Both the position numbers and the translations under genes were made by a program. A stretch of 64,000 bases of DNA. Origin: a virus. The notes under the pieces were generated by a model. The model searched no databases. It had not been told where the DNA came from and saw nothing but the letters and a program-made list of their open reading frames with translations. Within the stretch, counting starts at the first letter, position 1. The number at the start of each line of letters is the position of its first letter. The stretch covers positions 53,990 to 117,989 of IMG/VR virus record IMGVR_UViG_3300001373_000001; one strand, written 5' to 3'. Shown piece by piece: positions 1 through 64,000 of this stretch.

Positions 1-380
1 TAAATAGCTCTGGAACTTGTAATAGTTATACTAATTCTAGAACTAAACAACTTGCGTACAATGAAATGTTGAAAAAAGATATCAGTGATAATTTGAAGAA
101 AGAATTGGAAAATAAAATAGGCGTTCCAATTTCAAAAGGTAAATCCTGCTCAAGTGCTATTGCCAACATTCTTATTGATATTAACAATAAGTTTATATCA
201 AAAAATAATGAGGCTGCTGCTACTGATCCATTAGTAGTTAACCTACCTTATTTTCCAGTTACAAATAATGTAATTATTAAACCTTTAAGTTATGAAAATA
301 TTGAATGTAAACACGAAAACATGAGATTTCAAGAAGGTTGTAATGTCTGCCCAGATTGTGGATATTCAAAATGTGATTAA
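1..380 (+). CDS. nrdJ: C-terminal end of adenosylcobalamin-dependent (class II) ribonucleotide reductase, partial
   Basis: The frame is open from the left edge of the window (first full codon at base 3), so this is the 3' end of a longer gene. The last 25 residues carry the arrangement C-x22-C-x2-C-x2-C-x4-C ending in GCNVCPDCGYSKCD. This resembles the cysteine-rich tail of class II ribonucleotide reductases, which re-reduces the active site after each turnover. The enzyme would make deoxyribonucleotides for phage replication without oxygen. The following genes (dUTPase, ThyX, guanylate kinase) act on the same nucleotide pool, which supports the call. The catalytic barrel is outside the window. 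Another zinc-ribbon-tailed reductase, such as the anaerobic class III enzyme, is the main alternative. Confidence 0.6.
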   Translation, partial: NSSGTCNSYTNSRTKQLAYNEMLKKDISDNLKKELENKIGVPISKGKSCSSAIANILIDINNKFISKNNEAAATDPLVVNLPYFPVTNNVIIKPLSYENIECKHENMRFQEGCNVCPDCGYSKCD

Positions 381-493
381 AGATGAGTTTAATAATTAAC
401 ATTAGTACTTATTTAGAAGTTGAAATGAGTAAAATAATTGACATTTATGCTTAATTTATATCAAAAAATAAGCACGAAAGTAAAGGAATTAAT

Positions 494-994
494 ATGAATA
501 TTAAAGTTGAAATTTGTACTGAAGGAGTATCACTTCCGTTTTATGCAAATGAAGGCGATGCAGGAATGGACATTAGAAGTGCTGTTGATATGATAATTGC
601 ACCACAACAAACTGTTGTTATACCAACAGGATTAAAGATGGCAATACCTAAAGGGTATGAACTCCAAGTACGTGCTAGAAGTGGTTTAAGCCTTAATACA
701 CCACTTAGAATTTCAAATGGTATCGGTACTATAGATAGTGGTTTTAGAGATGAAATTGGTATTATAGTGACTAATACGTCAATGAAAACTGATAATGACC
801 AATATACTATACAAGAAGCATTCTACACTGATTCTAAAGGAAATAACCATGGTTCTTATATAATTAGAAAAGGTGATAGAATTGCTCAAATTGTACTCAA
901 TCAAATTCCCACAATTGAATTTGAATTAGTTGAAGACGTTAAAAACTTTGGAATAGATAGAAATGGTGGATTGGGTAGTACTGGTACTAAATAA
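494..994 (+). CDS. dut: dUTP diphosphatase (dUTPase)
   Basis: 166 residues, a normal length for trimeric dUTPase. The family motifs appear in order: AGMDIRSA (motif 1, near residue 23), RSGLSL (motif 2), GTIDSGFRDEIG (motif 3, with the catalytic Asp), GDRIAQIVL (motif 4) and the Gly-rich C-terminal arm GGLGSTGTK (motif 5). The enzyme hydrolyses dUTP to dUMP and pyrophosphate. That keeps uracil out of DNA and supplies dUMP to the ThyX encoded just downstream. AAAGGA lies 8 bases before the ATG. An insertion of roughly 15 residues between motifs 3 and 4 (around residues 95-115) is slightly longer than in many bacterial forms. Confidence 0.95.
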   Translation: MNIKVEICTEGVSLPFYANEGDAGMDIRSAVDMIIAPQQTVVIPTGLKMAIPKGYELQVRARSGLSLNTPLRISNGIGTIDSGFRDEIGIIVTNTSMKTDNDQYTIQEAFYTDSKGNNHGSYIIRKGDRIAQIVLNQIPTIEFELVEDVKNFGIDRNGGLGSTGTK

Positions 995-998
995 GACT

Positions 999-1020
999 AG
1001 AGTGGATATTATTCCACTCT
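999..1020 (+). other. Intercistronic hairpin between dut and thyX
   Basis: AGAGTGGA and TCCACTCT form a perfect 8-bp stem around a 6-base loop. It is followed by TTAC rather than a U-run, and then by the thyX ribosome-binding site. It is more likely an mRNA-processing or stability hairpin, or an attenuator, than a full terminator. Confidence 0.5.
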
Positions 1021-1039
1021 TTACAAAGGAGAGTTTATT

Positions 1040-1777
1040 ATGTTTCTAACTGAAAATAAAGTAAGTTTAATAAACGAAAATCTAATTAATGAACCTAATA
1101 TATTAAAAACAATAGAAAAATGTACAAGACTTTGTTATGATTCTGGACATCTTACAACTCAAGATTCATATAAAAAAATAACTAAAAGTATTATAGATCA
1201 CAATCATTTAGCAATGTTAGAGCATTATAGTTTATCATTCGAAATAACTTGTAGTCGTGGTTGTAGCATGGAGATTATAAGACATAGAATGGCAAGCTAC
1301 GCTCAAAAATCCACAAGATACATTAATTCAACTAAAAGAAATTTTAATATCATTAATCCATACTGGACAAAACTAGAACTCGGAGAATATATTTATATCC
1401 AAGCTCCAAACATGTTTCAAACAGATGAGATTGCTATTATTAAAAATGGCGAACAAAATATAGTTACTCATGCATTTAATGAGCTTGACTGGAATTTGCC
1501 ACACAATCAATTTTTAAGAATGTGCTTAATGTCAGAGAAATTTTACTTTGAAACTATGACAATGAATAATTCACCTCAAGATTGTAAGTGCTTTATATTA
1601 GATTGTTTTGAAACTACTATAGTAATGACTGCTAATATCCGAGAATGGATTCATTTTATTAATTTAAGATATTATGAAACTACTGGAAAAGTATATCCAG
1701 AAATGAAAAAAGTAGCTGAAATGATATTAGATATTCTAAGCATAAAATTACCATTTGTATTTAAAAGAGGTGAATAA
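1040..1777 (+). CDS. thyX: FAD-dependent thymidylate synthase ThyX
   Basis: 245 residues. The ThyX signature RHR-x2-S-x4-S-x-R is present as RHRMASYAQKSTRY (about residues 81-94). The C-terminal region also looks ThyX-like (NLRYYETTGKVYPEMKKVAE). The enzyme methylates dUMP to dTMP using methylene-tetrahydrofolate, FAD and NADPH, directly downstream of the dUMP-producing dUTPase. Start: AAAGGAGAG lies 8-9 bases before the ATG. The stop is 2 bases before the next gene, so the two are translationally linked. ThyX is frequent in anaerobic Firmicutes and their phages. Confidence 0.95.
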   Translation: MFLTENKVSLINENLINEPNILKTIEKCTRLCYDSGHLTTQDSYKKITKSIIDHNHLAMLEHYSLSFEITCSRGCSMEIIRHRMASYAQKSTRYINSTKRNFNIINPYWTKLELGEYIYIQAPNMFQTDEIAIIKNGEQNIVTHAFNELDWNLPHNQFLRMCLMSEKFYFETMTMNNSPQDCKCFILDCFETTIVMTANIREWIHFINLRYYETTGKVYPEMKKVAEMILDILSIKLPFVFKRGE

Positions 1778-1779
1778 TT

Positions 1780-2316
1780 ATGAATTACTTATATTGTATA
1801 ATTGGAAAGTCTGGAGTGGGTAAAACTACTGTTGCTACTGCATTACAACAAGAATATGGGTTGAAGTCAATTGATTCTTATACAACTAGACCTCGCAGAT
1901 CAGAGAATGAAGTTGGTCATATATTTGTTAGCAATAAAGAATTCGAAGTTATAAATCAAGATTTAGTTGCATATACATTTTTTGATAATAATCATTATGG
2001 AGTTACCTTAGATCAAATAGAAGAATCGGATATATATGTTGTTGATTGGGTTGGATATCAAGATTTACTCAAAAACTATGAGGGTAATAAAATTATAAAA
2101 TCAGTGTATTTAGATGCAAAAGAATCAGTATTGTTAAGTAGAATGTTGAGACGAGAAAATGATTATCTTAAAGCTCAAACAAGAATTCATCATGATAAAA
2201 TGAAATTCAACAAGATTAAAAAGAAGTGTGATTATTGTATTGAGAATACTTTGTTAAATAAAACTATACAAGAATTCAAGCGCATTATGGACTACAACAA
2301 TTCTTTGAAAGGCTAA
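1780..2316 (+). CDS. gmk: Guanylate kinase-like nucleoside monophosphate kinase
   Basis: 178 residues. The P-loop is GKSGVGKTT near the N-terminus. SYTTRPRR followed by E-x2-G corresponds to the GMP-binding region of guanylate kinases, and a Gly-Val/Tyr-rich segment (HYGVTLDQI) follows as in the family. It would phosphorylate (d)GMP to (d)GDP, completing the nucleotide-supply module. An RBS AGAGGTG lies before the ATG. It begins 2 bases after thyX and ends 4 bases before the polymerase gene, so it lies in the same operon. Specificity for another monophosphate cannot be excluded. Confidence 0.85.
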   Translation: MNYLYCIIGKSGVGKTTVATALQQEYGLKSIDSYTTRPRRSENEVGHIFVSNKEFEVINQDLVAYTFFDNNHYGVTLDQIEESDIYVVDWVGYQDLLKNYEGNKIIKSVYLDAKESVLLSRMLRRENDYLKAQTRIHHDKMKFNKIKKKCDYCIENTLLNKTIQEFKRIMDYNNSLKG

Positions 2317-2320
2317 TGCT

Positions 2321-5300
2321 ATGAGATATAATAACTACCATAAGCATACACACGAGTCAAATATTAAAACTTTAGATTGTGTAGTCAAACCAATTGACTA
2401 TATTAAACATAGCCTTAATTTAGGTCATACAAGCTATTCTAGCGTTGAACATGGTTGGACTGGTAAATACATGTTAAATTATGATTTATGTGTAGAAAAT
2501 GGATTAAAATTGATATATGGAGTAGAAGCATACATTGTATTAGATAGATTCCAAAAAGATAAGTCTAATGCACATATAATTATTATAGCCTTAAATAGAT
2601 TTGGATTTAAGCAATTAAATTTAATGCTGTCAGAAGCAAATAAGACTGGTCTATACTATAAAACTAGAATAGACTTGGAATTATTACTTAAACTTAATCC
2701 AGATGATTTTATAGTCACTACAGCTTGCTTGGGTGGAATAGCAAATGCTAAATATAATCTAGACTTTATTGATCCAATCCATAATCATTTCGGGAACCAT
2801 TTCTATTTAGAGATTCAAAATCATATATCAAATGAGCAAGCAGAATTAAATACTAGACTCCATAAGCTATCAATTGATAGGAATATAGAGCTAATACATG
2901 CAAATGATAGTCATTATATATTAGGATCAGATAGTAAGTATAGAGATTTATTATTGAAAGGCAAAGGCATAAATTACGCTGTAGAAGATGGATTTAAGCT
3001 TGATTATCCAGATTATGATGTTATATTAGATAGATATAATAAACAAGGTGTATTAGCCTCTAAAACGGTAATTAAAGCTATACAAAATACATTGATATTT
3101 GATAACTGTGAAGATTTGAAATTTAATAAAGAAATTAAGATGCCAGCTTTCAAATGCAATGATACTACAAAAGAACTCAAAAAGATATTGAACAAAAAAT
3201 ATAAACAATCTGATGATAGAGATGTTTCTAGGAATAAAGAATATATAAAGTGTATTAAAGATGAACTTGATATAATAGTTAATACAAATATGCAAGATTA
3301 TTTTTTGTATAACGAAAAGATAATTAGAGTTTCAAAAGAAGATTATAACTTAGTTCTAACTAGAACAGGAAGAGGGTCGTGCGTAAGTTTTTATTTAAAT
3401 AAACTATTAGGATTCACAGAGATTGATAGACTTGTAAGCCCTATAACTCTATATCCTACAAGATTTATGTCAATTGAAAGAATATTATCTACTAAGAGTT
3501 TACCAGACATAGACTTTAATTGTGCCAATGTAGAACCAGTTGTAAAAGCTTCTAAACAAATTCTTGGCGAGAATGGTATTTATCAGATGATTGCTTTTGG
3601 TACTATGCAGAAGTCAGAAGCATTTCGAAACATGTGTAGAGCATTAGATTTAGATATAGAATTATATAATGAAGTTGCAAAAGACTTAGATCAATATTCA
3701 GAACATCCAGATTGGAAAGATATAATTGAATCATCAAAAGTATTTATTGGTACTATAGACAAGATATCTCCAGCGCCATGTTCTTATCTAATGATGGATA
3801 AGGATATATCAGAAGAGATTGGATTAATCAGAGTAAATAATCTTATTTGTTGTGCAATGGATGGAATGACCGCAGAAGTATTTAAATACCTCAAGAACGA
3901 CTTCTTAGTAGTAAAAGTATGGGATATAATATCTAAAACTTTTGAGGCTATAAACAAGCCTATACCCAATATCAAGCAACTAGAAGAATTACTTGATAAT
4001 AAAGTTTGGGATTTATACGAAAATGGTCTTACAGCTACACTAAACCAAGTTGAGACACAGTTATCAACAGGATTAGTCAAACAATATAAGCCTAAAAGTG
4101 TAGCAGAACTTTCAGCATTTGTTGCTTCTATTAGACCAGGATTCGCAAGTCTAGTGAATAAATTTATATCTAGAGAATACCATACAACAGGTATCAAAGA
4201 ATTAGATGATTTATTAGAAGATAGTTACCATTATATGTTATACCAAGAATCTATCATGAAATTTCTAATATGGTGTGGTATAAAGGAATCTGAGACATAC
4301 GACATCATCAAAAAGATTGCTAAAAAGAAATTTAAAGAGCATGAATTAATAGAGCTTAAAACTAAACTAATAAATGGATTTAAGGCTAAAACAAATGAAG
4401 TTGATAAGTTTAATGAAGTTTGGCAAGTAGTAGAAGATGCAGCCAATTACAGCTTTAATGCTAGTCATAGTTTATCTGTAGCATATGACAGTTTATACCA
4501 AGCTTATCTTAAGGCTAATTATACTATAGAATATTTTACTGTTTGTTTAAATATTTTCAAAGAAGACTTAGAGAAGACCAACAGGATAATAGATGAATTA
4601 GATCATTTTAATATAAAATTATTCTCGGTTGATTTTGAGCATTGCAATGATGATTATTCATTTGATAAAGAAACTCAGACTATTTATCGAAGTGTATTGT
4701 CTATTAAAGGTTTTGGAGAAAAGACTAATATTAGTTATATAATTAATAAGCTTAACAAGAATAAATTTGATGATTTCATAGACTTACTAAATGCATTGAT
4801 AGAGAATGGGTTACAACAATCAAAGATCAATATATTAATCAAACTTAACTTCTTTAAAAAGTTTGGAGATATTAATTACTTACTAGAAGTATCTAGAATA
4901 TATAATCTATATAATACTACTAAGATACTATCAAAAGAGAAAATTGAGAAAGCTAATTTAAATATAGAAATTGTTAAAAAGCACTTTAAAAAAGAGACTG
5001 AAAAAAGCTATTCAGATATAGAATCCAATGTAAATTTTATTAAAGATATTTGTATAGATATAAAATATGAAAATTCCGATATAATAGATATTATACAATA
5101 TGAAATGCTTTACTATGACATGATTACAAGTACATTCAAGATTAGCAAATCAGTATATTATGTTCAAGATATTTTAGGAAAAAAGTCTAAAACTATTAAA
5201 TGCTATAATCTTAAAACTGGTAAAACAATTATGTTTAAATTAGATTATAGAGTAATATTTAATTCCAAAAAGAATATGTATAATTATAATAAAGTGTTAA

Positions 5301-5446
5301 TAACTAAAAATACATTTATAAAAATTATAAAATCTGAGTGGCAAGACAAGATGATGCTAGTTGATAGTAAATGGATACCAAGCGGTGAAAAAATATTAGC
5401 AATAAAAAGGTTCGATGGGTTAAATAATAAGCTTCAAACTATGTAA
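2321..5446 (+). CDS. DNA polymerase III alpha subunit (DnaE-like, with PHP domain)
   Basis: 1,041 residues, a C-family replicative polymerase. The N-terminus is a PHP domain: YHKHTHES corresponds to the HxHxH motif, then EHG, TACLGG and NDSHYI follow. The palm contains GRGSCVSFYL and PDIDFN. The first two catalytic aspartates of the canonical PDxDxD are kept and the third position is Asn. No separate 3'-5' exonuclease insertion is visible, so it is closer to DnaE than PolC. It would replicate phage or episome DNA. It follows the nucleotide kinase after 4 bases with a weak RBS, suggesting coupled translation. The C-terminal 150 residues (about 890-1041) are Lys/Ile-rich and unlike standard OB or tau-binding regions I can recognise. 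Confidence 0.9.
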   Translation: MRYNNYHKHTHESNIKTLDCVVKPIDYIKHSLNLGHTSYSSVEHGWTGKYMLNYDLCVENGLKLIYGVEAYIVLDRFQKDKSNAHIIIIALNRFGFKQLNLMLSEANKTGLYYKTRIDLELLLKLNPDDFIVTTACLGGIANAKYNLDFIDPIHNHFGNHFYLEIQNHISNEQAELNTRLHKLSIDRNIELIHANDSHYILGSDSKYRDLLLKGKGINYAVEDGFKLDYPDYDVILDRYNKQGVLASKTVIKAIQNTLIFDNCEDLKFNKEIKMPAFKCNDTTKELKKILNKKYKQSDDRDVSRNKEYIKCIKDELDIIVNTNMQDYFLYNEKIIRVSKEDYNLVLTRTGRGSCVSFYLNKLLGFTEIDRLVSPITLYPTRFMSIERILSTKSLPDIDFNCANVEPVVKASKQILGENGIYQMIAFGTMQKSEAFRNMCRALDLDIELYNEVAKDLDQYSEHPDWKDIIESSKVFIGTIDKISPAPCSYLMMDKDISEEIGLIRVNNLICCAMDGMTAEVFKYLKNDFLVVKVWDIISKTFEAINKPIPNIKQLEELLDNKVWDLYENGLTATLNQVETQLSTGLVKQYKPKSVAELSAFVASIRPGFASLVNKFISREYHTTGIKELDDLLEDSYHYMLYQESIMKFLIWCGIKESETYDIIKKIAKKKFKEHELIELKTKLINGFKAKTNEVDKFNEVWQVVEDAANYSFNASHSLSVAYDSLYQAYLKANYTIEYFTVCLNIFKEDLEKTNRIIDELDHFNIKLFSVDFEHCNDDYSFDKETQTIYRSVLSIKGFGEKTNISYIINKLNKNKFDDFIDLLNALIENGLQQSKINILIKLNFFKKFGDINYLLEVSRIYNLYNTTKILSKEKIEKANLNIEIVKKHFKKETEKSYSDIESNVNFIKDICIDIKYENSDIIDIIQYEMLYYDMITSTFKISKSVYYVQDILGKKSKTIKCYNLKTGKTIMFKLDYRVIFNSKKNMYNYNKVLITKNTFIKIIKSEWQDKMMLVDSKWIPSGEKILAIKRFDGLNNKLQTM

Positions 5447-5462
5447 ATAGGATAATTATTAC

Positions 5463-5491
5463 TTGATATGTTTTATGCAACATGTTAAAAT
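5463..5491 (+). promoter_or_regulatory. Sigma-A-like promoter for the 117-residue acidic protein
   Basis: TTGATA, 17-bp spacer, TAAAAT, about 37 bases upstream of the start codon at 5529. Near-consensus on both boxes. Confidence 0.55.
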
Positions 5492-5528
5492 ATAAATTGA
5501 ATACAATATTATTATTGGAGGATTTCAT

Positions 5529-5882
5529 ATGAAAATCAAATTAAATTTCTACATAGACATTGGCAATCAATTAAAGCCAACAGAAGTGTCTAGTCTAATG
5601 AGCGACTTAAATCGTCAAGTATTAAATAATCTAGTTTTAAACTCAAAAGTATTAGGAATTGAAGTATTATCAACTAATAAGGAATTTGAAGCATATATGC
5701 CAGAACTTACTAGTTGTAATGAGTGCAAAAATAAATGTGAAGAATGTGAAGAAGATGTTGAGGAAACTGAAACTGAGAGCGATGTTGAATATATTGATAT
5801 GTCAGATATTTCAACAGATGAATTATTAGAGGAGTTGCGTTCTAGAATTGAACAAGGCAATGAAGAAGAGGACGAAGAATAA
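5529..5882 (+). CDS. Acidic CxxC-rich protein of unknown function
   Basis: 117 residues with an ideal GGAGG site before the ATG and its own promoter. Residues 1-65 look like an alpha/beta fold. A cysteine cluster C-x2-C-x3-C-x2-C (CNECKNKCEEC, about residues 69-79) could bind a metal. The last 40 residues are almost entirely Asp/Glu/Ser, which could mimic DNA or act as a flexible acidic tail. I do not recognise the family. It is the last gene of the rightward cluster and converges on the leftward gene at 5889, with only 6 bases between the stops. Confidence 0.65.
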   Translation: MKIKLNFYIDIGNQLKPTEVSSLMSDLNRQVLNNLVLNSKVLGIEVLSTNKEFEAYMPELTSCNECKNKCEECEEDVEETETESDVEYIDMSDISTDELLEELRSRIEQGNEEEDEE

Positions 5883-5888
5883 TTCGCC

Positions 5889-6161
5889 CTATATATAACT
5901 ACCAACTATATTCTTATCATCATTATGTTGTCTAGGCATAAATACTAGACCATGTGATTCGAAATAAGATTTACAAACATTTAAATCTTCGAATTTCTTA
6001 ATTGTACTAGTAGTTTTTACACTTCCTTTACTTACTTCAAATAATCTTGATACTATGCTTTCTGGATAGTCTAAAGGTTGCTTATATATAGCATATATGT
6101 ATATAGTATTATTTGTATTATTACATATTATTATATCTTGTTTTTCAATGTCACCTTGCAA
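5889..6161 (-). CDS. Small protein of unknown function, TTG start
   Basis: 90 residues. The start codon is TTG, supported by GGAAGGTG 8 bases upstream on the minus strand. No ATG alternative fits that site. The sequence contains an Ile/Tyr-rich N-terminal strand region (about 10-28) and a SKGSVKTTSTIKKF segment that could be part of a helix-turn-helix or nucleotide-binding loop, but no family is recognised. It is the only leftward gene on this side of the recU gene and is transcribed away from the inverted repeat at 6288-6322. Confidence 0.55.
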   Translation of the reverse strand: MQGDIEKQDIIICNNTNNTIYIYAIYKQPLDYPESIVSRLFEVSKGSVKTTSTIKKFEDLNVCKSYFESHGLVFMPRQHNDDKNIVGSYI

Positions 6162-6287
6162 ATTTTATTCACCTTCCTTTCTATTTCATATTACTACAAC
6201 CAAAACTTTTTTTCAAATTAACTTTTTTGGTTAAATTGTTTTGGTATAAATTTAATAATTAATTTAATATGTTTATTGAAAGATATG

Positions 6288-6322
6288 AACCTATGAACTT
6301 ATATATTAAATATTCATAGGTT
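6288..6322. promoter_or_regulatory. Perfect inverted repeat, candidate operator
   Basis: AACCTATGAA and TTCATAGGTT are perfect 10-bp arms with a 15-bp A+T-only centre. The repeat sits in the 256-bp gap between the leftward gene ending its start at 6161 and rightward recU at 6418. That position suits a repressor operator controlling divergent transcription. Confidence 0.45.
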
Positions 6323-6417
6323 TACATCTATTTTACAATAGTCTATTGACTAAGTGTATTAATTTAACATAAAGTCCATCGACTTTGCGTTAAAAAAATA
6401 AATTAGAGGTATTTTAT

Positions 6418-6915
6418 ATGAATGTTGGTAAAAACTTTGAGAATCAGTTTAGGAAATCAGTTCCAAAAGATGTACTATATTACAGAAATAAAGATACCGA
6501 CCTATCTTGGTGTGGTGGTAATAGTAAGTTTACTCCAAAAAGTGAATTTGATTGTTTATTATTTGATGGATATAATTTATTTATATTAGAACTTAAGTCT
6601 ACTAAAGAATCAAGGATAAGTTTTGGAGATAACGGAATGATTAAGACCCACCAGATCAGATCATTAAATTCTTATTCGCACTATAAAAATTGTATTTCTG
6701 GATTTATATTTAATTTCAGAGATAATTCAAACTTTACTTGTTTTTTGAGCGTTCGAGATTTTGATATGATAACAACAGATACCGAGAAGAAATCAGTTAA
6801 TATTAAAGAGATCGCCAAATATTGTATTCCAATAGATAATAAACTACTTAGAATACAGTATTCATATGACATAGCAGGATTTTGTTTGAAATTTGCTGAA
6901 AATATTAATGTTTAA
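6418..6915 (+). CDS. recU: RecU-like Holliday junction resolvase / restriction-fold nuclease
   Basis: 165 residues. The N-terminus has GKNFENQFRKSVP followed by YYRNKD. The nuclease core is the pattern E-x-D-C-L-L-F-x-G-x-n-L-F-I-L-E-L-K-S-T (about residues 41-60), as in RecU and related PD-(D/E)xK enzymes: Asp and Glu-x-Lys bind the metal. RecU resolves Holliday junctions during recombination and replication. An AGAGGT site precedes the ATG. The gene stands alone between an inverted-repeat control region and a strong terminator hairpin. It is slightly shorter than chromosomal RecU (about 200 residues), as is usual in phages. Confidence 0.8.
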   Translation: MNVGKNFENQFRKSVPKDVLYYRNKDTDLSWCGGNSKFTPKSEFDCLLFDGYNLFILELKSTKESRISFGDNGMIKTHQIRSLNSYSHYKNCISGFIFNFRDNSNFTCFLSVRDFDMITTDTEKKSVNIKEIAKYCIPIDNKLLRIQYSYDIAGFCLKFAENINV

Positions 6916-6976
6916 TAGGTTAGAATCTTTAAATTGTCCAGAGAATTTTACATTTTTGTAGTATTTTTACAGATAT

Positions 6977-7027
6977 GTACATAAAAAAAGCAATATCAAA
7001 TATATATTACTTTTTTCAACTATGTAC
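6977..7027. terminator. Bidirectional terminator between recU and the CRISPR locus
   Basis: Outer arms GTACATA / TATGTAC enclose AAAAAAG / CTTTTTT and AATAT / ATATT, giving a long stem with U-rich sides in both directions. It can end recU mRNA rightward and the cas12f-array transcript leftward. Confidence 0.6.
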
Positions 7028-7053
7028 AAACTAATATGTTTACATTAGTTATC

Positions 7054-7312
7054 TGCTTTCAATATAGCAATTATTAGCTTCAATTCTAACAAATTAGTAA
7101 AGCTTAGTATCGTTTCAATGTACAATTGTTTAATATTTTCAACTGTTTCAATAATAGCAATTGTTGTCAACTAACCGTCAAGTAACCGTCAAGTAACCGC
7201 ATGTTTTCAGCTTTCAATATACAATTGTCGTTTATGTCTGCTTGCAACATAGCAATTATTAAATCTAAATTAATATCAGTTTCAATATACAATTGTTTAA
7301 ATATTTTCAACT
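7054..7312 (-). repeat. Decayed CRISPR repeats at the distal end of the array
   Basis: At least six degenerate copies of the array repeat core (tttcaa-ta-CAATTG) start near 7055, 7112, 7145, 7210, 7240 and 7279. They form about three units of 60-65 bp: 7112-7171, 7210-7271 and 7279-7342, the last running into the first perfect repeat. Within the stretch, TAACCGTCAAG is tandemly repeated at 7172-7193 with a partial third copy to 7200. The side facing away from the cas gene is the expected place for old, decaying repeats. Alternatives are a partition-type iteron cluster for the nearby ParA, or anti-repeat RNA sequence. Confidence 0.6.
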
Positions 7313-7603
7313 GTTTCAACATAACAATTGTTGTTTGCAAACTAATTAAGTTGAATTCAATTTAAATTAATGGTTTGCAGTTTCAACATAACAATTGTTG
7401 TTTGCAAACCACATACTAACAAAACAAAAGTTAAAACTCGAACGTTTCAACATAACAATTGTTGTTTGCAAACGCAGAAATAGTTGGTAATGGTAGTAAA
7501 AAAACAAGGTTTCAACATAACAATTGTTGTTTGCAAACACTGCATTTTTCGATTATTAACCATCCACCATAATGTTTCAACATAACAATTGTTGTTTGCA
7601 AAC
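7313..7603 (-). CRISPR. CRISPR array: five identical 30-bp repeats, four spacers
   Basis: Perfect 30-bp repeats lie at 7313-7342, 7380-7409, 7444-7473, 7509-7538 and 7574-7603. On the plus strand each starts GTTTCAACAT, has AACAATTGTT in the middle and ends GTTTGCAAAC; the last two blocks are perfect palindromes. Spacers are 7343-7379 (37), 7410-7443 (34), 7474-7508 (35) and 7539-7573 (35). I infer leftward transcription: on the minus strand the repeat ends TTGAAAC as is usual for repeat 3' ends, it follows the cas gene, and decay is at the far end. Spacer 2 equals 13709-13742 in the holin gene. Spacer 4 matches 28571-28605 in a tail gene at 33/35. No cas1/cas2 adaptation genes are present. 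Confidence 0.97.
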
Positions 7604-7829
7604 GCTTTTCGAAACTAGCTTTCAAAAATTACAAAACCTCTAACTAATCATTACAACTAGCTTTTAAGATTTTGTTCCAAGTACAATTGCATTTTGCTAT
7701 CCAAGTGGATAGGGTGTCTATATAGTTCTTGGAAACTCAATAGACTTAACGAGCGGAAGCCAACTACCAAGTAGAATTACGACGAATACTCGCTTTTAGC
7801 CGCCAAATCGGCTTAAGTACTATTATATA
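7604..7829 (-). ncRNA. Candidate tracrRNA / guide scaffold between cas12f and array
   Basis: This 226-bp gap holds no gene but is locally richer in G+C and hairpins. Two are perfect: AGCCG-6-CGGCT (7798-7813) and CTATCC-4-GGATAG (7697-7712). On the minus strand AGCGAG pairs with CUCGUU further on (with one G-U). The layout (cas gene, structured RNA, array, all leftward) is that of type V-F loci, where a tracrRNA is encoded here. Possible anti-repeats on the minus strand are the GAGTTTCCAAGAAC segment (about 7738-7725) and the GCAATTGTAC segment near 7690-7681. I cannot decide between them without folding. RNA ends are inferred, not seen. Confidence 0.6.
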
Positions 7830-9101
7830 TTACTTTTTATTTTTTTTCAACTTCTTTTTTATTATTTCTTGATTATCTGGGTTGGAAATATTTTTAGCAG
7901 CATTATAATCTGCATCAAGTTTTACTCCACAATTAACACAAACAAATTCATCTCTTTTTACTCTATTGTCTTTATCTGTATGCCCACACCCACTACACTT
8001 TTGACTAGTGTATCTTGGGTTTATAAGTTTAACTTCAATTCCAACTTCATCAGCTTTGTATTTAATCTTTTCTTGTAAATCGAAATAGCTCCAATCTTTA
8101 AGAAATAACTTATCTTTTTTAATATTTGATAAGTCTTCCATCTGTATTATTTTACAGTTATTCTTAACTGCTAATCCTACAATATATTTAGAATATTTAT
8201 GGTTAATCAAATCTTTAAAATTAGCTATTTTCTTTCTCACAACTCTTACATATTTAGACCTATGTTTATATCCTCGACCTTTTATAGCATCGCTTTTTAT
8301 GCTAGATTGCAAAGACTTTAATAAAGATTCTTGTTTCTTTCTAAAGCTGTCTATTTCGCCTCCTCTTATGTGATATCTTTTTAAATTATTATTAAATGCC
8401 ATATAAGCAGCATTTACTATTCCCATGTCTATACCCATTATATTTTTATCACTTAAAAGTAACTCTTTCTTTTCCATACAATATGTTAAATTAATGAACC
8501 ATTTATTCTTACTAAAAATTATCATTGAAGCTCCGATTTTATACTCTCCAGATAGCACGCTTTCAATTATTTTCTTTTGGTAATTACCATCAACTTTAAT
8601 TTCTACGCAAACATGGCAACTACCTTCGTTTCTTGCAAATAACCTTAAGTCTACATAATACTTATTTTCATTTTCAATAACTTCTATGCTCTTAGAATGT
8701 AAATCTATAATACTATTTTTATAAGATGGAATAGACATCTCACCTTTTAAAAACTTCTTCTTACTATCATTCCATTTCTTGCAACCTCTTTGAATAGAAG
8801 TTGAAATATTAGCTTTCGATAGCATTGGGTATTCGGTTCTGATTACTTTATCACAATACCCACTAAAAGATTTGTATCCTAATATACTTAATATATCTGG
8901 TTTACACTCATGTTTGATATAATAATCCGAACAATAATTATTCCATTCCCAATTTAATCTAATTGTTTTGTTCAATACTTTTTGTGTTTGGTCTTGAAAC
9001 TCCACAAGTTGTTTCTTAAAATCTTTGAAATCTATACCCTCAGAATCGATTATCTGAAAGCGCATCACTTTATTTATTGTATCAATTTTTATTTCGTCCA
9101 T
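7830..9101 (-). CDS. cas12f: Compact type V-F CRISPR effector (Cas12f-like nuclease)
   Basis: 423 residues, the size of the smallest Cas12f proteins. RuvC-I is GIDMGI (Asp225) and RuvC-II is QMEDLS (Glu322). A Cys4 zinc finger follows (Cys369, 372, 388, 391). RuvC-III is DADYNAAKNI (Asp396/398). All catalytic residues look intact. The segment KGRGYKHRSK (about 274-283), after an R-x-H-I region, resembles the Gly-x-Gly basic motif between RuvC-I and -II in Cas12f. The enzyme would cut double-stranded DNA guided by tracrRNA:crRNA, probably as a dimer. GGAGG lies before the ATG and overlaps the stop of the upstream gene, so it is the third gene of the parA operon. A TnpB transposon nuclease is the alternative, but the adjacent true array and lack of transposon ends favour Cas12f. 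Confidence 0.87.
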   Translation of the reverse strand: MDEIKIDTINKVMRFQIIDSEGIDFKDFKKQLVEFQDQTQKVLNKTIRLNWEWNNYCSDYYIKHECKPDILSILGYKSFSGYCDKVIRTEYPMLSKANISTSIQRGCKKWNDSKKKFLKGEMSIPSYKNSIIDLHSKSIEVIENENKYYVDLRLFARNEGSCHVCVEIKVDGNYQKKIIESVLSGEYKIGASMIIFSKNKWFINLTYCMEKKELLLSDKNIMGIDMGIVNAAYMAFNNNLKRYHIRGGEIDSFRKKQESLLKSLQSSIKSDAIKGRGYKHRSKYVRVVRKKIANFKDLINHKYSKYIVGLAVKNNCKIIQMEDLSNIKKDKLFLKDWSYFDLQEKIKYKADEVGIEVKLINPRYTSQKCSGCGHTDKDNRVKRDEFVCVNCGVKLDADYNAAKNISNPDNQEIIKKKLKKNKK

Positions 9102-9102
9102 C

Positions 9103-9516
9103 TCATTCCTCCAGCATATTGTATATACAAAGTATGGACATATTAGCTACTTGACTTTTATTTACACCCCATTTTTTAGCAAGGTGTATTGTCAAATCAT
9201 TAACGGAATTGAGCATATTGAATGATACATGTGTTGTATCTTTATTCTTCTTTATTCTATTATATGCAGTTCTAACATCATCAATATCTTTTATTTTAAA
9301 TTTCAAATCTTCAAAACTTGTTTTTTTATCAATTAATTTATTAATTTTCAATAAATCTTCTTGACTCAAGTTTTGTAAGTTTTCTATAATATTATCTATA
9401 GAAGTTTTAATTATAATCTTCTCTTTAATATTTTCTTGAGTTTTATTTTTTTTTGGATAATTAGCAGCTTGTTCTATATCTATATCTACGCCTTCATTTT
9501 TATTCTTCTTATTCAT
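9103..9516 (-). CDS. Small basic protein, probable ParB-type partner of ParA
   Basis: 137 residues from the ATG at 9516, which is preceded by GAGAGG at a proper distance. An in-frame ATG at 9531 lacks a site. The N-terminal 90 residues are charged and probably disordered or coiled. The C-terminal 40 residues (HVSFNMLNSV, then AKKWGVNKSQVANMSILCIY) look like a ribbon-helix-helix or related DNA-binding fold, as in small plasmid partition proteins. It starts inside the end of parA and stops 1 base before the cas12f start codon region, so the three are one operon. Function as centromere-binding protein is inferred from context. Confidence 0.6.
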   Translation of the reverse strand: MNKKNKNEGVDIDIEQAANYPKKNKTQENIKEKIIIKTSIDNIIENLQNLSQEDLLKINKLIDKKTSFEDLKFKIKDIDDVRTAYNRIKKNKDTTHVSFNMLNSVNDLTIHLAKKWGVNKSQVANMSILCIYNMLEE

Positions 9517-10288
9517 TTTCATACCTCTCATTAATTTTTTTTATAACTTCATTTGTCAATTTTGCATATTGTCTGGATATTTCTAATTTATTATCAAATA
9601 ATTCTATAGGAATACTTAGTTCTTGAGATCGTATAATATTAACAGATTCAGATAATATTGTATTAAATATTTGGTTACTATCAAAATATTCGCTCATCTT
9701 TTCAAAACATTTTTTTGTTAAAGTTGTCCTTTTATTTGCTCTAGTTAATACAGTTCCCAATATTTCCAAATCGCTATTAGTATTATTTCTAATATCGTTA
9801 ACTAAATTTATAATCCTGTTAATACCTTCAAATGAAAATATTCCCACATCTATTGGTATTATTAAGTAATCGCATGCTGATAGAACATTTAAAGTTGCTA
9901 TTCCCATTGTTGGTGAACAATCAAATAAAATAAATTTATAATCATCTTCTACCTCAGATATTCTTTTTTTGATTATCAATTCTCTAGCTAAATAATTTGA
10001 AAAGTCTAGATCGATGGAAGTAAGTTCCAAATGACTTGGTATCAAATCCAGATTATCAAACTTAGTTTTTAGTATTGCATCTTTAATTCCTATTTCATTT
10101 TTAAGAACACTGTAAATATTTCTATCTTTGTGAGATTCTTTTTTAGTATAAATTCCTTGACTTAAATTTGCTTGGCTATCCATATCTACTAATAATGTTT
10201 TATACTTTTTAGATAAATTATATCCAATATTAATAGTACTGGTAGTTTTAGCAGTGCCTCCCTTTTGGTTAAACATAGCTATTTTCAT
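9509..10288 (-). CDS. parA: ParA-family partition ATPase
   Basis: 259 residues. The deviant Walker A motif is KGGTAKTT near residue 9. Walker A' is LLVDMDSQAN and Walker B is FILFDCSPTMG. The rest has the ParA/Soj length and pattern (LIPIDVGIFSFEGI, ILGTVLTRANKRT). ParA ATPases move plasmid copies apart along the nucleoid, so this gene argues for an extrachromosomal plasmid prophage state. GGGAGATG precedes the ATG. It heads a leftward operon with the small DNA-binding protein and cas12f. Confidence 0.93.
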   Translation of the reverse strand: MKIAMFNQKGGTAKTTSTINIGYNLSKKYKTLLVDMDSQANLSQGIYTKKESHKDRNIYSVLKNEIGIKDAILKTKFDNLDLIPSHLELTSIDLDFSNYLARELIIKKRISEVEDDYKFILFDCSPTMGIATLNVLSACDYLIIPIDVGIFSFEGINRIINLVNDIRNNTNSDLEILGTVLTRANKRTTLTKKCFEKMSEYFDSNQIFNTILSESVNIIRSQELSIPIELFDNKLEISRQYAKLTNEVIKKINERYENE

Positions 10289-10308
10289 ACTTCATCTCCC
10301 TTTTTTTA

Positions 10309-10380
10309 ATATGTTTATAACTATAACATATCAAAAATAAAAATACAATCATAATATGTTAATAATATGTATTTGTTATG
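10309..10380 (-). promoter_or_regulatory. parA operon promoter with repeated TATGTTA elements
   Basis: On the minus strand TTGTAT, 17 bp, TATAGT occupy 10348-10320, about 30 bases upstream of the parA ATG. The promoter is surrounded by direct and inverted copies of TATGTTA/TAACATA (near 10310, 10324, 10353 and 10374). ParA or its partner may bind these for autoregulation. Confidence 0.5.
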
Positions 10381-10418
10381 TTTATTATAAAAATATATTA
10401 ATAATAACTATATTTCGA

Positions 10419-10453
10419 CAAAAAAAATAAGACCGACCGAAGCCAATCTTATT
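10419..10453 (-). terminator. Strong leftward terminator with UUCG tetraloop
   Basis: AATAAGA (10426-10432) pairs with TCTTATT (10447-10453). On the minus strand the stem continues through G-U pairs to a C(UUCG)G loop and is followed by a run of eight U. It would end a leftward transcript coming from the repA side before the parA promoter. No gene is visible for that transcript. Confidence 0.6.
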
Positions 10454-10460
10454 CATCTTT

Positions 10461-10486
10461 AAGCTATCTGAAATAGCATCTTTTTT
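10461..10486 (+). terminator. Small rightward terminator-like hairpin
   Basis: GCTAT-5-ATAGC (10463-10477) is followed by ATC and six T. The stem is short, so activity is uncertain. It faces the leftward terminator at 10419-10453, and the pair may insulate the parA and repA sides. Confidence 0.4.
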
Positions 10487-10565
10487 GAAAGTTATAGAAT
10501 ATTCGACAAAATAATTTAAATTAATCAAATATTCCTCTTTTCTTTTGAAATAAAACCTGTTATTA

Positions 10566-10652
10566 TTTTAGTTGTAAGTGACACCCTTATCAAAAAAACT
10601 TACATTCACATCAACCGAACTACCAATTCTGTTGATGTATATACAACTAAAA
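10566..10652. repeat. Nested inverted repeats (possible cruciform / branched RNA) in the plasmid control region
   Basis: TTTTAGTTGTA (10566-10576) and TACAACTAAAA (10642-10652) are perfect 11-bp arms. Between them are ACATCAAC / GTTGATGT (second arm 10631-10638) and a TGTAAG / CTTACA pair that partly competes with the outer arm. The structure lies in the 962-bp gap (10289-11250) between divergent parA and repA. An origin element, a single-strand initiation site or a regulatory RNA are all possible. Confidence 0.5.
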
Positions 10653-10730
10653 AATTCCAATTACGCCAATTTAATACAGCCATTGAAAAACAACCCGAAA
10701 TTAAATATTGGTTATGTAATTGTAATACAA

Positions 10731-10785
10731 GACCCACTAAGACCCACTAAGATACCACTAAGATACCACTAAGATACCCTTATTA
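10731..10785. repeat. Tandem 10/11-bp repeats, candidate centromere or iteron array
   Basis: Two copies of GACCCACTAA and two of GATACCACTAA are followed by a partial fifth (GATACCCTTATTA), with no gaps. Read on the minus strand each unit contains TTAGTGG. Short tandem repeats next to rep/par genes are typical partition (parS-type) or replication iterons. RepA_N plasmids of Gram-positives carry such arrays beside their rep and par genes. Confidence 0.6.
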
Positions 10786-11010
10786 GGTGTTAAGCAAGTA
10801 ATTAATTTGTTAGGACTATAGCGAACGAACCCCATAAGGAACGCCCCATGGATAAATTATAAAATAAAACCTACAATAAAGCAATACTTTTTTATACTTT
10901 TTTACATTAACAAAACTTATTAAAAAGTATTGGTAAAACAAAGTGTTTTTCGACAAATAATCACATGCTATTTATTGACGTTTTAAAGCATGTTTAAGAC
11001 ACTTAATTTT

Positions 11011-11043
11011 TAAAATGTATAAATAATCGTCTTATACATTTTA
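11011..11043. promoter_or_regulatory. Perfect 12-bp inverted repeat upstream of repA
   Basis: TAAAATGTATAA and TTATACATTTTA are separated by 9 bp. No U-run follows in either direction, so an operator or a leader hairpin controlling repA is more likely than a terminator. Confidence 0.45.
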
Positions 11044-11071
11044 AATCGTTCAGTATGCTTTTATTTGATAA

Positions 11072-11236
11072 ACAAGATTATATTATAGATATGATGCTAT
11101 GAATTTTTTGTCTATAGGTTCTAAAAGTACTATATCCAAAATATTTAAAAATTTACGAGATGTGGAATTAATTAATGAAATAAAAGTTGGATTTCAAAAT
11201 ACTAATAAAATTTATGTAAAAAATATAAATATATAA
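11072..11236 (+). pseudogene. Relic of a RepA_N winged-helix domain
   Basis: The open stretch 11072-11236 (ATG at 11099, 45 codons) encodes a segment that aligns with the intact RepA directly downstream. It has YYRYDAMNFL against YTRKDMAKML, then STI/SSI, ELINEIKVGFQNTNKIYV against KLIEEDRIGYNQSNRIYL. Only this half of the winged helix remains; an in-frame stop at 11069 precedes it and the protein ends where the domain ends. It ends 15 bp before the repA ATG. It may be a duplication remnant, or a short DNA-binding peptide that still regulates repA. Confidence 0.55.
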
Positions 11237-11250
11237 AGGAGTTACCAAAA

Positions 11251-12423
11251 ATGATAAAAATTAAAAGATACAAAGCAGAAGATTTAATTAAAAATAAATT
11301 TTATGAAATGCCTAAATTTTTACTATATAATGAGTTTAAAGGTTTATCTTATGGTGCTAAGATATTATATGTGTTACTTAAGGATAGACATAAATTGAGT
11401 ATGAAAAACAATTGGGTGGATAAATATGGATATATATATCTAATTTATACACGAAAAGATATGGCTAAAATGTTAAATTGTTCCGAACATAGTTCTATAA
11501 AATATGCTAAAGAATTAATAAAATATAAACTTATTGAAGAAGATAGAATTGGTTATAATCAATCAAATAGAATATATTTAACAGAAATTACCATAGATAT
11601 ATACTCCAAACACACTGATATCAAGGACATGAACAAATTGCAGTATGGACATGAAGAAAGTTCATGTCCGGACATGAAGAAAGTTCAACCTAATAAGAAT
11701 AACTTTAATAATAATAATTCTACTAAGAATAAATCTGTCTGTTCTGAATCAAAAGATGAACAATCGTTCGAACAAAAAACAGAAACAGACAGACAGACAG
11801 ATATTGACATAAAAAATGATTTATTGGAAAAGGTTAACATCAACCTAAAAAATGACAAAAAAAAGGATTCATCAGCAAATACTAATGAAAACCTAAAAAA
11901 TGACAATAAAAATTGTTTGGGTAAAGATCTTAAAATCAACACATTAAGCTATCCAATCAATTTTATTAAACAACATTTTAAGTTTAATGAGCTGATAAGT
12001 CAACCACCAATACAAGATGAGATTTTTGCAGAGTTGCATAAAATATTAAATTATAAGTCTCAAACCATTAAGATTGGCGCCAAGATACAAGATGAAGACA
12101 TTGAGATATTTAAACAAAAGCTTATGAAACTTACACCAGAAGACATACAAAATGTGGTAAATAAGGTCTTAGAAGTTGCAAATAAAGAATATGTTCAACA
12201 TCCAGACTTGCTAATAAGGACTAAGATATACTACCAGTTTAAATCTAGCATTAAGGCACTATCTAAAAACAATGCAAAAAGGAAACCAAAAGAACCTATA
12301 CCAACAGTCAATAACATACCACAAGTACCACAGGAACGTAATTATGAGCAAAGAGAATACACAAGTGAGTACCTTGAAAGCTTTTATGAAAATTATTGGG
12401 ATAAACATACTAAACCAGAATAA
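11251..12423 (+). CDS. repA: RepA_N-family plasmid replication initiator
   Basis: 390 residues. Residues 15-115 match the RepA_N winged-helix domain: FYEMPKFL, GLSYGAKILYVLLKDRHKLS, NNWVDKYGYIYLIYTRKDMA and a recognition wing ending NQSNRIYL. The middle (about 130-230) is Asn/Lys/Asp-rich and probably disordered. The C-terminal third is the variable, host-specific domain of this family. RepA_N proteins initiate theta replication of low-copy Gram-positive plasmids. An AAGGAG site precedes the ATG. With parA opposite and repeats on both sides, this is the episome's replicon. Its presence next to a full late region is the main evidence for a phage-plasmid. Confidence 0.88.
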   Translation: MIKIKRYKAEDLIKNKFYEMPKFLLYNEFKGLSYGAKILYVLLKDRHKLSMKNNWVDKYGYIYLIYTRKDMAKMLNCSEHSSIKYAKELIKYKLIEEDRIGYNQSNRIYLTEITIDIYSKHTDIKDMNKLQYGHEESSCPDMKKVQPNKNNFNNNNSTKNKSVCSESKDEQSFEQKTETDRQTDIDIKNDLLEKVNINLKNDKKKDSSANTNENLKNDNKNCLGKDLKINTLSYPINFIKQHFKFNELISQPPIQDEIFAELHKILNYKSQTIKIGAKIQDEDIEIFKQKLMKLTPEDIQNVVNKVLEVANKEYVQHPDLLIRTKIYYQFKSSIKALSKNNAKRKPKEPIPTVNNIPQVPQERNYEQREYTSEYLESFYENYWDKHTKPE

Positions 12424-12427
12424 TAAA

Positions 12428-12912
12428 CGATTTAGAGGCTAAATAAGACGTTTAAATATCTAGAGGTCCAATTATACCATTTTGTCATTTAAAGAGCTTT
12501 ATGACCCATACAGACGTCAAATTAGACCATATATGATGTGGTATAAACATAATCGATTTATTGCTGCTGCTATTAACATAAAATATTAATGTTAATGACA
12601 AAAATAAGGACATAATAAAATTAAGCGATTTAAAGGCTATTTAAGACATTATAATTTCTAGACACAAATTTATATGATTTTAGCATTTAAACTCGAATAT
12701 GGGCAAACAGACGTTAAATAACACTATTCTGGATGGGGTAATAGCATTAAAAGATATTAAGACATATTAAACATTTTATTAAAATATATTGCGAAGCGTT
12801 ACAAAGCGATTTAAGACAGTTTAACTTTTGAGAGGTCAAATTATATCACTATGCACTAAAAATATCGTGTATGGGCAAGGAAACGTTAAATAGACCTATT
12901 CTGAAATGAGAA
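12428..12912. repeat. Three long degenerate repeats downstream of repA (candidate origin)
   Basis: Units of about 110 bp start at 12428, 12626 and 12807. Each begins CGATTTA, followed in the first two by AGGCTA, and ends with an (A/C)AGACGT(C/T)AAAT-like element (third copy: GAAACGTTAAAT). Spacing is 198 and 181 bp. This 501-bp stretch (12424-12924) has no gene apart from the small one that follows. Long imperfect repeats beside a rep gene suggest an origin or incompatibility locus. A related motif lies at 43541-43588. Confidence 0.5.
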
Positions 12913-12924
12913 AGGATATAGACA

Positions 12925-13065
12925 ATGCCTATCAAAACTTTAGAGGAAACATTTGACATAATTAATAAAAATAAAGAAATAGCATTAAATGGAAAATATG
13001 TTAATGGAAATGAATATGAATTAGAACTTGTTAATATATACAAGAATTGTATTTTAGAAGAATAA
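12925..13065 (+). CDS. 46-residue protein of unknown function downstream of repA
   Basis: ATG preceded by AAAGGATATAGAC. 46 codons with ordinary composition: an N-terminal helix (LEETFDIINKNKEIA) and a strand-rich NGKYVNGNEYELELV. No membrane segment or known family. It begins directly after the third long repeat, so it may be a replicon-associated regulator. The 365 bp that follow (13066-13430) hold only two leftward terminators. Confidence 0.5.
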   Translation: MPIKTLEETFDIINKNKEIALNGKYVNGNEYELELVNIYKNCILEE

Positions 13066-13230
13066 TTAGAAAATAAGTCGCAATAACCATTTATTGTATG
13101 TAACTGCCATAACTATATACTTTTTTAAATATAAACTTTATTGGCATTAATAGTAATGCTAGTATAAGTTTTTTAGTTATGTAATTTTATAAAACATTAA
13201 TAAATATATTACATAATATCAAAAATCTGC

Positions 13231-13255
13231 AAAAAAAAAGTGATAATAATATCAC
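13231..13255 (-). terminator. Second leftward terminator after the lysis genes
   Basis: GTGATA-4-TATCAC with nine U following on the minus strand. It is a backup to the terminator at 13374-13425, protecting the replicon from late transcription. Confidence 0.6.
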
Positions 13256-13373
13256 ATAAAAAAAATCAATTCTCATGCTCCTAGTGCATCTTAAATAGTA
13301 TACAAATATATACCTTTTGTCAATAAGTATAGTGTATAGTGATAATATGTATATTTTGTAAATAGTTTATAAA

Positions 13374-13425
13374 ACAAAAAAAATTAGCCTAACAATACAA
13401 TATTTAACTATTATATCATTAGGCT
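13374..13425 (-). terminator. Terminator of the late operon
   Basis: On the minus strand AGCCTAA / TTAGGCT arms enclose 26 bases and are followed by AAT and a long U-run. It lies just past the holin stop codon. Confidence 0.7.
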
Positions 13426-13430
13426 TTATA

Positions 13431-13769
13431 CTACTTAGTTTTTGGTAATTTAAATACATTACTTTCGATTAAAGTTTTAATCAACTTATCAAATCCGTTT
13501 TTCTTACTTAAACCAAGTCTACTTGTCATTTCAAGAACTATATCAAATGCATTCTTGAATCTATCAATATTTTTATCATTCTTGTATAATTGTTCTGATA
13601 GGTTTACAGCATGTCCTACGATCGATTCTAGAGCCTTAATCTTATCCAAGGTCAAATTATACCTTGATTTATATAAGTCTTTTAAATACAAGAATAACGT
13701 GTATAGAACACATACTAACAAAACAAAAGTTAAAACTCGAACGGAATTATTCATTATTAACGCATACAT
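13431..13769 (-). CDS. Holin, LL-H type
   Basis: 112 residues. One N-terminal membrane helix (about residues 9-29, VLTFVLLVCVLYTLFLYL) is followed by a charged helical region with KALESIVGHAVNLSEQ and NGFDKLIKTLIESNV. This matches the layout of the phage holin LLH family. It would permeabilise the membrane to release the endolysin encoded just upstream. GGAGAG lies 8 bases before the ATG. It is the last late gene. Codons 8-18 are identical to CRISPR spacer 2 of this genome (13709-13742). Confidence 0.8.
   Translation of the reverse strand: MYALIMNNSVRVLTFVLLVCVLYTLFLYLKDLYKSRYNLTLDKIKALESIVGHAVNLSEQLYKNDKNIDRFKNAFDIVLEMTSRLGLSKKNGFDKLIKTLIESNVFKLPKTK
13709..13742 (-). other. Protospacer identical to CRISPR spacer 2 (34/34)
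   Basis: All 34 bases of spacer 2 (7410-7443) recur here, inside the membrane-helix codons of the holin. On the coding (minus) strand the flank 5' of the protospacer reads AATTCC and the 3' flank reads TTCTAT. With leftward array transcription the crRNA has the same sense as the mRNA, so it would pair with the template DNA strand and not with the holin mRNA. Confidence 0.95.
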
Positions 13770-13787
13770 ACAAAAATCTCTCCATTT

Positions 13788-14534
13788 CTATTTGCCAAAC
13801 ATTTTTAATACTTTACTTAACATTACAGCAACTTCTTCTCTTGTTGCAGTATTCTTTGGATTAAAATTACCATTCTCATCTCCAACAATAATTTTGTTTC
13901 CGCATAAATGATTTACTGAATCTCTCGCCCATTCTGCTATCTCGTCATGGTCATTAAATATTCTAGCTTCGACTTTTTCAATAACTGGATCAGTCAATGG
14001 AACATCTAAATAATATAATATTCCAACAGCAACATTATTTGAAATTTCATTCATTTGATTTACTATAAAATTAGCATCATCTTTATTATCATGAAATGCA
14101 ATTTCTACAAGGCTTGCAGGAGCATTAGTGGATTCTAATTCATACATGCTTTTACCATCGCCATAAAAATTCTTACCAACCTTTACTCCTCTGTCTTTAG
14201 TAGGCGTTAGAGGTTCTAGTTGACCATAAATAGCACGAGATAACTTCTCACCTTCTCCACCAAACATATGACAAAAAACTTCACAACCACGATCATCACC
14301 AGTATTAGCATTTGAATGTATTGCGATATGCACATCTACGTTTTTCGAGTTTGAATCTTTTACTATTTTAGATAGCGTCCAAGTATTCTCACTCCTATAA
14401 ACTATCACTCCTCTAGATTGAAGTATCTTTTGTATGTTATCAGTTATCAAAGCCATGCGATAAGCTTCTGTGCCATACTCGCCAACTCCAACATTATCAA
14501 ACTGATTTGATCCACTTAAATAAACACTTTTCAT
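13788..14534 (-). CDS. Endolysin: N-acetylmuramoyl-L-alanine amidase with SLH module
   Basis: About 248 residues from the ATG at 14534, which GAGGTG precedes by 6 bases; a GTG at 14543 is within that site. The catalytic domain (about 1-170) has the Amidase_3 features: an early acidic zinc ligand region (GEYGTEAYRM), VDVHIAIHSNAN and a late catalytic Glu in SLVEIAFHDN. The C-terminal 50 residues match an S-layer homology motif (ARDSVNHLCGNKIIVGDENGNFNPKNTATREEVAVML), likely the wall-binding part. It cleaves the peptide from muramic acid to lyse the host. Confidence 0.88.
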   Translation of the reverse strand: MKSVYLSGSNQFDNVGVGEYGTEAYRMALITDNIQKILQSRGVIVYRSENTWTLSKIVKDSNSKNVDVHIAIHSNANTGDDRGCEVFCHMFGGEGEKLSRAIYGQLEPLTPTKDRGVKVGKNFYGDGKSMYELESTNAPASLVEIAFHDNKDDANFIVNQMNEISNNVAVGILYYLDVPLTDPVIEKVEARIFNDHDEIAEWARDSVNHLCGNKIIVGDENGNFNPKNTATREEVAVMLSKVLKMFGK

Positions 14535-14544
14535 AAAATTCACC

Positions 14545-14937
14545 TCACATTTTATTAGTTATTTGAAGCACTAAATATGTTAATCCTGCAATGATTATTG
14601 GTGGCATAGCTTTTTCAATTACCATTTTGAATATTTCTTGAAATGACATAGAATTATTCTTTAAATCGTTTATGTTTTGTTGGATTATTTTATTATCTAA
14701 GTTATCAATTTTATCATTTAACTTTTGTACAAGTTCTGTTTGCTGTGATACGTTTGCAGTAAGTTTAATCAACACTTGAGATTGTTTGTCCAGAATATCT
14801 TCATGTTTAGTATTTGATTTTGTCAACATCTCGACTATTGTCTTAAGTTCTGTAACTATATAAGTTAGAGAATTTAAGTTATCGATATCCTTTTGAATTG
14901 ATTGAAATAAATCTTGTTTTATGCACTCGTGAGCCAT
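14545..14937 (-). CDS. XhlA-like membrane-anchored coiled-coil lysis accessory protein
   Basis: 130 residues. A long coiled coil (about 10-95) is followed by one C-terminal membrane helix (PPIIIAGLTYLVLQI). That layout and the place before endolysin and holin fit XhlA/hemolysin-type accessory proteins of Gram-positive phages. A strong AGAGGTC site precedes the ATG. Its stop overlaps the endolysin ribosome-binding region. A second, unrelated holin is possible. Confidence 0.65.
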   Translation of the reverse strand: MAHECIKQDLFQSIQKDIDNLNSLTYIVTELKTIVEMLTKSNTKHEDILDKQSQVLIKLTANVSQQTELVQKLNDKIDNLDNKIIQQNINDLKNNSMSFQEIFKMVIEKAMPPIIIAGLTYLVLQITNKM

Positions 14938-14969
14938 TTTGATGACCTCTCTTCTATCTATTAAAATAT

Positions 14970-16328
14970 TTACATATTACTTAAATCAATGTTAAATGTA
15001 AAACTAAGCTTCATATTGTTTGATGAAGTTTTTGTTACTGGAGTTGGTAATAATACATGAGAACTAGGTTCTTTAAATAAATAATACTTATCACCATAAT
15101 ATGATTCTATCATTTTATGGTCATTATTATAAGTTAGCATTGCAACCAATGAGCCATGACTATTTGACCCGTAATCTGCAAGAATGTTCCCATGCTCATC
15201 TACTTCTATAATTGAGTATGAATAACTAGATACATTAGTACCAGTTGATCCCACTAATATAATAAGAGTATTTCCATCTGTTATCATTCTATGTGTGTCA
15301 TTTTTAGTTCCATAAGTGTTAAAATTACTATTTTCAGTATATAGATTATATGTTGCTTCAAGAGTTCCAGTTAAATTAAGTTTATATAAACTCAAATGTG
15401 TTGAGTCTACGTATTTTATAAAAAATAATTTATTTTTGAAAAAACAAAATTGACAATAGGATGAAATGTAACTACTATCAATATTCCAAGAATCTATAAC
15501 ATTAAAATTCGCATCAAATTTAAACATTTTACTAACAAGTGATCCATATGACCAAAAATAAGTACCATCAAATTGAATTCCTCTAAATTTAGGATCTATT
15601 TCTTTTAACATAGCCAATGTTATAGTATAATCTTTATAGTCTTGTACAGAATATTTATGAATTCTTTTGTAAAATGTACTTCTATTAACATAATATGTTT
15701 CATTATTTATAACGCACATTGAACCATAATATCCAGCACTTGGACTATCATAAAATTCATTAGTGCTAGAACTATACTGTTCAATCGTACATATTTCTGG
15801 CTGGTATCGTTCACCAGCAGTAATCTCATATCCTGGCATCCAATAAATCGATTGAAAAGTTCCATTAGATGAATTTGATGGAAAATCAAATACAAACTTT
15901 ACACTATTCTTACTCAAAACTTTACTTTCAGCAAAATTAATTGATCCTCTTTTTGGATCAGCACCGACATAACCAGAAAATCTGTTTGCCCAACCTATAG
16001 TAGAACCTTTAATATATTTCATGTTAGCATCTTCGGAATCAGAATTAGTTGTAAGTGCTATTGTTCCGAATAGATTTGCTAAAACTTTGTCAGAAGTTCT
16101 ACTATATTTATTAAAGATTTGATTCAAACATAACATTTGTACAAAATATCTATTAAAAACGTTACCGACTACATTTTCAGAAACGCATTCTTCAATTTTT
16201 TTATTATCTAAATTAAACAATTCTATTTTACATTCATTAATCATATTTTGTTGTGGTTTAACTTTATCAAACTGTATTTCTTGACCAGTTTCGAAGTTTT
16301 TATAATAATTATTACTTGTAACCCTCAT
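14970..16328 (-). CDS. Tail-tip protein, beta-propeller-like C-terminal half
   Basis: About 452 residues from the ATG at 16328, preceded by AGGAGGTG. The N-terminal third has a phage-type region (GTIALTTNSDSEDANMKYIKG, NRFSGYVGADPKRGSINFAE) seen in tail/baseplate proteins. Residues about 200-420 are repeated strands with aromatic and DGT/DGN turns (GIQFDGTYFWSYGSLV, DGNTLIILVGS), suggesting a propeller. A structural or receptor-binding role is inferred from position at the end of the fibre cluster. Confidence 0.6.
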   Translation of the reverse strand: MRVTSNNYYKNFETGQEIQFDKVKPQQNMINECKIELFNLDNKKIEECVSENVVGNVFNRYFVQMLCLNQIFNKYSRTSDKVLANLFGTIALTTNSDSEDANMKYIKGSTIGWANRFSGYVGADPKRGSINFAESKVLSKNSVKFVFDFPSNSSNGTFQSIYWMPGYEITAGERYQPEICTIEQYSSSTNEFYDSPSAGYYGSMCVINNETYYVNRSTFYKRIHKYSVQDYKDYTITLAMLKEIDPKFRGIQFDGTYFWSYGSLVSKMFKFDANFNVIDSWNIDSSYISSYCQFCFFKNKLFFIKYVDSTHLSLYKLNLTGTLEATYNLYTENSNFNTYGTKNDTHRMITDGNTLIILVGSTGTNVSSYSYSIIEVDEHGNILADYGSNSHGSLVAMLTYNNDHKMIESYYGDKYYLFKEPSSHVLLPTPVTKTSSNNMKLSFTFNIDLSNM

Positions 16329-16340
16329 TATTTTCACCTC

Positions 16341-17975
16341 CTAATATTCAGCTGTTGGTGGAGTAAAATTAGATGTCCATTTAGCGTTTCCATTTACAAT
16401 TCTAAATTCATCCATAAATCCATCGAAATAAGATGCAGGAGTATTGCCTAAACATCCAATTAATAAATCATAACTTGAATTTGAGTAAAATGAATTAGTT
16501 CCAATATCAGTAGTTGATTGGGAAGTACCGTTTATATATATACTTAAATCTGTAGAATTTCTAATGACTGATATATGATACCATTCATTTATATTAAATG
16601 AATAAGTCATATTTATAGTGTTAATAGCTGATCCAGTATATGAATATAGATATTGTAATTTAATAGTTCCACCATCATTAAATATACTTAAACTATATGA
16701 CAAAGATGCAGAAGAAGAACCTCTAAAACTTAATAATCCATAAAATTTAGTGCTTGCTGGAAGCGATTTTAAGTTTATCCAAAAATCTATAGTAAAATTT
16801 TTATCTAAAAAATTGAAATCTGAACTCCAAGGTATTTGAAGATAAGAATAATTAGCTGGAATAAATTGACCAATGCCATTAAACTTAGTAGGTGTATTCC
16901 ATACAGAAGCGCTATTTGGAGTAACAGCATGACCAGTAGTACTAGAATCTATTGGAGTTGATTTGTGTGTTGTATCAAAATGCAATAATAACTTGGTTTC
17001 AGAATCATTATCAAATTGATTTGTAGAAGGAGTAAAATTCGAAGTATATCTTGCAATGTTTGAGTATCTTATTTCATCTAAATATCCATGGAAAAATAAA
17101 CTTGTTCCTTGTGAACCTATATTTAGCGGAGAAGTACTATCGTATATTGTAGCAGTACCTATGTTATAACTACCACAACTTACTCCATTAGAATAAACTG
17201 TTAAAGAAGTTCCATTCCTAACAATAGCTATGTGATACCATTTATAAATCTCGTAATAAGGCAATGAAAATGTGGCAGTAGTACCTGATGTACCATTCGT
17301 AGAATAGTAAAAATATAAAGTATTTACTGACGTAATTTCATTAAAATAAATTTTATAACTATATTGAGATGAACTTGCCCATTTAAAAAATAACATACGT
17401 TCAGATGTTAGATTAGCAGTTGGCATTACCCATAGTTCGATTGTAAAATCAGTATTTCTTAGGTCTAAATCAGAATGATCTGATAATGTTAAGTAAGAAC
17501 CAGTTGAACCATCTAATCTTAAACTGCCATTTCCGAATTTTGATAAAGTATTATAAATATTACAAGCATAAGCCATATTAAATACAGTTTTATTGTAGCT
17601 AGAATCAGAAATAACTACAGAAAAGTTATCTCCATTAAAGTGAAGTAACAATGCTGTATTATCCAAAGGATCAATAGTATCAAAGTTATTTTCATCAGTT
17701 AAAACTAACCCACCCACCGCACCACTAGAAACTACCTCCCAATCTGATGTTTCAGTTGAAGGATTTTTATTAATATTACTATTAGTTTTAGATTTATAAA
17801 ATGAACCACTATGATAACAAGCTTCATTAATGCTATATGTTATAAGACTAGACCATACTTTAATTGTAGTATCTACAATCTGTTGAATTGCAGTTTGAGT
17901 ATCAGTAGCAGTAAGATTTTTATATGGCATAAATACCATTTCTTCCGCACTCGTATCATCTTTAAAGAATCCCAT
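16341..17975 (-). CDS. Tail adhesin with carbohydrate-binding and two LamG-like domains
   Basis: 544 residues. About residues 40-90 resemble a CBM5/12-type module (INEACYHSGSFYKS, SDWEVVSSG). Two concanavalin/LamG-like domains follow, each starting LLLHF and containing FTIELWVMP or FTIDFWINL, KWYHIAIVRNG or EWYHISVIRNS, and a closing YLDEIRYSN or FMDEFRIVNG. Such domains bind glycans, so this is probably a host-surface-binding component. RBS GGCGGTG. The repeated domain suggests internal duplication. Confidence 0.78.
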   Translation of the reverse strand: MGFFKDDTSAEEMVFMPYKNLTATDTQTAIQQIVDTTIKVWSSLITYSINEACYHSGSFYKSKTNSNINKNPSTETSDWEVVSSGAVGGLVLTDENNFDTIDPLDNTALLLHFNGDNFSVVISDSSYNKTVFNMAYACNIYNTLSKFGNGSLRLDGSTGSYLTLSDHSDLDLRNTDFTIELWVMPTANLTSERMLFFKWASSSQYSYKIYFNEITSVNTLYFYYSTNGTSGTTATFSLPYYEIYKWYHIAIVRNGTSLTVYSNGVSCGSYNIGTATIYDSTSPLNIGSQGTSLFFHGYLDEIRYSNIARYTSNFTPSTNQFDNDSETKLLLHFDTTHKSTPIDSSTTGHAVTPNSASVWNTPTKFNGIGQFIPANYSYLQIPWSSDFNFLDKNFTIDFWINLKSLPASTKFYGLLSFRGSSSASLSYSLSIFNDGGTIKLQYLYSYTGSAINTINMTYSFNINEWYHISVIRNSTDLSIYINGTSQSTTDIGTNSFYSNSSYDLLIGCLGNTPASYFDGFMDEFRIVNGNAKWTSNFTPPTAEY

Positions 17976-17987
17976 TAAATCACCGCC

Positions 17988-18266
17988 TTAATATGCACCT
18001 AAATAATTATATTCTACACTTGCAGTAACTATTATAAAGCTTGAAATAGGAAAATCATAATAGTCACATGAAAAACCTTGATTAGCTTTTAAATATATAG
18101 CATCGCCATTATTAATTTTTATTTGACATGCTAAATTATTCATAAAACTTAGTTTATAAGCACTAAAATTAGTATAGCTAGATGGCTTATGTTGTTGGAT
18201 TATTTCTACGTTTGCTGTAGATGTTTGAGTAGATGAACATCCAAAATAACCAGAACCGATAATCAT
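17988..18266 (-). CDS. Small tail-associated protein
   Basis: 92 residues, beta-rich, with a strong AGAGGTGATC site. The segment LACQIKINNGDAIYLKANQGFSCDY resembles small phage proteins of the tail-fibre region. It opens the transcription unit after the terminator at 18314-18339. Function unknown. Confidence 0.6.
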   Translation of the reverse strand: MIIGSGYFGCSSTQTSTANVEIIQQHKPSSYTNFSAYKLSFMNNLACQIKINNGDAIYLKANQGFSCDYYDFPISSFIIVTASVEYNYLGAY

Positions 18267-18313
18267 ATAAGATCACCTCTTTCGAATAGTTAGGTTTAGT
18301 TTATGGTTAAAAA

Positions 18314-18339
18314 CAAAAAAAGAGTGTTGTTAGCACTCT
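18314..18339 (-). terminator. Terminator after the Gly-rich fibre gene
   Basis: On the minus strand AGAGTG-7-CACTCT followed by a run of seven or more U. Confidence 0.75.
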
Positions 18340-18432
18340 TTAATTATTTAAAAAAAATTGTTGACAGATTACTTAAAAATATGTTACTATTTCAAAGTAG
18401 AAATGAACTTCGAAAACTAAATATAAAGCTTA

Positions 18433-21400
18433 TTAAGTGTAGCTACCACCAGGATTTACACCATAATAAATTAATACTAATCCATTTGCACCATTAGCAC
18501 CGTTATTAGTTCCTGTAGCTCCACCATATCCACCTGCTCCGTAACCAGAGCCAGAATGATAATTAGAATCATATGGTGCAATTTGTATAGTACCATATCC
18601 GCCTGCTCCTTGACCTCCTCTATACACAGTAGCAGAACCACCTACACCACCATAACCACCACCACCAGCTCCACCACGACCATCTGGTGATCCATTACTT
18701 CCAGTTCCACCAGAACCAGAGCCAGAAAAGTCTGAAATTGTAGCTGTAGTATTAGTTCCTGCTCCACCATTACCAGATACAGTACCAGAAGCGTTTGATC
18801 CATTAGCTGTTTGTCCTGCTCCACCACCTCCATATCCTGTTGAGTAACTACCACCTGTGTAACTAGCAGAATTACCACCATTAGAAGCGTGTCCGATGCC
18901 TTCTCCACCTCCACCTCCACCGCCTGCCATTCCACCATTTCCACCAATTCCAGCAATTCCTCCAGAAGAAACTCCTGCTCCTCCAGATCCTCCATTTGCG
19001 CTATATGTTGAACCTCCATATACAGCAATAGAACTTACACCACCAGAATTTCCATTTCCACCATCACTTCCAGAAATTGTACCACCTGATCCAACGGTTA
19101 TTGTCATCATTTTTAATGCTGTAACAGTGACTTGAGTCCTAAGCATATACCCAGATCCACCGCCACCACCACCATTTATGAGTCCAGTACGAGAATTTCC
19201 TCCTGCTCCACCTGCACCCACGATTATAAGATTATAAGTACCTGTCACAGGTGGCATAAAATAATATGTTCCTGCTATATTATAAACCTCTGCGATAACT
19301 TGACTTCCAGTTCCTAACCCATCTAGTTTAGTCTTATCTGTAGCACTCATTAGACCATTAACACTAGTTGTAGCAACATCTGTACTAGCAATTGCCTTTT
19401 CTGAGCCTGCTAATCCAAATTTCCAAACATCAGCAGTTTCATCCCAAATGATTTGTGCATCAGTAGAAGTACCTCTTTCAGCAATAATATAAGCATTATT
19501 GCTTGGTGCTCCAGTAACACTAGAGTTTAAGGTCAATGCAGTTGAAGCAATACCTAAATTTTGATAAAATGTGCTACCAGATTTTCCAGTTTGAAAAGTT
19601 GTAATTGTTGTTACTTCGCTATCTGCTACGCCACCGTTACCATAGTTGTAATACATATTTCCATCGTGAAATCTGATAAAACAAGCTTCATCATTAATCT
19701 TATATCTCCAAGTTTCAGAACTTGTCCAGACATAAGCGTTGTGTATAAGAATTGTTTCTTTACTAGCTGACTCAGCATATTCAGACATTACAGCGCCTAG
19801 ACCACCAATTTGAATGGCTTTGTAATTTGGATGCCATGATTTAAGCGTAGTTGTACCAAATGCATTTCCAGATATACCTGTTTGGAATGATTTTGTCCAA
19901 GTGATTTCTGAATCTGCTGCACCTGTATCTGCGTATTGAAATAAATGGTTTCCATTTACTTGATACATTGCTTCAGCATATCCAGAAGCTATTCTTTTTT
20001 CATTTGCACCATTAAAATATGCGTTTCGAAATAATCTTGTAACACCAGCAGAATTCATAAAAGATGTATTATTTACTTGCAATATATCAAAATCATCTGC
20101 CCATGGTTTAGCACTACCCCCAATTCTAACTTCTGTAGCTATACCATTTGGCGAAATAAACATAGAATCTATCGCAGTTCCATTTAACATTGTTTGAATT
20201 CTAAATTGTCCTGTATTATCTGCTCCGTATCTTAATGCGCATATATTGGCGATCGGACTTACTATTCCTACATTATCTCTAATAGCGAATTCTATTCCAG
20301 AACCAAACCCAGTACCCATATCAGTAGTATGAGTAGCTAAGAACCTAGCTGAAATCCAACCTGCATCAGATGTTTGATCCGAACGTTCAAATAAAGGACA
20401 AGTATCATAAGCAGTATTATTCACATGTAATAATCCAATTGGAGAACTAGTTGCTATGCCTATTCTTCCATCAGCTTTGATTCTCATTCTCTCAACTGGA
20501 TCAATATTAGTTGTTACCGATCTAGTACCAAAGATTAAATCACCTTTCGTATAATTAGCCACGTCCATTTCTTGATAACCAATAAAAGCAGGCATAATAG
20601 AACCACTTGTAGTATATCCGAATCCAATAGTTCTGTATGAATTAGCAAGATATTCAGCTCCACCAACTTGTAGATAGTTTGATGATATGGAAGTTGGAGC
20701 AGTAGATTTAATTAATTTTAAAGTGCCAGAAATATTAACATTTGTAGTTCCTGTGGGTATAGTAATTACATCACTACCCAGTTTATTACATATATCAAGA
20801 TCATAAGTTGTACCGCAACCATATATAACAGTTCCATTTGAGGAACTATTATAAAAATAAGACTCACTAGTTGTAGCTGTTCCTGGAAAAGATAAGCTTG
20901 ACGTAGTTTTAAAAAATGGTGCATTAATTCCATTACTAGTTGATAGACTACCTGCAAAATAAATCTGAACACTAGTATATCCACTTGGTATTGATCCTGC
21001 TGTTGGAGTAATAAATTCCCAACCAGTATTATCTATAACGGATATCGAACCATTTGTTATTGGATTTTGTGAAGAGTAAACTTCTAAGTAAGCATAGTTG
21101 CCACTATAAGTAGTATGGTACACTATTCTAACATATGAAATTGGTGCTAATTGATAATAACTATGTGATAGTTGATTGAGTTGCATTTGTTGACCATATA
21201 AACCACTAGCAGTAAATTTAGTTTGTTGATGATATCCAGACATAGCAGTAAATATTGAAAATAATCCATTCAGATGATCTTGTCCACTAGGACTAACTGC
21301 AACTCTCCACCATCCAGTCGAGTTTATAGCTGTTAGTGATTGTGATGATTTATATGGTATATTTGGTGCTGTTAAGTTTCCAGTTATGTTAACTGCTCCG

Positions 21401-22128
21401 TACAACCCTGTTAGCTTATCTGAGCCACGAAACGATGCAACAGCATTACCTTTTCCATCTCCGATATATAAATCTCTAAATTGTGTTAATCCTGCTTGAT
21501 AACCACTATAATTAATCCAAAAACTAGCTGGACTATTAGCATTATAATTTCCAATAATTTGATTTTGATAAAGTGAAATTCCATCTCCGTTATAACATTT
21601 TAATATATCTCCATATAAAGTTGTAGATTTATCTGAACCAATGAATTCAGCAATTAAATTATTTTTGCCATCGCCAATATATAAATTCCTAAACTGAGTT
21701 GTACCCCATAAATACCCTGTATAATTTAACCACATGCTTCCATATCCATTTAATTCTGGTCTAGCGTTAATAGTATTCCCTTTAATTCCAATGGCTTCTC
21801 CTTGTGAACTAAATACTATAGCATCTGATTCTAATACTAATTTATTAGACCATAATGGATAAGATAATGCCGAGTTATAATGTGTAATAAAACTTTTATC
21901 AACTCCATTTTCTTGGAATTTAATTCTAGTATAACTACCACTTGATGGAGCATTAAAGTATAATATTCCTGCATCTTTATTTATAGTCACATCTCCTGTT
22001 ATAGTTCCTCCGCCACTACTAAATCCATCTGTAATGCCATAACCACTCAATGTTGTAGGTTTACTCGTTATGTTTGCCCACGAAGCTGTACCCAAAAAAA
22101 CTGTATTTGAATCTCCTAATTTAGACAT
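18433..22128 (-). CDS. Tail fibre with glycine-rich adhesin tip
   Basis: 1,231 residues. The N-terminus has the fibre repeat WANITSKPTTLSGYGITDG and a TGDVTINKDAG module. The middle is beta-rich. The last 270 residues are a glycine-rich domain with long GGGG tracts (from about 960), ending GLVLIYYGVNPGG. This resembles the polyglycine adhesins that decide host range in other tailed phages. Residues about 36-190 are similar to the C-terminal part of the preceding fibre (22144-26364). AAGGAG precedes the ATG. The reversed strand of the Gly tract gives a Pro-rich spurious frame. Confidence 0.82.
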   Translation of the reverse strand: MSKLGDSNTVFLGTASWANITSKPTTLSGYGITDGFSSGGGTITGDVTINKDAGILYFNAPSSGSYTRIKFQENGVDKSFITHYNSALSYPLWSNKLVLESDAIVFSSQGEAIGIKGNTINARPELNGYGSMWLNYTGYLWGTTQFRNLYIGDGKNNLIAEFIGSDKSTTLYGDILKCYNGDGISLYQNQIIGNYNANSPASFWINYSGYQAGLTQFRDLYIGDGKGNAVASFRGSDKLTGLYGAVNITGNLTAPNIPYKSSQSLTAINSTGWWRVAVSPSGQDHLNGLFSIFTAMSGYHQQTKFTASGLYGQQMQLNQLSHSYYQLAPISYVRIVYHTTYSGNYAYLEVYSSQNPITNGSISVIDNTGWEFITPTAGSIPSGYTSVQIYFAGSLSTSNGINAPFFKTTSSLSFPGTATTSESYFYNSSSNGTVIYGCGTTYDLDICNKLGSDVITIPTGTTNVNISGTLKLIKSTAPTSISSNYLQVGGAEYLANSYRTIGFGYTTSGSIMPAFIGYQEMDVANYTKGDLIFGTRSVTTNIDPVERMRIKADGRIGIATSSPIGLLHVNNTAYDTCPLFERSDQTSDAGWISARFLATHTTDMGTGFGSGIEFAIRDNVGIVSPIANICALRYGADNTGQFRIQTMLNGTAIDSMFISPNGIATEVRIGGSAKPWADDFDILQVNNTSFMNSAGVTRLFRNAYFNGANEKRIASGYAEAMYQVNGNHLFQYADTGAADSEITWTKSFQTGISGNAFGTTTLKSWHPNYKAIQIGGLGAVMSEYAESASKETILIHNAYVWTSSETWRYKINDEACFIRFHDGNMYYNYGNGGVADSEVTTITTFQTGKSGSTFYQNLGIASTALTLNSSVTGAPSNNAYIIAERGTSTDAQIIWDETADVWKFGLAGSEKAIASTDVATTSVNGLMSATDKTKLDGLGTGSQVIAEVYNIAGTYYFMPPVTGTYNLIIVGAGGAGGNSRTGLINGGGGGGSGYMLRTQVTVTALKMMTITVGSGGTISGSDGGNGNSGGVSSIAVYGGSTYSANGGSGGAGVSSGGIAGIGGNGGMAGGGGGGGEGIGHASNGGNSASYTGGSYSTGYGGGGAGQTANGSNASGTVSGNGGAGTNTTATISDFSGSGSGGTGSNGSPDGRGGAGGGGYGGVGGSATVYRGGQGAGGYGTIQIAPYDSNYHSGSGYGAGGYGGATGTNNGANGANGLVLIYYGVNPGGSYT

Positions 22129-22143
22129 TTAAACAACTCCTTT

Positions 22144-25100
22144 CTATAGTAAAGCTAATGTAGTATTGATATGTCTAGCTGTAATAGTACCTCCAACACT
22201 GCAATCACCATTTGGAGGAGTTACAGTAATAGTTAATGTTCCACTTCCTGCCGTTGCTGTTACAACCAAATTATCTGATATAGTGCCACCCATATAATCC
22301 TTATAAATTTCATTTAATCTAAATGTTACAGCACCTGTTTCTCTGTATATCATCAATAAACCTTTCCAAAAAGTAACACCATTTGGAGCAGTAGTATCTC
22401 TACCCATCAAATTGATGTCATATGAGCCATATGCATAGTTTGAAATAGTTAGTGTTATAATATTAGTACCGCCAGATAAGACAGTCTTATCTAGACCGTA
22501 AATGAGGTTTCCATTGATATTAATAGCACCATAAAATGTTGTTGACTTATCTGAACCTGCAAAGCTAACTATAGTAGAGTTCTTGCCATCGCACACATTA
22601 GTATTTCTAAATTGAGTTGTACTATTTAGATATCCATTATAGTTTAAATTTAAAGTTGCAACTCCGTTATAATCTGGTCTAGATACTATTCCACCACCAT
22701 CAATTAGCATCATTTCAGAACTACTTGTAAATAGAATTTGTTTTGTTGCTGTAATAGCTAGACATTCTCTCTGATAAGTAGTATCCCATGCACTTCCTAA
22801 TGATGATATTGAACTCTTATAAACACCATTTTCATCAAATCTAATTTGATTGTAACTAGAAGTTGTAAGGTGGTTAAAATATAATACGCCTGCATCTTTA
22901 TTAATAGTCAAATCACCTGTTAATGTACCACCTGTTAAAGGCAAACATCCACTAGCAATACCAGTTAATGCACCAACAAAAGTAGTAGCTGTAACGACTC
23001 CATTTGATGTTACAGTAAACTTATCATCTCTAGATCCAATCAATTTAGTATTATTAGTATCACTTCTATAAGCATCTAGATATAAAACATTTCTGTTAAC
23101 ATCACCTGCTCCAACAATATTATTTAATGTTAAAGCATATCCACTTGTATTAGAGAAATTAAAAGTAGCTGTACCACTACCATTTATTACTGCTCTCTGA
23201 GTATTATTAGTTCCAAATATTAATGGAGCAGAGTTATAAGTTCCAATTACAAAATCATATACTCCAACACTTGTCAACTCGCACGCACCAACATTTGTTG
23301 AAAAGTTTCCTGCACTAGTTGATTTGCGTTTAACTAATTGAACATAACTTGCATCTGACCTTACAGCAATTGTAGATGTTATTGATTGCAGAGTACTATT
23401 AATATCTAGTTCGCAAGTTGTACCATTTACATTTACTTGTCCATTAAAAGTAGTAGACTTATCAGATCCAGTAAATGTAGCTATAGTTCCATATTTACCA
23501 TCACATATATTTAAGTTTCTATTTCTAGAATCAGCACCATTGAATCCTCTATAGTTAATATAACCATCACAAGTTGCATCATAGCTATTTCCAAACCATA
23601 TTTCATTATCATTACCAATTGAAATGCCATAAGTTGTTGGGCAAAATGTACCAGTACCACGACCATTCATTGTAAATACATTAGTTCCCCAATTTTCAAT
23701 TGCAAGTAATTTCTCTGTATTAGCTAGAGTAGTATATCCAGTACCAGAAACATTTGATTTACCACCTGCAATTACAATTGGATAAGCACTAGTTGGAGTA
23801 GTACTGCCTGTCAAGCCTATTAATACTAATCCTCTGTGATCCGTATCACTTACACCCCAAATATCTAATCCACCATTAGTTGAACTATCTATTGTAAACT
23901 TACCAAATGTTGCTGTAGTTAATCCATTAGCGTTTATACCACTCATATCATCATCAATTAGATATAATGAGTTATTATTCATTGTCAAGTTTCCAGTACC
24001 ATCAAATGCCGAATAATCTCCATTTGGAATATCTCCAAACATGTATGGTATTTCATTGATCTTAACTAATATCCATCCATCTGTGCCATGTTCCTTTATA
24101 ACCATTCCGATTGGGAATCTTCGATAACCATATGTTGGAACAGTTGTGGTATAATCTCCGTTACTAGAAGCATATAAACGAGTTCCTTCTGCTATTCCAG
24201 TTGTATTCAATCCTCTTACAATACCACTTGTACATACAAAACCATTTTCATTATTTAATATATCTTCTGTTGCCATTCCAAGAATACAATCTTGTGTTAA
24301 ATCTGTCATGTCACTTAATTCAATTTTTGGTTTATTGCCTAAAGCACCAATAACATGAACTAGTTTACCATTTGCTATAGTAGTTCCTGTACTGTTAACT
24401 GCTTTTATTAACTGTTCTTGTCCAACTTGAAGCACTACATCATTTGATAAATTAATACTTACTGTGCTATATTTGTTATCCCAATACATATTTCCTAATC
24501 CAGTTGGTTCGGTTACTATTGCTGTATTGAAGTTAATATAATCTGGTGTGATACTCATCTTTTCAGAATCTAATTCATTAATTGCATTTTGAACAGTTGT
24601 TGAAGAGATATCACCATTTGGAGTGTTAACAATCGCACTCGCAGGATGATCTAAATTAGTCAATCCACTTAATGTGCTATGGCTTGTAGCAACGTATGAT
24701 CCAGTTGCAACCAAAGAAGCTGTTCTAAAATCAGTTGCTTCAACATATGGAGTAGCATCATTTTGAAGAATTACTCTATATAATAACTTGAACTCAACAT
24801 ATGGTAGATTGCCAAAGTTAATTGTTTCATAAGTATTATTAGTTCTTGCTTCTGCAATAGTATTATCTTGACGTTGTCCCATTAATGATATTATTGGACA
24901 TTCTAAATCATTTGTAGCAAATATCCAGTATGCAACATATTTACTGTTACCTACTGCTGTGATTGTTCCTGCATTATCGTAATAAACATTTCCACCACTA
25001 GAATAGTAATATAAGCTTTGTAAAGCAGTCCAATTAAAAGCTGTAGAATTTCTGTAGAATACTCTAAGTTGCGATTTAGTAACTATATCATGTCTAATAT

Positions 25101-26364
25101 CTTCGTCAAAAAATACTCCTGCTGTTGTTGCAAATGTTGTATTATCAAATGTTCCTGCAAAACCACTTGAATATCTAGCACCAATTGTTTTATGCAAATA
25201 TTCATGAGTTCTACCATCCATTATGCAACCATGACGTTCGTCATATAATCTTGCTGTAGTTCCTGTCCAATAAACAGTAACTATTTGAGCAGTATTAACA
25301 ATATCCCATGCAACCATAGATTTAGTTAATGTTCCAGATGAATTGTAATAAATATAATGTGTTCCAATAGTATTATCAAATATAATTGATTCACTAGTTT
25401 TAGTATATTTAACACCAGAAACATAATAATAATAGTTACCACTTACAGCACTAATTGTTACTTCTCTTGTTGTATCATTAACGCTAATAGTACATTGTGT
25501 ACGATCTATAAATCCACTTGGTTCAAAAGTATCCGTATTTATAGCAATTAAATTGTTAACACTTGTAACACTTGCTTTAGAGTCGAGAGTTGTTTGTAAC
25601 TCATCAACTTCTGAAATTGAATGATGATGGTTTGGAGTGCAAGCATCTGTTATGCCATATCCTGCAAGAGTTGTAGGTGTGTCTGTAATAGTACTAAAAG
25701 CTTGAGTATGTGAAGTATTCGCTTTACCAGTAAGCAGAGTATCAACCTCGGATTCAGTATAAGCATCAGTAATCCCATAACCAGTTAGAGTTGTTGGAGT
25801 GCTTGATAAATCAGAAAAAGCAACGCTTGTATGTTCATATTTGGATGTAGTAGAATTATATTTTAAAAATAATCCATTAACTGCTGTATCAAGTTTTAAT
25901 CCATGGACACCTAAAGCATCATAAACACTCTTACTTTCATGCGTGGATACTGCTCCATAAGCTTCAAATGTATTAGCCTTAACTCTAAGTCTATTGTATA
26001 CATCAACTACCAATGAATCTTGATCAAATTGCAATGATATTACTCCACTATTGTATGCAAGTGGTGTGGTAGCTGTTAGAGTAGCCATATTACGCTGTGT
26101 ATACCAGTTAGTTCCATCAGATAAATATAATACTGCTTCGGAGTTTAATAGTTGCAAATCTGGAGTACCAGATCCAGTAATATATATACTACAAGTTCCA
26201 GTTCCAATAAATATAATGCTATACCATAACCCAACAGCACCAGTCGCAACAGGTATTGTAATACTTGGATTAGCAGAGTTAGAAACTATATCTCCCATGT
26301 CTTGATAGCCTAGAACCGCTGTGTCTGTAAGAACTAATACATTTTTTTGTCGAATCATTGACAT
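22144..26364 (-). CDS. Long tail fibre protein
   Basis: 1,406 residues. Around residues 170-260 it carries the fibre signature TPTTLTGYGITDAYTESEVDTLL and TPTTLAGYGITDACTPNHHHS, typical of phage collar/fibre shafts. About 640-760 includes an LVKINEIPYMFGDIPNGDYS segment. The C-terminal part repeats units with FRNTNVCDGKNSTIVSFAGSDKST that recur in the next fibre. Its gene starts a unit right after the terminator at 26410-26439. Binding of host surface polymers is inferred. Confidence 0.78.
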   Translation of the reverse strand: MSMIRQKNVLVLTDTAVLGYQDMGDIVSNSANPSITIPVATGAVGLWYSIIFIGTGTCSIYITGSGTPDLQLLNSEAVLYLSDGTNWYTQRNMATLTATTPLAYNSGVISLQFDQDSLVVDVYNRLRVKANTFEAYGAVSTHESKSVYDALGVHGLKLDTAVNGLFLKYNSTTSKYEHTSVAFSDLSSTPTTLTGYGITDAYTESEVDTLLTGKANTSHTQAFSTITDTPTTLAGYGITDACTPNHHHSISEVDELQTTLDSKASVTSVNNLIAINTDTFEPSGFIDRTQCTISVNDTTREVTISAVSGNYYYYVSGVKYTKTSESIIFDNTIGTHYIYYNSSGTLTKSMVAWDIVNTAQIVTVYWTGTTARLYDERHGCIMDGRTHEYLHKTIGARYSSGFAGTFDNTTFATTAGVFFDEDIRHDIVTKSQLRVFYRNSTAFNWTALQSLYYYSSGGNVYYDNAGTITAVGNSKYVAYWIFATNDLECPIISLMGQRQDNTIAEARTNNTYETINFGNLPYVEFKLLYRVILQNDATPYVEATDFRTASLVATGSYVATSHSTLSGLTNLDHPASAIVNTPNGDISSTTVQNAINELDSEKMSITPDYINFNTAIVTEPTGLGNMYWDNKYSTVSINLSNDVVLQVGQEQLIKAVNSTGTTIANGKLVHVIGALGNKPKIELSDMTDLTQDCILGMATEDILNNENGFVCTSGIVRGLNTTGIAEGTRLYASSNGDYTTTVPTYGYRRFPIGMVIKEHGTDGWILVKINEIPYMFGDIPNGDYSAFDGTGNLTMNNNSLYLIDDDMSGINANGLTTATFGKFTIDSSTNGGLDIWGVSDTDHRGLVLIGLTGSTTPTSAYPIVIAGGKSNVSGTGYTTLANTEKLLAIENWGTNVFTMNGRGTGTFCPTTYGISIGNDNEIWFGNSYDATCDGYINYRGFNGADSRNRNLNICDGKYGTIATFTGSDKSTTFNGQVNVNGTTCELDINSTLQSITSTIAVRSDASYVQLVKRKSTSAGNFSTNVGACELTSVGVYDFVIGTYNSAPLIFGTNNTQRAVINGSGTATFNFSNTSGYALTLNNIVGAGDVNRNVLYLDAYRSDTNNTKLIGSRDDKFTVTSNGVVTATTFVGALTGIASGCLPLTGGTLTGDLTINKDAGVLYFNHLTTSSYNQIRFDENGVYKSSISSLGSAWDTTYQRECLAITATKQILFTSSSEMMLIDGGGIVSRPDYNGVATLNLNYNGYLNSTTQFRNTNVCDGKNSTIVSFAGSDKSTTFYGAININGNLIYGLDKTVLSGGTNIITLTISNYAYGSYDINLMGRDTTAPNGVTFWKGLLMIYRETGAVTFRLNEIYKDYMGGTISDNLVVTATAGSGTLTITVTPPNGDCSVGGTITARHINTTLALL

Positions 26365-26409
26365 TGTATATCAATTCCTTTCAATCCTTAATTTTCCTTA
26401 AAAGTATGT

Positions 26410-26439
26410 AAAAAAAAGAAGCATTGTTTACAACACTTC
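26410..26439 (-). terminator. Terminator between adhesin and long fibre genes
   Basis: On the minus strand GAAGTGTTG-4-CAATGCTTC (two G-U pairs) followed by eight or more U. Confidence 0.75.
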
Positions 26440-26481
26440 TTTCTATTAGGTAGCCTTATTCAATTAAATTACTCAAAATAT

Positions 26482-27213
26482 TTAAGCTTCAATTGTAACT
26501 GGTGTCAATTTGATAGAAACTAATCTCATTGAAAAATAATAATCCGTTCCATCATAAATTACTTGATTGTTGTATAAACTTGCTCCACAGTATGCATTTG
26601 TCAAAACATAAGTTGTATAGTAAGTAGTTGAAATATATTGATAGATTACTCCTATATCTAATATTTGTTTATTAGCAGTAGGATATGATCTACCATTAGC
26701 ATCAAATCGTTCTAATGATTCAGCATATGCAGAAGCCGAAACAGTAATGTAATGACTAGAACTATCCATATATAAAGCATATACGGTATTACCAGTACTT
26801 AGTTGTAAACAATTAATACCTATTAAAACTGGTGTATATTGATTAACATCTGTTGTGGTATTAATCATCATTACAAATCCAGTTGTACATTTCATAAACC
26901 TAAACTTTAAGTATAACTTTGGATAGTCAAAAAATACATTAAAACTAGTTGAAAATGAGCCACCACTATATCTAAATACAACTATATTCATATGTCCAAT
27001 TGTTGAACTATTCTGATATATTCTAATTAATAAACTATTCCATGTGCAAGCTGAATAGTTACTACTGCTACTAGCAACAGCTTCATTCGCTCTTGTAACT
27101 TCGACACAGCCACATTGAAGAATTAATTCATCCATTATTTTATTAGAAACTTCTGAATTTACATATGCTCCAAACACAAAAGTTCTATCATAATCGTCAT
27201 AAAAACTAATCAT
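26482..27213 (-). CDS. Tail-tip protein related to the two upstream adhesins
   Basis: 243 residues, rich in Tyr/Ser/Thr and beta-strands. It shares its layout with the C-terminal half of the protein at 27230-29272 and with that at 29287-30249: an opening on colour-like YGAY/YGVK motifs, a helix with a Cys-Gly pair (ILQCGCVEV), and a closing VYQY/DIGVIYQY-like strand. GAGGTG lies before the ATG. Probably a receptor-binding or tip-decorating protein; no enzymatic motif. Confidence 0.55.
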   Translation of the reverse strand: MISFYDDYDRTFVFGAYVNSEVSNKIMDELILQCGCVEVTRANEAVASSSSNYSACTWNSLLIRIYQNSSTIGHMNIVVFRYSGGSFSTSFNVFFDYPKLYLKFRFMKCTTGFVMMINTTTDVNQYTPVLIGINCLQLSTGNTVYALYMDSSSHYITVSASAYAESLERFDANGRSYPTANKQILDIGVIYQYISTTYYTTYVLTNAYCGASLYNNQVIYDGTDYYFSMRLVSIKLTPVTIEA

Positions 27214-27229
27214 TTATTCACCTCAAATC

Positions 27230-29272
27230 TCATAATCTATATGCATGATAGTCATATCTTGCATAAGTTATACCATTGACAGAAAATATTTCATATGATG
27301 GATAAGAACTCGTTAGTTTACCATAATATATATTGTCTGCAACATAAGTATATACTTTATCAGCAGGAGTATCTTGGCAGAAATATCTTTTACCCATCAT
27401 TACAGCATTATAACCCATATAATAATACCCATTTCCATATACGTCACTAACTAAACTTTGCTCAGTACTAGCTATTTTAGTAGCATCATTTATACATCCC
27501 TTAACAACAAAAACTTCTTGACCATCGTGAATTCTAGTAGCACTAAAATCTCTATATAGCGGATAAGCACTATTAATATCTGAAAATGGTAACATATACT
27601 GACCATTTAATCCATCGATAACTTTAAACTTTACAGTATAGTTACTATTGTCAATATAGAAGAATAATTCACCCATGTAAAAAGCTTGGATTGATTCATT
27701 ACTTGGAAGTCTAACAGATACATCTATGATCTTTTGTACAGCAATAGAACGTGCCATTCGAATACTAATACCATTCTTAGTTAGACTAGCGTAGTTAGTT
27801 GTTAAATTACTTGCAAGTGCATCATCGCAATAAAAATTAATTGTCCAACCTAGCAAGTCTTGAAACATTGTAGCACAAGTATTTACAACTCTAGAATTAA
27901 TACTTTTTCCTGCTTCGGATGTAGTAATTCTAGCTGTTGTAATGCCATAAGAATCTGTTCCTGCACTAGTACTTAAAACAGTTTTAACACCATAAACATA
28001 ATCATCATTTTTCATGCTAGAAACTACATTGAAATTATATCTATTTGAACCAGTGCCAGTAAATACTTTAATGCTTCTAGCACGTTTGAAAGATGAATCA
28101 TAGTAATATAATTTAGATTTTTCACCAAGACTTATAACAGGAGGAGTAAAATTAGGATATCCGTCATTATAAGCGTTAAGATACCAACACGTTGTAAAAT
28201 CCCATCCAACAAATGTTGATTGAGTTTTCATTTCAGAAGTTGTTTTAGGAGTTGCATAAAGTTCTGGAAATATACAAGTATCTGAGTTATAATAACAAGA
28301 TGTCATAACAATTGGTGGATCGCTTATAGCACCAAGAAAAGCTCCAGGCTCTTCTTCCGTTAATTCGGTTTGATTTGTATAATTAAGTACACAATAGCTA
28401 TTAATATAAGTGTTATCATAATAGGTAAATGGTACAAATCCTGCTACAAAGCGAGGATTGATTGTAACTATTAGATTACAAATAGAAAAACAGTTTATAA
28501 CATAAATAGCATCAAGTTCAGAAGCAAAACCGCCAGTATATCCATATTGACAAGTAATTGTTGAAACAGAACTACATTTTTCGATTCTTAACCATCCACC
28601 ATAATTTACAAATCCACCAAAAGAATCTATACCACCAAAAGTTGCTGTTGAATGACAATTTTCTATATAGTTATATTCTTCAAAATTAGCACTCCATCCT
28701 TCGCAACCTCCAATAAATCCTCCGACATTATAAGGTAATTTTGAACCAGTATTGTTAATTATAAGACTTGTAGTACAATCTTTTATATAACTAAATGTAT
28801 TACTTGGATAAAACTCACCAGACAAACCTCCAATTGTACTAGGGAAATAAACATTACAATTTGAGTTTATAGTTAAACTTGTAGTTATGTTTTCAATTTT
28901 ACCAGAATAAATACCACCCGCTAATGCACCTAATTTCAAAACTGAATCAGTCCAAGTTGCATCATTTAAATTTATTATAGCATTTTCTATATTAATATTC
29001 TTTATAGTATAAGCTGTTGTAATATCACTAAATAGCCCCCAATACCAAGTATCAAATGGATTCATAACTAGATTAGTGATTTTAAATCCACCGCCATCAT
29101 ATCCTCCTGTAAATTCTCCACCAATTGGCGACCAACTTGGGTAATCACTTAAGTCAATATCAGCTGTCTGTAAGAAAAATGATGATAAATAATTTCTAAC
29201 ATAGTTTAATTGTATTGAATTGCTTACAAGGTATGGATCAAACTCCGTACCAGTACCGCCATCAAAAGACAT
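27230..29272 (-). CDS. Tail adhesin with beta-helix (GLUG-like) N-terminal domain
   Basis: 680 residues. The N-terminus (about 1-370) starts GGTGTEFDPYLVSNSIQL, then ADIDLSDYPSWSPIGG and FTGGYDGGGFKITNL. That series is typical of right-handed beta-helix adhesins with GLUG-like repeats. From about 385 (KLYYYDSSFKRARSI) a second domain is shared with the neighbouring 320-residue protein, ending in EIFSVNGITYARYDY. AGGTGAT precedes the ATG. It is a host-recognition candidate. Codons at 28571-28605 match CRISPR spacer 4 of this genome at 33/35. Confidence 0.7.
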   Translation of the reverse strand: MSFDGGTGTEFDPYLVSNSIQLNYVRNYLSSFFLQTADIDLSDYPSWSPIGGEFTGGYDGGGFKITNLVMNPFDTWYWGLFSDITTAYTIKNINIENAIINLNDATWTDSVLKLGALAGGIYSGKIENITTSLTINSNCNVYFPSTIGGLSGEFYPSNTFSYIKDCTTSLIINNTGSKLPYNVGGFIGGCEGWSANFEEYNYIENCHSTATFGGIDSFGGFVNYGGWLRIEKCSSVSTITCQYGYTGGFASELDAIYVINCFSICNLIVTINPRFVAGFVPFTYYDNTYINSYCVLNYTNQTELTEEEPGAFLGAISDPPIVMTSCYYNSDTCIFPELYATPKTTSEMKTQSTFVGWDFTTCWYLNAYNDGYPNFTPPVISLGEKSKLYYYDSSFKRARSIKVFTGTGSNRYNFNVVSSMKNDDYVYGVKTVLSTSAGTDSYGITTARITTSEAGKSINSRVVNTCATMFQDLLGWTINFYCDDALASNLTTNYASLTKNGISIRMARSIAVQKIIDVSVRLPSNESIQAFYMGELFFYIDNSNYTVKFKVIDGLNGQYMLPFSDINSAYPLYRDFSATRIHDGQEVFVVKGCINDATKIASTEQSLVSDVYGNGYYYMGYNAVMMGKRYFCQDTPADKVYTYVADNIYYGKLTSSYPSYEIFSVNGITYARYDYHAYRL
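28571..28605 (-). other. Protospacer matching CRISPR spacer 4 (33/35)
   Basis: Spacer 4 (7539-7573) differs here at only two bases (28574 and 28587). In the adhesin frame these are a third-position Cys TGT/TGC change (synonymous) and a second-position Arg-to-Ile change. This is the pattern of a homologous gene from a related phage. Read from the end that would abut a 5' PAM (minus-strand flank TTTGTAA), the first 18 bases match perfectly. Confidence 0.95.
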
Positions 29273-29286
29273 TCATATCACCTACT

Positions 29287-30249
29287 TTAATTTAATTCAT
29301 ATATTATTTGACCTTGTCTAACAAATTTTTGAGAATTAATTGTAAACAACTCGTATTGAGATGTGCTAACATACGCACCAGAATATACATCATTAATATA
29401 ATATCTGTAATAGTCCCTATGTGCATCTAAATAACTTTGCGTAACAAGATAAGAGTCCTCGCTCTTAAGAATAAGTTTTGACATAAAATAACCAGTTTGA
29501 CTACTTGCAAAACAAGTATATTTAGTTAGAGGATGTATCATTCCATGCAATTCTTCTGCTCTTTGTAAATAAGTCCAGATTTCCATATCATCTATTAAAT
29601 AATATGAATAATATCTAATTCCATATTGAAGCGTTAGAGTTGGATTAATCATATTATAACAATTAAAATCGCAAAATATAAATAATCCTTGATTAGCAGT
29701 AAACATACTAATTACATAATTACCACCATTTTTAGTTGAAAAAAATTTAATATGAACTCTTGTATAATCTCCAACTAAATAGAACGCAAACTTATTACCT
29801 AAATATCCCATGCTAATAATTGGTAAAGTACTACCAACATTTGAAATAGCTGTTCTGCACTCACTGGAAGAATAATAAATTGTAATCCATATGTTTCCTT
29901 TAGTAATTCTAGCATAATTTGTATCACTACAAGTATAATATATATTTGCATAGGAAACTAGTGTAAATCCACAATTATTACAGAGTAAATCAGCGATTGC
30001 ATTGGCACAAAGAGAATTAAGATATTCGTATTGCTGAGCAAAACAATCTATATATGCAAATGAATAATAGCTTGTATTAGCAGTTTCACCAAGATTTGTT
30101 TCTATGACATTTTTAGTTCCATAAATATATTCATCGCTCTTAAATATATCTACTTCATACGTATTCATGTCTTGAGCCTCATTCTCGATCATTCTAGCTT
30201 TGCATGCTCTTACCCAATCAGTACCATTATAATAACTCATTCTAGGCAT
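29287..30249 (-). CDS. Tail-tip / receptor-binding protein
   Basis: 320 residues. It opens MSYYNGTDWVRA, a common start for phage tail-tip proteins. Residues about 30-320 are paralogous to the C-terminal half of the next protein: SDEYIYGTKNVI against NDDYVYGVKTVL, and the end YELFTINSQKFVRQG against YEIFSVNGITYARYD. GAGGTGG precedes the ATG. Role in host binding is inferred from position after Tal. Confidence 0.6.
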   Translation of the reverse strand: MPRMSYYNGTDWVRACKARMIENEAQDMNTYEVDIFKSDEYIYGTKNVIETNLGETANTSYYSFAYIDCFAQQYEYLNSLCANAIADLLCNNCGFTLVSYANIYYTCSDTNYARITKGNIWITIYYSSSECRTAISNVGSTLPIISMGYLGNKFAFYLVGDYTRVHIKFFSTKNGGNYVISMFTANQGLFIFCDFNCYNMINPTLTLQYGIRYYSYYLIDDMEIWTYLQRAEELHGMIHPLTKYTCFASSQTGYFMSKLILKSEDSYLVTQSYLDAHRDYYRYYINDVYSGAYVSTSQYELFTINSQKFVRQGQIIYELN

Positions 30250-30258
30250 TTAACCACC

Positions 30259-33200
30259 TCAATTCAAAGACCATAAATTATTTACAGCAACTAGATTAAT
30301 AGACTCTTTTGGATAGACTACCATATTTCCATTTGCTAAATTAGTGCTTAGAAATACTAAATAATTACTAGCATTTACTATCTTTCTAATTGCACCATTT
30401 GAACCTGTACAGGATGGCATTGTGAGGGTAATGTTGCCTGTATTTCCATAAACATTTATAATATCATATCCACTTATTAAAAGCGTCGTATTGGCTGTTA
30501 CAGTCTGTATATCATACATTGTATAGTCGTTAGTATCAATCCAGCAATCTTTTGCAGTTGGAGCAGTAGGTGGATCATCTTGAACCGCTATGATCTGCAT
30601 GGTTTCCACAACTTCTTCAACTTTTGTAACGAAATCTGGTAATCCATCAGCACTAATCGAATATTGACCATCTTTATATAATTGACTCCACTTGCCTGTA
30701 AAGTCTGGTGACATCTGTACGCCATCAACATAAGCTGTTTGAGTTGCATGAATATTTGTAATTACTAATATCATTCCAGTACATCCACTATGCCCTGCTT
30801 CGGAAGGATTAAAAGATGCTGAGCATCTAGAATCTTGCCAACTAGTTGTGACAGGAAAATCAATAGCAGTACCAGTTAAGTCGTTCTCGCTATCAGTTAG
30901 GGTAAAGTAATTTGTATTAGTTACATCATAGACTTGCAATCTGATCTGACCTTGGTTTCTAAATAAGCTTATTCTAGATGGTAGACTATTAAACCAGTTA
31001 GGATTAACTTTAGCGGTTTCGGATTGTGAAGTTGATATTCCTGCAAGTAACTTTAATGAATATGAACCATAGTAACTTGAGTTATTATCTGACGTACCAT
31101 TCGACCAATAAAGTGGTATAAGCGTATCTGGATCAAATACCTCAAAACTACTATTCCAAATCATATTTTTAAAGTAGTCTAAGAACCTCGGATCAATACC
31201 ATATTGATCTATCATAGTAGTAGTATTTTCACCTTTAATTGTAATTCCTTCTGGTGTAATAGTCACAATACCATTATCGTCCCCAATGTATGCATTTTTA
31301 ATATATAAACTGCCACTTGTGTCTGCATAAAACACAGGAGTAGTGCCTTTCTCGATTACAATTCCATCAGTTGTATTCAATTTAATAGTGCTATCTTTAG
31401 TATCTGAATTAATTATAAAGTCAACATTAGTTGCTATCAACTCATTATCATTAATTGTAACTGATCCATCTTTGTTAGTAAGTACCCATAAAGCATTGCA
31501 ATATATACCATGACTTGTTATAGCAGTAGTATAAGTTGCCCAGTTATCATCTGACATTACAATCTTATCTTCTAAAATACGCATAGAACCAGTTATTTCA
31601 GAATCCTCAATTGCTTGCATAAACATACCACGTCTATTTAGTACTATATCGCTTGTAACGGCTATTGGATTACTATCGGTTGTTATAACGCTATCTGTCG
31701 TTAGAATAGTATCTTTATCATCTGAATACTCTTCGTAAGTAGATTTATTCTTTTCAAGAACTACACTAGATTTCTTACTATTAGCGATGATAGCTGTAAT
31801 ATAGTCTACATCATCGTTGTAGTAAGGCTTCGTACTTACAGTTACAGATAAGCTATTACCACTAGGATTATGTTTGATCTCAGTTATTCTTGGCGTATAA
31901 GCTATTTCTAATGGACTATATTCAACATCAATTTCAGCACCTAAAATAAGTTTATTCCATGTAAAATTCTCACTAGCATAGTTATACACATTTACCATAT
32001 CAATTGAAAATTCTATTGGTGGACTAGCTTTAAGTGCAAGTACTTGAATACCAAATTGTAATAATTCTGTTTTATCAGAAGTATCACATTTTACAGTGTC
32101 TTCATTAATAAATTGAAGCAATTCTTGTAGCTGTATAGTTGTTAAGTTATTTTCGTAAGCTAATAGATCTGTAATATCGTCCATGTCTGCATTAATGTAT
32201 TGAATATCTAGAACTTTACCATTAATAGCACCATTATTACTTGCAATTTCAATACCTTTAAGATAAGATTCATTATGCCAATAAGTATAATCGTGTCCAT
32301 CTATAAGGGTATCTCTCTTAATACAGCTATCTTCATTCTCTTGCAAATTCTCAAGCTCAGTATTTAAACCTTCATCTATAACATATAATGCATCTAACTC
32401 AGATTGAGCAGTAGACAAGTTCGATTGCAATGTTGCGTACTCTGTACCTTTAGAATCTTTTAATGCATCATGAGCCTCTAATGCATCAATTAGGCTTTGT
32501 GACATATAATCAGTAGTCATAAAATAAGTAAAATCATCAATGTATGATTGACCAGTTATATTAACAGAGCTTATTGTAATTAAGTCTTTGCCCTCAACAT
32601 AAAGCCTTGTTATTATCTCATCAACTTTAATATCTTGGTTAAAAGACTTCATATAATTCTCAGCGCTAATTATCAATCCTGTGTTAGCTGGAAGTTCATC
32701 ATAAGTCTTTACTTGAATAGTATAATTATAATTATCAAAAAATACGATACAGTTATATAAATTTTCTATAGTTCGAATGACTTCTAAAACACTAGCTTCG
32801 GTTATCTCAAATACTCTATAAGAATTTTCAATACTAGCGCTAACATAAGACACCGTCCAAGTATTAATTAATAAGTTTTGAATAATATAATCTAGTATTC
32901 CACCTTGTGTTCCATCTGTTGGTACAAACGTTGTTCCAGTGTATATTCTTCTAGTATTAACAAGTCCAGTAGAGTTCTTGAATTCTTTGAGTTTAATTTT
33001 ATTTAATGCATAATGTTTAGAATAACAACTTATATTTTTTACATCTCTATCAACACCTTGTGTCTGTATCTTATAGATATACATATACTCTCGTCTTAAA
33101 AATGTATCATCCATATATACTTCTACCAATAATATTTGACCAGTTTGAATATTATCAAAATGAGGATTATCTGTATTATCTATATCATTCCAACTCTTAT

Positions 33201-33378
33201 ATATTGTAAAGTCAAATTCATTCACAGTTTTAATTTTTTGAGAATAGTTAGTTATCTCTATACAATTAGTAATACAATGTACTACTTCGTGAATTGGAGT
33301 AGATGTAATATTAGTAAATGGTTTGCATATATATACTTCATATCTATATTCTTGATAAGTAATATTATCATTAAGCAC
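30259..33378 (-). CDS. Tail-associated protein (Tal / prophage endopeptidase-tail type)
   Basis: 1,039 residues, GTG start preceded by AAAGGTGGTG. Residues about 1-480 match the siphovirus tail-hub fold: VYICKPFTNI, EFDFTIYKSW, EASVLEVIRTIENLYNC and NSLSVTVSTKPY near 500. A short helical stretch (about 300-350) is followed by beta modules: GMFMQAIEDSEITGSM, then IKNAYIGDDNGIVTITPEGITIKG. The C-terminus (about 960-1039) is a small beta-domain (TLLISGYDIINVYG, ITLTMPSCTG). It closes the tail tube below Dit and carries the adhesins encoded downstream. Confidence 0.8.
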   Translation of the reverse strand: MLNDNITYQEYRYEVYICKPFTNITSTPIHEVVHCITNCIEITNYSQKIKTVNEFDFTIYKSWNDIDNTDNPHFDNIQTGQILLVEVYMDDTFLRREYMYIYKIQTQGVDRDVKNISCYSKHYALNKIKLKEFKNSTGLVNTRRIYTGTTFVPTDGTQGGILDYIIQNLLINTWTVSYVSASIENSYRVFEITEASVLEVIRTIENLYNCIVFFDNYNYTIQVKTYDELPANTGLIISAENYMKSFNQDIKVDEIITRLYVEGKDLITISSVNITGQSYIDDFTYFMTTDYMSQSLIDALEAHDALKDSKGTEYATLQSNLSTAQSELDALYVIDEGLNTELENLQENEDSCIKRDTLIDGHDYTYWHNESYLKGIEIASNNGAINGKVLDIQYINADMDDITDLLAYENNLTTIQLQELLQFINEDTVKCDTSDKTELLQFGIQVLALKASPPIEFSIDMVNVYNYASENFTWNKLILGAEIDVEYSPLEIAYTPRITEIKHNPSGNSLSVTVSTKPYYNDDVDYITAIIANSKKSSVVLEKNKSTYEEYSDDKDTILTTDSVITTDSNPIAVTSDIVLNRRGMFMQAIEDSEITGSMRILEDKIVMSDDNWATYTTAITSHGIYCNALWVLTNKDGSVTINDNELIATNVDFIINSDTKDSTIKLNTTDGIVIEKGTTPVFYADTSGSLYIKNAYIGDDNGIVTITPEGITIKGENTTTMIDQYGIDPRFLDYFKNMIWNSSFEVFDPDTLIPLYWSNGTSDNNSSYYGSYSLKLLAGISTSQSETAKVNPNWFNSLPSRISLFRNQGQIRLQVYDVTNTNYFTLTDSENDLTGTAIDFPVTTSWQDSRCSASFNPSEAGHSGCTGMILVITNIHATQTAYVDGVQMSPDFTGKWSQLYKDGQYSISADGLPDFVTKVEEVVETMQIIAVQDDPPTAPTAKDCWIDTNDYTMYDIQTVTANTTLLISGYDIINVYGNTGNITLTMPSCTGSNGAIRKIVNASNYLVFLSTNLANGNMVVYPKESINLVAVNNLWSLN

Positions 33379-33392
33379 TTATATCACCACCT

Positions 33393-34151
33393 TTAAGAGT
33401 ATATTGGAAACTGGAGTCTGAATTGTAATGTACATTGAGATGAAACAACTAAGTTATTAGTTCCTTGTACAAGTCTAAACCAGTTCTTATTAAAGTTTAG
33501 ATATTTACTTTGACCAGTGGAGCTAATTATTTGTTTCTTAGCATTATCTATATAAACTGTTTCTCCTATAGCTACAACATTCTGGACAGTACTTCTACCT
33601 CCATCACTGTTGTTTTGGATACTAAAAGAACTAGTTCCAGTTATAGTAAACTCGAATTGTGGATAGTAATAAGTAGCTACATTTGAGAGGTTATTTATTA
33701 CAATAGATTGAGATCCACTTATTGTATAGGTTGGAGTACTAGCAGTTGTTAGAGCATATGGATATTTAGATTTGAATGCTACTTCGAAATAACCTTCATT
33801 CATTCCATTTGTTAGAAAATCGACTTGATTAGTTGCAAACAAGTAATATATCTTTTCTGGTTCATCTTCACTGTAAAACGGCTTATAAGTATCTTTAAAT
33901 AGCCATGAAGCAATTGTCTTTAATTTAGCAGTAGTCATATCATTTGTTAGCGTAGAAAATGCTAATGTAAACTGATATTGTTGAGCTTTAGACCTACATG
34001 TATATGGAGCAGAAGCCATTGTTGGAAAATCTTCTATCATATCTCTAGCTGGTATGTATGGTACATTAATCATTCCGCTATTAGTTCTTATTAATGAAAC
34101 TCCCATAGAATCACTAGAGATTCCATCATAGTAAAATTTAGTTCCAATCAT
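33393..34151 (-). CDS. Distal tail protein (Dit-like)
   Basis: About 252 residues from the ATG at 34151, preceded by AAAGG at 9 bases. An in-frame ATG at 34202 lies in the upstream terminator and has no site. The N-terminus MIGTKFYYDGISSDSMGVSLI is the typical Dit opening. FEVAFKSKYPYALT and YYPQFEFTITG match the galectin-like C-terminal part. Dit forms the hexameric hub between tail tube and Tal, which is the next gene. Confidence 0.85.
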   Translation of the reverse strand: MIGTKFYYDGISSDSMGVSLIRTNSGMINVPYIPARDMIEDFPTMASAPYTCRSKAQQYQFTLAFSTLTNDMTTAKLKTIASWLFKDTYKPFYSEDEPEKIYYLFATNQVDFLTNGMNEGYFEVAFKSKYPYALTTASTPTYTISGSQSIVINNLSNVATYYYPQFEFTITGTSSFSIQNNSDGGRSTVQNVVAIGETVYIDNAKKQIISSTGQSKYLNFNKNWFRLVQGTNNLVVSSQCTLQFRLQFPIYS

Positions 34152-34177
34152 TAAAATCATCCTTTCATTCCTTAAAA

Positions 34178-34311
34178 TAAAAAAATCTGGTGCATTATAC
34201 AAAAGAGGACTCCAAATATCTAAAATACCTTAATAAAGAAATTAGAGATTATCTTTATTATAAATACTTGCATTAAAGATATTATAGAGTTTCTTTAATA
34301 TAATACACCAG
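34178..34311 (-). terminator. Branched terminator after the tape measure gene
   Basis: On the minus strand 13-base arms (34299-34311 with 34187-34199, one G-U) enclose two perfect hairpins: 8 bp at 34272-34299 and 9 bp at 34231-34260. A U-run of eight follows. It therefore folds as a cloverleaf-like terminator just past the tape measure stop. Confidence 0.65.
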
Positions 34312-34320
34312 TTAAGTTAA

Positions 34321-37300
34321 TTATTTATAAATACCTACTTTATTTAGTTCTCTTCTCATATCGCTTATGACTTGAACGCTAGCACCCTTAATTTGGCTCA
34401 CAACGTCATTTGTTGCATTTCCTTGTATATTAATGCTTAAATTAATATCACCTAAATTAGTGCCTTTATTGCCCAATACAGAGGTCATGTTATTTGACAT
34501 ATTTCTTACAAGATTATACATTTGTGAATTAGTTAATACCCATTCTGGATCATTGCTAGAACCATGCAATAAGTAAGTTCCAGTTTTGTTAATCAACCCA
34601 CCATTAATACCATTAGCATATGATCCACTAATCTTATATTGTGCTGGTATAGTATTCTCATACAATCTTTTCCAGTTTTCATTAGAATATATTTTAGCAG
34701 CTCTTTTCTCCTGTATAGCTACAACCATAGGGTCGTTTTCAGTATAGCCTTGGTTATATGCATCTCTAAGCATTTGAGAATAATCTATACTAGAATCAAA
34801 GTACATTCTTTCATAATCTCTTTTAGTATACTTTGTTGGCTTTGGAGCGTTTATTTCTGCTTTATCCAGTTCAACATTTGCTTGATTTATACCTGTTGTA
34901 ATCTTAGATTGTCTATACTTCTCTGGTATAAATTGTTCATATAAAGCTGTTAACTTAGGATCAGAATAAATTTTAGCAGCTTGTTTCTTTCTAAGTTCAA
35001 CAATTTCTGGCGAATCTTCTGTTAATCCCTGTGCCTTATATTCATTGATTTTAGCTGAATAATCAAAGTCTTTATTGAACTCAGCTTGAGAATAATCAAT
35101 ATTATTTATACCGCTCTCAATATCCCTTAATGCTTGTACAGCTCTAAGTAAATCTGGAAGAATTTCATCTTTAAACTTTTTAGCAAAATCACCAACAACA
35201 TTACCAAACTTTAATTCATATGATTCAAATGTACCAAAAAAGTCACTAGTAGCCACATCAAGTTCTTTAAACAATTCTGGGAACTTAAGTCTAATCTTAT
35301 CAAAAGATTGGTCTATTAATATATCATGAGCAATTAATCTTTTATTTGACTCACTAAATTCTTCATCCAGTGCATTAATAGCATTTTCCTTCTCTTTAGC
35401 CTTTGAATCCTTCTGATCTTCTAAACCTTGTTTAATCAAATCCCTATTTCTTTTAGTTTTCATATCATTTATTTTTTCATTTTGTTCATTTAACTTTTCT
35501 TCAAGTTCTATAGTTCTTTGATATCCTACAAGACTAGTATCATACTTATAGCCATTAATCTTATCTTGAATTTCCTGTTTAATTTTAAGTTCTTTTTTAA
35601 GATCTTTTTCATAATCAGTAGCATCATTTTCTTTATCACGAGCTTTAATTTTTTCATCTATAAAGTCATTAAAATCATCAAGTTCTTTATCAAGAGCCTT
35701 CTTCCTAAGCTCTACACCTTTATCAATAATAGCAATGATTCTACTTTCAGCATCAGCAAGAGCAGTTTCATTAGCATCTATTTCTTGATTCTTAAGGTCA
35801 TTTAAACTAGCTATCTCTTCTTTTATTTTGTCTACTAATTCTAACTTTTTCTTAATGAAAGTTGCATTTTTAGTTATGTTTTCATCAGTAATACTATTTA
35901 ATTCATTTAATAAAGAAGTCTCTCTTTTAATTTCATTTTGATACAATTCTGATTTTTGAGCTAAAATTTCATATTGTTTAGTCTTATCTTTATTTGCTAT
36001 TCTTAATTCATAATCTAAGTCTTTTAAAGCTTTTTCAAATACTAGTATCGATGATTCTACTCCATCAAATTTCTTAGCAACTTCAATATCTGTAATTTCT
36101 AATAGATTTTTATTGATACCAGAAACTATACCAGAAAAATCGATATCTGTTTGTGATATATCTTTGGCTAAATCAGTATATCTATTAAATAGATTTTTAA
36201 CCTCAGTATAATCGTTGTTAGCTCTATTATATTCTTCATCAGAAGCTCCAACTCTAGCATTTACATAATCAACATATTCCTGTAGTTTTTCAGTACCATT
36301 AGTAATTACACCCTCTTCATCAAATGCAAAACCTTTATCAGATAGTTTATTTTTTAATTCACTTTGCTCAACTTTTTCCTCAGTTACAATATCGCTTAAA
36401 ATAACTTTTTTACGCTCAAGAAGCTCGTTCTCTCTTTCTAATGACTCTATTTTCTTGTCATAGTCATTATCAGCTAATCCATCAAATAAAGCCTGTTCCT
36501 TAGCAAGTAGCTCATTTATGTTGTTTAGTTTAGATGTTAAATCTTGATATCTAGCATCTTCTAATATTTTGTTTGATAATGATTTGCTGTCTCTACTTCC
36601 ATCATCATCCTTATTGCCTCTCAAGCCTTTAACATACTTTGCTAAATCTTCCTTACCAATTGTGTCTAATTGAGATTTAAGTTGTTTAATTCTAAGCACA
36701 TGATTGTAAATATCTGTAGTAGTTTTTGATACTGCTAATTCTGCTTCTAAAGCATCACCGACCGCTCTAATAATTGGATTATCAGAAGCCTTATATTCTT
36801 TGGCTAAACGTTCATTGTCCTTAGTTGATTCTTTCCTCGCTGCTTCTAACTCTCCTAAAGATTCAATATCCATACCTCTTAAATCAAGAATTTTATATAA
36901 AGCATCTGTCTCAGCATTAACCTCTTGAAGTCTATGGCTTATTACTGCTAATGTCTTCTCTTTATCGGCTTTAAATACTTCATTTAAAGACTCTTTCTCA
37001 ATTGTTAAGAACTCGCCTTGTTCTTTAATCTTATCAGACAATTGTGGATATAATTCAACTAACTCAGAAATAGTTTGACCACTAAGATGACCAGTATCCT
37101 CGATTTCTTTATATGCATTAGCTAAGTCTTTCTCATTTTTTATAAAACTCTCTACTGATCTTTTTGCAATATCATTTTGCTCATTAAAATATTGCATACC
37201 CTCAGTAGCCTTCTTTGATCCAGACATAATTTCATTGAAAAAATTATTTACTAAATCAAAATATATTCCACCGTCTTTATTTGTATCTAATAAATTTAAC

Positions 37301-40300
37301 CATTCATCCTTATAACTCATTAAATTAGCATATTCAATCTTGAGTTCATATGGTTTCATGGTTTGCATTTTTTTAAGTCTTTGTTCTACAAAATCGAATT
37401 GAACTTTATATTTGTTTCTAAAAGCGTCTCCTTTTGATGATTCTAACAAATTTTTCAATGCCTTTTCATAATTTTTAACAACATCTATAATAGATTGGTA
37501 TTCGCTTTTAAATTCAACTAGTTTAATAGATGAATCAGAAATTAATTGATTTAACCAGTCAAAACTTTCTTTTTGTTTTTTATCCATTGATCCATAAGCT
37601 TCGGTTAAAGCTTTTACAGTTGAAGTCAATGCTATCAACTGTTCTTCTTTATTTCCTTGAAAAGATATTCCAGAAATTTGATCTACTGTAACATTATCAA
37701 TTTCTTTTAATATGTCCCTAACTTTCTCGATTTTAGATATAGAATCATAAAAACTATCTGTTTTTTTACCAGAATATTTTTGAACGTCTTTTGTTATACC
37801 AGAAATTATAGCATCCTCTATACTTGCATTAGGATCTTTATTAGTCAATACAGAACCTACACTTACAGCATCTTTTTTATTATAAGTCTCTTTAGCATCT
37901 GCTATATTTTTTCCAGCAGTTGCGAGAAAATCTTCTTCTTTAGCCTTTTTAACCTTTTCAATTAAATCAAGTTGTTCTTTTAATGATTTGTTCTGGAAAT
38001 CTAAACTACCAGTAGTAATACCAAGTTGTTGTTGTAACTGCTTTTCAATATTAGTCATTTCCATTTTTGTAACAGCAGCATCTTGAATAACTAATTTGTT
38101 GTTATAGTAACTTTCTGTCAAGTCTTCTAAAGAACTAGTGTATGTTTTATAAGTATTTAAGCTCTGCTCCAATTCTGAATTTACTTCTTTAGACTTTTCT
38201 TTAAAAAATCCTAAAGCCTCTACAACTGCCCAAATCACAACAGCAACAGTGCCTATAATTCCAGCCTTAGAAGCAAATGTGCCAACAGCACTAGAACGAT
38301 TCGCTGCAAGTTGACCGACTGCTACCGCTTCACTTAAAGCAATTCTCTCTCTATCTGTAGCCATATCTACACGTTTTAATGCTGTAGTTCGAGCTAATAC
38401 AGCTTGATATTCTACTTCTGTCAAGACTCCATTTTGATACATTGCATTAACATATCTTTGAGCTTCTGCAACTCCAAACATAGCAGTTCTTTGTTTAAAC
38501 ATAGCAGAAGTAGCGAATTGAATATTAAATGCCATAGATGTAAATATATTGCCTAAAGTAGATATACCAAATGTTTTAAGTATTAAATTTAATCCTTGTA
38601 AAGCTAATCCTAATTCGATTGCATACATCAACACGGATTTTATTGGAGTAGGCAATGATCCCAACACATTTGCAACATTAGTCATAAGTTCTACAAATGT
38701 TTTTAACTGGTCTAATAATCCAGATTGACCAATAGAGATAGCTAACTCAGAAAAAGCAACCTTTAATACTTCAACTTTTTTAGCGTATGTTTCCATTATC
38801 TTAGCATTTTCTATAACAGAATATGAAGTAGCTGGATCGAGTGAATTAGCTCCAATTTCTTTAGCTTCGGATCTAATTTTACCGAGTTGATCCCACGAAT
38901 CGGCGAGCAAAGAAACCCAGTTCTTTCTCCAAGCGCCTCCTAATTTATCCAATATATCGTTACTTGCTTGAGATTCATCTCCAAACTCTTTAAGCTTAAC
39001 AGATACTTGAGACATAATATCTTTGAAGCCATAAAATTCAGTCTCATTCTTTTTAATTGTTATTCCATATTTCTCTAAAGCTTTGATAGTTTCTGGTCTA
39101 TATGCATAAGATTCCAAAGTTTTCAAGGCATTTCCAATTTCATTCCCCGAAGTTGCGGTGCGCTCCCCTAATAATACAACGAGCGAGTTTATGTCTTCGA
39201 GGTCTAATCCCAGCTTTTTAGAGCTTGCACCAGCCTTGGATATAGCCTCAGCAAAGTCTTTTGAACTTACAGCATATCTATCAGCTAATCCATTCCATTC
39301 ATCAATAATACGATTACTGTCACTAAACTGTAACCCTAATTGTTTTACAGTTGAAACAAGATATTTAACCATTTCAGCGCTATCTTTGATTTCTGTAGTA
39401 TTTACACCAAGTAAAACAGATTCAGTCATTTGTTTTAAAGTGCTTGGGTCATTAATACCAGCCTTAGCTAAATCAGCCATAGCCTTTTGAGTATCAGATA
39501 TATTATTACCAAACTTTTTAGATAATTCAATACTAGCTTGACCAATTTTAGGCATTTCAGATTGAGATAAATTATTCATAACTCTTGTTATGTTTATTAA
39601 TCCACTTTCGTAATCTGAGTTTACTTTGATCAAATTAGTCATAGATTGTTGAACATAACCATAAGCAGCTCCAGAAATGGAATACACTAACGAGTTGCTA
39701 AACTTATCCATTAATGTAGCTCTTCTGTCTCCAGAACCCAATACTCCATTGGTTAATGCATTCATTTTTTGAGATATATCATATTGCCTTCTCATTTGTT
39801 CAAGCTCAGCATTAGCACTTATATTTGAATTTAATTGAGCATTTGAGTATCTACTTCTTTGAGTAATTAAATCAGATAACTGTCTACGTTCTATATCAGT
39901 AGCTTCATTGAGGTTTTCTTTCTGCTCTATAATGCTAGTTAATATGTTGATTTGCTGTGAAAGCTCTCTGTTTAAAGCATCAACAGCAGAAGCATATTCA
40001 GAAGTTCCCTTGGTTGATGATTTAACTATATTAGTATATTCTTGAATGGAGCTTTTCAGCATATCAGACTCATATTTTTGTTTTTGAGATCTTTGCATAG
40101 AAATTTCTGAACTTTTCAACTGTCTTTGAAGTAATTCTTCATTATCATCTGTAAGTTTAAAATCGCTAGAATTACGATAAGAAGTAAGCTTTGAATAATA
40201 TTCTTCTATGGCAACTTTACCTTTTTTAAAATTGCTAATAAGCTCAGTGAATCCTCTATTATAATCATCTAGACCTTGTTTTGCAACAGTTGGTTTATTG

Positions 40301-41646
40301 AGTAAATTATCAAGAGTTTTAATCTTAGTTTGAACAGTTGTATATTCATTGGAAGTAAGTTCTAATGTATCTCTAAGTGTAGTTAAATCTCTAATAGTAT
40401 CTTGTATATTTTTAGTGCTTTTTCTTTCAGATGCATCAAGTGAATTATAAGTATTCATTATAGTATTAAGTTGAGTTGTAAAGTTTAATTTATTATATGA
40501 ATCTATATAACCTTTTCTAGTCTTAACAAGACTTCCAGTCTCTTTTTCTTCTAAAACTAGTCTATTTATAATATCATCATATACCTTTTTAATGCTTGTT
40601 AAAGCTTCTAGTCTAGATTTATCTGTATTTGCATTATTAATTAAATCTTTAGCATTATTAACATTAATTATATCTTGTCTAGTCAATAATTCATTTTGTT
40701 TAGACAATTCTGAATTAGCAGCTTTTATAGCATTATTAAATTCTTTTTGAAGAGAAACTTTTAAAACAATCTCTTTATCGGATGTTTTTGAAGCATCTAT
40801 TTGTTTTTTAGAACTTTCGGCAAATGTTAAAAACTCGTCAGCTGAGCTTAAACCAGCTTTATATTTAGTTACCATTGCTTTTATATTAGCGCCAAATGAA
40901 TCCTCTGTAGTACTAGTTGTACCTCTTTTGGTAAGCTCTTTTTGAAGAGTTGCTATTTCTTTATTTATTGCAATAAACTCTTTAGATGCAGAAGGCAATG
41001 TATTACGAAGATCTATAAAATCTTGCATAAACCCTTGTAAGGCTTCATCACCATCTTTGAATTCAAGCTTTGCGCTCTGGACACTACTTTTTATCTGGTT
41101 AAATGTAGTAGTAACTATTTTGGAGTTAAATTTTTCTGTCATACTATCTATCATTTTGATTTCTGGAGAATCTTTTGTAAATGCCGAAACACCTTCACTA
41201 TCTGGTCTTAATGACTTTTCTTTTAAAATTTCAAATTCCTTTTTTTTGCTTTTGAGAAACTCTATGCTATTCCTATCTTTAGCAGAAGAACTTGCGTATG
41301 CATAATCCATTTCTTTAAGTATTTCTTTCAATACCCTTTTTGAATTAAATAGTTCTTGAGTTATTCCGGCAAACTTACCTTCTACATCTTTATCTAAGTC
41401 AAACTTCATAGTCTTAGTTGCTAACAATCCAGTTTTATCAATAAATTTACGATGTTCTATAAATCTACGCTTTTCTTCATCTAAGTATCTTCTAGTTATC
41501 ATAAATGGTTTTTCAAGGTCTTTTTCATTAATTTCTATGTCGACTGATGTTTGTAAGTTTTGAGATGCTAAATGCTTCTTTACAACTTTAATTTTATTTA
41601 AAAAATCATCTATGTCTAAACTCAGTTTATGTTCTAAATTAGCCAT
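34321..41646 (-). CDS. Tail tape measure protein
   Basis: 2,441 residues, the largest gene. It is mainly long coiled coil. A TP901-type core lies at about residues 670-900 (SDYESGLINITRVM, KKFGNNISDTQKAMADLAKAGI, DINSLVVLLGERTATSGNEIGNALKTLE cut here into parts). A hydrophobic segment (GIIGTVAVVIWAVVEAL) lies near 1,140. The C-terminus ends in a Gly-rich stretch (NGGLINKTGTYLLHG). It sets tail length and is ejected with the DNA; at about 1.5 angstrom per residue the tail would be roughly 350 nm. AAAGGA precedes the ATG, after the terminator at 41677-41704. Confidence 0.95.
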   Translation of the reverse strand: MANLEHKLSLDIDDFLNKIKVVKKHLASQNLQTSVDIEINEKDLEKPFMITRRYLDEEKRRFIEHRKFIDKTGLLATKTMKFDLDKDVEGKFAGITQELFNSKRVLKEILKEMDYAYASSSAKDRNSIEFLKSKKKEFEILKEKSLRPDSEGVSAFTKDSPEIKMIDSMTEKFNSKIVTTTFNQIKSSVQSAKLEFKDGDEALQGFMQDFIDLRNTLPSASKEFIAINKEIATLQKELTKRGTTSTTEDSFGANIKAMVTKYKAGLSSADEFLTFAESSKKQIDASKTSDKEIVLKVSLQKEFNNAIKAANSELSKQNELLTRQDIINVNNAKDLINNANTDKSRLEALTSIKKVYDDIINRLVLEEKETGSLVKTRKGYIDSYNKLNFTTQLNTIMNTYNSLDASERKSTKNIQDTIRDLTTLRDTLELTSNEYTTVQTKIKTLDNLLNKPTVAKQGLDDYNRGFTELISNFKKGKVAIEEYYSKLTSYRNSSDFKLTDDNEELLQRQLKSSEISMQRSQKQKYESDMLKSSIQEYTNIVKSSTKGTSEYASAVDALNRELSQQINILTSIIEQKENLNEATDIERRQLSDLITQRSRYSNAQLNSNISANAELEQMRRQYDISQKMNALTNGVLGSGDRRATLMDKFSNSLVYSISGAAYGYVQQSMTNLIKVNSDYESGLINITRVMNNLSQSEMPKIGQASIELSKKFGNNISDTQKAMADLAKAGINDPSTLKQMTESVLLGVNTTEIKDSAEMVKYLVSTVKQLGLQFSDSNRIIDEWNGLADRYAVSSKDFAEAISKAGASSKKLGLDLEDINSLVVLLGERTATSGNEIGNALKTLESYAYRPETIKALEKYGITIKKNETEFYGFKDIMSQVSVKLKEFGDESQASNDILDKLGGAWRKNWVSLLADSWDQLGKIRSEAKEIGANSLDPATSYSVIENAKIMETYAKKVEVLKVAFSELAISIGQSGLLDQLKTFVELMTNVANVLGSLPTPIKSVLMYAIELGLALQGLNLILKTFGISTLGNIFTSMAFNIQFATSAMFKQRTAMFGVAEAQRYVNAMYQNGVLTEVEYQAVLARTTALKRVDMATDRERIALSEAVAVGQLAANRSSAVGTFASKAGIIGTVAVVIWAVVEALGFFKEKSKEVNSELEQSLNTYKTYTSSLEDLTESYYNNKLVIQDAAVTKMEMTNIEKQLQQQLGITTGSLDFQNKSLKEQLDLIEKVKKAKEEDFLATAGKNIADAKETYNKKDAVSVGSVLTNKDPNASIEDAIISGITKDVQKYSGKKTDSFYDSISKIEKVRDILKEIDNVTVDQISGISFQGNKEEQLIALTSTVKALTEAYGSMDKKQKESFDWLNQLISDSSIKLVEFKSEYQSIIDVVKNYEKALKNLLESSKGDAFRNKYKVQFDFVEQRLKKMQTMKPYELKIEYANLMSYKDEWLNLLDTNKDGGIYFDLVNNFFNEIMSGSKKATEGMQYFNEQNDIAKRSVESFIKNEKDLANAYKEIEDTGHLSGQTISELVELYPQLSDKIKEQGEFLTIEKESLNEVFKADKEKTLAVISHRLQEVNAETDALYKILDLRGMDIESLGELEAARKESTKDNERLAKEYKASDNPIIRAVGDALEAELAVSKTTTDIYNHVLRIKQLKSQLDTIGKEDLAKYVKGLRGNKDDDGSRDSKSLSNKILEDARYQDLTSKLNNINELLAKEQALFDGLADNDYDKKIESLERENELLERKKVILSDIVTEEKVEQSELKNKLSDKGFAFDEEGVITNGTEKLQEYVDYVNARVGASDEEYNRANNDYTEVKNLFNRYTDLAKDISQTDIDFSGIVSGINKNLLEITDIEVAKKFDGVESSILVFEKALKDLDYELRIANKDKTKQYEILAQKSELYQNEIKRETSLLNELNSITDENITKNATFIKKKLELVDKIKEEIASLNDLKNQEIDANETALADAESRIIAIIDKGVELRKKALDKELDDFNDFIDEKIKARDKENDATDYEKDLKKELKIKQEIQDKINGYKYDTSLVGYQRTIELEEKLNEQNEKINDMKTKRNRDLIKQGLEDQKDSKAKEKENAINALDEEFSESNKRLIAHDILIDQSFDKIRLKFPELFKELDVATSDFFGTFESYELKFGNVVGDFAKKFKDEILPDLLRAVQALRDIESGINNIDYSQAEFNKDFDYSAKINEYKAQGLTEDSPEIVELRKKQAAKIYSDPKLTALYEQFIPEKYRQSKITTGINQANVELDKAEINAPKPTKYTKRDYERMYFDSSIDYSQMLRDAYNQGYTENDPMVVAIQEKRAAKIYSNENWKRLYENTIPAQYKISGSYANGINGGLINKTGTYLLHGSSNDPEWVLTNSQMYNLVRNMSNNMTSVLGNKGTNLGDINLSINIQGNATNDVVSQIKGASVQVISDMRRELNKVGIYK

Positions 41647-41676
41647 TAAATCATTCCTTTCTATCCTTATATGTAA

Positions 41677-41704
41677 ATAAAAAAAGTGACCCTAAAAGCC
41701 ACTT
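41677..41704 (-). terminator. Terminator between tail chaperones and tape measure
   Basis: On the minus strand AAGTGGC / GTCACTT (one G-U) with a seven-base loop, followed by a U-run. It overlaps the last codons of the small membrane protein. Confidence 0.6.
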
Positions 41705-41874
41705 AAAATTAAATAAAACAAATATATTAAATTAAACATAACAAAAGTATTTATAATATAAATCAAGCATATTCTATATAAAATATCTTGACAATCTAAT
41801 TGAAATTGAGAGTCTATAAATAAGTACGACATAAAACAAGTTCCGTATATTATATTGAATATAATTCCAGTCAT
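41692..41874 (-). CDS. Small hydrophobic protein, probably membrane
   Basis: 60 residues with two hydrophobic stretches (about 4-20 and 36-58, LIYIINTFVMFNLIYLFYL). The start follows the chaperone frameshift product by 9 bases, with only a weak GAG site, suggesting coupled translation. Its stop lies in the terminator stem. No family recognised; it could be non-coding. Confidence 0.4.
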   Translation of the reverse strand: MTGIIFNIIYGTCFMSYLFIDSQFQLDCQDILYRICLIYIINTFVMFNLIYLFYLILSGF

Positions 41875-41883
41875 AATATCAAC

Positions 41884-42596
41884 TCATTCTTTATTATTTA
41901 GTATTCCAAAACCTCTAAGAGTATTCATTGTTACTTTTTGAGGCTTAGGAGCTACTTCTTTAACAATCATAGGATTTTTAAGAGCTATACCTTTAACTCC
42001 TTCTTCATCGAGATAATCCCTGCTAAGTAATGCTATATTAAATTGCCAATCAAATTTATATGATATCTCTTTAATTAATGTTTTGTAGAATGGATAAGTC
42101 ATGTTATCTAATTGATATTCTGTATATCCAGTTTCTAAAGCAATAATACCTAACGACCTATCTAAACTGAGTCCTTCTTCGCCTCCATTCGCTTCATTTT
42201 TTCTAAAAAATCTTCATCTTTTATACCATTCATATTATTAGCAATAGTTATAATATCTAATAAATTTTGAGTGGTTAAATTATCTATAAAATCCTGCGTT
42301 GGTTCTTTATCAAATACAGCTGTCAAGTATTTATTTAGTATACTATCTCCATCTTCATATCTCAATATTTCAGATACACCTATTGTTTTAATTATCATAA
42401 AACTATTATAGTCACCAGACTTGAAATATTTGATCTTAGTAGCCTTAATAGTGATTATACCTATACCATCCACTTCAATTTGATTATTCTCTAATTTAGG
42501 CTTTTTAACGTTTGTAGAGGTATCTATATCTTCTTTCATTGTGTCAAAGCTTTCTGTAGCTTTTAATAACATTTCTCTTTCAACTTTATTGCTCAT
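41884..42596 (-). CDS. Tail assembly chaperone, -1 frameshift fusion (gpGT type)
   Basis: The second frame, whose first ATG is at 42102, is open upstream across the stop of the first chaperone to the slippery heptamer at 42210-42204. Slipping by -1 there yields one 237-residue protein: the first 131 residues of the chaperone, then a segment with NEANGGEEGLSLDRSL, ALETGYTEYQLDNM and the rest. 713 bases plus one re-read base is divisible by three. Tailed phages make such a fusion at a few percent to help tube and tape measure assemble. The position directly before the tape measure is exactly as expected. Confidence 0.8.
42162..42596 (-). CDS. Tail assembly chaperone (gpG type)
   Basis: 144 residues. 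N-terminal helical part (VEREMLLKATESFDTM), then a beta core (GIGIITIKATKIKYF) and a helical C-terminus. TAGGAGATA precedes the ATG, and the start overlaps the end of the glycosyltransferase gene by 11 bases. Produced when the ribosome does not slip. It coats the tape measure during tail assembly. Confidence 0.75.
   Translation of the reverse strand: MSNKVEREMLLKATESFDTMKEDIDTSTNVKKPKLENNQIEVDGIGIITIKATKIKYFKSGDYNSFMIIKTIGVSEILRYEDGDSILNKYLTAVFDKEPTQDFIDNLTTQNLLDIITIANNMNGIKDEDFLEKMKRMEAKKDSV
42204..42210 (-). promoter_or_regulatory. Programmed -1 frameshift slippery site
   Basis: On the coding strand the codons GAT TTT TTA contain the heptamer T-TTT-TTA in the correct phase, an X-XXY-YYZ site. 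Both frames are open around it. A stimulatory structure downstream was not identified. Confidence 0.8.
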
Positions 42597-43467
42597 TAAA
42601 GTATCTCCTATCGTTTGTTAGTAAAGGCTCATCACCTTTTTTAAGTTTAGGACATAGATGTAAGTTAGGCTTAACAACGTTATCTATATATTTATACTGA
42701 TAAACTAAAATATTGCCATTTCTAATACATGGATTTTGACAGCAATTATCAATACAATATTGTTGGTATTCACACATTATATGATCCTGGAATAAAGAAG
42801 TATCAACATACAATTTAAACCCATTCTCTTTGGCGCTTAAACAAAATGGTATATCTTCGCCAAATTCATGAAAATCATATCTGCATTTTGTATATGCATT
42901 CTTACTTATTAGGTACACTGCTCCAGTGTAATCACATTCTACAATTGAGTTAAGTGGAAATTCATAAAAATGTGATATTGAGTTATATCTATTATTTATC
43001 AATACATTAGTTCTTATATGTGGATATTCTCTATAAGGTTGGAGTATACTATCATTATTGATTAAGCAAGCAATTATATCTTTTTTACTTTTTAACAACT
43101 TTTTAAGTGTATTAGGAACTAAAATAATATCGCTATCAACGCTTAAAAAATAATCAGTATCTAAATTTTCTAAGATATGGTTTCTAAGAAGTGTTAATCT
43201 TCTATACGTTTCATTTCTATAAGTATCTAATCGCTTGTCTTTAAAAGCTGGAAGTTTATACTTCTCAAGTTTAATTTCTAGATATTCTTTATCATGAATT
43301 GATTTAAATCTTCTTAAAGTAGAATCAGTTCCATCTTGACAGTTATTAATTAAGAAATATAGTTTAATTTTATCCTTGGGATAATCTAGATTATAGATAG
43401 CTTCTAAATATCTATCTATTAAATATTCTCTATTAGATATTGGACATCCAATTGTTATAGTACGCAA
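42586..43467 (-). CDS. Family 2 glycosyltransferase
   Basis: About 293 residues from TTG at 43467, which GAGGTG precedes by 6 bases; a GTG at 43476 lies inside that site. The GT-A fold is visible: TITIGCPISNREYLIDRYLEA is split here as TITIGCPISN then REYLIDRYLEA, with NCQDGTDSTL, and DSDIILVPNTL (DxD-type metal site, about residue 115). A Cys-rich patch (CIDNCCQNPCIRNG) is unusual. Last gene of the glycan cassette, overlapping the tail chaperone start, so the cassette is joined to the tail genes. Confidence 0.8.
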   Translation of the reverse strand: MRTITIGCPISNREYLIDRYLEAIYNLDYPKDKIKLYFLINNCQDGTDSTLRRFKSIHDKEYLEIKLEKYKLPAFKDKRLDTYRNETYRRLTLLRNHILENLDTDYFLSVDSDIILVPNTLKKLLKSKKDIIACLINNDSILQPYREYPHIRTNVLINNRYNSISHFYEFPLNSIVECDYTGAVYLISKNAYTKCRYDFHEFGEDIPFCLSAKENGFKLYVDTSLFQDHIMCEYQQYCIDNCCQNPCIRNGNILVYQYKYIDNVVKPNLHLCPKLKKGDEPLLTNDRRYFNEQ

Positions 43468-43537
43468 ATCAATCACCTCGTATTAGTGTCTAATTTGCTT
43501 TATATGGATTTGTTTAAAAAGACATGTAATTATAGCT

Positions 43538-43590
43538 TAAAACTAAATAAGAGGCTTATAAGGCATCTAGACGTCAAATAAGCCTATATA
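43538..43590. repeat. Inverted repeat with a replicon-repeat-like motif
   Basis: AGGCTTAT (43552-43559) and ATAAGCCT (43578-43585) form a perfect stem. The loop includes TCTAGACGTCAAATA, close to the AGACGTCAAATTAG element of the long repeats at 12428-12912. It lies in the 125-bp gap between two glycan genes and lacks a U-run. Confidence 0.4.
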
Positions 43591-43592
43591 TA

Positions 43593-44216
43593 TCATTGTA
43601 TAACGAATAATGCATTTCCCATTCCAAGATAGTTATATTCATTATCATCATGAATTAATGTAAATCCATTTTTCTCTAAGAATTTAGTATAGTCTTCAAA
43701 TAGACATAGACCAGTGTAGCGCTCTTTTATAGAGTACTCAGTATATATAAGCTTAATTTGTTTTATAGCTATTCTAGATGCGCTAAGGACGTTATACTCA
43801 TTGCCTTCCATATCAAACCAACAAACTATATCTCCAGTTATTTTGTTATTCTTAACAAACTTGTCTAAAGTAATAGTTTCAACAGTTTGTTTAGTTTTAA
43901 AATATACATCTGGATGAATAGTCAAATGTTCCTTTGGTTCTAACAAAGTATCTGATCCAGTTGTATTTCCAGAACTTACAAACATCTCAGAAGTACCATT
44001 CTTGTTGTGCAATGCAAGATTAAACAACTTAACATTAGCTAGGTCTTTAGTTCTATCAGTTAACTCAGCAAAATGATGAGTAATAGGTTCTATTCCATAC
44101 ACAATTCCATTAGAAAATACATTGCTTAATTGAACTGTATCAAAACCTTTATTAGCTCCTGCATCAATTACTGTAGCATTATTTCCAACATACTTAAGAA
44201 AATCAAGTTTGTTCAT
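43593..44216 (-). CDS. FkbM-family methyltransferase
   Basis: 207 residues. The SAM site is VIDAGANKGFDTVQL, followed by VYGIEP. The FkbM hallmarks are the LHNKNGTSEMFVS strand region, TLDKFV and DMEGNEYNVL. FkbM enzymes O-methylate sugars or other glycan groups. AAGGAG precedes the ATG. It lies among glycosyltransferases, so glycan capping is the likely job. Confidence 0.88.
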   Translation of the reverse strand: MNKLDFLKYVGNNATVIDAGANKGFDTVQLSNVFSNGIVYGIEPITHHFAELTDRTKDLANVKLFNLALHNKNGTSEMFVSSGNTTGSDTLLEPKEHLTIHPDVYFKTKQTVETITLDKFVKNNKITGDIVCWFDMEGNEYNVLSASRIAIKQIKLIYTEYSIKERYTGLCLFEDYTKFLEKNGFTLIHDDNEYNYLGMGNALFVIQ

Positions 44217-44217
44217 A

Positions 44218-44913
44218 TCACAACTCCTTTATTTTTATTCTTTCTAATACATTCAAGCTAAGTCTTTTAACAAAATTATCATGGTCATTTTCCCAGTTTA
44301 TATGATAAGCTTCATCATTTGAATCTTTACTTCTTTTGCCAAGCACAAAATGTCTATGCTCAAATAATGTATTATCATTAATTCTATTATCTTTTAAGAC
44401 ACCTAAATCTCTAACATTAAAGTAAAGCTCGGTATCACTAAACATATGAGTATATGAAGGATGATAGATGGCTTTGTTTAATAACTTAAGACACTTAAAA
44501 GTCATTATTGGAATTGTAATAGATGGTCTATATCCAAGATTATATGGATCTTGATACCCATCATTAACAAATAAACATCCAGCAAAGTCATTAAATTGGT
44601 CAAATAAATATAAATCCCAGTCAATTGGTGCGAAAAAATCGTCGGAACTCAATATTATAATATCATTATCATTAGCATCTAAATTAGAAGTTAAGTAATA
44701 AGTTGGATATACAACACCTCTAGTTCCATTGTCTGCAACGAATACTTCACAGTTAGATATATTATAACTATCTATTATTGATTTTTGAGAATCATTCGAT
44801 ACAGCTACTTTTAATATAATATTATCAATATTACTACATTTAGATTTCCAGTCATTATATGTATCATAAAACATTTGTGGTCTTACAGTTGACCAAAGTA
44901 AATATATATTCAT
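44218..44913 (-). CDS. Putative glycosyltransferase (GT-A-like)
   Basis: About 231 residues. The ATG at 44913 overlaps the previous stop (TGATG). The pattern LKVAVSNDSQKS, VFVADNGTRGVVYP, IIILSSDDFFAP (Asp-rich metal-type loop) and a late FEHRHF resembles GT-A transferases, but no specific family is recognised. Length is short for a GT2. It is translationally coupled to the GT2 upstream. Confidence 0.6.
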   Translation of the reverse strand: MNIYLLWSTVRPQMFYDTYNDWKSKCSNIDNIILKVAVSNDSQKSIIDSYNISNCEVFVADNGTRGVVYPTYYLTSNLDANDNDIIILSSDDFFAPIDWDLYLFDQFNDFAGCLFVNDGYQDPYNLGYRPSITIPIMTFKCLKLLNKAIYHPSYTHMFSDTELYFNVRDLGVLKDNRINDNTLFEHRHFVLGKRSKDSNDEAYHINWENDHDNFVKRLSLNVLERIKIKEL

Positions 44914-45617
44914 CACTTACCCCAATTCCACTTTTCTCTAAAGTAACTTGCTCTATCATAGTAGTTTGTTTCAGATAATACATGAGTCTTATTCCATTTA
45001 CTAGTTTGTTTAGCATGGTAGTAAGAACAGTCTAATTGGTACACATCCCATTTTAAAGCTTGCATTTGGAAAAACAAATCATCATCCTCAAACCCCCATC
45101 CTACTTTATAATTTTCATCAAACATGCATTTATCAAATACTTCACTTTTAAACAATCCATATTGAGTTAATGCATATGAAGCAAATGAAACTTCATGTTT
45201 TAAAAGTTCATGTTCAATCGAAGGGAGTTGAGGAGTATAAGTTTTCAAGTCGTTTGTAAAATACTTAGGATTGAATCCAATGCATTTAGCATTAAAATTT
45301 AAATCATCAAATCTGTTTTTAAAGTAATTTAAACTTCCGTTAATATATAATATATCAGAATCCATCATTAGTATAAAATCACCTTTAGCAACTCTAATCA
45401 TTTGATTCCTACCAATTGCAGAGCCAACATTTTCACTATTCAAGATACTTATAAGGTCATTTTGATCTTTCAACCATTCTTGTGATCCATCTACTGAACC
45501 ATTATCCAATATAATAATTTCTAAGTCTACAGTTTTACGCTCTTCACGTAAATTATCTATTGTAGGTTTTAATATTTCTAACCAATTCCAATTAATAATG
45601 CAAACACTAAATGTCAT
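44913..45617 (-). CDS. Family 2 glycosyltransferase
   Basis: 234 residues. Clear GT2: VCIINWNWLEILKPTIDNL at the N-terminus, IIILDNGSVDGSQEWL, ENVGSAIGRNQMIRVAKGDFI in two parts, MMDSDILYI (DxD) and WGFEDDDLFFQM near the end. It transfers a nucleotide-activated sugar. RBS AAGGAGTAA. Central in the cassette. Confidence 0.9.
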   Translation of the reverse strand: MTFSVCIINWNWLEILKPTIDNLREERKTVDLEIIILDNGSVDGSQEWLKDQNDLISILNSENVGSAIGRNQMIRVAKGDFILMMDSDILYINGSLNYFKNRFDDLNFNAKCIGFNPKYFTNDLKTYTPQLPSIEHELLKHEVSFASYALTQYGLFKSEVFDKCMFDENYKVGWGFEDDDLFFQMQALKWDVYQLDCSYYHAKQTSKWNKTHVLSETNYYDRASYFREKWNWGK

Positions 45618-45622
45618 GGTGA

Positions 45623-46354
45623 TTACTCCTTATTTAAATAATATCTACCATTATATTTTTGATAAATATCTAGTAAAGTATCCATTCCTTGACCATAATC
45701 AATACATACTTTACCACATTGTTTAGCCATTATATTTGATATAATCTTTGCATTTACACCAGCCGAAACTAGACTCCAATCATGATCTACACTATTCATA
45801 TACTCAATAGTCTTATCAATATCATTTGGATTAGTAATATCTGTGTAATATCCTTTAGCGACAACTCCTAATTCTTCTAATAAAAAATCAGCAAATAGTT
45901 TAGACAGTGAACCAATCAATAATGGAGGATTGAGTCTAATCAAGTTAACAAAATCTTTACTATAACATAATCCTACATTTACAAATGCATAACATAAATT
46001 TTTTGGTTTATAATCTAAAGCCGAAAACATTCTACTTGTAAAATCATCATCTGGAAATACACCAACAAAATCAGCTTCTTTAATTGCATTAATAAGCCTA
46101 TCTCTTGTTTTGATATCTGGTGTTGATACTCCACAATAAGCAGTTCCAGTTGACCATGCTACATCTTTGCGTATATAATCTTGGCTAAGCAATATTTCTT
46201 GAGACATAATTATTAATTCGCCATCACCAATTCTAGTTATATAAAATGGTTCTTTATTTTGTATTTTAGTATATATAATATTAATTAAATCTTCTTGAGA
46301 TATTAAATCAGAGTGATTAAATTTAATATGATTAGCATTTGTTAAATAACTCAT
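45623..46354 (-). CDS. GT-D fold glycosyltransferase-like protein
   Basis: 243 residues. The motif FYITRIGDGELIIM (about 35-48) is the R-x-G-D-G-E signature of GT-D (former DUF1792) glycosyltransferases. VSAGVNAKIISNIMAKQCGKVCIDYGQGMD near the C-terminus (shown as VSAGVNAKII and VCIDYGQGMD) also fits. GT-D enzymes extend glycans on bacterial surface proteins. AAAGGGATA precedes the ATG. Confidence 0.75.
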   Translation of the reverse strand: MSYLTNANHIKFNHSDLISQEDLINIIYTKIQNKEPFYITRIGDGELIIMSQEILLSQDYIRKDVAWSTGTAYCGVSTPDIKTRDRLINAIKEADFVGVFPDDDFTSRMFSALDYKPKNLCYAFVNVGLCYSKDFVNLIRLNPPLLIGSLSKLFADFLLEELGVVAKGYYTDITNPNDIDKTIEYMNSVDHDWSLVSAGVNAKIISNIMAKQCGKVCIDYGQGMDTLLDIYQKYNGRYYLNKE

Positions 46355-46842
46355 ATGCTATCCCTTTCGATATCATCTACATAACCAATAATTCTAGCAG
46401 GATTTCCAACAACTATAGCATAGTCTGGGACATCCTTGGTAACTACTGATCCAGCTCCAACCATAGCGTATTTGCCAATTATTAAATCTGGTAATATAGT
46501 GCAATTAGCACCTATAGAAGCTCCTTTTTTAACTAAAGTTTTCTCGATACTCCAATTATCTTTAAATGCTCTTGGAAACTTATCATTAGTAAATTGAGTG
46601 CCTTGACCAATATAAACTTGATTTCTTATGGTTACACCATTGTATATATTTACCGAGTTTTGTATCTTGCAATGATTGCCAATACTTACACTCTTATCTA
46701 TATATGAATTAGCTCCAATACTAGTTCCAAAGCCTATTATTGCATGATCTCTAACTTGAACATTGTTCCAGATTTTAGCACCATTTTTTATAGTAGATTT
46801 ATCACTTATTTCTGATATTTTGTGAATAAATGCTTCTGCCAT
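46351..46842 (-). CDS. Hexapeptide-repeat acyl/acetyltransferase
   Basis: 163 residues. Left-handed beta-helix built from hexapeptide repeats (SIGANSYIDKSVSIG, NGVTIRNQVYIG, GASIGANCTILPDLIIG) ending GAGSVVTKDVPDYAIVVGNPARIIG. This is the typical end of sugar O/N-acetyltransferases such as WlbB-like proteins. These often act with the DegT-type aminotransferase encoded next to it. GAGGTG before the ATG; it overlaps the next start by 4 bases. Confidence 0.9.
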   Translation of the reverse strand: MAEAFIHKISEISDKSTIKNGAKIWNNVQVRDHAIIGFGTSIGANSYIDKSVSIGNHCKIQNSVNIYNGVTIRNQVYIGQGTQFTNDKFPRAFKDNWSIEKTLVKKGASIGANCTILPDLIIGKYAMVGAGSVVTKDVPDYAIVVGNPARIIGYVDDIERDSI

Positions 46843-46844
46843 AA

Positions 46845-47957
46845 TTACACCTCGTTTAATATTTGTTTAATAGTATTACCAATATAATCTATTTCATTCT
46901 TTGTTAAACTAAAATGAACAGGAATAGATAATATTTCATCCTTTACTTTATCAGCGATTTCAAATACCTCTCTAGAAGCTATATGAGCTTGATGAGGCAT
47001 TAAAATAGGATAGCATATATCAGAACCAATATTATGTTTAAATAACTCATCCTTAAGCCTATTTCGACTTATAGAGCATATATCTTTAATACGTATAGAA
47101 TATTGATTATAAACAGTAATTCCTTGAGAATACTCTTCTTGGAACTTGATATATTTACAGTCTTTTAATAATATATAATAGTTTCTAGCATTCTCATGTC
47201 TAAACATATTCCGTTTAGTTATATGTTTAAGTTGGCATAAACCAATAGAAGCTGATATATTTGTCATCATATAATTATATCCAAGCATAGTAGAAACATA
47301 TTTTTCAGCTTGACCATGATTCCTAATCATTTTGAGTTTCTTATATATATTAAAGTCGTTAGTGGTTACCATTCCACCTTCTCCAAGATACATATTATTA
47401 GTTGGGTAGAAACTAAAACAACCACAATCTCCAAAAGTACCTACATATTGAATGTCTTTATCATTTAATAATATCTCAGCAAAATGAGCTTGACAACAGT
47501 CTTCTATAACTCTTAAATTATACTTGTATGCAATTTTATTAATAGTAATCATATCACATGGATTACCAAATAAATGAACTACTAATATTGCTTTAGTTTT
47601 ATTAGTTATCTTATCTTCAATCTGATCAATGTTCATGTTTAAAGTCTTATCATCAATATCAACAAAAACTGGTTTAGCTCCACACATTAGAATACTATTA
47701 GCAGTAGATATAAATGAAAAACAAGTAGTAATTACTTCATCGCCTTGACCAATACTATTGGATATTAAAGCCATATGCAAAGCGCTAGTGCCACTATTAC
47801 AAGCTACTGCATAATCACAATTCATTTTTGTAGCAAACTCATATTCAAATTTTTCAACTACTTTTCCATATCCAAGTTGTTTGGAGTGCAATACTTCATT
47901 TACAGCATTTATTTCTTCGCCAGTTATTATATTGTTTGTCATACTAATAAAATCCAT
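46845..47957 (-). CDS. DegT/DnrJ/EryC1-family protein lacking the PLP lysine
   Basis: About 370 residues from ATG 47957 (GGAGATG site). Family pattern: AVACNSGTSALHMAL, GDEVITTCFSFISTANSIL in parts, PVFVDID, EDCCQAHFAE, and GTFGDCGCFSFYPTNN then MYLGEGGM. In sugar aminotransferases the motif reads S-F-x-P-x-K; here the Lys position is Asn (codon 47399-47397, AAT). The protein may be a PLP-free or altered enzyme, or inactive. Otherwise full length. Neighbour to an acetyltransferase, as in pathways for acetamido-sugars. Confidence 0.85.
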   Translation of the reverse strand: MDFISMTNNIITGEEINAVNEVLHSKQLGYGKVVEKFEYEFATKMNCDYAVACNSGTSALHMALISNSIGQGDEVITTCFSFISTANSILMCGAKPVFVDIDDKTLNMNIDQIEDKITNKTKAILVVHLFGNPCDMITINKIAYKYNLRVIEDCCQAHFAEILLNDKDIQYVGTFGDCGCFSFYPTNNMYLGEGGMVTTNDFNIYKKLKMIRNHGQAEKYVSTMLGYNYMMTNISASIGLCQLKHITKRNMFRHENARNYYILLKDCKYIKFQEEYSQGITVYNQYSIRIKDICSISRNRLKDELFKHNIGSDICYPILMPHQAHIASREVFEIADKVKDEILSIPVHFSLTKNEIDYIGNTIKQILNEV

Positions 47958-47969
47958 TTTAATCATCTC

Positions 47970-48950
47970 CTAACTATGAAGACCATTGTAGACATCTAAT
48001 ATTTGATAAGCTTTAAGTCTGTAATTATGATTTCTATAGACAAATTCTTGAGCATTGGTTGCAAATTCTTTTCTCATAGCATCAGTCATACCCAATATCT
48101 CTTTAGCCATATCTCTCATTTCTGGATAGTCTTTAGCGAGGTATACATGCTTATAAAAGCATATTTCTTGAGCTTTAGTATAATAACTAAGTAAGATACT
48201 GTGACCACATCCAAGTACCTCAAAATCCCTCATGCTTTGTTGCGTAAAACTTCTATCACTACACTGAGAACCTAAAGCAATTGTAGCACTAGAATACATT
48301 GATGGTAATTCTTCATATGGTAATACGCCATGATAACAATTCATATGATTAGCTAAGTTAACTGGTCTAGTAAAATCATCCCAACAAAGACCATATACAT
48401 CAACTTTAAAATCATCTAACAATGGCATTATAAATTGTTTAGACTTATCAAATCTATTACTATAGTTACTAGCACATAATGCAATATCATGAGCATATTT
48501 TGGGTTAAAACCAACATTTTTATGATATTCTGGATTAACACCAAACATTAACAATGAAGCGCTTTTTCCATTCTTTCTATATCTAGGTAAGCATTCTAAT
48601 GTAGTTGTAAATATATGATCTGAATGCTCTGAAAAATAATCTCCGATTTGAGTTGTAACAGGGTCTTCTATTGCCCATGCAAATATTGGTATACCTAATA
48701 CATTAGTACATTTTCTTAATTGTATTAAAGGCAATCCGCCATAACCCTCTGTAAATATTAAATCTGGCTTGAAATTATGTATTTTAGTAAGTAATAATTT
48801 TAAATGTTCTTCAAATGGTTGCTCCCAAATCTTGTGATGTTCCGGATCGCTTAAATAATCAACTTCCATACCAATCTGTTGAAACCCACTCATTAATCCA
48901 AATTTAATTAATGGGACTTGTGATAAGAATAATACTCTTATTTTTTTCAT
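47970..48950 (-). CDS. CgeB-like glycosyltransferase
   Basis: 326 residues, GT-B type. VLFLSQVPLIKFGLMSGF at the N-terminus, FTEGYGGLPL, FAWAIEDP, VDVYGLCW, then the donor region LPSMYSSATIALGSQC and SMRDFEVLGCGHSILLSYY. This fits the CgeB family found in spore-surface glycosylation of Bacilli/Clostridia. AAAGGTGAT precedes the ATG. It overlaps the preceding stop by 4 bases. Confidence 0.8.
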   Translation of the reverse strand: MKKIRVLFLSQVPLIKFGLMSGFQQIGMEVDYLSDPEHHKIWEQPFEEHLKLLLTKIHNFKPDLIFTEGYGGLPLIQLRKCTNVLGIPIFAWAIEDPVTTQIGDYFSEHSDHIFTTTLECLPRYRKNGKSASLLMFGVNPEYHKNVGFNPKYAHDIALCASNYSNRFDKSKQFIMPLLDDFKVDVYGLCWDDFTRPVNLANHMNCYHGVLPYEELPSMYSSATIALGSQCSDRSFTQQSMRDFEVLGCGHSILLSYYTKAQEICFYKHVYLAKDYPEMRDMAKEILGMTDAMRKEFATNAQEFVYRNHNYRLKAYQILDVYNGLHS

Positions 48951-49945
48951 ATGTTAATCACCTTTTCATAGTATTTTTCTATAGATTCTGAAATTAAATC
49001 AGCTCTTATTTTCCAAGAATTATTATTAGCAACTTCTAAACATTTTGATTTTATAATCTCATCATTTTTAAGTCTTAATGCTTTTTCGATATTCATAATA
49101 TAACCTTCTCTTGTAGAACTTGTTAAAACAATATCTTTATATTCTGGATCACATGCTTCTGGGATATCTGTAGATACTGTTATTTTTCCATGAGACATGC
49201 CTTCGTACATCTTGATTGGGTTACTATAGTCTGATATTTGACAGCGCTTAAATGGTAATAAATTGACGTCACAATGATGATAATAAGCTTGAAGTTCCTC
49301 ATAACTTTTGTTACCAATGAATATACAGTTACTTGGAATATCTTTTATCCCCCAAGTCAAACCAACTACAACAACATTATATCTGACTGACAAAGCTCCG
49401 ATTAATTCTAAATCACACCAGAATGCTAATGCTCCACTAAATAATAATATAGGTCTACCATTCATTCGAATATTTTGATATTCAATTGGTATAGGATAAT
49501 CTATTAATCCAAGCTCTGGAAAACATCCATTTCTACAAAGATGAATATTATTATGTTCAGATTCTCTAAGGTTATATAAAGTTTTAGATGTGGTAAATAA
49601 AATGTTAGATTTAGAAATCATACTGGTTTCATGCATAGAATTAGCTTCGAAATTATCTAAGCTATCATATATTACTAAGTCGCTCCTTATGCTATCTAAG
49701 TCAATAAATCTGCTAGACCAGCTAGAAAAGTAGATATCCACTTTTGGAACTCTTTTTACAAATACATCCCAATTATAATGAATTTCTAAATTATTATTAA
49801 TAATATCTTTAGCCTTATCTTTAACTTGAGTTTGATTAACCCAGTATACTTTATAGTTGTTAGAAAGTAACTTCATAAGATGATGAGGTCTTTGTTGCAA
49901 TGCAAAATCAAAATCTATAGTATTGGCATATAATAAAGTTTTCAT
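48947..49945 (-). CDS. Glycosyltransferase (GT-B, TuaH-like)
   Basis: About 332 residues. ATG at 49945 is preceded by AAAGGA at 9 bases; the ATG at 49987 lies in the terminator U-run and has no site. FALQQRPHHLMKLLS at the start, LVIYDSLDNFEA, LLFSGALAFWCDLELI in parts, and YSNPIKMYEGMSHGKITVSTDIPE (given as NPIKMYEGM and VSTDIPE) match GT-B transferases such as TuaH. First gene of the cassette, right behind a terminator, so it needs its own promoter. Confidence 0.82.
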   Translation of the reverse strand: MKTLLYANTIDFDFALQQRPHHLMKLLSNNYKVYWVNQTQVKDKAKDIINNNLEIHYNWDVFVKRVPKVDIYFSSWSSRFIDLDSIRSDLVIYDSLDNFEANSMHETSMISKSNILFTTSKTLYNLRESEHNNIHLCRNGCFPELGLIDYPIPIEYQNIRMNGRPILLFSGALAFWCDLELIGALSVRYNVVVVGLTWGIKDIPSNCIFIGNKSYEELQAYYHHCDVNLLPFKRCQISDYSNPIKMYEGMSHGKITVSTDIPEACDPEYKDIVLTSSTREGYIMNIEKALRLKNDEIIKSKCLEVANNNSWKIRADLISESIEKYYEKVINI

Positions 49946-49986
49946 TTTTTTTAATTCCTTTTGTTTATTTTTTCTAAAAATGGACA

Positions 49987-50042
49987 TAAAAAAAATCGGG
50001 TAATAAATTGTTTACTATTAAATAGTGTTCAATCTATTACCC
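49987..50042 (-). terminator. Terminator between major tail protein and glycan cassette
   Basis: On the minus strand GGGTAATA (50042-50035) pairs with TATTACCC (50005-49998) and is followed by GA and eight U. A smaller ACTATT hairpin lies inside. Confidence 0.75.
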
Positions 50043-50103
50043 ATAATTTTAATATAATATTTATATAAAGTCAATTAAAAGGAGAATTATATTAATTTCT
50101 AAT

Positions 50104-50871
50104 TTATACTGGTTTAACAATTAATTGGTACATATTTCCATCAGATCTTCTTGGATCTAATCCAGTTAAGTCTAATTTAAATGTACTTGCTGATTTATAA
50201 GAACCACTAATTTCATAAGTAGGCATAATCTTACATTTATAAATCATTAATTGCGCATATGCTTCAATGATACTATCTGTAGCATCTGCTGAACTATAAA
50301 TTGGAAATTGAATAACACAACTAGCAGCAGCTGCAAAATCTGTGGTTTGTACAGTTAATATATCAGTAGTAGCAGCAGTCGCTACTCTATAAGCTGGATA
50401 TACTTTATCTCCAATAGCAGTAGCTTCAAAATGTATAACTGTATCAGAACCAGAAGTTGATACCCAAAATTGAGTTGCAGTTGGAGTTGTTCCAGATGAT
50501 TCAGTAAATCCATTAATTTCTACTGATCCAGCAACAGCTACTACACCAGTTAATGTAATTACTGCATTAGCATCAATTGTATATGGATCACCAAAGTAGT
50601 AATACTCACTTGCGCCAGTAGTTCTAGCACCACCAGAAGTTAACTTTAATGCATCTAAATCCCATTGTGCATCTGTAATACTTGCTGTTATTGTCTTTTT
50701 TGTGTCGATTTGGGCTAAATTGTAAAATGACCACCCACCAGTAATTTCCAGGGAATCACCGCCTAGTGTGATTTGTCCTTGAGTAGCAGTAGCCAAATGT
50801 GAATTTCCATTAGCAGTTTTTACCAACACTTTAGGAGCGTCGATAATAAACCCTTTACCTGTAAAAGCCAT
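50104..50871 (-). CDS. Major tail protein (tail tube)
   Basis: 255 residues, beta-rich with Thr/Ser/Ala and an ALLALLATTAT-like composition in the middle. Segments GWSFYNLAQIDTKKTITAS, YKCKIMPTYEISGSYKSAS and FKLDLTGLDPRR (shown as parts) match tube proteins of Gram-positive siphoviruses. A strong AAAGGAGG site and its own terminator suggest high expression. If the next-door cassette glycosylates the virion, this abundant protein is a prime target. Confidence 0.75.
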   Translation of the reverse strand: MAFTGKGFIIDAPKVLVKTANGNSHLATATQGQITLGGDSLEITGGWSFYNLAQIDTKKTITASITDAQWDLDALKLTSGGARTTGASEYYYFGDPYTIDANAVITLTGVVAVAGSVEINGFTESSGTTPTATQFWVSTSGSDTVIHFEATAIGDKVYPAYRVATAATTDILTVQTTDFAAAASCVIQFPIYSSADATDSIIEAYAQLMIYKCKIMPTYEISGSYKSASTFKLDLTGLDPRRSDGNMYQLIVKPV

Positions 50872-50922
50872 AAAAATGACCTCCTTTATTTTAATTCAAT
50901 TAAATTCATATATAAAAAAGGC

Positions 50923-51369
50923 TCAAACATAAATCTTTTTATATTCAAACCTTATAGCATATCGTTTAAAGTAATTTGTTCCAGAAATAGATTCATAAGC
51001 TGTTGTATATATAAGCTTGACGTCATTGAAACTTTGCCTATTTAAAAGAGCAATTAACCTATCAGATACTTGATTTATCCTTGTTTCAAAACCAGAGACT
51101 AAATCTTTATATGAAGGTATATAGACCTCTATAATAACGCTGTCACGCTTTACATAGTCTGAATTAGTTTGTGATCCAAATCCTTTTCTAACTAATAGTC
51201 TGCATACTCCATCATCTGTGAACACATCAGATACAAATTGCTGTAAGAAGTATTTTGTTACCAATAAACCATAATCAGTTAACTCATTTGAAGGTATCAA
51301 CATTAGTTGCTTTAAAGTCGTATCATTAACTAATGTTTGCATTATAAGTCCGAACTCTTTAGCAATCAT
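50923..51369 (-). CDS. Tail completion / connector protein
   Basis: 148 residues, alpha/beta: an N-terminal helix (MIAKEFGLIMQTLVNDT), GVCRLLVRKGFG, then strand regions VIIEVYIPSYKDL and a closing RYAIRFEYKKIYV. Position between gp10-like and tail tube proteins, plus size, fits a tail terminator or completion protein. AAAGGTGGTG precedes the ATG. Confidence 0.6.
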   Translation of the reverse strand: MIAKEFGLIMQTLVNDTTLKQLMLIPSNELTDYGLLVTKYFLQQFVSDVFTDDGVCRLLVRKGFGSQTNSDYVKRDSVIIEVYIPSYKDLVSGFETRINQVSDRLIALLNRQSFNDVKLIYTTAYESISGTNYFKRYAIRFEYKKIYV

Positions 51370-51382
51370 AATATCACCACCT

Positions 51383-51997
51383 TTATTCTAGTGTTACATA
51401 CTTGTCTAAATCTACAATCAGATGAAATTCTCTAACTATTCTTTCAAATTCGTCATCTAATTCAGCTAAAACGCTATCAAAGAAATATGAAGGACTTTGT
51501 CTAAAATATGGTATCTCATGACGAGTTCTAGCTGTACTTAATTTCCAGCCATAACTATCTGATTCATAATCATAAACTTCTTCGTTTGGTCTAGTATAAA
51601 CATTATTTGAAACTCTTTTGTTATCATAATAATTGCTATTCATATATTTCTTTAAAAATGGATTAGCAGAACTCATTAAATTTCCCATTCCGAAGTTTAT
51701 AAGTAATGCTTGTTTAAGTAAATTATCATCATCACTATAATGATAAAGTAACCCAGCTTTTGCAATTATAGTATGTGCATATACTTTAACATTATGACTC
51801 ATATTATCAGCAACGTCTTGTCTCCATTCTAGCGCTCCAACAGCTGAATAAGAACCTCTATCTGGAATATCTTCTATATTACTAATCATTAAGTGTTTAA
51901 AGTGTTCAACAAGTTTATCCATCTCTCTTGTAAAATAATTAATTATTTCTTTTTTCATACCTTCATCGTCAAATTTAATTGTAAAATGATTTTTCAT
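51383..51997 (-). CDS. HK97 gp10-like head-tail component
   Basis: 204 residues. EMDKLVEHFKHLMISNI, DRGSYSAVGALEWRQDV and the end FFDSVLAELDDEFERIV resemble HK97 gp10-type neck/tail proteins, though longer than usual (about 150). AGGTGA site before the ATG. Located in the standard connector block. Confidence 0.65.
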   Translation of the reverse strand: MKNHFTIKFDDEGMKKEIINYFTREMDKLVEHFKHLMISNIEDIPDRGSYSAVGALEWRQDVADNMSHNVKVYAHTIIAKAGLLYHYSDDDNLLKQALLINFGMGNLMSSANPFLKKYMNSNYYDNKRVSNNVYTRPNEEVYDYESDSYGWKLSTARTRHEIPYFRQSPSYFFDSVLAELDDEFERIVREFHLIVDLDKYVTLE

Positions 51998-52005
51998 AAA
52001 ATCAC

Positions 52006-52659
52006 CTAATCTTTTCTACTCGTGACTAGAATTTGAGCATAAATAACTAGCAATCCAGTATTTTCAGAAACATTAAGCTGTGAATAATCTATATCAGTAA
52101 TAATATATCTATTATTACGTATACTAAATTCATCAGTTATTCTAAGTTGATAAGTAGTATCATTACATTGCATACTCAAACCAATTCTTTGAGATGGTAC
52201 AATACCAACATCACTCTCATTAGCATTAAATACGGTCATACCATTTCTAAACTCAAATGACTTAATACTATCAGCAATTGTTAAATAACCAGCTGGAGTA
52301 GTACTATTTCCCATACTATCAAAGACGGTGTTGCTATATCTTTCAAATGTTATAGTTTGGGTACATAATTGTATTTTAGTATTATTGCAATTTATATCTG
52401 AAATAGGTTTCCATACAACTAAATAATCAGAATTTTCTATATTTATTAAATCGCCTTTTCTTAAAGGAGTAGCAACATTTCTAGAATACTCGATTACAAA
52501 TGTACCATCACCAATATTTCTTACATTAGATTTCAAATCTCCTATGTTAACATTTATAGTAATTGGAGTAGTTGAACCATTTACATAACATAACTTTCCA
52601 TTCACACTTAATGAATCATCAAAATCTTGATTTAAGTAATCTGGGACATAAAAATACAT
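52006..52659 (-). CDS. Head-closure / minor structural protein
   Basis: 217 residues, beta-rich. It starts MYFYVPDYLNQDF; GDLINIENSDYLVVWKP and YIITDIDYSQLN fit the beta-barrel of phage stopper/head-closure proteins. RBS AGGAGGT. Assigned by position between connector and gp10-like genes. Confidence 0.5.
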   Translation of the reverse strand: MYFYVPDYLNQDFDDSLSVNGKLCYVNGSTTPITINVNIGDLKSNVRNIGDGTFVIEYSRNVATPLRKGDLINIENSDYLVVWKPISDINCNNTKIQLCTQTITFERYSNTVFDSMGNSTTPAGYLTIADSIKSFEFRNGMTVFNANESDVGIVPSQRIGLSMQCNDTTYQLRITDEFSIRNNRYIITDIDYSQLNVSENTGLLVIYAQILVTSRKD

Positions 52660-52660
52660 G

Positions 52661-52948
52661 TTACCTCCTCTTCAAAAAGTCGAAGAAAGACTTATCTGGT
52701 TTCCTAAACTTAGACTCTTTAATGTCTACATCTATTATATTGTCTGGAATCCTCTGTATATTACCAGCTAAATTAAATATATACTTTTTAATATCTGAAT
52801 AATCTAACTTTCCATTCTGTAAATCTTCTATTTGGTATAATAAACTTAATGTCTTTTGACTGAGTAAGTGGCAATATTCATCAAAAGTAAATGTATCTGA
52901 GCCTACAATCTCTAAATCTTTGTTTTTATAAGTTATCTCAATTTTCAT
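52661..52948 (-). CDS. Small connector-block protein
   Basis: 95 residues: a short strand N-terminus (KIEITYKNKDLEIVG) then two helices and a basic tail ending FFDFLKRR. GGAGATA precedes the ATG. Stop and next start are 1-2 bases apart. No family recognised. Confidence 0.55.
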   Translation of the reverse strand: MKIEITYKNKDLEIVGSDTFTFDEYCHLLSQKTLSLLYQIEDLQNGKLDYSDIKKYIFNLAGNIQRIPDNIIDVDIKESKFRKPDKSFFDFLKRR

Positions 52949-52959
52949 AATATTATCTC

Positions 52960-53415
52960 CTAACTATCAAAGTTATAAGTTATAGCTTCAACGGACACAG
53001 CACTTATGCTTGATTGGTTAGAAACATCTGTCATTCTGTGGAATATTTGAATTAGATGATTTTCATGTTCATTGATTTGTTTAGTTAAAAACTCGAATGG
53101 CTTAAATGCATTACTAATAGTTAAAGCGTTTGTTGTATAGCTTACTAGAGTATTCCATGCATTTCTGATATTCTTTAATACTTCTATCTCGGAACACTTT
53201 AAACCATATTCTAATTCTAATAAACTTAAATCTCTGCTCAAAGAGTCTGTTGAAAATTCATTTGCCCAATCATCTTCTTTACCAGTATCGTCATACAAGC
53301 GTTTAAAGCCAGTAATAACGAAGTTTAAGTAATCAGCATCAGAATATGTTGTTGGAGTTCTTTGATTAGTAAAATTAGCCTTTAATTGCGTTACAATACT
53401 ATTTAAATCTGTCAT
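52960..53415 (-). CDS. Head-tail adaptor protein
   Basis: 151 residues, mostly helical. Its opening (TDLNSIVTQLKANFTNQRTP then YSDADYLNFVITGFKRLY) has the Y-x-D-x-D/E-Y layout of connector adaptors that dock to the portal. AAGGATGTGAT before the ATG. Confidence 0.6.
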   Translation of the reverse strand: MTDLNSIVTQLKANFTNQRTPTTYSDADYLNFVITGFKRLYDDTGKEDDWANEFSTDSLSRDLSLLELEYGLKCSEIEVLKNIRNAWNTLVSYTTNALTISNAFKPFEFLTKQINEHENHLIQIFHRMTDVSNQSSISAVSVEAITYNFDS

Positions 53416-53427
53416 ATAATCACATCC

Positions 53428-53844
53428 TTATATAGGACTAACTTCTCTGTTGCAAAATTGAGATATAAACTTTAATTTAGAACCATTCAAATCATCATAA
53501 ATTTTAGTTGTAACTAAGTAAACTAAATCTTTAATATGTGGCTCAGTTATTTTACCTAAAGATGATTTCATTTTAAGAAAATTACCTTTTAAAATTTCTT
53601 CAATTTCTTTTTCAGTTTTAATACCTTCATTGTTTTCTATGTAGCCTAATTCTTCTTTAACTTCTTCGCTTTGAATAGTTAAATAACCTCTCTTAAATAA
53701 AGTGCAAATAGAGTCTAAATAATATATATCTTCACTATCTAACATTGTAAAGCTTCCAGCTCTTATATTCTGCTCTCTTGGAGGATTTATTAAACTAATT
53801 CCAACATCGAATTTATTAGTGTTTAAAACTTTTATTTTAGCCAT
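53428..53844 (-). CDS. Phage structural protein of the connector block
   Basis: About 138 residues from the ATG at 53844, preceded by AAAGGAGAT. An in-frame ATG at 53895 falls in the terminator and lacks a site. MAKIKVLNTNKFDVGISL and LDSEDIYYLDSICTLFKRGYL suggest a small beta-domain followed by helices. Unknown family; it opens the unit after the capsid terminator. Confidence 0.6.
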   Translation of the reverse strand: MAKIKVLNTNKFDVGISLINPPREQNIRAGSFTMLDSEDIYYLDSICTLFKRGYLTIQSEEVKEELGYIENNEGIKTEKEIEEILKGNFLKMKSSLGKITEPHIKDLVYLVTTKIYDDLNGSKLKFISQFCNREVSPI

Positions 53845-53873
53845 ATACTTATCTCCTTTTAATCCTTTATAAA

Positions 53874-53909
53874 CAAAAAAAACAGGGAGATTCAATTAAG
53901 AATCCCCCT
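53874..53909 (-). terminator. Terminator after the capsid gene
   Basis: On the minus strand AGGGGGATTC-6-GAATCTCCCT (one G-U), then G and eight U. One of the strongest hairpins in the window. Confidence 0.8.
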
Positions 53910-53919
53910 ATCACTACTT

Positions 53920-54909
53920 CTATAAACTAGTATCTTCATAAACCATAATTTGTGGGAAATCTCCACTAATTACAGCACTTCCAAAATATTGTCTTAAACA
54001 AACTTCCATTGTATTATCATTCATATTTGTTTGTTCAGTAGATTCTACTCCACCCTCTAAAACAACTTTAAGAGGCATTTCTGCGCCTGTAGGAATAATA
54101 TATAAACAATCTTGTCTTAATACTGTATCGCTCAAACTAGAAGCTATAAACGGATTGCTCAAAGAAATAACTCTAGCTCCCTTATAAGTACCAATAACTC
54201 CATTAGAGATGAATTCATTCATAACGCTTTCTGAATATTGAACAACACTAGTTGTGGTTACGAAACCAGTTGCACCAGCTAATTTATATACTACATTAAT
54301 ATCTCCAACAAGTGATACTCCATTACCAAATCTCATTGCTGATCTTATTTGAGGATCTAATGTACCTGTTACGATACCAGAACCAGAAGCATAAGATGGA
54401 CTAGAATATCCTGAGAATGCAGCATATAAAGTAGCTTCAACATTTTGTACAAGCTTTTTAACCATTTCTTCGCTCGCAGAATTTATGATTTCATCGAATG
54501 AAACTTTTCCAGCAGCGAGTTCATATAAATTTACATATGGTCTACTAGAAACTTCCATAGTATCAATACTTGTATAAGCATTCATGATTTTACTTCTTGC
54601 AGTTGTTCCATTCTTAGCTTGGATATATGCTTGAATACCATTCTTTTTAATTTTGAACATTGCTTTTTCGCCAATTGAAGTTGACTTAACATCAGCAATA
54701 GTTTCTAAGAAATTAGTTTTTTGGTTAATTATATTAGAAACTACATAAGCCATCAATTGAGCAATTTCATATCTATTTATAGGATTAGGATTAGAAGCCA
54801 ATTCTTTAATTGCTGATCTTGCTTCTCTTACCTCAATCTCAGATTCTTTAATTTGACCTAAATTTAATGCTGAGAATATTTCTACAGCTTTATCACTTCT
54901 TAATGCCAT
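53920..54909 (-). CDS. Major capsid protein
   Basis: 329 residues with HK97-type features: an N-terminal helical arm (AVEIFSALNLGQIKESEIE), a spine-helix region with VKKLVQNVEATLYAAF, the A-domain with GDINVVYKLAGATGF, and a C-terminal AEMPLKVVLEGGVESTEQT. It follows protease/scaffold and decoration protein and precedes a strong terminator, the usual context. GGGGTGAG site before the ATG. Confidence 0.85.
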   Translation of the reverse strand: MALRSDKAVEIFSALNLGQIKESEIEVREARSAIKELASNPNPINRYEIAQLMAYVVSNIINQKTNFLETIADVKSTSIGEKAMFKIKKNGIQAYIQAKNGTTARSKIMNAYTSIDTMEVSSRPYVNLYELAAGKVSFDEIINSASEEMVKKLVQNVEATLYAAFSGYSSPSYASGSGIVTGTLDPQIRSAMRFGNGVSLVGDINVVYKLAGATGFVTTTSVVQYSESVMNEFISNGVIGTYKGARVISLSNPFIASSLSDTVLRQDCLYIIPTGAEMPLKVVLEGGVESTEQTNMNDNTMEVCLRQYFGSAVISGDFPQIMVYEDTSL

Positions 54910-54927
54910 TACACACTCACCCCTTTA

Positions 54928-55359
54928 TTAGTTTAATACAATACATTTATAAACAGTCTTGTTCCACATTGTAGGTTTCTCGATTACTTGGAATGTCTGT
55001 AATGGAGAGCCACTAGTTGCAGTTATTTTACCAGTTGTACTTATATCTACAATATCTCCAACAGCTGGAGTTCCAGTTACTTTATCAGTTACAAAAATCT
55101 CACCAGCTAATAGTCTTTTAACTCTAATATAGTTTCCAGCAGTAACAGAGAAATCTAAATCATTAATCATCTCTTCATCCACTGTATCAATAACATTTTC
55201 AACGAAATATGGAATAACAGTGTTAGCACTTGGAGTTGAAGCCATACCAGTAGACCAAGTAATAGCAACAAACATACCATTTTCGATAGCTGTTTCTCCT
55301 GTGTTCAATTTAACTGTTCCAATATACTCGTTATTGCCTTTAGCAATAAAACCTGCCAT
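54928..55359 (-). CDS. Capsid decoration / head-stabilising protein
   Basis: 143 residues, all-beta pattern: GTVKLNTGETAIENGMFVAI (in parts), AGNYIRVKRLLAGEIFVTD, GTPAVGDIVDISTTGKI. This is a typical compact decoration protein of the lambda-gpD/HK97 type in position, encoded between scaffold and capsid. RBS GGAGGTCG. Confidence 0.65.
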   Translation of the reverse strand: MAGFIAKGNNEYIGTVKLNTGETAIENGMFVAITWSTGMASTPSANTVIPYFVENVIDTVDEEMINDLDFSVTAGNYIRVKRLLAGEIFVTDKVTGTPAVGDIVDISTTGKITATSGSPLQTFQVIEKPTMWNKTVYKCIVLN

Positions 55360-55379
55360 AATTCACGACCTCCTCATAA

Positions 55380-56861
55380 CTATTGAATAGTTATATATTT
55401 ATTAATAATATTTGTTGAATTTATAGATATATCATCATTTATTTTTGATGATACATATTTGACTTGCTTAACTTCTGGTTTCTTGTTGCTAGCCTTTTCT
55501 AAAGCAATTCTAACAACTTCATTTTGAAGAATAGACTCATTCAAGCTTTCAATAGCTTCTGCTACTTCTACCTTGTTTAATATCTCATCTCCAAGTATTT
55601 CACTATACTTATTTCTTAAAGAGATTTTCTTCTCAGATAACTCTTTTTCGAGTTTTACTTTATTAATTTCATCGAGTTGTAGTTTACACTCAGTTAACTC
55701 AGCAATCTCTTTATCCTTTGCAATCAAGCTTTCACTAAGTATTGCAAGTTTTTCTTTTAACTCAGATAACTCAGTATTAGAAGTTTCAAGTATTTCAGCA
55801 TTCTCTTCACATTTTGCTTTTTCTTTCGAATCTTCAATTTGAGAAGTTTCATCTTCCATACCTTTCTTTTTACCGCAAGCAGAATCTTCAATTTCAGACT
55901 CTTCTTGAGCATCTTCCATTTCTGGTTCATCTTTTATTGGTTCTCCATCTTTTACTGGCTCAGCAGAGTTTTCAATTTCATTAATGTCTAAAGTTTCTGA
56001 ATCTTCCATATCTGAATCTTGAACTCTTGTATAAGATTTATTAACCTTATAACAATCAGAAACAGTAACACTATCACCAACAACTAAAAAGTCAACTTTA
56101 CAAAGTTCGCCTTCATAATCAACTAATACCATGTAATTAGTGCCTATCTCTAAACAATACATATCACAGCAATCTGGATAAGCTTCACAGCATTTTTCAT
56201 AAACTAAAGATTGAACTCTTTGAATGTCTAACTCGCTTATATCAATTACTTTAGTGTTCTCAAAAAACTTTTTAATATTCAATTTCTCACCACCCATGTC
56301 TATATTTAAAGCTTCGGCAATAAGCATATGTGCTTTGCTTCTTTCCTCGGCTGGTTTGGACACGATACAATCTCCAAATAATTCATTTCCTGCAATAACA
56401 TCTATAGTTCTTGTGCCATCGTCATTATAGGTATATTCAGCAACTAAACATTCAATACTAAAAAATAAAGAATCTTGTTCATATAAAGTTTGTATTGCAT
56501 CACATACTAATGGAAATCTTTTAGATACTCTTGCAGTACCAAATAAAGATGTTACTCCGTTATCATCAGTTGACTTATAAAAGTCTACATATGAACCAAT
56601 TTGATCTGTATGAAACTCTCCATTCTTATCTAAAGTATGACCTAAAAATCTAGATAATCTTTCAAGTTTTACTCTCTCAGCAACTAATGGTAAACCTATA
56701 TAAAAATCTTTATTTTGGACAACATAATCAATGAATTCATTTGAAAATATAGCTTTGTTTTGATTAACTTGATTAGTTAACAATAAGACTTGTAGTGTCA
56801 TATAAATATCATTATTACCACTAGATATCTCAATGACTCTAGCATTTAATTTTTCATGCAA
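55380..56861 (-). CDS. Prohead protease fused to scaffold
   Basis: About 493 residues from TTG at 56861, with GGAGGTG 6 bases before it; upstream in-frame GTG codons fall in that site. Residues about 30-190 look like a phage prohead serine protease (S78 type): GLPLVAERVKLERLSRFLGHTL has the likely catalytic His, and DSLFFSIECLVAEY the Ser. The middle (about 290-350) is very acidic and the rest coiled coil (ETSNTELSELKEKLAIL), a scaffold. Fusion of both functions is common. Confidence 0.75.
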   Translation of the reverse strand: MHEKLNARVIEISSGNNDIYMTLQVLLLTNQVNQNKAIFSNEFIDYVVQNKDFYIGLPLVAERVKLERLSRFLGHTLDKNGEFHTDQIGSYVDFYKSTDDNGVTSLFGTARVSKRFPLVCDAIQTLYEQDSLFFSIECLVAEYTYNDDGTRTIDVIAGNELFGDCIVSKPAEERSKAHMLIAEALNIDMGGEKLNIKKFFENTKVIDISELDIQRVQSLVYEKCCEAYPDCCDMYCLEIGTNYMVLVDYEGELCKVDFLVVGDSVTVSDCYKVNKSYTRVQDSDMEDSETLDINEIENSAEPVKDGEPIKDEPEMEDAQEESEIEDSACGKKKGMEDETSQIEDSKEKAKCEENAEILETSNTELSELKEKLAILSESLIAKDKEIAELTECKLQLDEINKVKLEKELSEKKISLRNKYSEILGDEILNKVEVAEAIESLNESILQNEVVRIALEKASNKKPEVKQVKYVSSKINDDISINSTNIINKYITIQ

Positions 56862-56875
56862 TTTATACACCTCCA

Positions 56876-58360
56876 CTATGTATTAGAAGGTTTAGGCTGT
56901 GCCGATGTTTTACTATTATTCTTATCTTGTTTTAATTCATTTAATGGCTTCTCGGGTTTAGTATCTGTAGATGTAATATTACTAGAATGGAATGGACTAG
57001 TTGGAGGATAGAATATTAATTCATCACCAGATGTAAATTCATTAGATTTACGTTCCTTTTCCTGTTCATAATCCATGCTATAGTAATCATTTAACAAGGT
57101 CTTTCTAGACACGCATCCTTGTTGCCATAATTGGAAAGCTTCTTCCCTCATCTTGCCTGTATTCATTAAATCAAGACGGTTAAACACAAACACAGGAATC
57201 TTAGTTTCTGAAATACGCCACAGCATAGCAAGTTTACGATTATACTTCTTCATCATTTCAGCAAAGTTATTTTGATTTTGGGTAATTCTCTGTGAAGCAA
57301 TCTCTACAGACACATTAGCCTGAGCGAAAGAACCACCATCAGACTCTCCAGTAACAACCAAAGGTGATATACCACCACTAGACATTATTTGTGCATTAAC
57401 CTCTTTATACTTGCTATTATCAAACATTCCTTTAGTATCAATAGAAATAAATTTAGCATCTACAAAATGACTAGTAACAGCCAATGGAAATTTATTTAAA
57501 GCATCTTGAAATAATCTAGCTGTAACATCTAATTGTCTTCCAGTTGGTTTAGGTAATAAAGCATCGTTTCCAAGTTTTACATGCAAGAATCCTTTAGCAC
57601 CAATATTAAGTTGAACATCTTCGTAATAACTAATTAATTCTTTTTTAGCAAGTGGTTTTAAACAAGTTGATATAAAGGGTATTGAGTATCTTTGCCACAT
57701 AGGCTTAGACTCTTGTAATACAAATGTGTTTTCTGGATTTAATTGTATCCAACTTGAAGCAGAACCGCCTTTTAAAGATTGTGCTATTTCTGGTGGATAG
57801 CCTTGATATTTAATAGCCAATGCATCTAAAAATCCCTCTTGACCACCATAGTTAAGCCTTCTATTTAACTCTACAACATTAAACTCAATAACAGGTTCGC
57901 CATTAATACAAACCTCAGATATTCTAACTCTATGAGGTGGTAATGTAATTAAGCTACCATCTGGCATAAAGTAAATAAAACAATTACCAAATGTATATAA
58001 TTCTATAAATATACTTCTAGCAATATCGCTAAACCCTACCATGTCATAATAGTCATAATACCTCTGTTTAGCCTTCTCTCCTCCACCCTTTAGTTTATAC
58101 CCACAACTCAAACTAAATGGCGTAAGCACCCTCTTAACGACTCCAGAAATGATATCATCAGCATCAACATAATAAGAAGCCAATTCATATAGTTTATATA
58201 TATTTTTCTGCTTATCTTTTAATATTTGAGTATAATCATAGTTCTTGAGTTCGCCTTTAAAGGTATACTCTTTATTTTCATAAGAAAACACTTGAGTAGA
58301 TTGATTCTTTAAATCAGCTCCAACAAGTATTTCTTCTGCAATATCCAAAATATCTTCCAA
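56876..58360 (-). CDS. Portal protein
   Basis: About 494 residues from TTG at 58360 (AAAGGAG at 8 bases; a GTG at 58369 overlaps the site). LYELASYYVDADDIISG, GNCFIYFMPDGSLITL, PENTFVLQESKPMWQRYSI in parts, LDVTARLFQDALNK and SGGISPLVVTGESDGGSFAQAN (parts) are portal patterns, with the long alpha-helix region near 300-400. It forms the dodecameric DNA gate and docks TerL, the gene before it. Confidence 0.85.
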   Translation of the reverse strand: MEDILDIAEEILVGADLKNQSTQVFSYENKEYTFKGELKNYDYTQILKDKQKNIYKLYELASYYVDADDIISGVVKRVLTPFSLSCGYKLKGGGEKAKQRYYDYYDMVGFSDIARSIFIELYTFGNCFIYFMPDGSLITLPPHRVRISEVCINGEPVIEFNVVELNRRLNYGGQEGFLDALAIKYQGYPPEIAQSLKGGSASSWIQLNPENTFVLQESKPMWQRYSIPFISTCLKPLAKKELISYYEDVQLNIGAKGFLHVKLGNDALLPKPTGRQLDVTARLFQDALNKFPLAVTSHFVDAKFISIDTKGMFDNSKYKEVNAQIMSSGGISPLVVTGESDGGSFAQANVSVEIASQRITQNQNNFAEMMKKYNRKLAMLWRISETKIPVFVFNRLDLMNTGKMREEAFQLWQQGCVSRKTLLNDYYSMDYEQEKERKSNEFTSGDELIFYPPTSPFHSSNITSTDTKPEKPLNELKQDKNNSKTSAQPKPSNT

Positions 58361-58375
58361 AAACTTCACTCCTTT

Positions 58376-60037
58376 CTACTCATCAAATTTATAAGAACAA
58401 CCAATAAGGAACTCGTCAAATCCGACTTCTCCCTTAAATTCCTGTTCTAATGTGTATATATATTCAAGACCCATAGCAAGGCTTGAATACCTATCCTTAT
58501 GTAGTCTAGGGGATGATGTTTCATAAATAACATTACCAGACGTAGTTATCTTAGGTATTATATTTCCAAGTTCATATTGCAAAGCATCAGTTTCAATAAA
58601 TACAGATAACTTTTCTAAAACTAATTCTTTATCCTTTTCAGACTGCTCAATATCATATCTGATTAACGTGCTTGTAACTGGTATTTGTAAGCTCATATTC
58701 TCAAAATACATTCTAGTTGCAGTAGCTATTCTATTATTATATTGATTGTTGGCTTTAATACCTCTAATAATAGGAATGCAATTATCCATTGTAACTTTAG
58801 AATCATCTAATATTAAAGGTAGATGTTCCTTATCATTATCATCAACAAAAGGTGATCCCAATAAAGAAACTATTCCTTCACCAATACCATTAATATCTAT
58901 TATTATCTTTTCAGTGTTTGGAAAACGTATAGACAGTTTTCTGATCTCTTTAGCGAGCTTATCAAGAGAATAGCCATTATATGATTTGATATAAACTAAT
59001 TGCTTTAAAAAGGTCTTAGGAGCGTTGGGAAAGGATGATTGTTGTTCAGAAAATTTAAGAACGATCAATACTGCATTGTCAGAATTTTTACCAGCACTTG
59101 TTGCAATATCGCAACTTATTATATATCTAGACTTAGAACCTTTAGGCATTAATAATTCAATCTTTTCAAGTACTCTACAAGGTTCAGTAATTTCATAACT
59201 AAAATAACTCATCTCAGAGTTGCCAATAAAACGTGCGTTCCATTCCATTTCCCACGATGAAATAGGCATTTGACGCTTCTGTTGGAATACAAAATCATCA
59301 TCGATAATGCCATATCTTACACCAGTTTTATAATTAATAGCGCATGAAAAAAATGAAGTAGATTTATCATTCATAAACTTTAAAGACATCTTAAATCTAT
59401 CATAAAACTCACAAGACTTAAGATAAGCAGAACTTGTTTGAATTATTTTTGAGTTATAATCAATAAATCCAGACTCAGCATACTTCCAATAAATATCTCT
59501 CTTGTATTGTATAATTGGTCTAATAACAGAGTTTATAACATCAGATTTAACCCATGCAGATTCATCTATATATAGTATCTTAGCACGATTACCACGAAGA
59601 TTTGATCCATCGCTAGACAATGCACCAGACTCAATTCTAGATCCATTTTTAAATATACAAACAGCTGATTCTCGTGATACCTTTATAGAGGCTATTTCTT
59701 TGGCAACGTTGGGGTTAGTTTGAGAAATAGTATCTATATACTTTATAACGAACATAGCTTGTCTAAGGGTCTTAGAAACGACTATAATAGGTGATGAAGG
59801 ATATAGTATTGCAATACCCATTAATGCATAAGCCATTTTCCATGTTTTGCCCAATGATCTAGACTCTACATCGATTATATCATCATGGTTACCTACAGCT
59901 CTTATTATAGCCTTTTGAAATGGCATGAACTTAATTGGCTTATTTGGATGAGATAATACTTGTTCAATGAATACATCTAAATGAGTTCTCCAATACCATA
60001 TCTGCTTACTCCAAGCCTCGATGTTATTAGTTTCCAT
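58376..60037 (-). CDS. terL: Terminase large subunit
   Basis: About 553 residues. ATG at 60037 overlaps the upstream stop (TGATG). ATPase: Walker A-like ESRSLGKTWKMA (about 58-70), Walker B ILYIDES. Nuclease: Asp in ISCDIATSAG and Asp in IIDINGIGEG are the RNase-H-like metal ligands. It translocates DNA into proheads and cuts it. Standard gene order with portal next. Confidence 0.95.
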   Translation of the reverse strand: METNNIEAWSKQIWYWRTHLDVFIEQVLSHPNKPIKFMPFQKAIIRAVGNHDDIIDVESRSLGKTWKMAYALMGIAILYPSSPIIVVSKTLRQAMFVIKYIDTISQTNPNVAKEIASIKVSRESAVCIFKNGSRIESGALSSDGSNLRGNRAKILYIDESAWVKSDVINSVIRPIIQYKRDIYWKYAESGFIDYNSKIIQTSSAYLKSCEFYDRFKMSLKFMNDKSTSFFSCAINYKTGVRYGIIDDDFVFQQKRQMPISSWEMEWNARFIGNSEMSYFSYEITEPCRVLEKIELLMPKGSKSRYIISCDIATSAGKNSDNAVLIVLKFSEQQSSFPNAPKTFLKQLVYIKSYNGYSLDKLAKEIRKLSIRFPNTEKIIIDINGIGEGIVSLLGSPFVDDNDKEHLPLILDDSKVTMDNCIPIIRGIKANNQYNNRIATATRMYFENMSLQIPVTSTLIRYDIEQSEKDKELVLEKLSVFIETDALQYELGNIIPKITTSGNVIYETSSPRLHKDRYSSLAMGLEYIYTLEQEFKGEVGFDEFLIGCSYKFDE

Positions 60038-60930
60038 CAAATATCACCATCCCCAAGAGACATAAGTGTCCATTTAAAATCATCTATTACCTTATCAATA
60101 TCATCCTTTTCAAACTTATAAGGATTATTATTCAAGAACCCATCATTCTCGATTCTTCTTATTAAGTCTCCTAAATTATCAGTGCTATTTTGCTCAGTTT
60201 CATTTCTTGTTTTCTCAGCAAATTTAGCAGACTGTGATAACTGGTCAAATATATCCTTTAAATCCTTAAACTTCTTTTCAGCACCTATCTTACCATCGCA
60301 CATATCACTGAATGCTTTATCCATTGCAAGACTAGCTTTACATACCTTTTTAGCATAATCAATATGTGAAACCCTATCTATCTTATAGTCATTAAGCAGA
60401 CCGTTGAAATACTCTTTTAAATAAGCCAACTCACTATCTGTATAAAATCCAGACCACTCTTTATTAAATGTTTTCTTAACAAGAGAATGAGTATATTCAA
60501 ATGCATCAACTTCATCACTATCTTCTTTAAGCTCTATATCATTACCATTAGGATCTTTGAACACAACCTTTTTAGTATCATAATATTGTCTCATGTTCAT
60601 TCTTGAAAAATATATCTTAATAGATTTCTTGTCAATAAAATCGGTTTGAGATACTTCGTCTTTAGATAAACTAGTATACTCTTTAGCCTCTTTATATTTA
60701 TTCAAGCAATATTCTGTTGCTATAGACCACAAATAAGGATGAAACAGTCTTTGGTTAAAATCACAATATTGAATAAGTGACTCTCTATCAGTTACATGTA
60801 TAGCGATGCAATCTTTACACCAACTATCTCTCATCATCTCTTGTTCCCATTTCCTATTCATGAAGAACCTTGAGAACACTTTGACTTGACCACATTTATT
60901 ACATTTCTTCTTAGACTCTTTAAGTGCCAT
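60037..60930 (-). CDS. Candidate terminase small subunit with N-terminal zinc ribbon
   Basis: 297 residues. The N-terminus has C-x2-C...C-x2-C (CNKCGQVKVFSRFF, then WCKDC), a zinc-binding fold. The rest is helical and charged. It precedes TerL with a 1-base overlap, the usual place for the small terminase that recognises the packaging site. It is longer than common TerS (about 150-200), so it could include an extra DNA-binding domain. RBS AGAGGTGG. Confidence 0.6.
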   Translation of the reverse strand: MALKESKKKCNKCGQVKVFSRFFMNRKWEQEMMRDSWCKDCIAIHVTDRESLIQYCDFNQRLFHPYLWSIATEYCLNKYKEAKEYTSLSKDEVSQTDFIDKKSIKIYFSRMNMRQYYDTKKVVFKDPNGNDIELKEDSDEVDAFEYTHSLVKKTFNKEWSGFYTDSELAYLKEYFNGLLNDYKIDRVSHIDYAKKVCKASLAMDKAFSDMCDGKIGAEKKFKDLKDIFDQLSQSAKFAEKTRNETEQNSTDNLGDLIRRIENDGFLNNNPYKFEKDDIDKVIDDFKWTLMSLGDGDI

Positions 60931-60952
60931 TAAACCACCTCTTATTTTGAAA

Positions 60953-60977
60953 TAAAAAAAGACTATTTTAAATAGTC
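60953..60977 (-). terminator. Terminator before the packaging genes
   Basis: GACTATTT / AAATAGTC hairpin followed by seven U on the minus strand. It overlaps the last codons of the 105-residue gene. Confidence 0.7.
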
Positions 60978-61280
60978 CTTGAATTCTTTTACAGCTTTAT
61001 TTTTTAATGAATTAATTAGAATTTTATTTTCAGATATTGTTTTATTATAAGAGTTTGATAAGTCAATTTGACCATCATAATACCCAATATTATAAGCATT
61101 ATCCATAGATTTATTGACGATATCTCTATCTTCTTTTTTATTTGAATTATCAGAACTATAAAGATTAATTAATGTATAATAAACTTCTTTTGTAACTATA
61201 GAATCATTAACGAAATAATTAATATCATAATCGCATCCGTTAACAGACACCTCTAATTTAAAACTTAACTTTACTTTCAT
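60963..61280 (-). CDS. 105-residue protein of unknown function
   Basis: A beta-rich N-terminus (MKVKLSFKLEVSVNGCDYD) and a helical, Asn/Lys-rich remainder ending in LKNKAVKEFKDYLK. GGTGATTAT precedes the ATG. Its stop sits in the terminator at 60953-60977. It lies between regulator and terminase; function unknown. Confidence 0.6.
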   Translation of the reverse strand: MKVKLSFKLEVSVNGCDYDINYFVNDSIVTKEVYYTLINLYSSDNSNKKEDRDIVNKSMDNAYNIGYYDGQIDLSNSYNKTISENKILINSLKNKAVKEFKDYLK

Positions 61281-61349
61281 ATAATCACCATTAAATATAT
61301 ATTAAACATACTCAAAACTTTTAAACTTGTATGTTGTAGTTTTAAAGAC

Positions 61350-61453
61350 TAGGCACATGTATATTAAATAAATCAAACACATTTAGGAGGAAAGCTAAAA
61401 TGTAATCAATAAAATTAATTGCTATTATCTTGGGTTCTGCTGTATGTGCCTAA
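61350..61453 (+). pseudogene. Interrupted hydrophobic mini-gene inside an inverted repeat
   Basis: An excellent AGGAGG (61385-61390) precedes ATG at 61400, but the next codon is TAA. Beyond it the frame reads SIKLIAIILGSAVCA and a stop at 61451-61453. This looks like a lipoprotein-type or pheromone-like signal peptide ending Val-Cys-Ala. TAGGCACAT (61350-61358) and ATGTGCCTA (61444-61452) bracket it. If codon 2 were Lys this would be a normal 17-residue peptide. Present state: inactive, or a start-stop leader. Confidence 0.35.
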
Positions 61454-61458
61454 ATATA

Positions 61459-61656
61459 CTATTCTGCGAACGTTTCAGAATTTGAGAATGAAAAATTAAC
61501 TTCTTTATCTAAAAAAGAATCTAAGTCACTTAAGTTAAATGCCATTAATCCATTCTTAGAATCTTCAACTAATAACTCATTAGTATTTGGATTGAAACCT
61601 TTGAAAGTTCCTTTTAAACTTATATTATATTTATTCGATCTTACAACACTAATCAT
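61459..61656 (-). CDS. 65-residue protein of unknown function
   Basis: Small beta protein: VVRSNKYNISLKGTFKGFNPN, then ELLVEDSKNGLMAFNLSDLDSFL, an SH3/Sm-like strand pattern. GGGAG site before the ATG. It follows the late regulator by 20 bases and probably shares its mRNA. Confidence 0.6.
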   Translation of the reverse strand: MISVVRSNKYNISLKGTFKGFNPNTNELLVEDSKNGLMAFNLSDLDSFLDKEVNFSFSNSETFAE

Positions 61657-61676
61657 AATAATACTCCCATCTAAAC

Positions 61677-62669
61677 TTATATTTTAATATAATCTTTAAA
61701 CATATTATCAATTTCTTTTAATACAGGAAGGATTGTACAAGATGAGTCTATGCTTTGTAAATAAGCGACTCCAACTTTACAAGATATTCTATATATAGCT
61801 TTAGACACTTTTTGTTGTTTACAATTTATAAAAGCTCTTATAGACTCTTGTCTCATAAACTTATATCTATATAAGTATAAAACAAGCTTTTCGAATTTAT
61901 TTAAGGTGCATTTAGATAAATAATACTCCAGATCTAGATTTAATATATAAATATCACTAAGATTATTAATATATTTAGTTGATAGCAATTCTTTAACATG
62001 CTTATACTTAGTAAAGTCAAACTTGTCAAAGTCTATATCAGTACTATCTCTCAGGGTATCTTTAAAATAAATAGTTCCATTAATACTATCCTTGCAATAA
62101 AGCATATCTGCTTTGATATCCTTCATAAGCTGGACATATCTTCTTTGTAGCTTTATATTCTCTTTATTTAATCTAAGATGACGAAGTCTAGTAAAGAATA
62201 ATTGTTTTAAATCTTCATATTCTTTTATAACACCAACTAAGTCTTTTTTAGTTATTTTCTGCATAATATCTTTTTTGAAATTCTTTTTATTATTTATTAG
62301 AATATTAACTTGAAATTCATTAGACACTTCAAAACTTTTTTGAAGCATTTCATCAAGACTTGAATTTTTTCCAAACTTACTTCTAAGTTGGTCAATTGTA
62401 TAATAATTATATTCTTGCTTTCGTACTTTAGTTATATCTGGAGAATTAAGTATATAATTAGCCATATACTCTAGAGTACTGCATTTACCAACATTAGAGC
62501 TTAAATAATCATCTTTTTTAAGAATAAATTGATTTGGATTGTCTAGTAAATCATATAATTTATTATCCTCAATTATATTGTTTACAAGTTTAATCCTGTC
62601 AGAAAGATTATAAGAAAAGTCAAGTTTACCTATTAGACTAGTATTTCTATAATTTCTTGTTTTAGTCAT
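61677..62669 (-). CDS. Sigma-like late transcription regulator
   Basis: 330 residues. The C-terminal 80 residues read LNKFEKLVLYLYRYKFMRQESIRAFINCKQQKVSKAIYRI (quoted here as LNKFEKLVLYLYRYKF and QQKVSKAIYRI), a region-4-type helix-turn-helix with the E-x2-V/I-L-x-L spacing of sigma factors. The N-terminal part is Lys/Asp-rich without a known domain. A gene with a sigma-type end placed first in the late region is a likely activator of late genes. It has a consensus promoter at 62705-62733 and AGAGGT before the ATG. Confidence 0.65.
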   Translation of the reverse strand: MTKTRNYRNTSLIGKLDFSYNLSDRIKLVNNIIEDNKLYDLLDNPNQFILKKDDYLSSNVGKCSTLEYMANYILNSPDITKVRKQEYNYYTIDQLRSKFGKNSSLDEMLQKSFEVSNEFQVNILINNKKNFKKDIMQKITKKDLVGVIKEYEDLKQLFFTRLRHLRLNKENIKLQRRYVQLMKDIKADMLYCKDSINGTIYFKDTLRDSTDIDFDKFDFTKYKHVKELLSTKYINNLSDIYILNLDLEYYLSKCTLNKFEKLVLYLYRYKFMRQESIRAFINCKQQKVSKAIYRISCKVGVAYLQSIDSSCTILPVLKEIDNMFKDYIKI

Positions 62670-62704
62670 ATTTAGAAATACCTCTATTTACTTTGAATAA
62701 GTAT

Positions 62705-62733
62705 ATTATAATATTAAAAATATAACTTGTCAA
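62705..62733 (-). promoter_or_regulatory. Consensus sigma-A promoter of the late regulator
   Basis: On the minus strand TTGACA, exactly 17 bp, TATAAT. Upstream of the regulator start at 62669 by about 36 bases. Divergent from the promoter at 62777-62805, with 43 bp of A+T-rich DNA between the -35 boxes. Confidence 0.75.
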
Positions 62734-62776
62734 CAATATAATTTGAAACTAACTATGTATATTGATTAAATTTTTA

Positions 62777-62805
62777 TTGACAATTGGTTGTATGCAATAT
62801 ATAAT
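62777..62805 (+). promoter_or_regulatory. Consensus sigma-A promoter of a small RNA
   Basis: TTGACA, exactly 17 bp, TATAAT on the plus strand. The next 100 bp contain no gene and end in a strong terminator. Confidence 0.75.
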
Positions 62806-62811
62806 ATTATT

Positions 62812-62910
62812 AAGATTTCAATTTGCTTTAAATATGGTTTTTGTTATTGGTTTTTCATTTGTTTTCTAATCTTTCTTTGCAAAGGCTTCTGTAGCCTTTG
62901 TTTCTTTTTG
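62812..62910 (+). ncRNA. Candidate small RNA of about 100 nt
   Basis: It runs from the expected start point of the 62777-62805 promoter to the U-run of the 62880-62910 terminator. The 5' 65 nt are U-rich and weakly structured. No ribosome-binding site with a frame is present. Divergent from the late regulator promoter, it could be a lysis-lysogeny RNA. Ends are inferred. Confidence 0.55.
62880..62910 (+). terminator. Rho-independent terminator of the small RNA
   Basis: CAAAGGCT-5-AGCCTTTG, 8-bp perfect stem, followed by TTTCTTTTT. Confidence 0.8.
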
Positions 62911-63159
62911 TACAAATTTACAATATGCTAATATAATCTTAACTAATTTGTAATAATATATTGTGTAAAATATGTTATAATTGATCCATAGTTATGGATT
63001 CGCTCTAACTGTAAACGCTAAGTTCTATGTAAATTGAATAGTCAACACAAGAAACAAAAATAAAGCAAGCGAACAGAACATCAAGCTTGCAAATAGAATT
63101 AATATGGAGTAGATTAAATAATACAATAGTTTCTTCATATAATATATTATTGCTCCTTT

Positions 63160-63252
63160 AAGCGTTAGAATCGATTTTAAGGCATTATTTAATGATTATG
63201 GTATTCCTATACTATAATTCATAAAAAAGGCTAGAATGAGATTCTAACGCTT
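63160..63252. repeat. Long-range 13-bp inverted repeat
   Basis: AAGCGTTAGAATC (63160-63172) and GATTCTAACGCTT (63240-63252) are perfect arms 67 bp apart. The second arm contains the stop codon of the leftward 82-residue gene. A small TAGAAT-3-ATTCTA hairpin next to it, followed by GCC and six U, serves as that gene's terminator. In the rest of this 574-bp gap (62911-63159) I see no gene or clear signal. Confidence 0.55.
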
Positions 63253-63492
63253 TTGTATATGGGTTAATTTTCTAATAGAAAGATTTAATAAATCGCATAC
63301 TTCATAATTCTTATTTAAGTCAATATATAAATAATGTCTAGCTATTTCTAGCAAATCGTTAATACTAATATCAATTGATCCAGAATCGCTTTTAATACTA
63401 AAATCATAAGAGTCACTATTAATATAGTATTCATTGTTCTCATATCCTATAATTCCATTAGTTTTATTTTTAGAAAATTTTTCAATTATCAT
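63244..63492 (-). CDS. 82-residue protein of unknown function
   Basis: N-terminal beta part (NGIIGYENNEYYINSDSYDF) and a helical C-terminus with SINDLLEIARHYLY. An ideal GAGGTGATA site precedes the ATG. Possibly a small early regulator; no family recognised. Transcribed away from the rightward gene at 63630. Confidence 0.6.
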   Translation of the reverse strand: MIIEKFSKNKTNGIIGYENNEYYINSDSYDFSIKSDSGSIDISINDLLEIARHYLYIDLNKNYEVCDLLNLSIRKLTHIQKR

Positions 63493-63570
63493 ATTATCAC
63501 CTCGAAAAATATTATAACATATTAATTAAAAATGAGTATTACATTTTAATAATTAAAAAATGAAATAATG

Positions 63571-63599
63571 TTGAATATATCCAGTTATGTTGGTAGAAT
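63571..63599 (+). promoter_or_regulatory. Sigma-A-like promoter of the last gene
   Basis: TTGAAT, 17 bp, TAGAAT, about 30 bases before the start region at 63630. Confidence 0.5.
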
Positions 63600-63629
63600 A
63601 ATGATTGTTGACAAAATAATTTACAAAGG

Positions 63630-63896
63630 ATGAGCGATGTGGAAACTGAATTTGAAATACTAATAGACGATCCATCAATGGAGTATAGGTACTTTAGAGT
63701 CGGAAATAGAATAAAAGTAAGACTTACTAAAGAATTTAAAGACTTTGATTACATATGGATATACTTTCAAGATAGACTTATTATAAGACAAGCTGTAGTA
63801 TTTAATGACGTTGTAAAGCTAATCGAGGACAACAATCACCCATCAGTATTAATTAAAAAAAATAAATTAAACGTACTCGGAAAAGTAATATTTTAA
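63630..63896 (+). CDS. 88-residue protein of unknown function
   Basis: ATG at 63630 directly abuts AAAGG. A GTG at 63639 (next residues ETEFEIL) sits 9 bases from the same site and may be the real start. The sequence YRYFRVGNRIKVRLTKEF is followed by IWIYFQDRLIIRQAVVF and a basic end: a small beta-barrel type. It has a promoter at 63571 and a strong terminator at 63969, so it is a monocistronic unit. Confidence 0.65.
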   Translation: MSDVETEFEILIDDPSMEYRYFRVGNRIKVRLTKEFKDFDYIWIYFQDRLIIRQAVVFNDVVKLIEDNNHPSVLIKKNKLNVLGKVIF

Positions 63897-63968
63897 CTTT
63901 ACTAAATTTACTTGTAATGATAAAATAATTGATGAAACGAATATGGAAATAAAATAAGACGGATAGAT

Positions 63969-63995
63969 AGAGAGTATTTTACTCTCTGTTTTTCT
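63969..63995 (+). terminator. Terminator of the last gene
   Basis: AGAGAGTA-3-TACTCTCT, perfect 8-bp stem, then G and five T. Confidence 0.8.
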
Positions 63996-64000
63996 AATGG

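Follow-up and report, generated by a model that had tools for sequence, protein, structure and literature searches.

A Cas12f1 CRISPR locus on a phage-plasmid, probably aimed at sibling phages, with guides that match the carrier's own holin and tail-region genes

The window analysed here, a stretch of 64,000 nucleotides at the end of virus record IMGVR_UViG_3300001373_000001 (117,989 bp), carries plasmid, replication and phage functions side by side. A RepA_N plasmid replication initiator (11251-12423, plus strand; Pfam E 3.3e-23) and a ParA of the AAA_31 family (9509-10288, minus strand; Pfam E 2.3e-50) are accompanied by genes for DNA polymerase III alpha, dUTPase and ThyX, and by holin, amidase, tail, portal and terminase genes; the carrier element is a phage-plasmid of the RepA_N type. 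Downstream of RepA_N, short imperfect repeats at 12462-12903 (RGACGTYAAATTARACCA-like, families D4 and D9) may represent an iteron-like plasmid origin. The terminase shares 28.8% identity with those of SPbeta-like phages and has relatives of about 50% identity in two genomes of one Clostridiaceae family, the lysis and tail-tip genes of which are unrelated to those of the carrier. Because of these terminase relatives and the 28% G+C of the carrier genome, a host within the Clostridiaceae is likely.

The effector gene of the CRISPR-Cas locus, cas12f1 (7830-9101, minus strand), encodes a 423-aa protein, P0001, which is recognised by PADLOC as Cas12f (E 3.1e-119). It starts 1 nt after a small gene (9103-9531, minus strand) that was assigned to the position of ParB by its location only, a Pfam search of this gene having returned no convincing family, and by position parA belongs to the same transcription unit. 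The one-base distance to the ParB-position gene suggests that cas12f would be expressed jointly with the partition functions in the plasmid, or plasmid-prophage, state. Among PDB chains, those of AsCas12f1 are the closest to P0001 (E 1e-95), with OsCas12f at E 1.7e-84, the SpCas12f1 chain 9i8y at E 1.9e-52 and chain 9nzp, identified with RhCas12f by length and by the accompanying paper, at only E 6.9e-26. P0001 has the compact size (about 400-550 aa in this type), tri-split RuvC and zinc ribbon by which type V-F1 effectors are recognised: the RuvC residues D225, E322 and D398 are all kept, and the CxxC...CxxC cysteines of the zinc ribbon are present (Pfam Cas12f1-like_TNB, E 4e-23). Judged from its sequence, the nuclease looks intact and is presumably active. 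In the tree, P0001 is placed among As-type relatives and not within the Clostridium branch, the support for this being modest (89/90), and its best identity to any relative is 44%. P0001 also passes NCBIfam's broad guided_TnpB model (187 bits). A TnpB of an IS605/IS607 transposon was considered and rejected, as a CRISPR array and a Cas12f-type tracrRNA are present and the neighbours are the ParB-position gene and ParA, with no TnpA.

The CRISPR array (7313-7603, minus strand) adjoins the effector, its five identical 30-nt repeats, GTTTGCAAACAACAATTGTTATGTTGAAAC in the crRNA sense, lying 226 nt downstream of cas12f. They separate four spacers, all read on the minus strand: spacer 1 (37 nt, 7343-7379), spacer 2 (34 nt, 7410-7443), spacer 3 (35 nt, 7474-7508) and spacer 4 (35 nt, 7539-7573). 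Beyond the array, at its far, trailer end, decayed repeat-like units of repeat families D3 and D17 can be discerned by eye (7056-7312, minus strand), as is expected for an ageing trailer end. Between cas12f and the array lies a conserved tracrRNA core (7741-7816, minus strand), the best match in the 64 kb to a covariance model, R1, that was built from 17 relatives with the window excluded (18.2 bits, E 0.004); an Rfam scan over the CRISPR locus gave no match. A promoter-like site, TTGAAA-17-TATAAT (7822-7850, minus strand), ends 6 nt before the core and agrees with 11 of 12 consensus bases, this being a consensus match only in a region that holds 38 such sites, compared with 28.1 in shuffles. 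The best repeat/anti-repeat duplex with the intergenic region reaches -13.0 kcal/mol, and 43 of 200 shuffles were as low. The loci of AsCas12f1 and SpCas12f1 have the same gene-tracrRNA-array order (PMC8548392), and the terminal bases of the repeat, ...GTTGAAAC, resemble those of the SpCas12f1 repeat, ...GATTGAAAC (SpCas12f1 locus L048); together these features support the minus strand as the crRNA strand. With Cas12f1, tracrRNA and array, and no adaptation genes, this is a complete-looking type V-F1 CRISPR-Cas locus. Beside the array, a 165-aa ORF (6418-6915) has no Pfam family and a faint PADLOC match to CARF_PDDEXK (E 0.002), and is possibly a small nuclease.

Two of the spacers match the genome that carries them. 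Spacer 2 agrees in all 34 of its bases with positions 13709-13742 (minus strand), and the match grows to 35/35 when the first base of the repeat is included, a G that is also present after the protospacer. The protospacer covers codons 10-21, in the first membrane helix, of a 112-aa holin gene (Holin_LLH; 13431-13769, minus strand; Pfam PF09682, Phage_holin_6_1, E 3.4e-7), which sits just upstream of an Amidase_3 endolysin. This identity with the membrane-helix codons of the holin was reported in a preliminary description of the sequence and is confirmed here; the self-matching is larger than stated there, as a match of spacer 4, absent from that description, was also found. Spacer 4 matches 33 of 35 bases at 28571-28605 (minus strand), within a 680-aa ORF of the tail region (27230-29272, minus strand; no Pfam family, weak PHROG 30905); counted from the PAM side, positions 19 and 32 are mismatched, and these two differences point to a variant of the carrier's own copy as its source. 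For comparison, the 117,989-bp genome was randomised 40 times with a third-order Markov model and the best matches of the two spacers were collected; for spacer 2 the mean was 22.3/34 and the maximum 24, and for spacer 4 the chance best was 22.9 and the maximum 25, which rules out chance as the origin of the self-matches. Spacers 1 and 3 have no match anywhere in the carrier's own record at the DNA level, and at the peptide level nothing above shuffles was obtained against its own genome. An assembly artefact, named in the preliminary description as the outcome that would undo the observation, is unlikely: misassembly through the 35 bp shared by array and holin is hard to reconcile with the repeats on both sides of the spacer and with a holin frame that stays open through the match, and the contexts of both array and holin are coherent.

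Considering how such a genome might tolerate its own guides, the bases beside the self-sites are of most interest. The PAM is YTTN for AsCas12f1 and TTC for SpCas12f1 (PMC8548392), and YTTH for OsCas12f1 and NCCD for RhCas12f1 (PMC10090079), such that the known Cas12f1 PAMs demand TT or CC at -3/-2. The PAM position of protospacer 2 reads TTCC (13743-13746, minus strand) and that of protospacer 4 reads GTAA (28606-28609, minus strand), neither of which fits YTTN, TTC or NCCD; both flanks have T at -3, the only base common to them, and a base other than T at -2. The 5' flank AATTCC given in the preliminary description is the correct one for the crRNA (minus) strand, and homology bears out its caveat that these bases might not act as a PAM. 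In the opposite array orientation, which was rejected, the flanks AGAA and CAGA fit no PAM either, and the repeat end, gene order and tracrRNA favour the minus strand. A T-rich, YTTN-like PAM is likely for the carrier's Cas12f1, because P0001 groups with As-type relatives outside the Clostridium branch and is akin to AsCas12f1 and OsCas12f1. Cutting at the carrier's own sites would, under this PAM assigned by homology, not be expected, since TTCC and GTAA fit no known Cas12f1 PAM, and it is only under the same assignment that the carrier can be said to be spared by changes at its own sites (TTCC and GTAA versus TT or CC at -3/-2). With a single change at -2, the holin site would read TTTC, Ser9 (TCC) becoming Phe (TTC), and the site in the tail-region gene would read GTTA, a silent change of a Val codon from GTA to GTT; this one-base distance to a PAM is a property of the sites and no proof of escape mutations. 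NTTN precedes 12.8% of positions in the carrier genome, so two PAM-less sites would arise by chance with a likelihood of about 76%, and the absence of a PAM at both is not improbable by itself.

For comparison with relatives, 59 Cas12f loci were fetched, plus plasmid and phage loci; 218 spacers from 31 arrays were tested within their own loci, and the arrays of five relatives were searched against their own whole genome or record. Boundaries were assigned to the spacers by an automatic procedure, and in some arrays with short repeat calls (e.g. L021, L037, L044) repeat bases remain in the spacers. Four of the five arrays searched against the relative's own genome or record gave no self-match. 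Among the relatives, one further self-match at a non-array site was found, for spacer 5 of L022 (39/40; flank TTTG; mismatch at spacer position 1). This locus belongs to a Ca. Fermentithermobacillaceae MAG, and the spacer matches the RBS and start of a small ORF that immediately precedes cas12f in this locus (matching pair 2306-2345 and 4488-4527), for which autoregulation or the targeting of a sibling cassette is possible. The three self-matches observed each deviate either at the PAM or in base 1 of the spacer, a pattern that is suggestive with n=3. Spacer 4 of L022 (32-160 vs 4430-4450) ends in CATGTGGGCAGGTTG, near CATGTGGGCAGCTTG at the contig start, and by eye is possibly a partial self-match. 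As a separate observation, the Cas12f proteins of L035, L036, L038 and L042 have lost the first and last Asp of RuvC, and in L010 (Ruminococcus albus plasmid pRUMAL01) and L046 the first is replaced by Asn; on these sequence grounds all of them are probably nuclease-dead.

The preliminary description had proposed a search of related phages for the same protospacer beside another flank, and none was found in IMG/VR or in the phage and plasmid collections, from which records very near the window may be absent. The holin and the 680-aa protein gave no match in IMG/VR, codon-degenerate patterns of spacers 2, 3 and 4 found nothing there, the array spacers gave weak chance matches only in the phage and plasmid collections, and the repeat end gave one chance match within a phage gene (L082). 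Two of the four spacers thus match the carrier's own lineage, no sibling with these protospacers, or with a protospacer beside a good PAM, came from any of these collections, and for this reason the target of the weapon is one that we infer. No Cas1 was found in the whole 117,989-bp record, therefore the spacers must originate elsewhere.

We consider it probable that this V-F1 locus is used against closely related phages and that the PAM spares the carrier. The resident element would deploy its Cas12f1, tracrRNA and four-spacer array against near-identical rivals, the effector being made together with the partition genes in what would be the plasmid-prophage state. Spacers 2 and 4 would most likely have been taken, by acquisition in trans, from siblings with identical or nearly identical holin and tail-region genes and a T-rich 5' PAM, and the carrier, retaining the same protospacers with TTCC and GTAA where YTTN is expected, would have its own DNA neither opened nor cut. 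This reading is likely because a useful spacer needs a PAM-bearing source, because spacer 4 has two mismatches, and because there are documented cases of virus-borne arrays against sibling viruses in which point mutation or deletion has altered the carrier's own sites (PMC6858448). In addition, BoNT phages are reported to bear arrays directed against one another, and also to carry Cas14a genes (PMC8473940).

Both the targeting of sibling phages and a self-regulation of lysis had been put forward in the preliminary description; the former is favoured by the intact-looking nuclease, the lack of fit to any known PAM and the two mismatches of spacer 4, and the latter found no positive support in the window. 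For lysis to be self-regulated, Cas12f1-crRNA would bind the carrier's own holin (and tail) genes uncut and damp late transcription, for instance in the plasmid-prophage state. Both self-matched genes are indeed late genes, the holin protospacer is near the start codon, cas12f, judged by its position, shares a unit with the partition genes, and in L022 a spacer matches DNA just upstream of that locus's own cas12f, but the RuvC residues are intact, duplex binding is not expected at sites that both lack a PAM, no promoter is known under either, and spacer 4 is inexact to its own target. The crRNA, moreover, is sense to the mRNAs of both the holin and the 680-aa ORF, with which it cannot pair, so that antisense control of holin mRNA is rejected in the supported array orientation. 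In CreR-like autoregulation a guide partly matches the cas promoter; upstream of cas12f no seed of at least 9 nt with an NTTN PAM was found for spacers 1-4, and the sole YTTN seed match, of spacer 3 at 6737, is inside another ORF. With PAM-less sites, no convincing seed and PAM near cas12f and a crRNA sense to the holin mRNA, self-regulation of lysis appears quite unlikely. A related proposal, that the guides are kept on purpose and Cas12f1, guided by full-length matches to PAM-less sites, acts on the carrier's own single-stranded holin or tail DNA during replication or recombination, or represses weakly, and so tunes or times lysis, seems very improbable to us; AsCas12f1 and SpCas12f1 do cut single-stranded DNA without a PAM (PMC8548392).

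An active system might also be tolerated by other means, viz. an anti-CRISPR, expression timing, repair from many plasmid copies or a novel PAM, which we regard as unlikely. The shared T at -3, and the divergence of an enzyme at most 44% identical to any relative, the PAM of which is assigned by homology, leave some room for a novel PAM, and some prophages are known to escape autoimmunity caused by their own defence through the timing of their life cycle (PMC11087260); against this, all the characterised Cas12f1 proteins cited need two defined PAM bases at -3/-2, and timing gives no protection to DNA that the lysogen carries at all times. The least probable of the readings is an inert or decaying locus, its spacers derived from the phage itself and harmless since nothing is expressed or processed. 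The decayed repeats at one end, the weak repeat/anti-repeat pairing, and the small number of spacers with no adaptation genes would agree with it, but the full-length 423-aa ORF retains all catalytic residues and zinc-ribbon cysteines, the five repeats are identical, the tracrRNA core is conserved with an 11/12 promoter match ahead of it, and decay confined to one end is normal ageing.

The locus can be set beside several known systems. AsCas12f1 of Acidibacillus sulfuroxidans (V-F1/V-U3; PDB 7wju, 8j12) is alike in size, domain order (with the E 1e-95 match extending over residues 10-419), gene-tracrRNA-array order, conserved tracrRNA core and absence of adaptation genes, whereas the carrier's protein is only about 40% identical to it, sits on a phage-plasmid beside parA and RepA_N, and is served by an array in which two of four spacers match the carrier itself. 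The mini-CRISPR arrays of SPV1 and SPV2 (PMC6858448) are likewise virus-carried, with spacers that match their own lineage and own sites altered such that self is not cut; unlike the carrier, however, SPV has no cas genes and uses the host effector, and its own protospacer is mutated or deleted, where the carrier retains its protospacer in full (34/34), the PAM position alone being unsuitable. A study of phages of Clostridium novyi sensu lato and of PICI-like islands (PMC8473940) reports V-F/V-U (cas14a) effectors and arrays on mobile elements of Clostridiaceae and phage-array spacers directed at related phages, but these phage arrays are at partial type I-B loci, and in the sections seen no perfect match to a phage's own holin is mentioned. 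Alicyclobacillus phage MMB025 (PV686781; L013:5763-5933, 5998-7341) also bears a full-length Cas12f (34% identity) with a small adjacent array; in this case the Cas12f is annotated as a transposase, and a search over 100 kb of the 105-kb phage found nothing that matches the spacers of the array.

Most likely, then, this phage-borne V-F1 locus for inter-phage conflict, its carrier spared by the PAM, belongs to a known kind, and the retention of a perfect self-target is what is unusual: one phage genome holds both a nuclease guide and its perfect 34-bp target. Self and rival would be distinguished by two bases beside the target, and PAM-based discrimination among sibling phages becomes directly testable. 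If the guides were instead to regulate the holin, they would represent a new mode of lysis control. On the favoured reading, targeting of sibling phages, inter-virus CRISPR conflict would extend to a self-contained miniature effector, and Clostridiaceae phage-plasmids are indicated as carriers of Cas12f.

What the first reader, a model, noticed from the sequence alone, without database searches (positions are those of the whole stretch)
7539..7573. Spacer 4 matches a tail adhesin gene with codon-like differences
33 of 35 bases match 28571-28605. The two differences are one silent third-position change (Cys) and one second-position change (Arg/Ile). This is how homologous genes of related phages diverge, so the spacer was probably taken from a sibling phage's adhesin gene. 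The 18 bases nearest the expected PAM side still match perfectly.
Basis: partly seen in the sequence, partly recalled or inferred. Interest (0 to 1): 0.82.

Follow-up and report, generated by a model that had tools for sequence, protein, structure and literature searches.

The report
Phage CRISPR spacers matching its own genes
A bacterial virus carries its own miniature CRISPR cutting system, and two of its four guide sequences match the virus's own genes, one of them perfectly, which suggests guides taken from its own lineage and raises the question of how it avoids cutting itself.

Summary
Confirmed: spacer 4 (7539-7573) matches 28571-28605 at 33 of 35 bases, with the differences described. 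The larger fact lies next to it: spacer 2 (7410-7443) matches 13709-13742 at 34 of 34, inside a holin-like lysis gene. The 118-kb record has overlapping ends (117,890 bp unique) and is a phage with plasmid-type RepA_N and ParA genes. It carries a Cas12f (type V-F, AsCas12f1 group, catalytic residues present), a tracrRNA-like scaffold and five identical repeats; cas1, cas2 and cas4 were not found. Self-matching looks unusual: in 17 other phage records with a related effector and array, 0 of 64 spacers match their own record above background (best 23/31). No sibling phage was found, and near records may be hidden from the searches, so the sibling source is unproven; an older form of the phage's own gene fits as well. 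Two PAM-distal mismatches are unlikely to protect the phage, and spacer 2 has none. Both own sites lack the T-T at PAM positions -3/-2 that AsCas12f1 and OsCas12f1 need, so I infer, weakly, that missing PAMs spare it. It works like phage-borne CRISPR in inter-phage conflict: a known kind with an unusual self-match.

The parts
7539..7573 (-). spacer 4 (nearest the effector), 35 nt
   Evidence: 33/35 to 28571-28605
7474..7508 (-). spacer 3, 35 nt, no own match
   Evidence: best 24/35 in the record
7410..7443 (-). spacer 2, 34 nt, perfect own match
   Evidence: 34/34 to 13709-13742
7343..7379 (-). spacer 1, 37 nt, no own match
   Evidence: best 25/37 in the record
7313..7603 (-). CRISPR array: five identical 30-nt repeats (7313, 7380, 7444, 7509, 7574), the only array found in the record
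7048..7312 (-). partial, degenerate repeat copies beyond the effector-distal end of the array
   Evidence: read; repeat families D2, D3, D5, D6
7640..7815 (-). tracrRNA-like scaffold (limits approximate)
   Evidence: core shared with AsCas12f-type loci in the alignment; anti-repeat duplex no better than shuffles (122 of 300 as low); no Rfam match
7822..7850 (-). sigma70-like promoter match (11 of 12) at the end of the effector gene, before the scaffold
   Evidence: 34 such matches in the region against 25.6 expected, so weak
7830..9101 (-). Cas12f effector, 423 aa, AsCas12f1 group, D225/E322/D398 present
13709..13742 (-). own match of spacer 2; 5' flank in guide orientation ends TTCC
13431..13769 (-). 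112-aa holin-like gene holding that match from base 28 of the coding sequence
   Evidence: phrog_608 holin, E 1.3e-7; next to an endolysin gene 13788-14543; offset
28571..28605 (-). own match of spacer 4; 5' flank in guide orientation ends GTAA
27230..29272 (-).
   Evidence: position near Dit 33393-34202 and minor tail protein 30259-33378; no named family

Best explanation
A phage with plasmid-type maintenance genes carries a compact type V-F CRISPR-Cas12f locus (effector, tracrRNA-like scaffold, four-spacer array; no adaptation genes found). Two spacers were taken from DNA of its own lineage, a sibling phage or an earlier form of itself, probably inserted by a host's Cas1-Cas2. The guides would let a cell carrying this phage cut incoming relatives in a lysis gene and a tail gene. 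The phage's own copies are spared mainly because the bases next to them are not a PAM for this enzyme, rather than because of the mismatches. Shown: the locus, the two own matches, the catalytic residues, and that no cas1/cas2/cas4 is detected. Inferred: expression, cutting, the sibling target, the PAM and the sparing.
For: Effector: PADLOC Cas12f E 3.1e-119, AsCas12f1 structures over the whole length at E about 1e-95 to 8e-94, D/E/D in 5 of 5 rows of A1. Own matches 34/34 and 33/35. Scaffold core shared with AsCas12f-type loci. No cas1, cas2, cas4 in the record, with positive controls ringing. Own flanks at -3/-2 are T-C (spacer 2) and T-A (spacer 4), whereas AsCas12f1 needs NTTR and OsCas12f1 YTTH; the tree puts the effector with 10 other rows, among them Oscillospiraceae ones, at 97/96. 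Precedent: archaeal viruses with mini-arrays against each other, whose own loci carry mutations or deletions (passages of PMC6858448), and phage spacers against other phages (passages of PMC7162821).
Against: No sibling was found, so no target with a PAM is known. The PAM of this enzyme is not known. 87% of sites in this genome lack T-T at -3/-2 (NTTN 12.8%), so two own sites without it are expected by chance 76% of the time. The anti-repeat is not supported by energy. Expression is untested. Part of the array is degenerate.
Confidence: 0.5

Rival explanations
1. Passive self-capture: a host Cas1-Cas2 took fragments of this phage's own replicating DNA into the array it carries. The spacers have no use and persist because the sites lack the Cas12f PAM or the locus is silent.
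For: Perfect own match of spacer 2; no adaptation genes of its own; no T-T PAM at either own site; a degenerate array tail.
Against: If arrays carried by phages commonly picked up self DNA, other phage arrays should show it: 0 of 64 spacers in 17 records do above background. The mismatches in spacer 4 need later drift.
Confidence: 0.22
2. Assembly mixture: the metagenomic consensus joins the array of one phage strain to the genes of a related strain that it targets.
For: The record comes from IMG/VR and its ends overlap by 99 bp, as an assembler's circular contig does; a target strain's genes would match perfectly.
Against: One contig with overlapping ends; both matches lie in the same gene cluster far from the array; mixing was not tested because reads are not available.
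Confidence: 0.13
3. Own-gene control: the guides hold Cas12f on the phage's own lysis and tail genes as a repressor without cutting, keeping late genes quiet.
For: Both guides have the sequence of the coding strand and so pair with the template strand; spacer 2 lies 28 bases into the lysis gene; both are late genes.
Against: Catalytic residues are intact; the full-length match would favour cutting if a PAM were accepted; spacer 4 lies in mid-gene; two guides of one orientation are expected by chance one time in four.
Confidence: 0.06
4. The matches are chance similarities.
For: None.
Against: 150 shuffles each reach at most 25/34 and 26/35, against 34/34 and 33/35.
Confidence: 0.001

Closest known systems
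AsCas12f1 (type V-F1, former V-U3) and OsCas12f1
   Same: Effector similar over its whole length (E about 1e-95 and 1.7e-84; that 9nzq is OsCas12f is inferred from its 433 aa), catalytic residues, scaffold core, repeat downstream of the effector.
   Different: About 40 to 45% identity to the nearest rows; carried by a phage; PAM unknown; two guides match the carrier.
[quoted passage not shown]
   Same: Virus-borne array, no adaptation genes, spacers that hit the virus's own close lineage.
   Different: Those lack cas genes and their own loci carry mutations or deletions; here an effector is present and one own site is a perfect match.
CRISPR systems of huge phages (PMC7162821, passages), including type V-F
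   Same: Phage-borne compact arrays with an effector and often no adaptation genes; [quoted passage not shown]
   Different: Self-matching spacers did not appear in the passages seen.
Type V-U Cas14a genes on Clostridium novyi sensu lato phages and islands (PMC8473940, abstract and passages)
   Same: Small effector beside arrays on clostridial mobile elements, with phage spacers against related phages.
   Different: There the phage-borne case lies beside a partial I-B locus; no own match of a phage array appeared in the passages seen.

Membership tests
Type V-F (Cas12f) CRISPR-Cas | Cas12f effector by profile | tested here: met
   PADLOC Cas12f E 3.1e-119 over residues 9-417; Pfam Cas12f1-like_TNB 3.9e-23. 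NCBIfam names it only as guided TnpB, 187 bits over a cut-off of 100; its Cas12f2 model is far under its cut-off
Type V-F (Cas12f) CRISPR-Cas | RuvC catalytic residues and zinc ribbon | tested here: met
   D225, E322, D398 invariant in 5 rows, kept in 46, 47 and 46 of 47 rows; the cysteines align. That these are the catalytic residues is recalled; two AsCas12f chains carry Ala at the first
Type V-F (Cas12f) CRISPR-Cas | CRISPR array next to the effector | tested here: met
   Five identical repeats
Type V-F (Cas12f) CRISPR-Cas | tracrRNA between effector and array with an anti-repeat | tested here: inconclusive
   Scaffold core aligns; the repeat duplex is no better than mononucleotide shuffles; no Rfam match
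Type V-F (Cas12f) CRISPR-Cas | PAM-dependent DNA cutting | not testable with these tools
   needs an assay
Virus-borne array in inter-virus conflict | array on a virus genome | tested here: met
   Terminase, portal, tape measure, Dit, endolysin on the same record; ends overlap
Virus-borne array in inter-virus conflict | spacers match a related virus | tested here: inconclusive
   They match its own genes; no sibling found, with near records possibly left out
Virus-borne array in inter-virus conflict | own target mutated so that self is spared | tested here: inconclusive
   Spacer 4 two mismatches, spacer 2 none; PAM side lacks T-T in both but the enzyme's PAM is unknown
IS605-type TnpB transposon gene | transposon ends or TnpA, guide from the element's flank instead of an array | not tested
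   A five-repeat array with different spacers argues for CRISPR; element ends were not looked for

The most novel reading that the evidence does not exclude
The phage keeps full-length guides to its own lysis and tail genes on purpose: at sites without a cutting PAM its Cas12f binds without cutting and restrains late genes while the phage lives as a plasmid, and the same guides cut relatives that carry a PAM, so that one array serves as both repressor and weapon.
Probability: 0.05. Interest if true: 0.9.

Novelty: new member of a known kind. Interest (0 to 1): 0.5.

Why it matters
If a phage can carry a guide that matches its own genome perfectly, the difference between self and rival rests outside the guide, most simply in the PAM. 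That is a clear, testable case of how a virus with a CRISPR weapon avoids cutting itself, and the two sites give ready-made substrates. It also asks how spacers enter arrays on phages that lack cas1 and cas2.

Tried and rejected
Sibling search: exact spacer 4 in both alleles, exact repeat and exact spacer 2 gave no match in IMG/VR; relatives of the tail protein and of the holin-like protein gave none; a degenerate pattern for the peptide around the spacer 4 site gave none; megablast of 24 kb and blastn of 7.4 kb gave none in the phage collection, nor did tblastn of the two target proteins. All these answers warn that near records may be left out, so they are weak evidence of absence. Terminase search in the genus of one Clostridium genome: 2 of 68 genomes, best 29% identity; in 391 genomes of its class: 0 at 1e-50, with no positive control. 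The host stays undetermined. Spacers 1 and 3 were searched only in the own record and in the loci held.

Rows dropped in the self-match survey: of 34 IMG/VR loci, 17 records gave the 64 spacers. Not counted: L080, L082 and L092 (5 spacers scanned only against the 13 kb or less that was held; none matched outside its array), L009, L083 and L103 (short or unclear arrays), L085 (near copy of L084), L100-L102 (repeats of another type), and L075, L077, L088, L089, L090, L099 and L105 (no array found by my simple finder). Spacers of L091, L096, L097 and L098 were trimmed by hand. Records held: 1,007,791 of 1,011,365 bases; many are fragments, so an own match outside them could be missed. Only the five best rows per spacer were printed.

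Considered and set aside: a shared motif on the other side of the two own sites (AGA before the plus-strand match, off by one base between the two); two sites are too few. A promoter match before the scaffold is within reach of chance. Structure prediction was not run, as it would not decide the question.

Full report
What is there. The window is bases 53,990-117,989 of a 117,989-base IMG/VR virus record. Its two ends share 99 identical bases, which is what an assembler leaves on a circular contig; I take it as circular with 117,890 unique bases. It is a phage: terminase large subunit, portal, tape measure, Dit, minor tail protein, baseplate and endolysin genes are recognised. It also has a RepA_N replication gene and a ParA-like gene, which suggests life as a plasmid; this is inference. 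The nearest named terminases are those of SPbeta-like Bacillus phages at 28.8% identity. The host is unknown.

The CRISPR locus. Five identical 30-nt repeats and four spacers lie at 7313-7603. It is the only array found in the record by my finder. The neighbouring gene 7830-9101 (minus strand, 423 aa) is a Cas12f: PADLOC Cas12f at E 3.1e-119, and AsCas12f1 structures align over the whole length at E about 1e-95 to 8e-94. Residues D225, E322 and D398 are kept. In a tree of 47 effectors it falls in an 11-row set (97/96) with Oscillospiraceae loci and phage loci, nearest identities about 45%. Between the gene and the array lies a stretch that shares the tracrRNA core of AsCas12f-type loci. Against this: the expected pairing between repeat and scaffold is no stronger than in shuffled sequence (122 of 300 shuffles as low), and Rfam shows nothing. 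Genes cas1, cas2 and cas4 were not found, while the same searches rang in 9, 7 and 8 of 14 control genomes.

Orientation. The array lies downstream of the effector. On the effector's strand the repeat is GTTTGCAAAC...GTTGAAAC, like GTTTGCGAGC...GTGTGAAC in the Sulfoacidibacillus locus L020.

The own matches. Spacer 4 matches 28571-28605 at 33/35 with 18 matching bases from the PAM side; mismatches at guide positions 19 (Arg/Ile) and 32 (silent Cys). Spacer 2 matches 13709-13742 at 34/34, 28 bases into a 112-aa gene with a holin profile match (E 1.3e-7) next to an endolysin gene. Shuffled spacers never exceed 25/34 and 26/35 in 150 trials each. Spacers 1 and 3 have no own match above background.

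Is self-matching usual? Homologous effectors were collected: 58 loci in GTDB genomes, 34 in IMG/VR. For 17 IMG/VR records with an array I took nearly the whole record (1,007,791 of 1,011,365 bases) and compared 64 spacers with their own record. None matches outside its array above background; the best own hit is 23/31 in AT-rich sequence. Against 2 of 4 here, Fisher p = 0.0026 by spacer, but spacers of one array are not independent, and by record (1 of 1 against 0 of 17) p = 0.056. Many of those records are fragments.

Where the spacers came from. I found none by DNA, protein or pattern, but the tools say that records very near the window's genome may be left out, so this does not weigh much. 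The two substitutions fit a sibling or an older own allele alike. The perfect match of spacer 2 shows that the source is at least as near as the same species of phage.

Why the phage survives. If the effector cuts, spacer 2 should destroy its own genome. The mismatches of spacer 4 lie at or beyond the end of the 20-nt protospacer used by AsCas12f1 (passage of PMC11662939), and an engineered OsCas12f1 lost only little activity from single mismatches at most positions (passage of PMC10090079). The remaining simple safeguard is the PAM. AsCas12f1 needs NTTR, OsCas12f1 YTTH and RhCas12f1 NCCD. The own flanks are TTCC and GTAA: neither T-T nor C-C at -3/-2. Both have T at -3 and another base at -2; at the spacer 4 site that base is the silent third position of a Val codon, so a PAM there could be lost without changing the protein. 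This is suggestive only: 87% of sites in this genome lack T-T, and the T/not-T pattern occurs at 23% of sites, 5% for both. The PAM of this enzyme is not known.

Comparison with what is known. Virus-borne mini-arrays that act against related viruses are established in archaeal viruses, where own loci carry mutations or deletions that prevent self-targeting (passages of PMC6858448; review passages of PMC11656645). Phage-borne type V-F systems, arrays without adaptation genes, and phage spacers against other phages are described for huge phages (passages of PMC7162821). Small Cas14a-like genes beside arrays on clostridial phages, and phage-to-phage spacers, are described in PMC8473940 (abstract and passages). 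Self-targeting spacers in bacteria and their escape by mutation are reviewed in PMC6990116 (passages). I saw no report of a phage-borne Cas12f array with a perfect own match in the searches; these cover open-licence papers only, and a 2022 Cell paper on virus-encoded CRISPR systems that I recall was not available.

Verdict. It is better described as two own matches of a phage-borne Cas12f array, one perfect. It belongs to a known kind; the self-match with an apparently intact nuclease is the unusual part and can be tested directly.

Noticed in passing
window 7410-7443 and 13709-13742: Spacer 2 is a perfect 34/34 match to the phage's own holin-like gene; not part of the finding as given.
   Followed up: yes
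window 7048-7312: Several partial, degenerate repeat copies at roughly 28 to 68 base steps beyond the effector-distal end of the array.
   Followed up: no
window 1040-5446: The phage carries ThyX (Thy1) and a DNA polymerase III alpha homologue with a PHP domain.
   Followed up: no
L083, L088 and L013: Some related effectors have Asn in place of a catalytic Asp (L083 at the first, L088 at the third); the Ruminococcus albus plasmid protein reads GVNLGV at the first. They may bind without cutting.
   Followed up: no
L160 and L161 (handle G070): Terminase relatives in a Clostridium-group assembly carry 9 in-frame TAG codons each, as in a phage that reads TAG as a residue.
   Followed up: no
L044, L045, L047, L049: Cas12f loci in Clostridium and Sarcina have repeats ending in ATTTAAAT, which resemble clostridial type I-B repeats as I recall them; they might borrow the host's adaptation machinery.
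   Followed up: no
L095 9683-9900: A second repeat array of another sequence lies 3 to 4 kb from the first on the same phage record.
   Followed up: no
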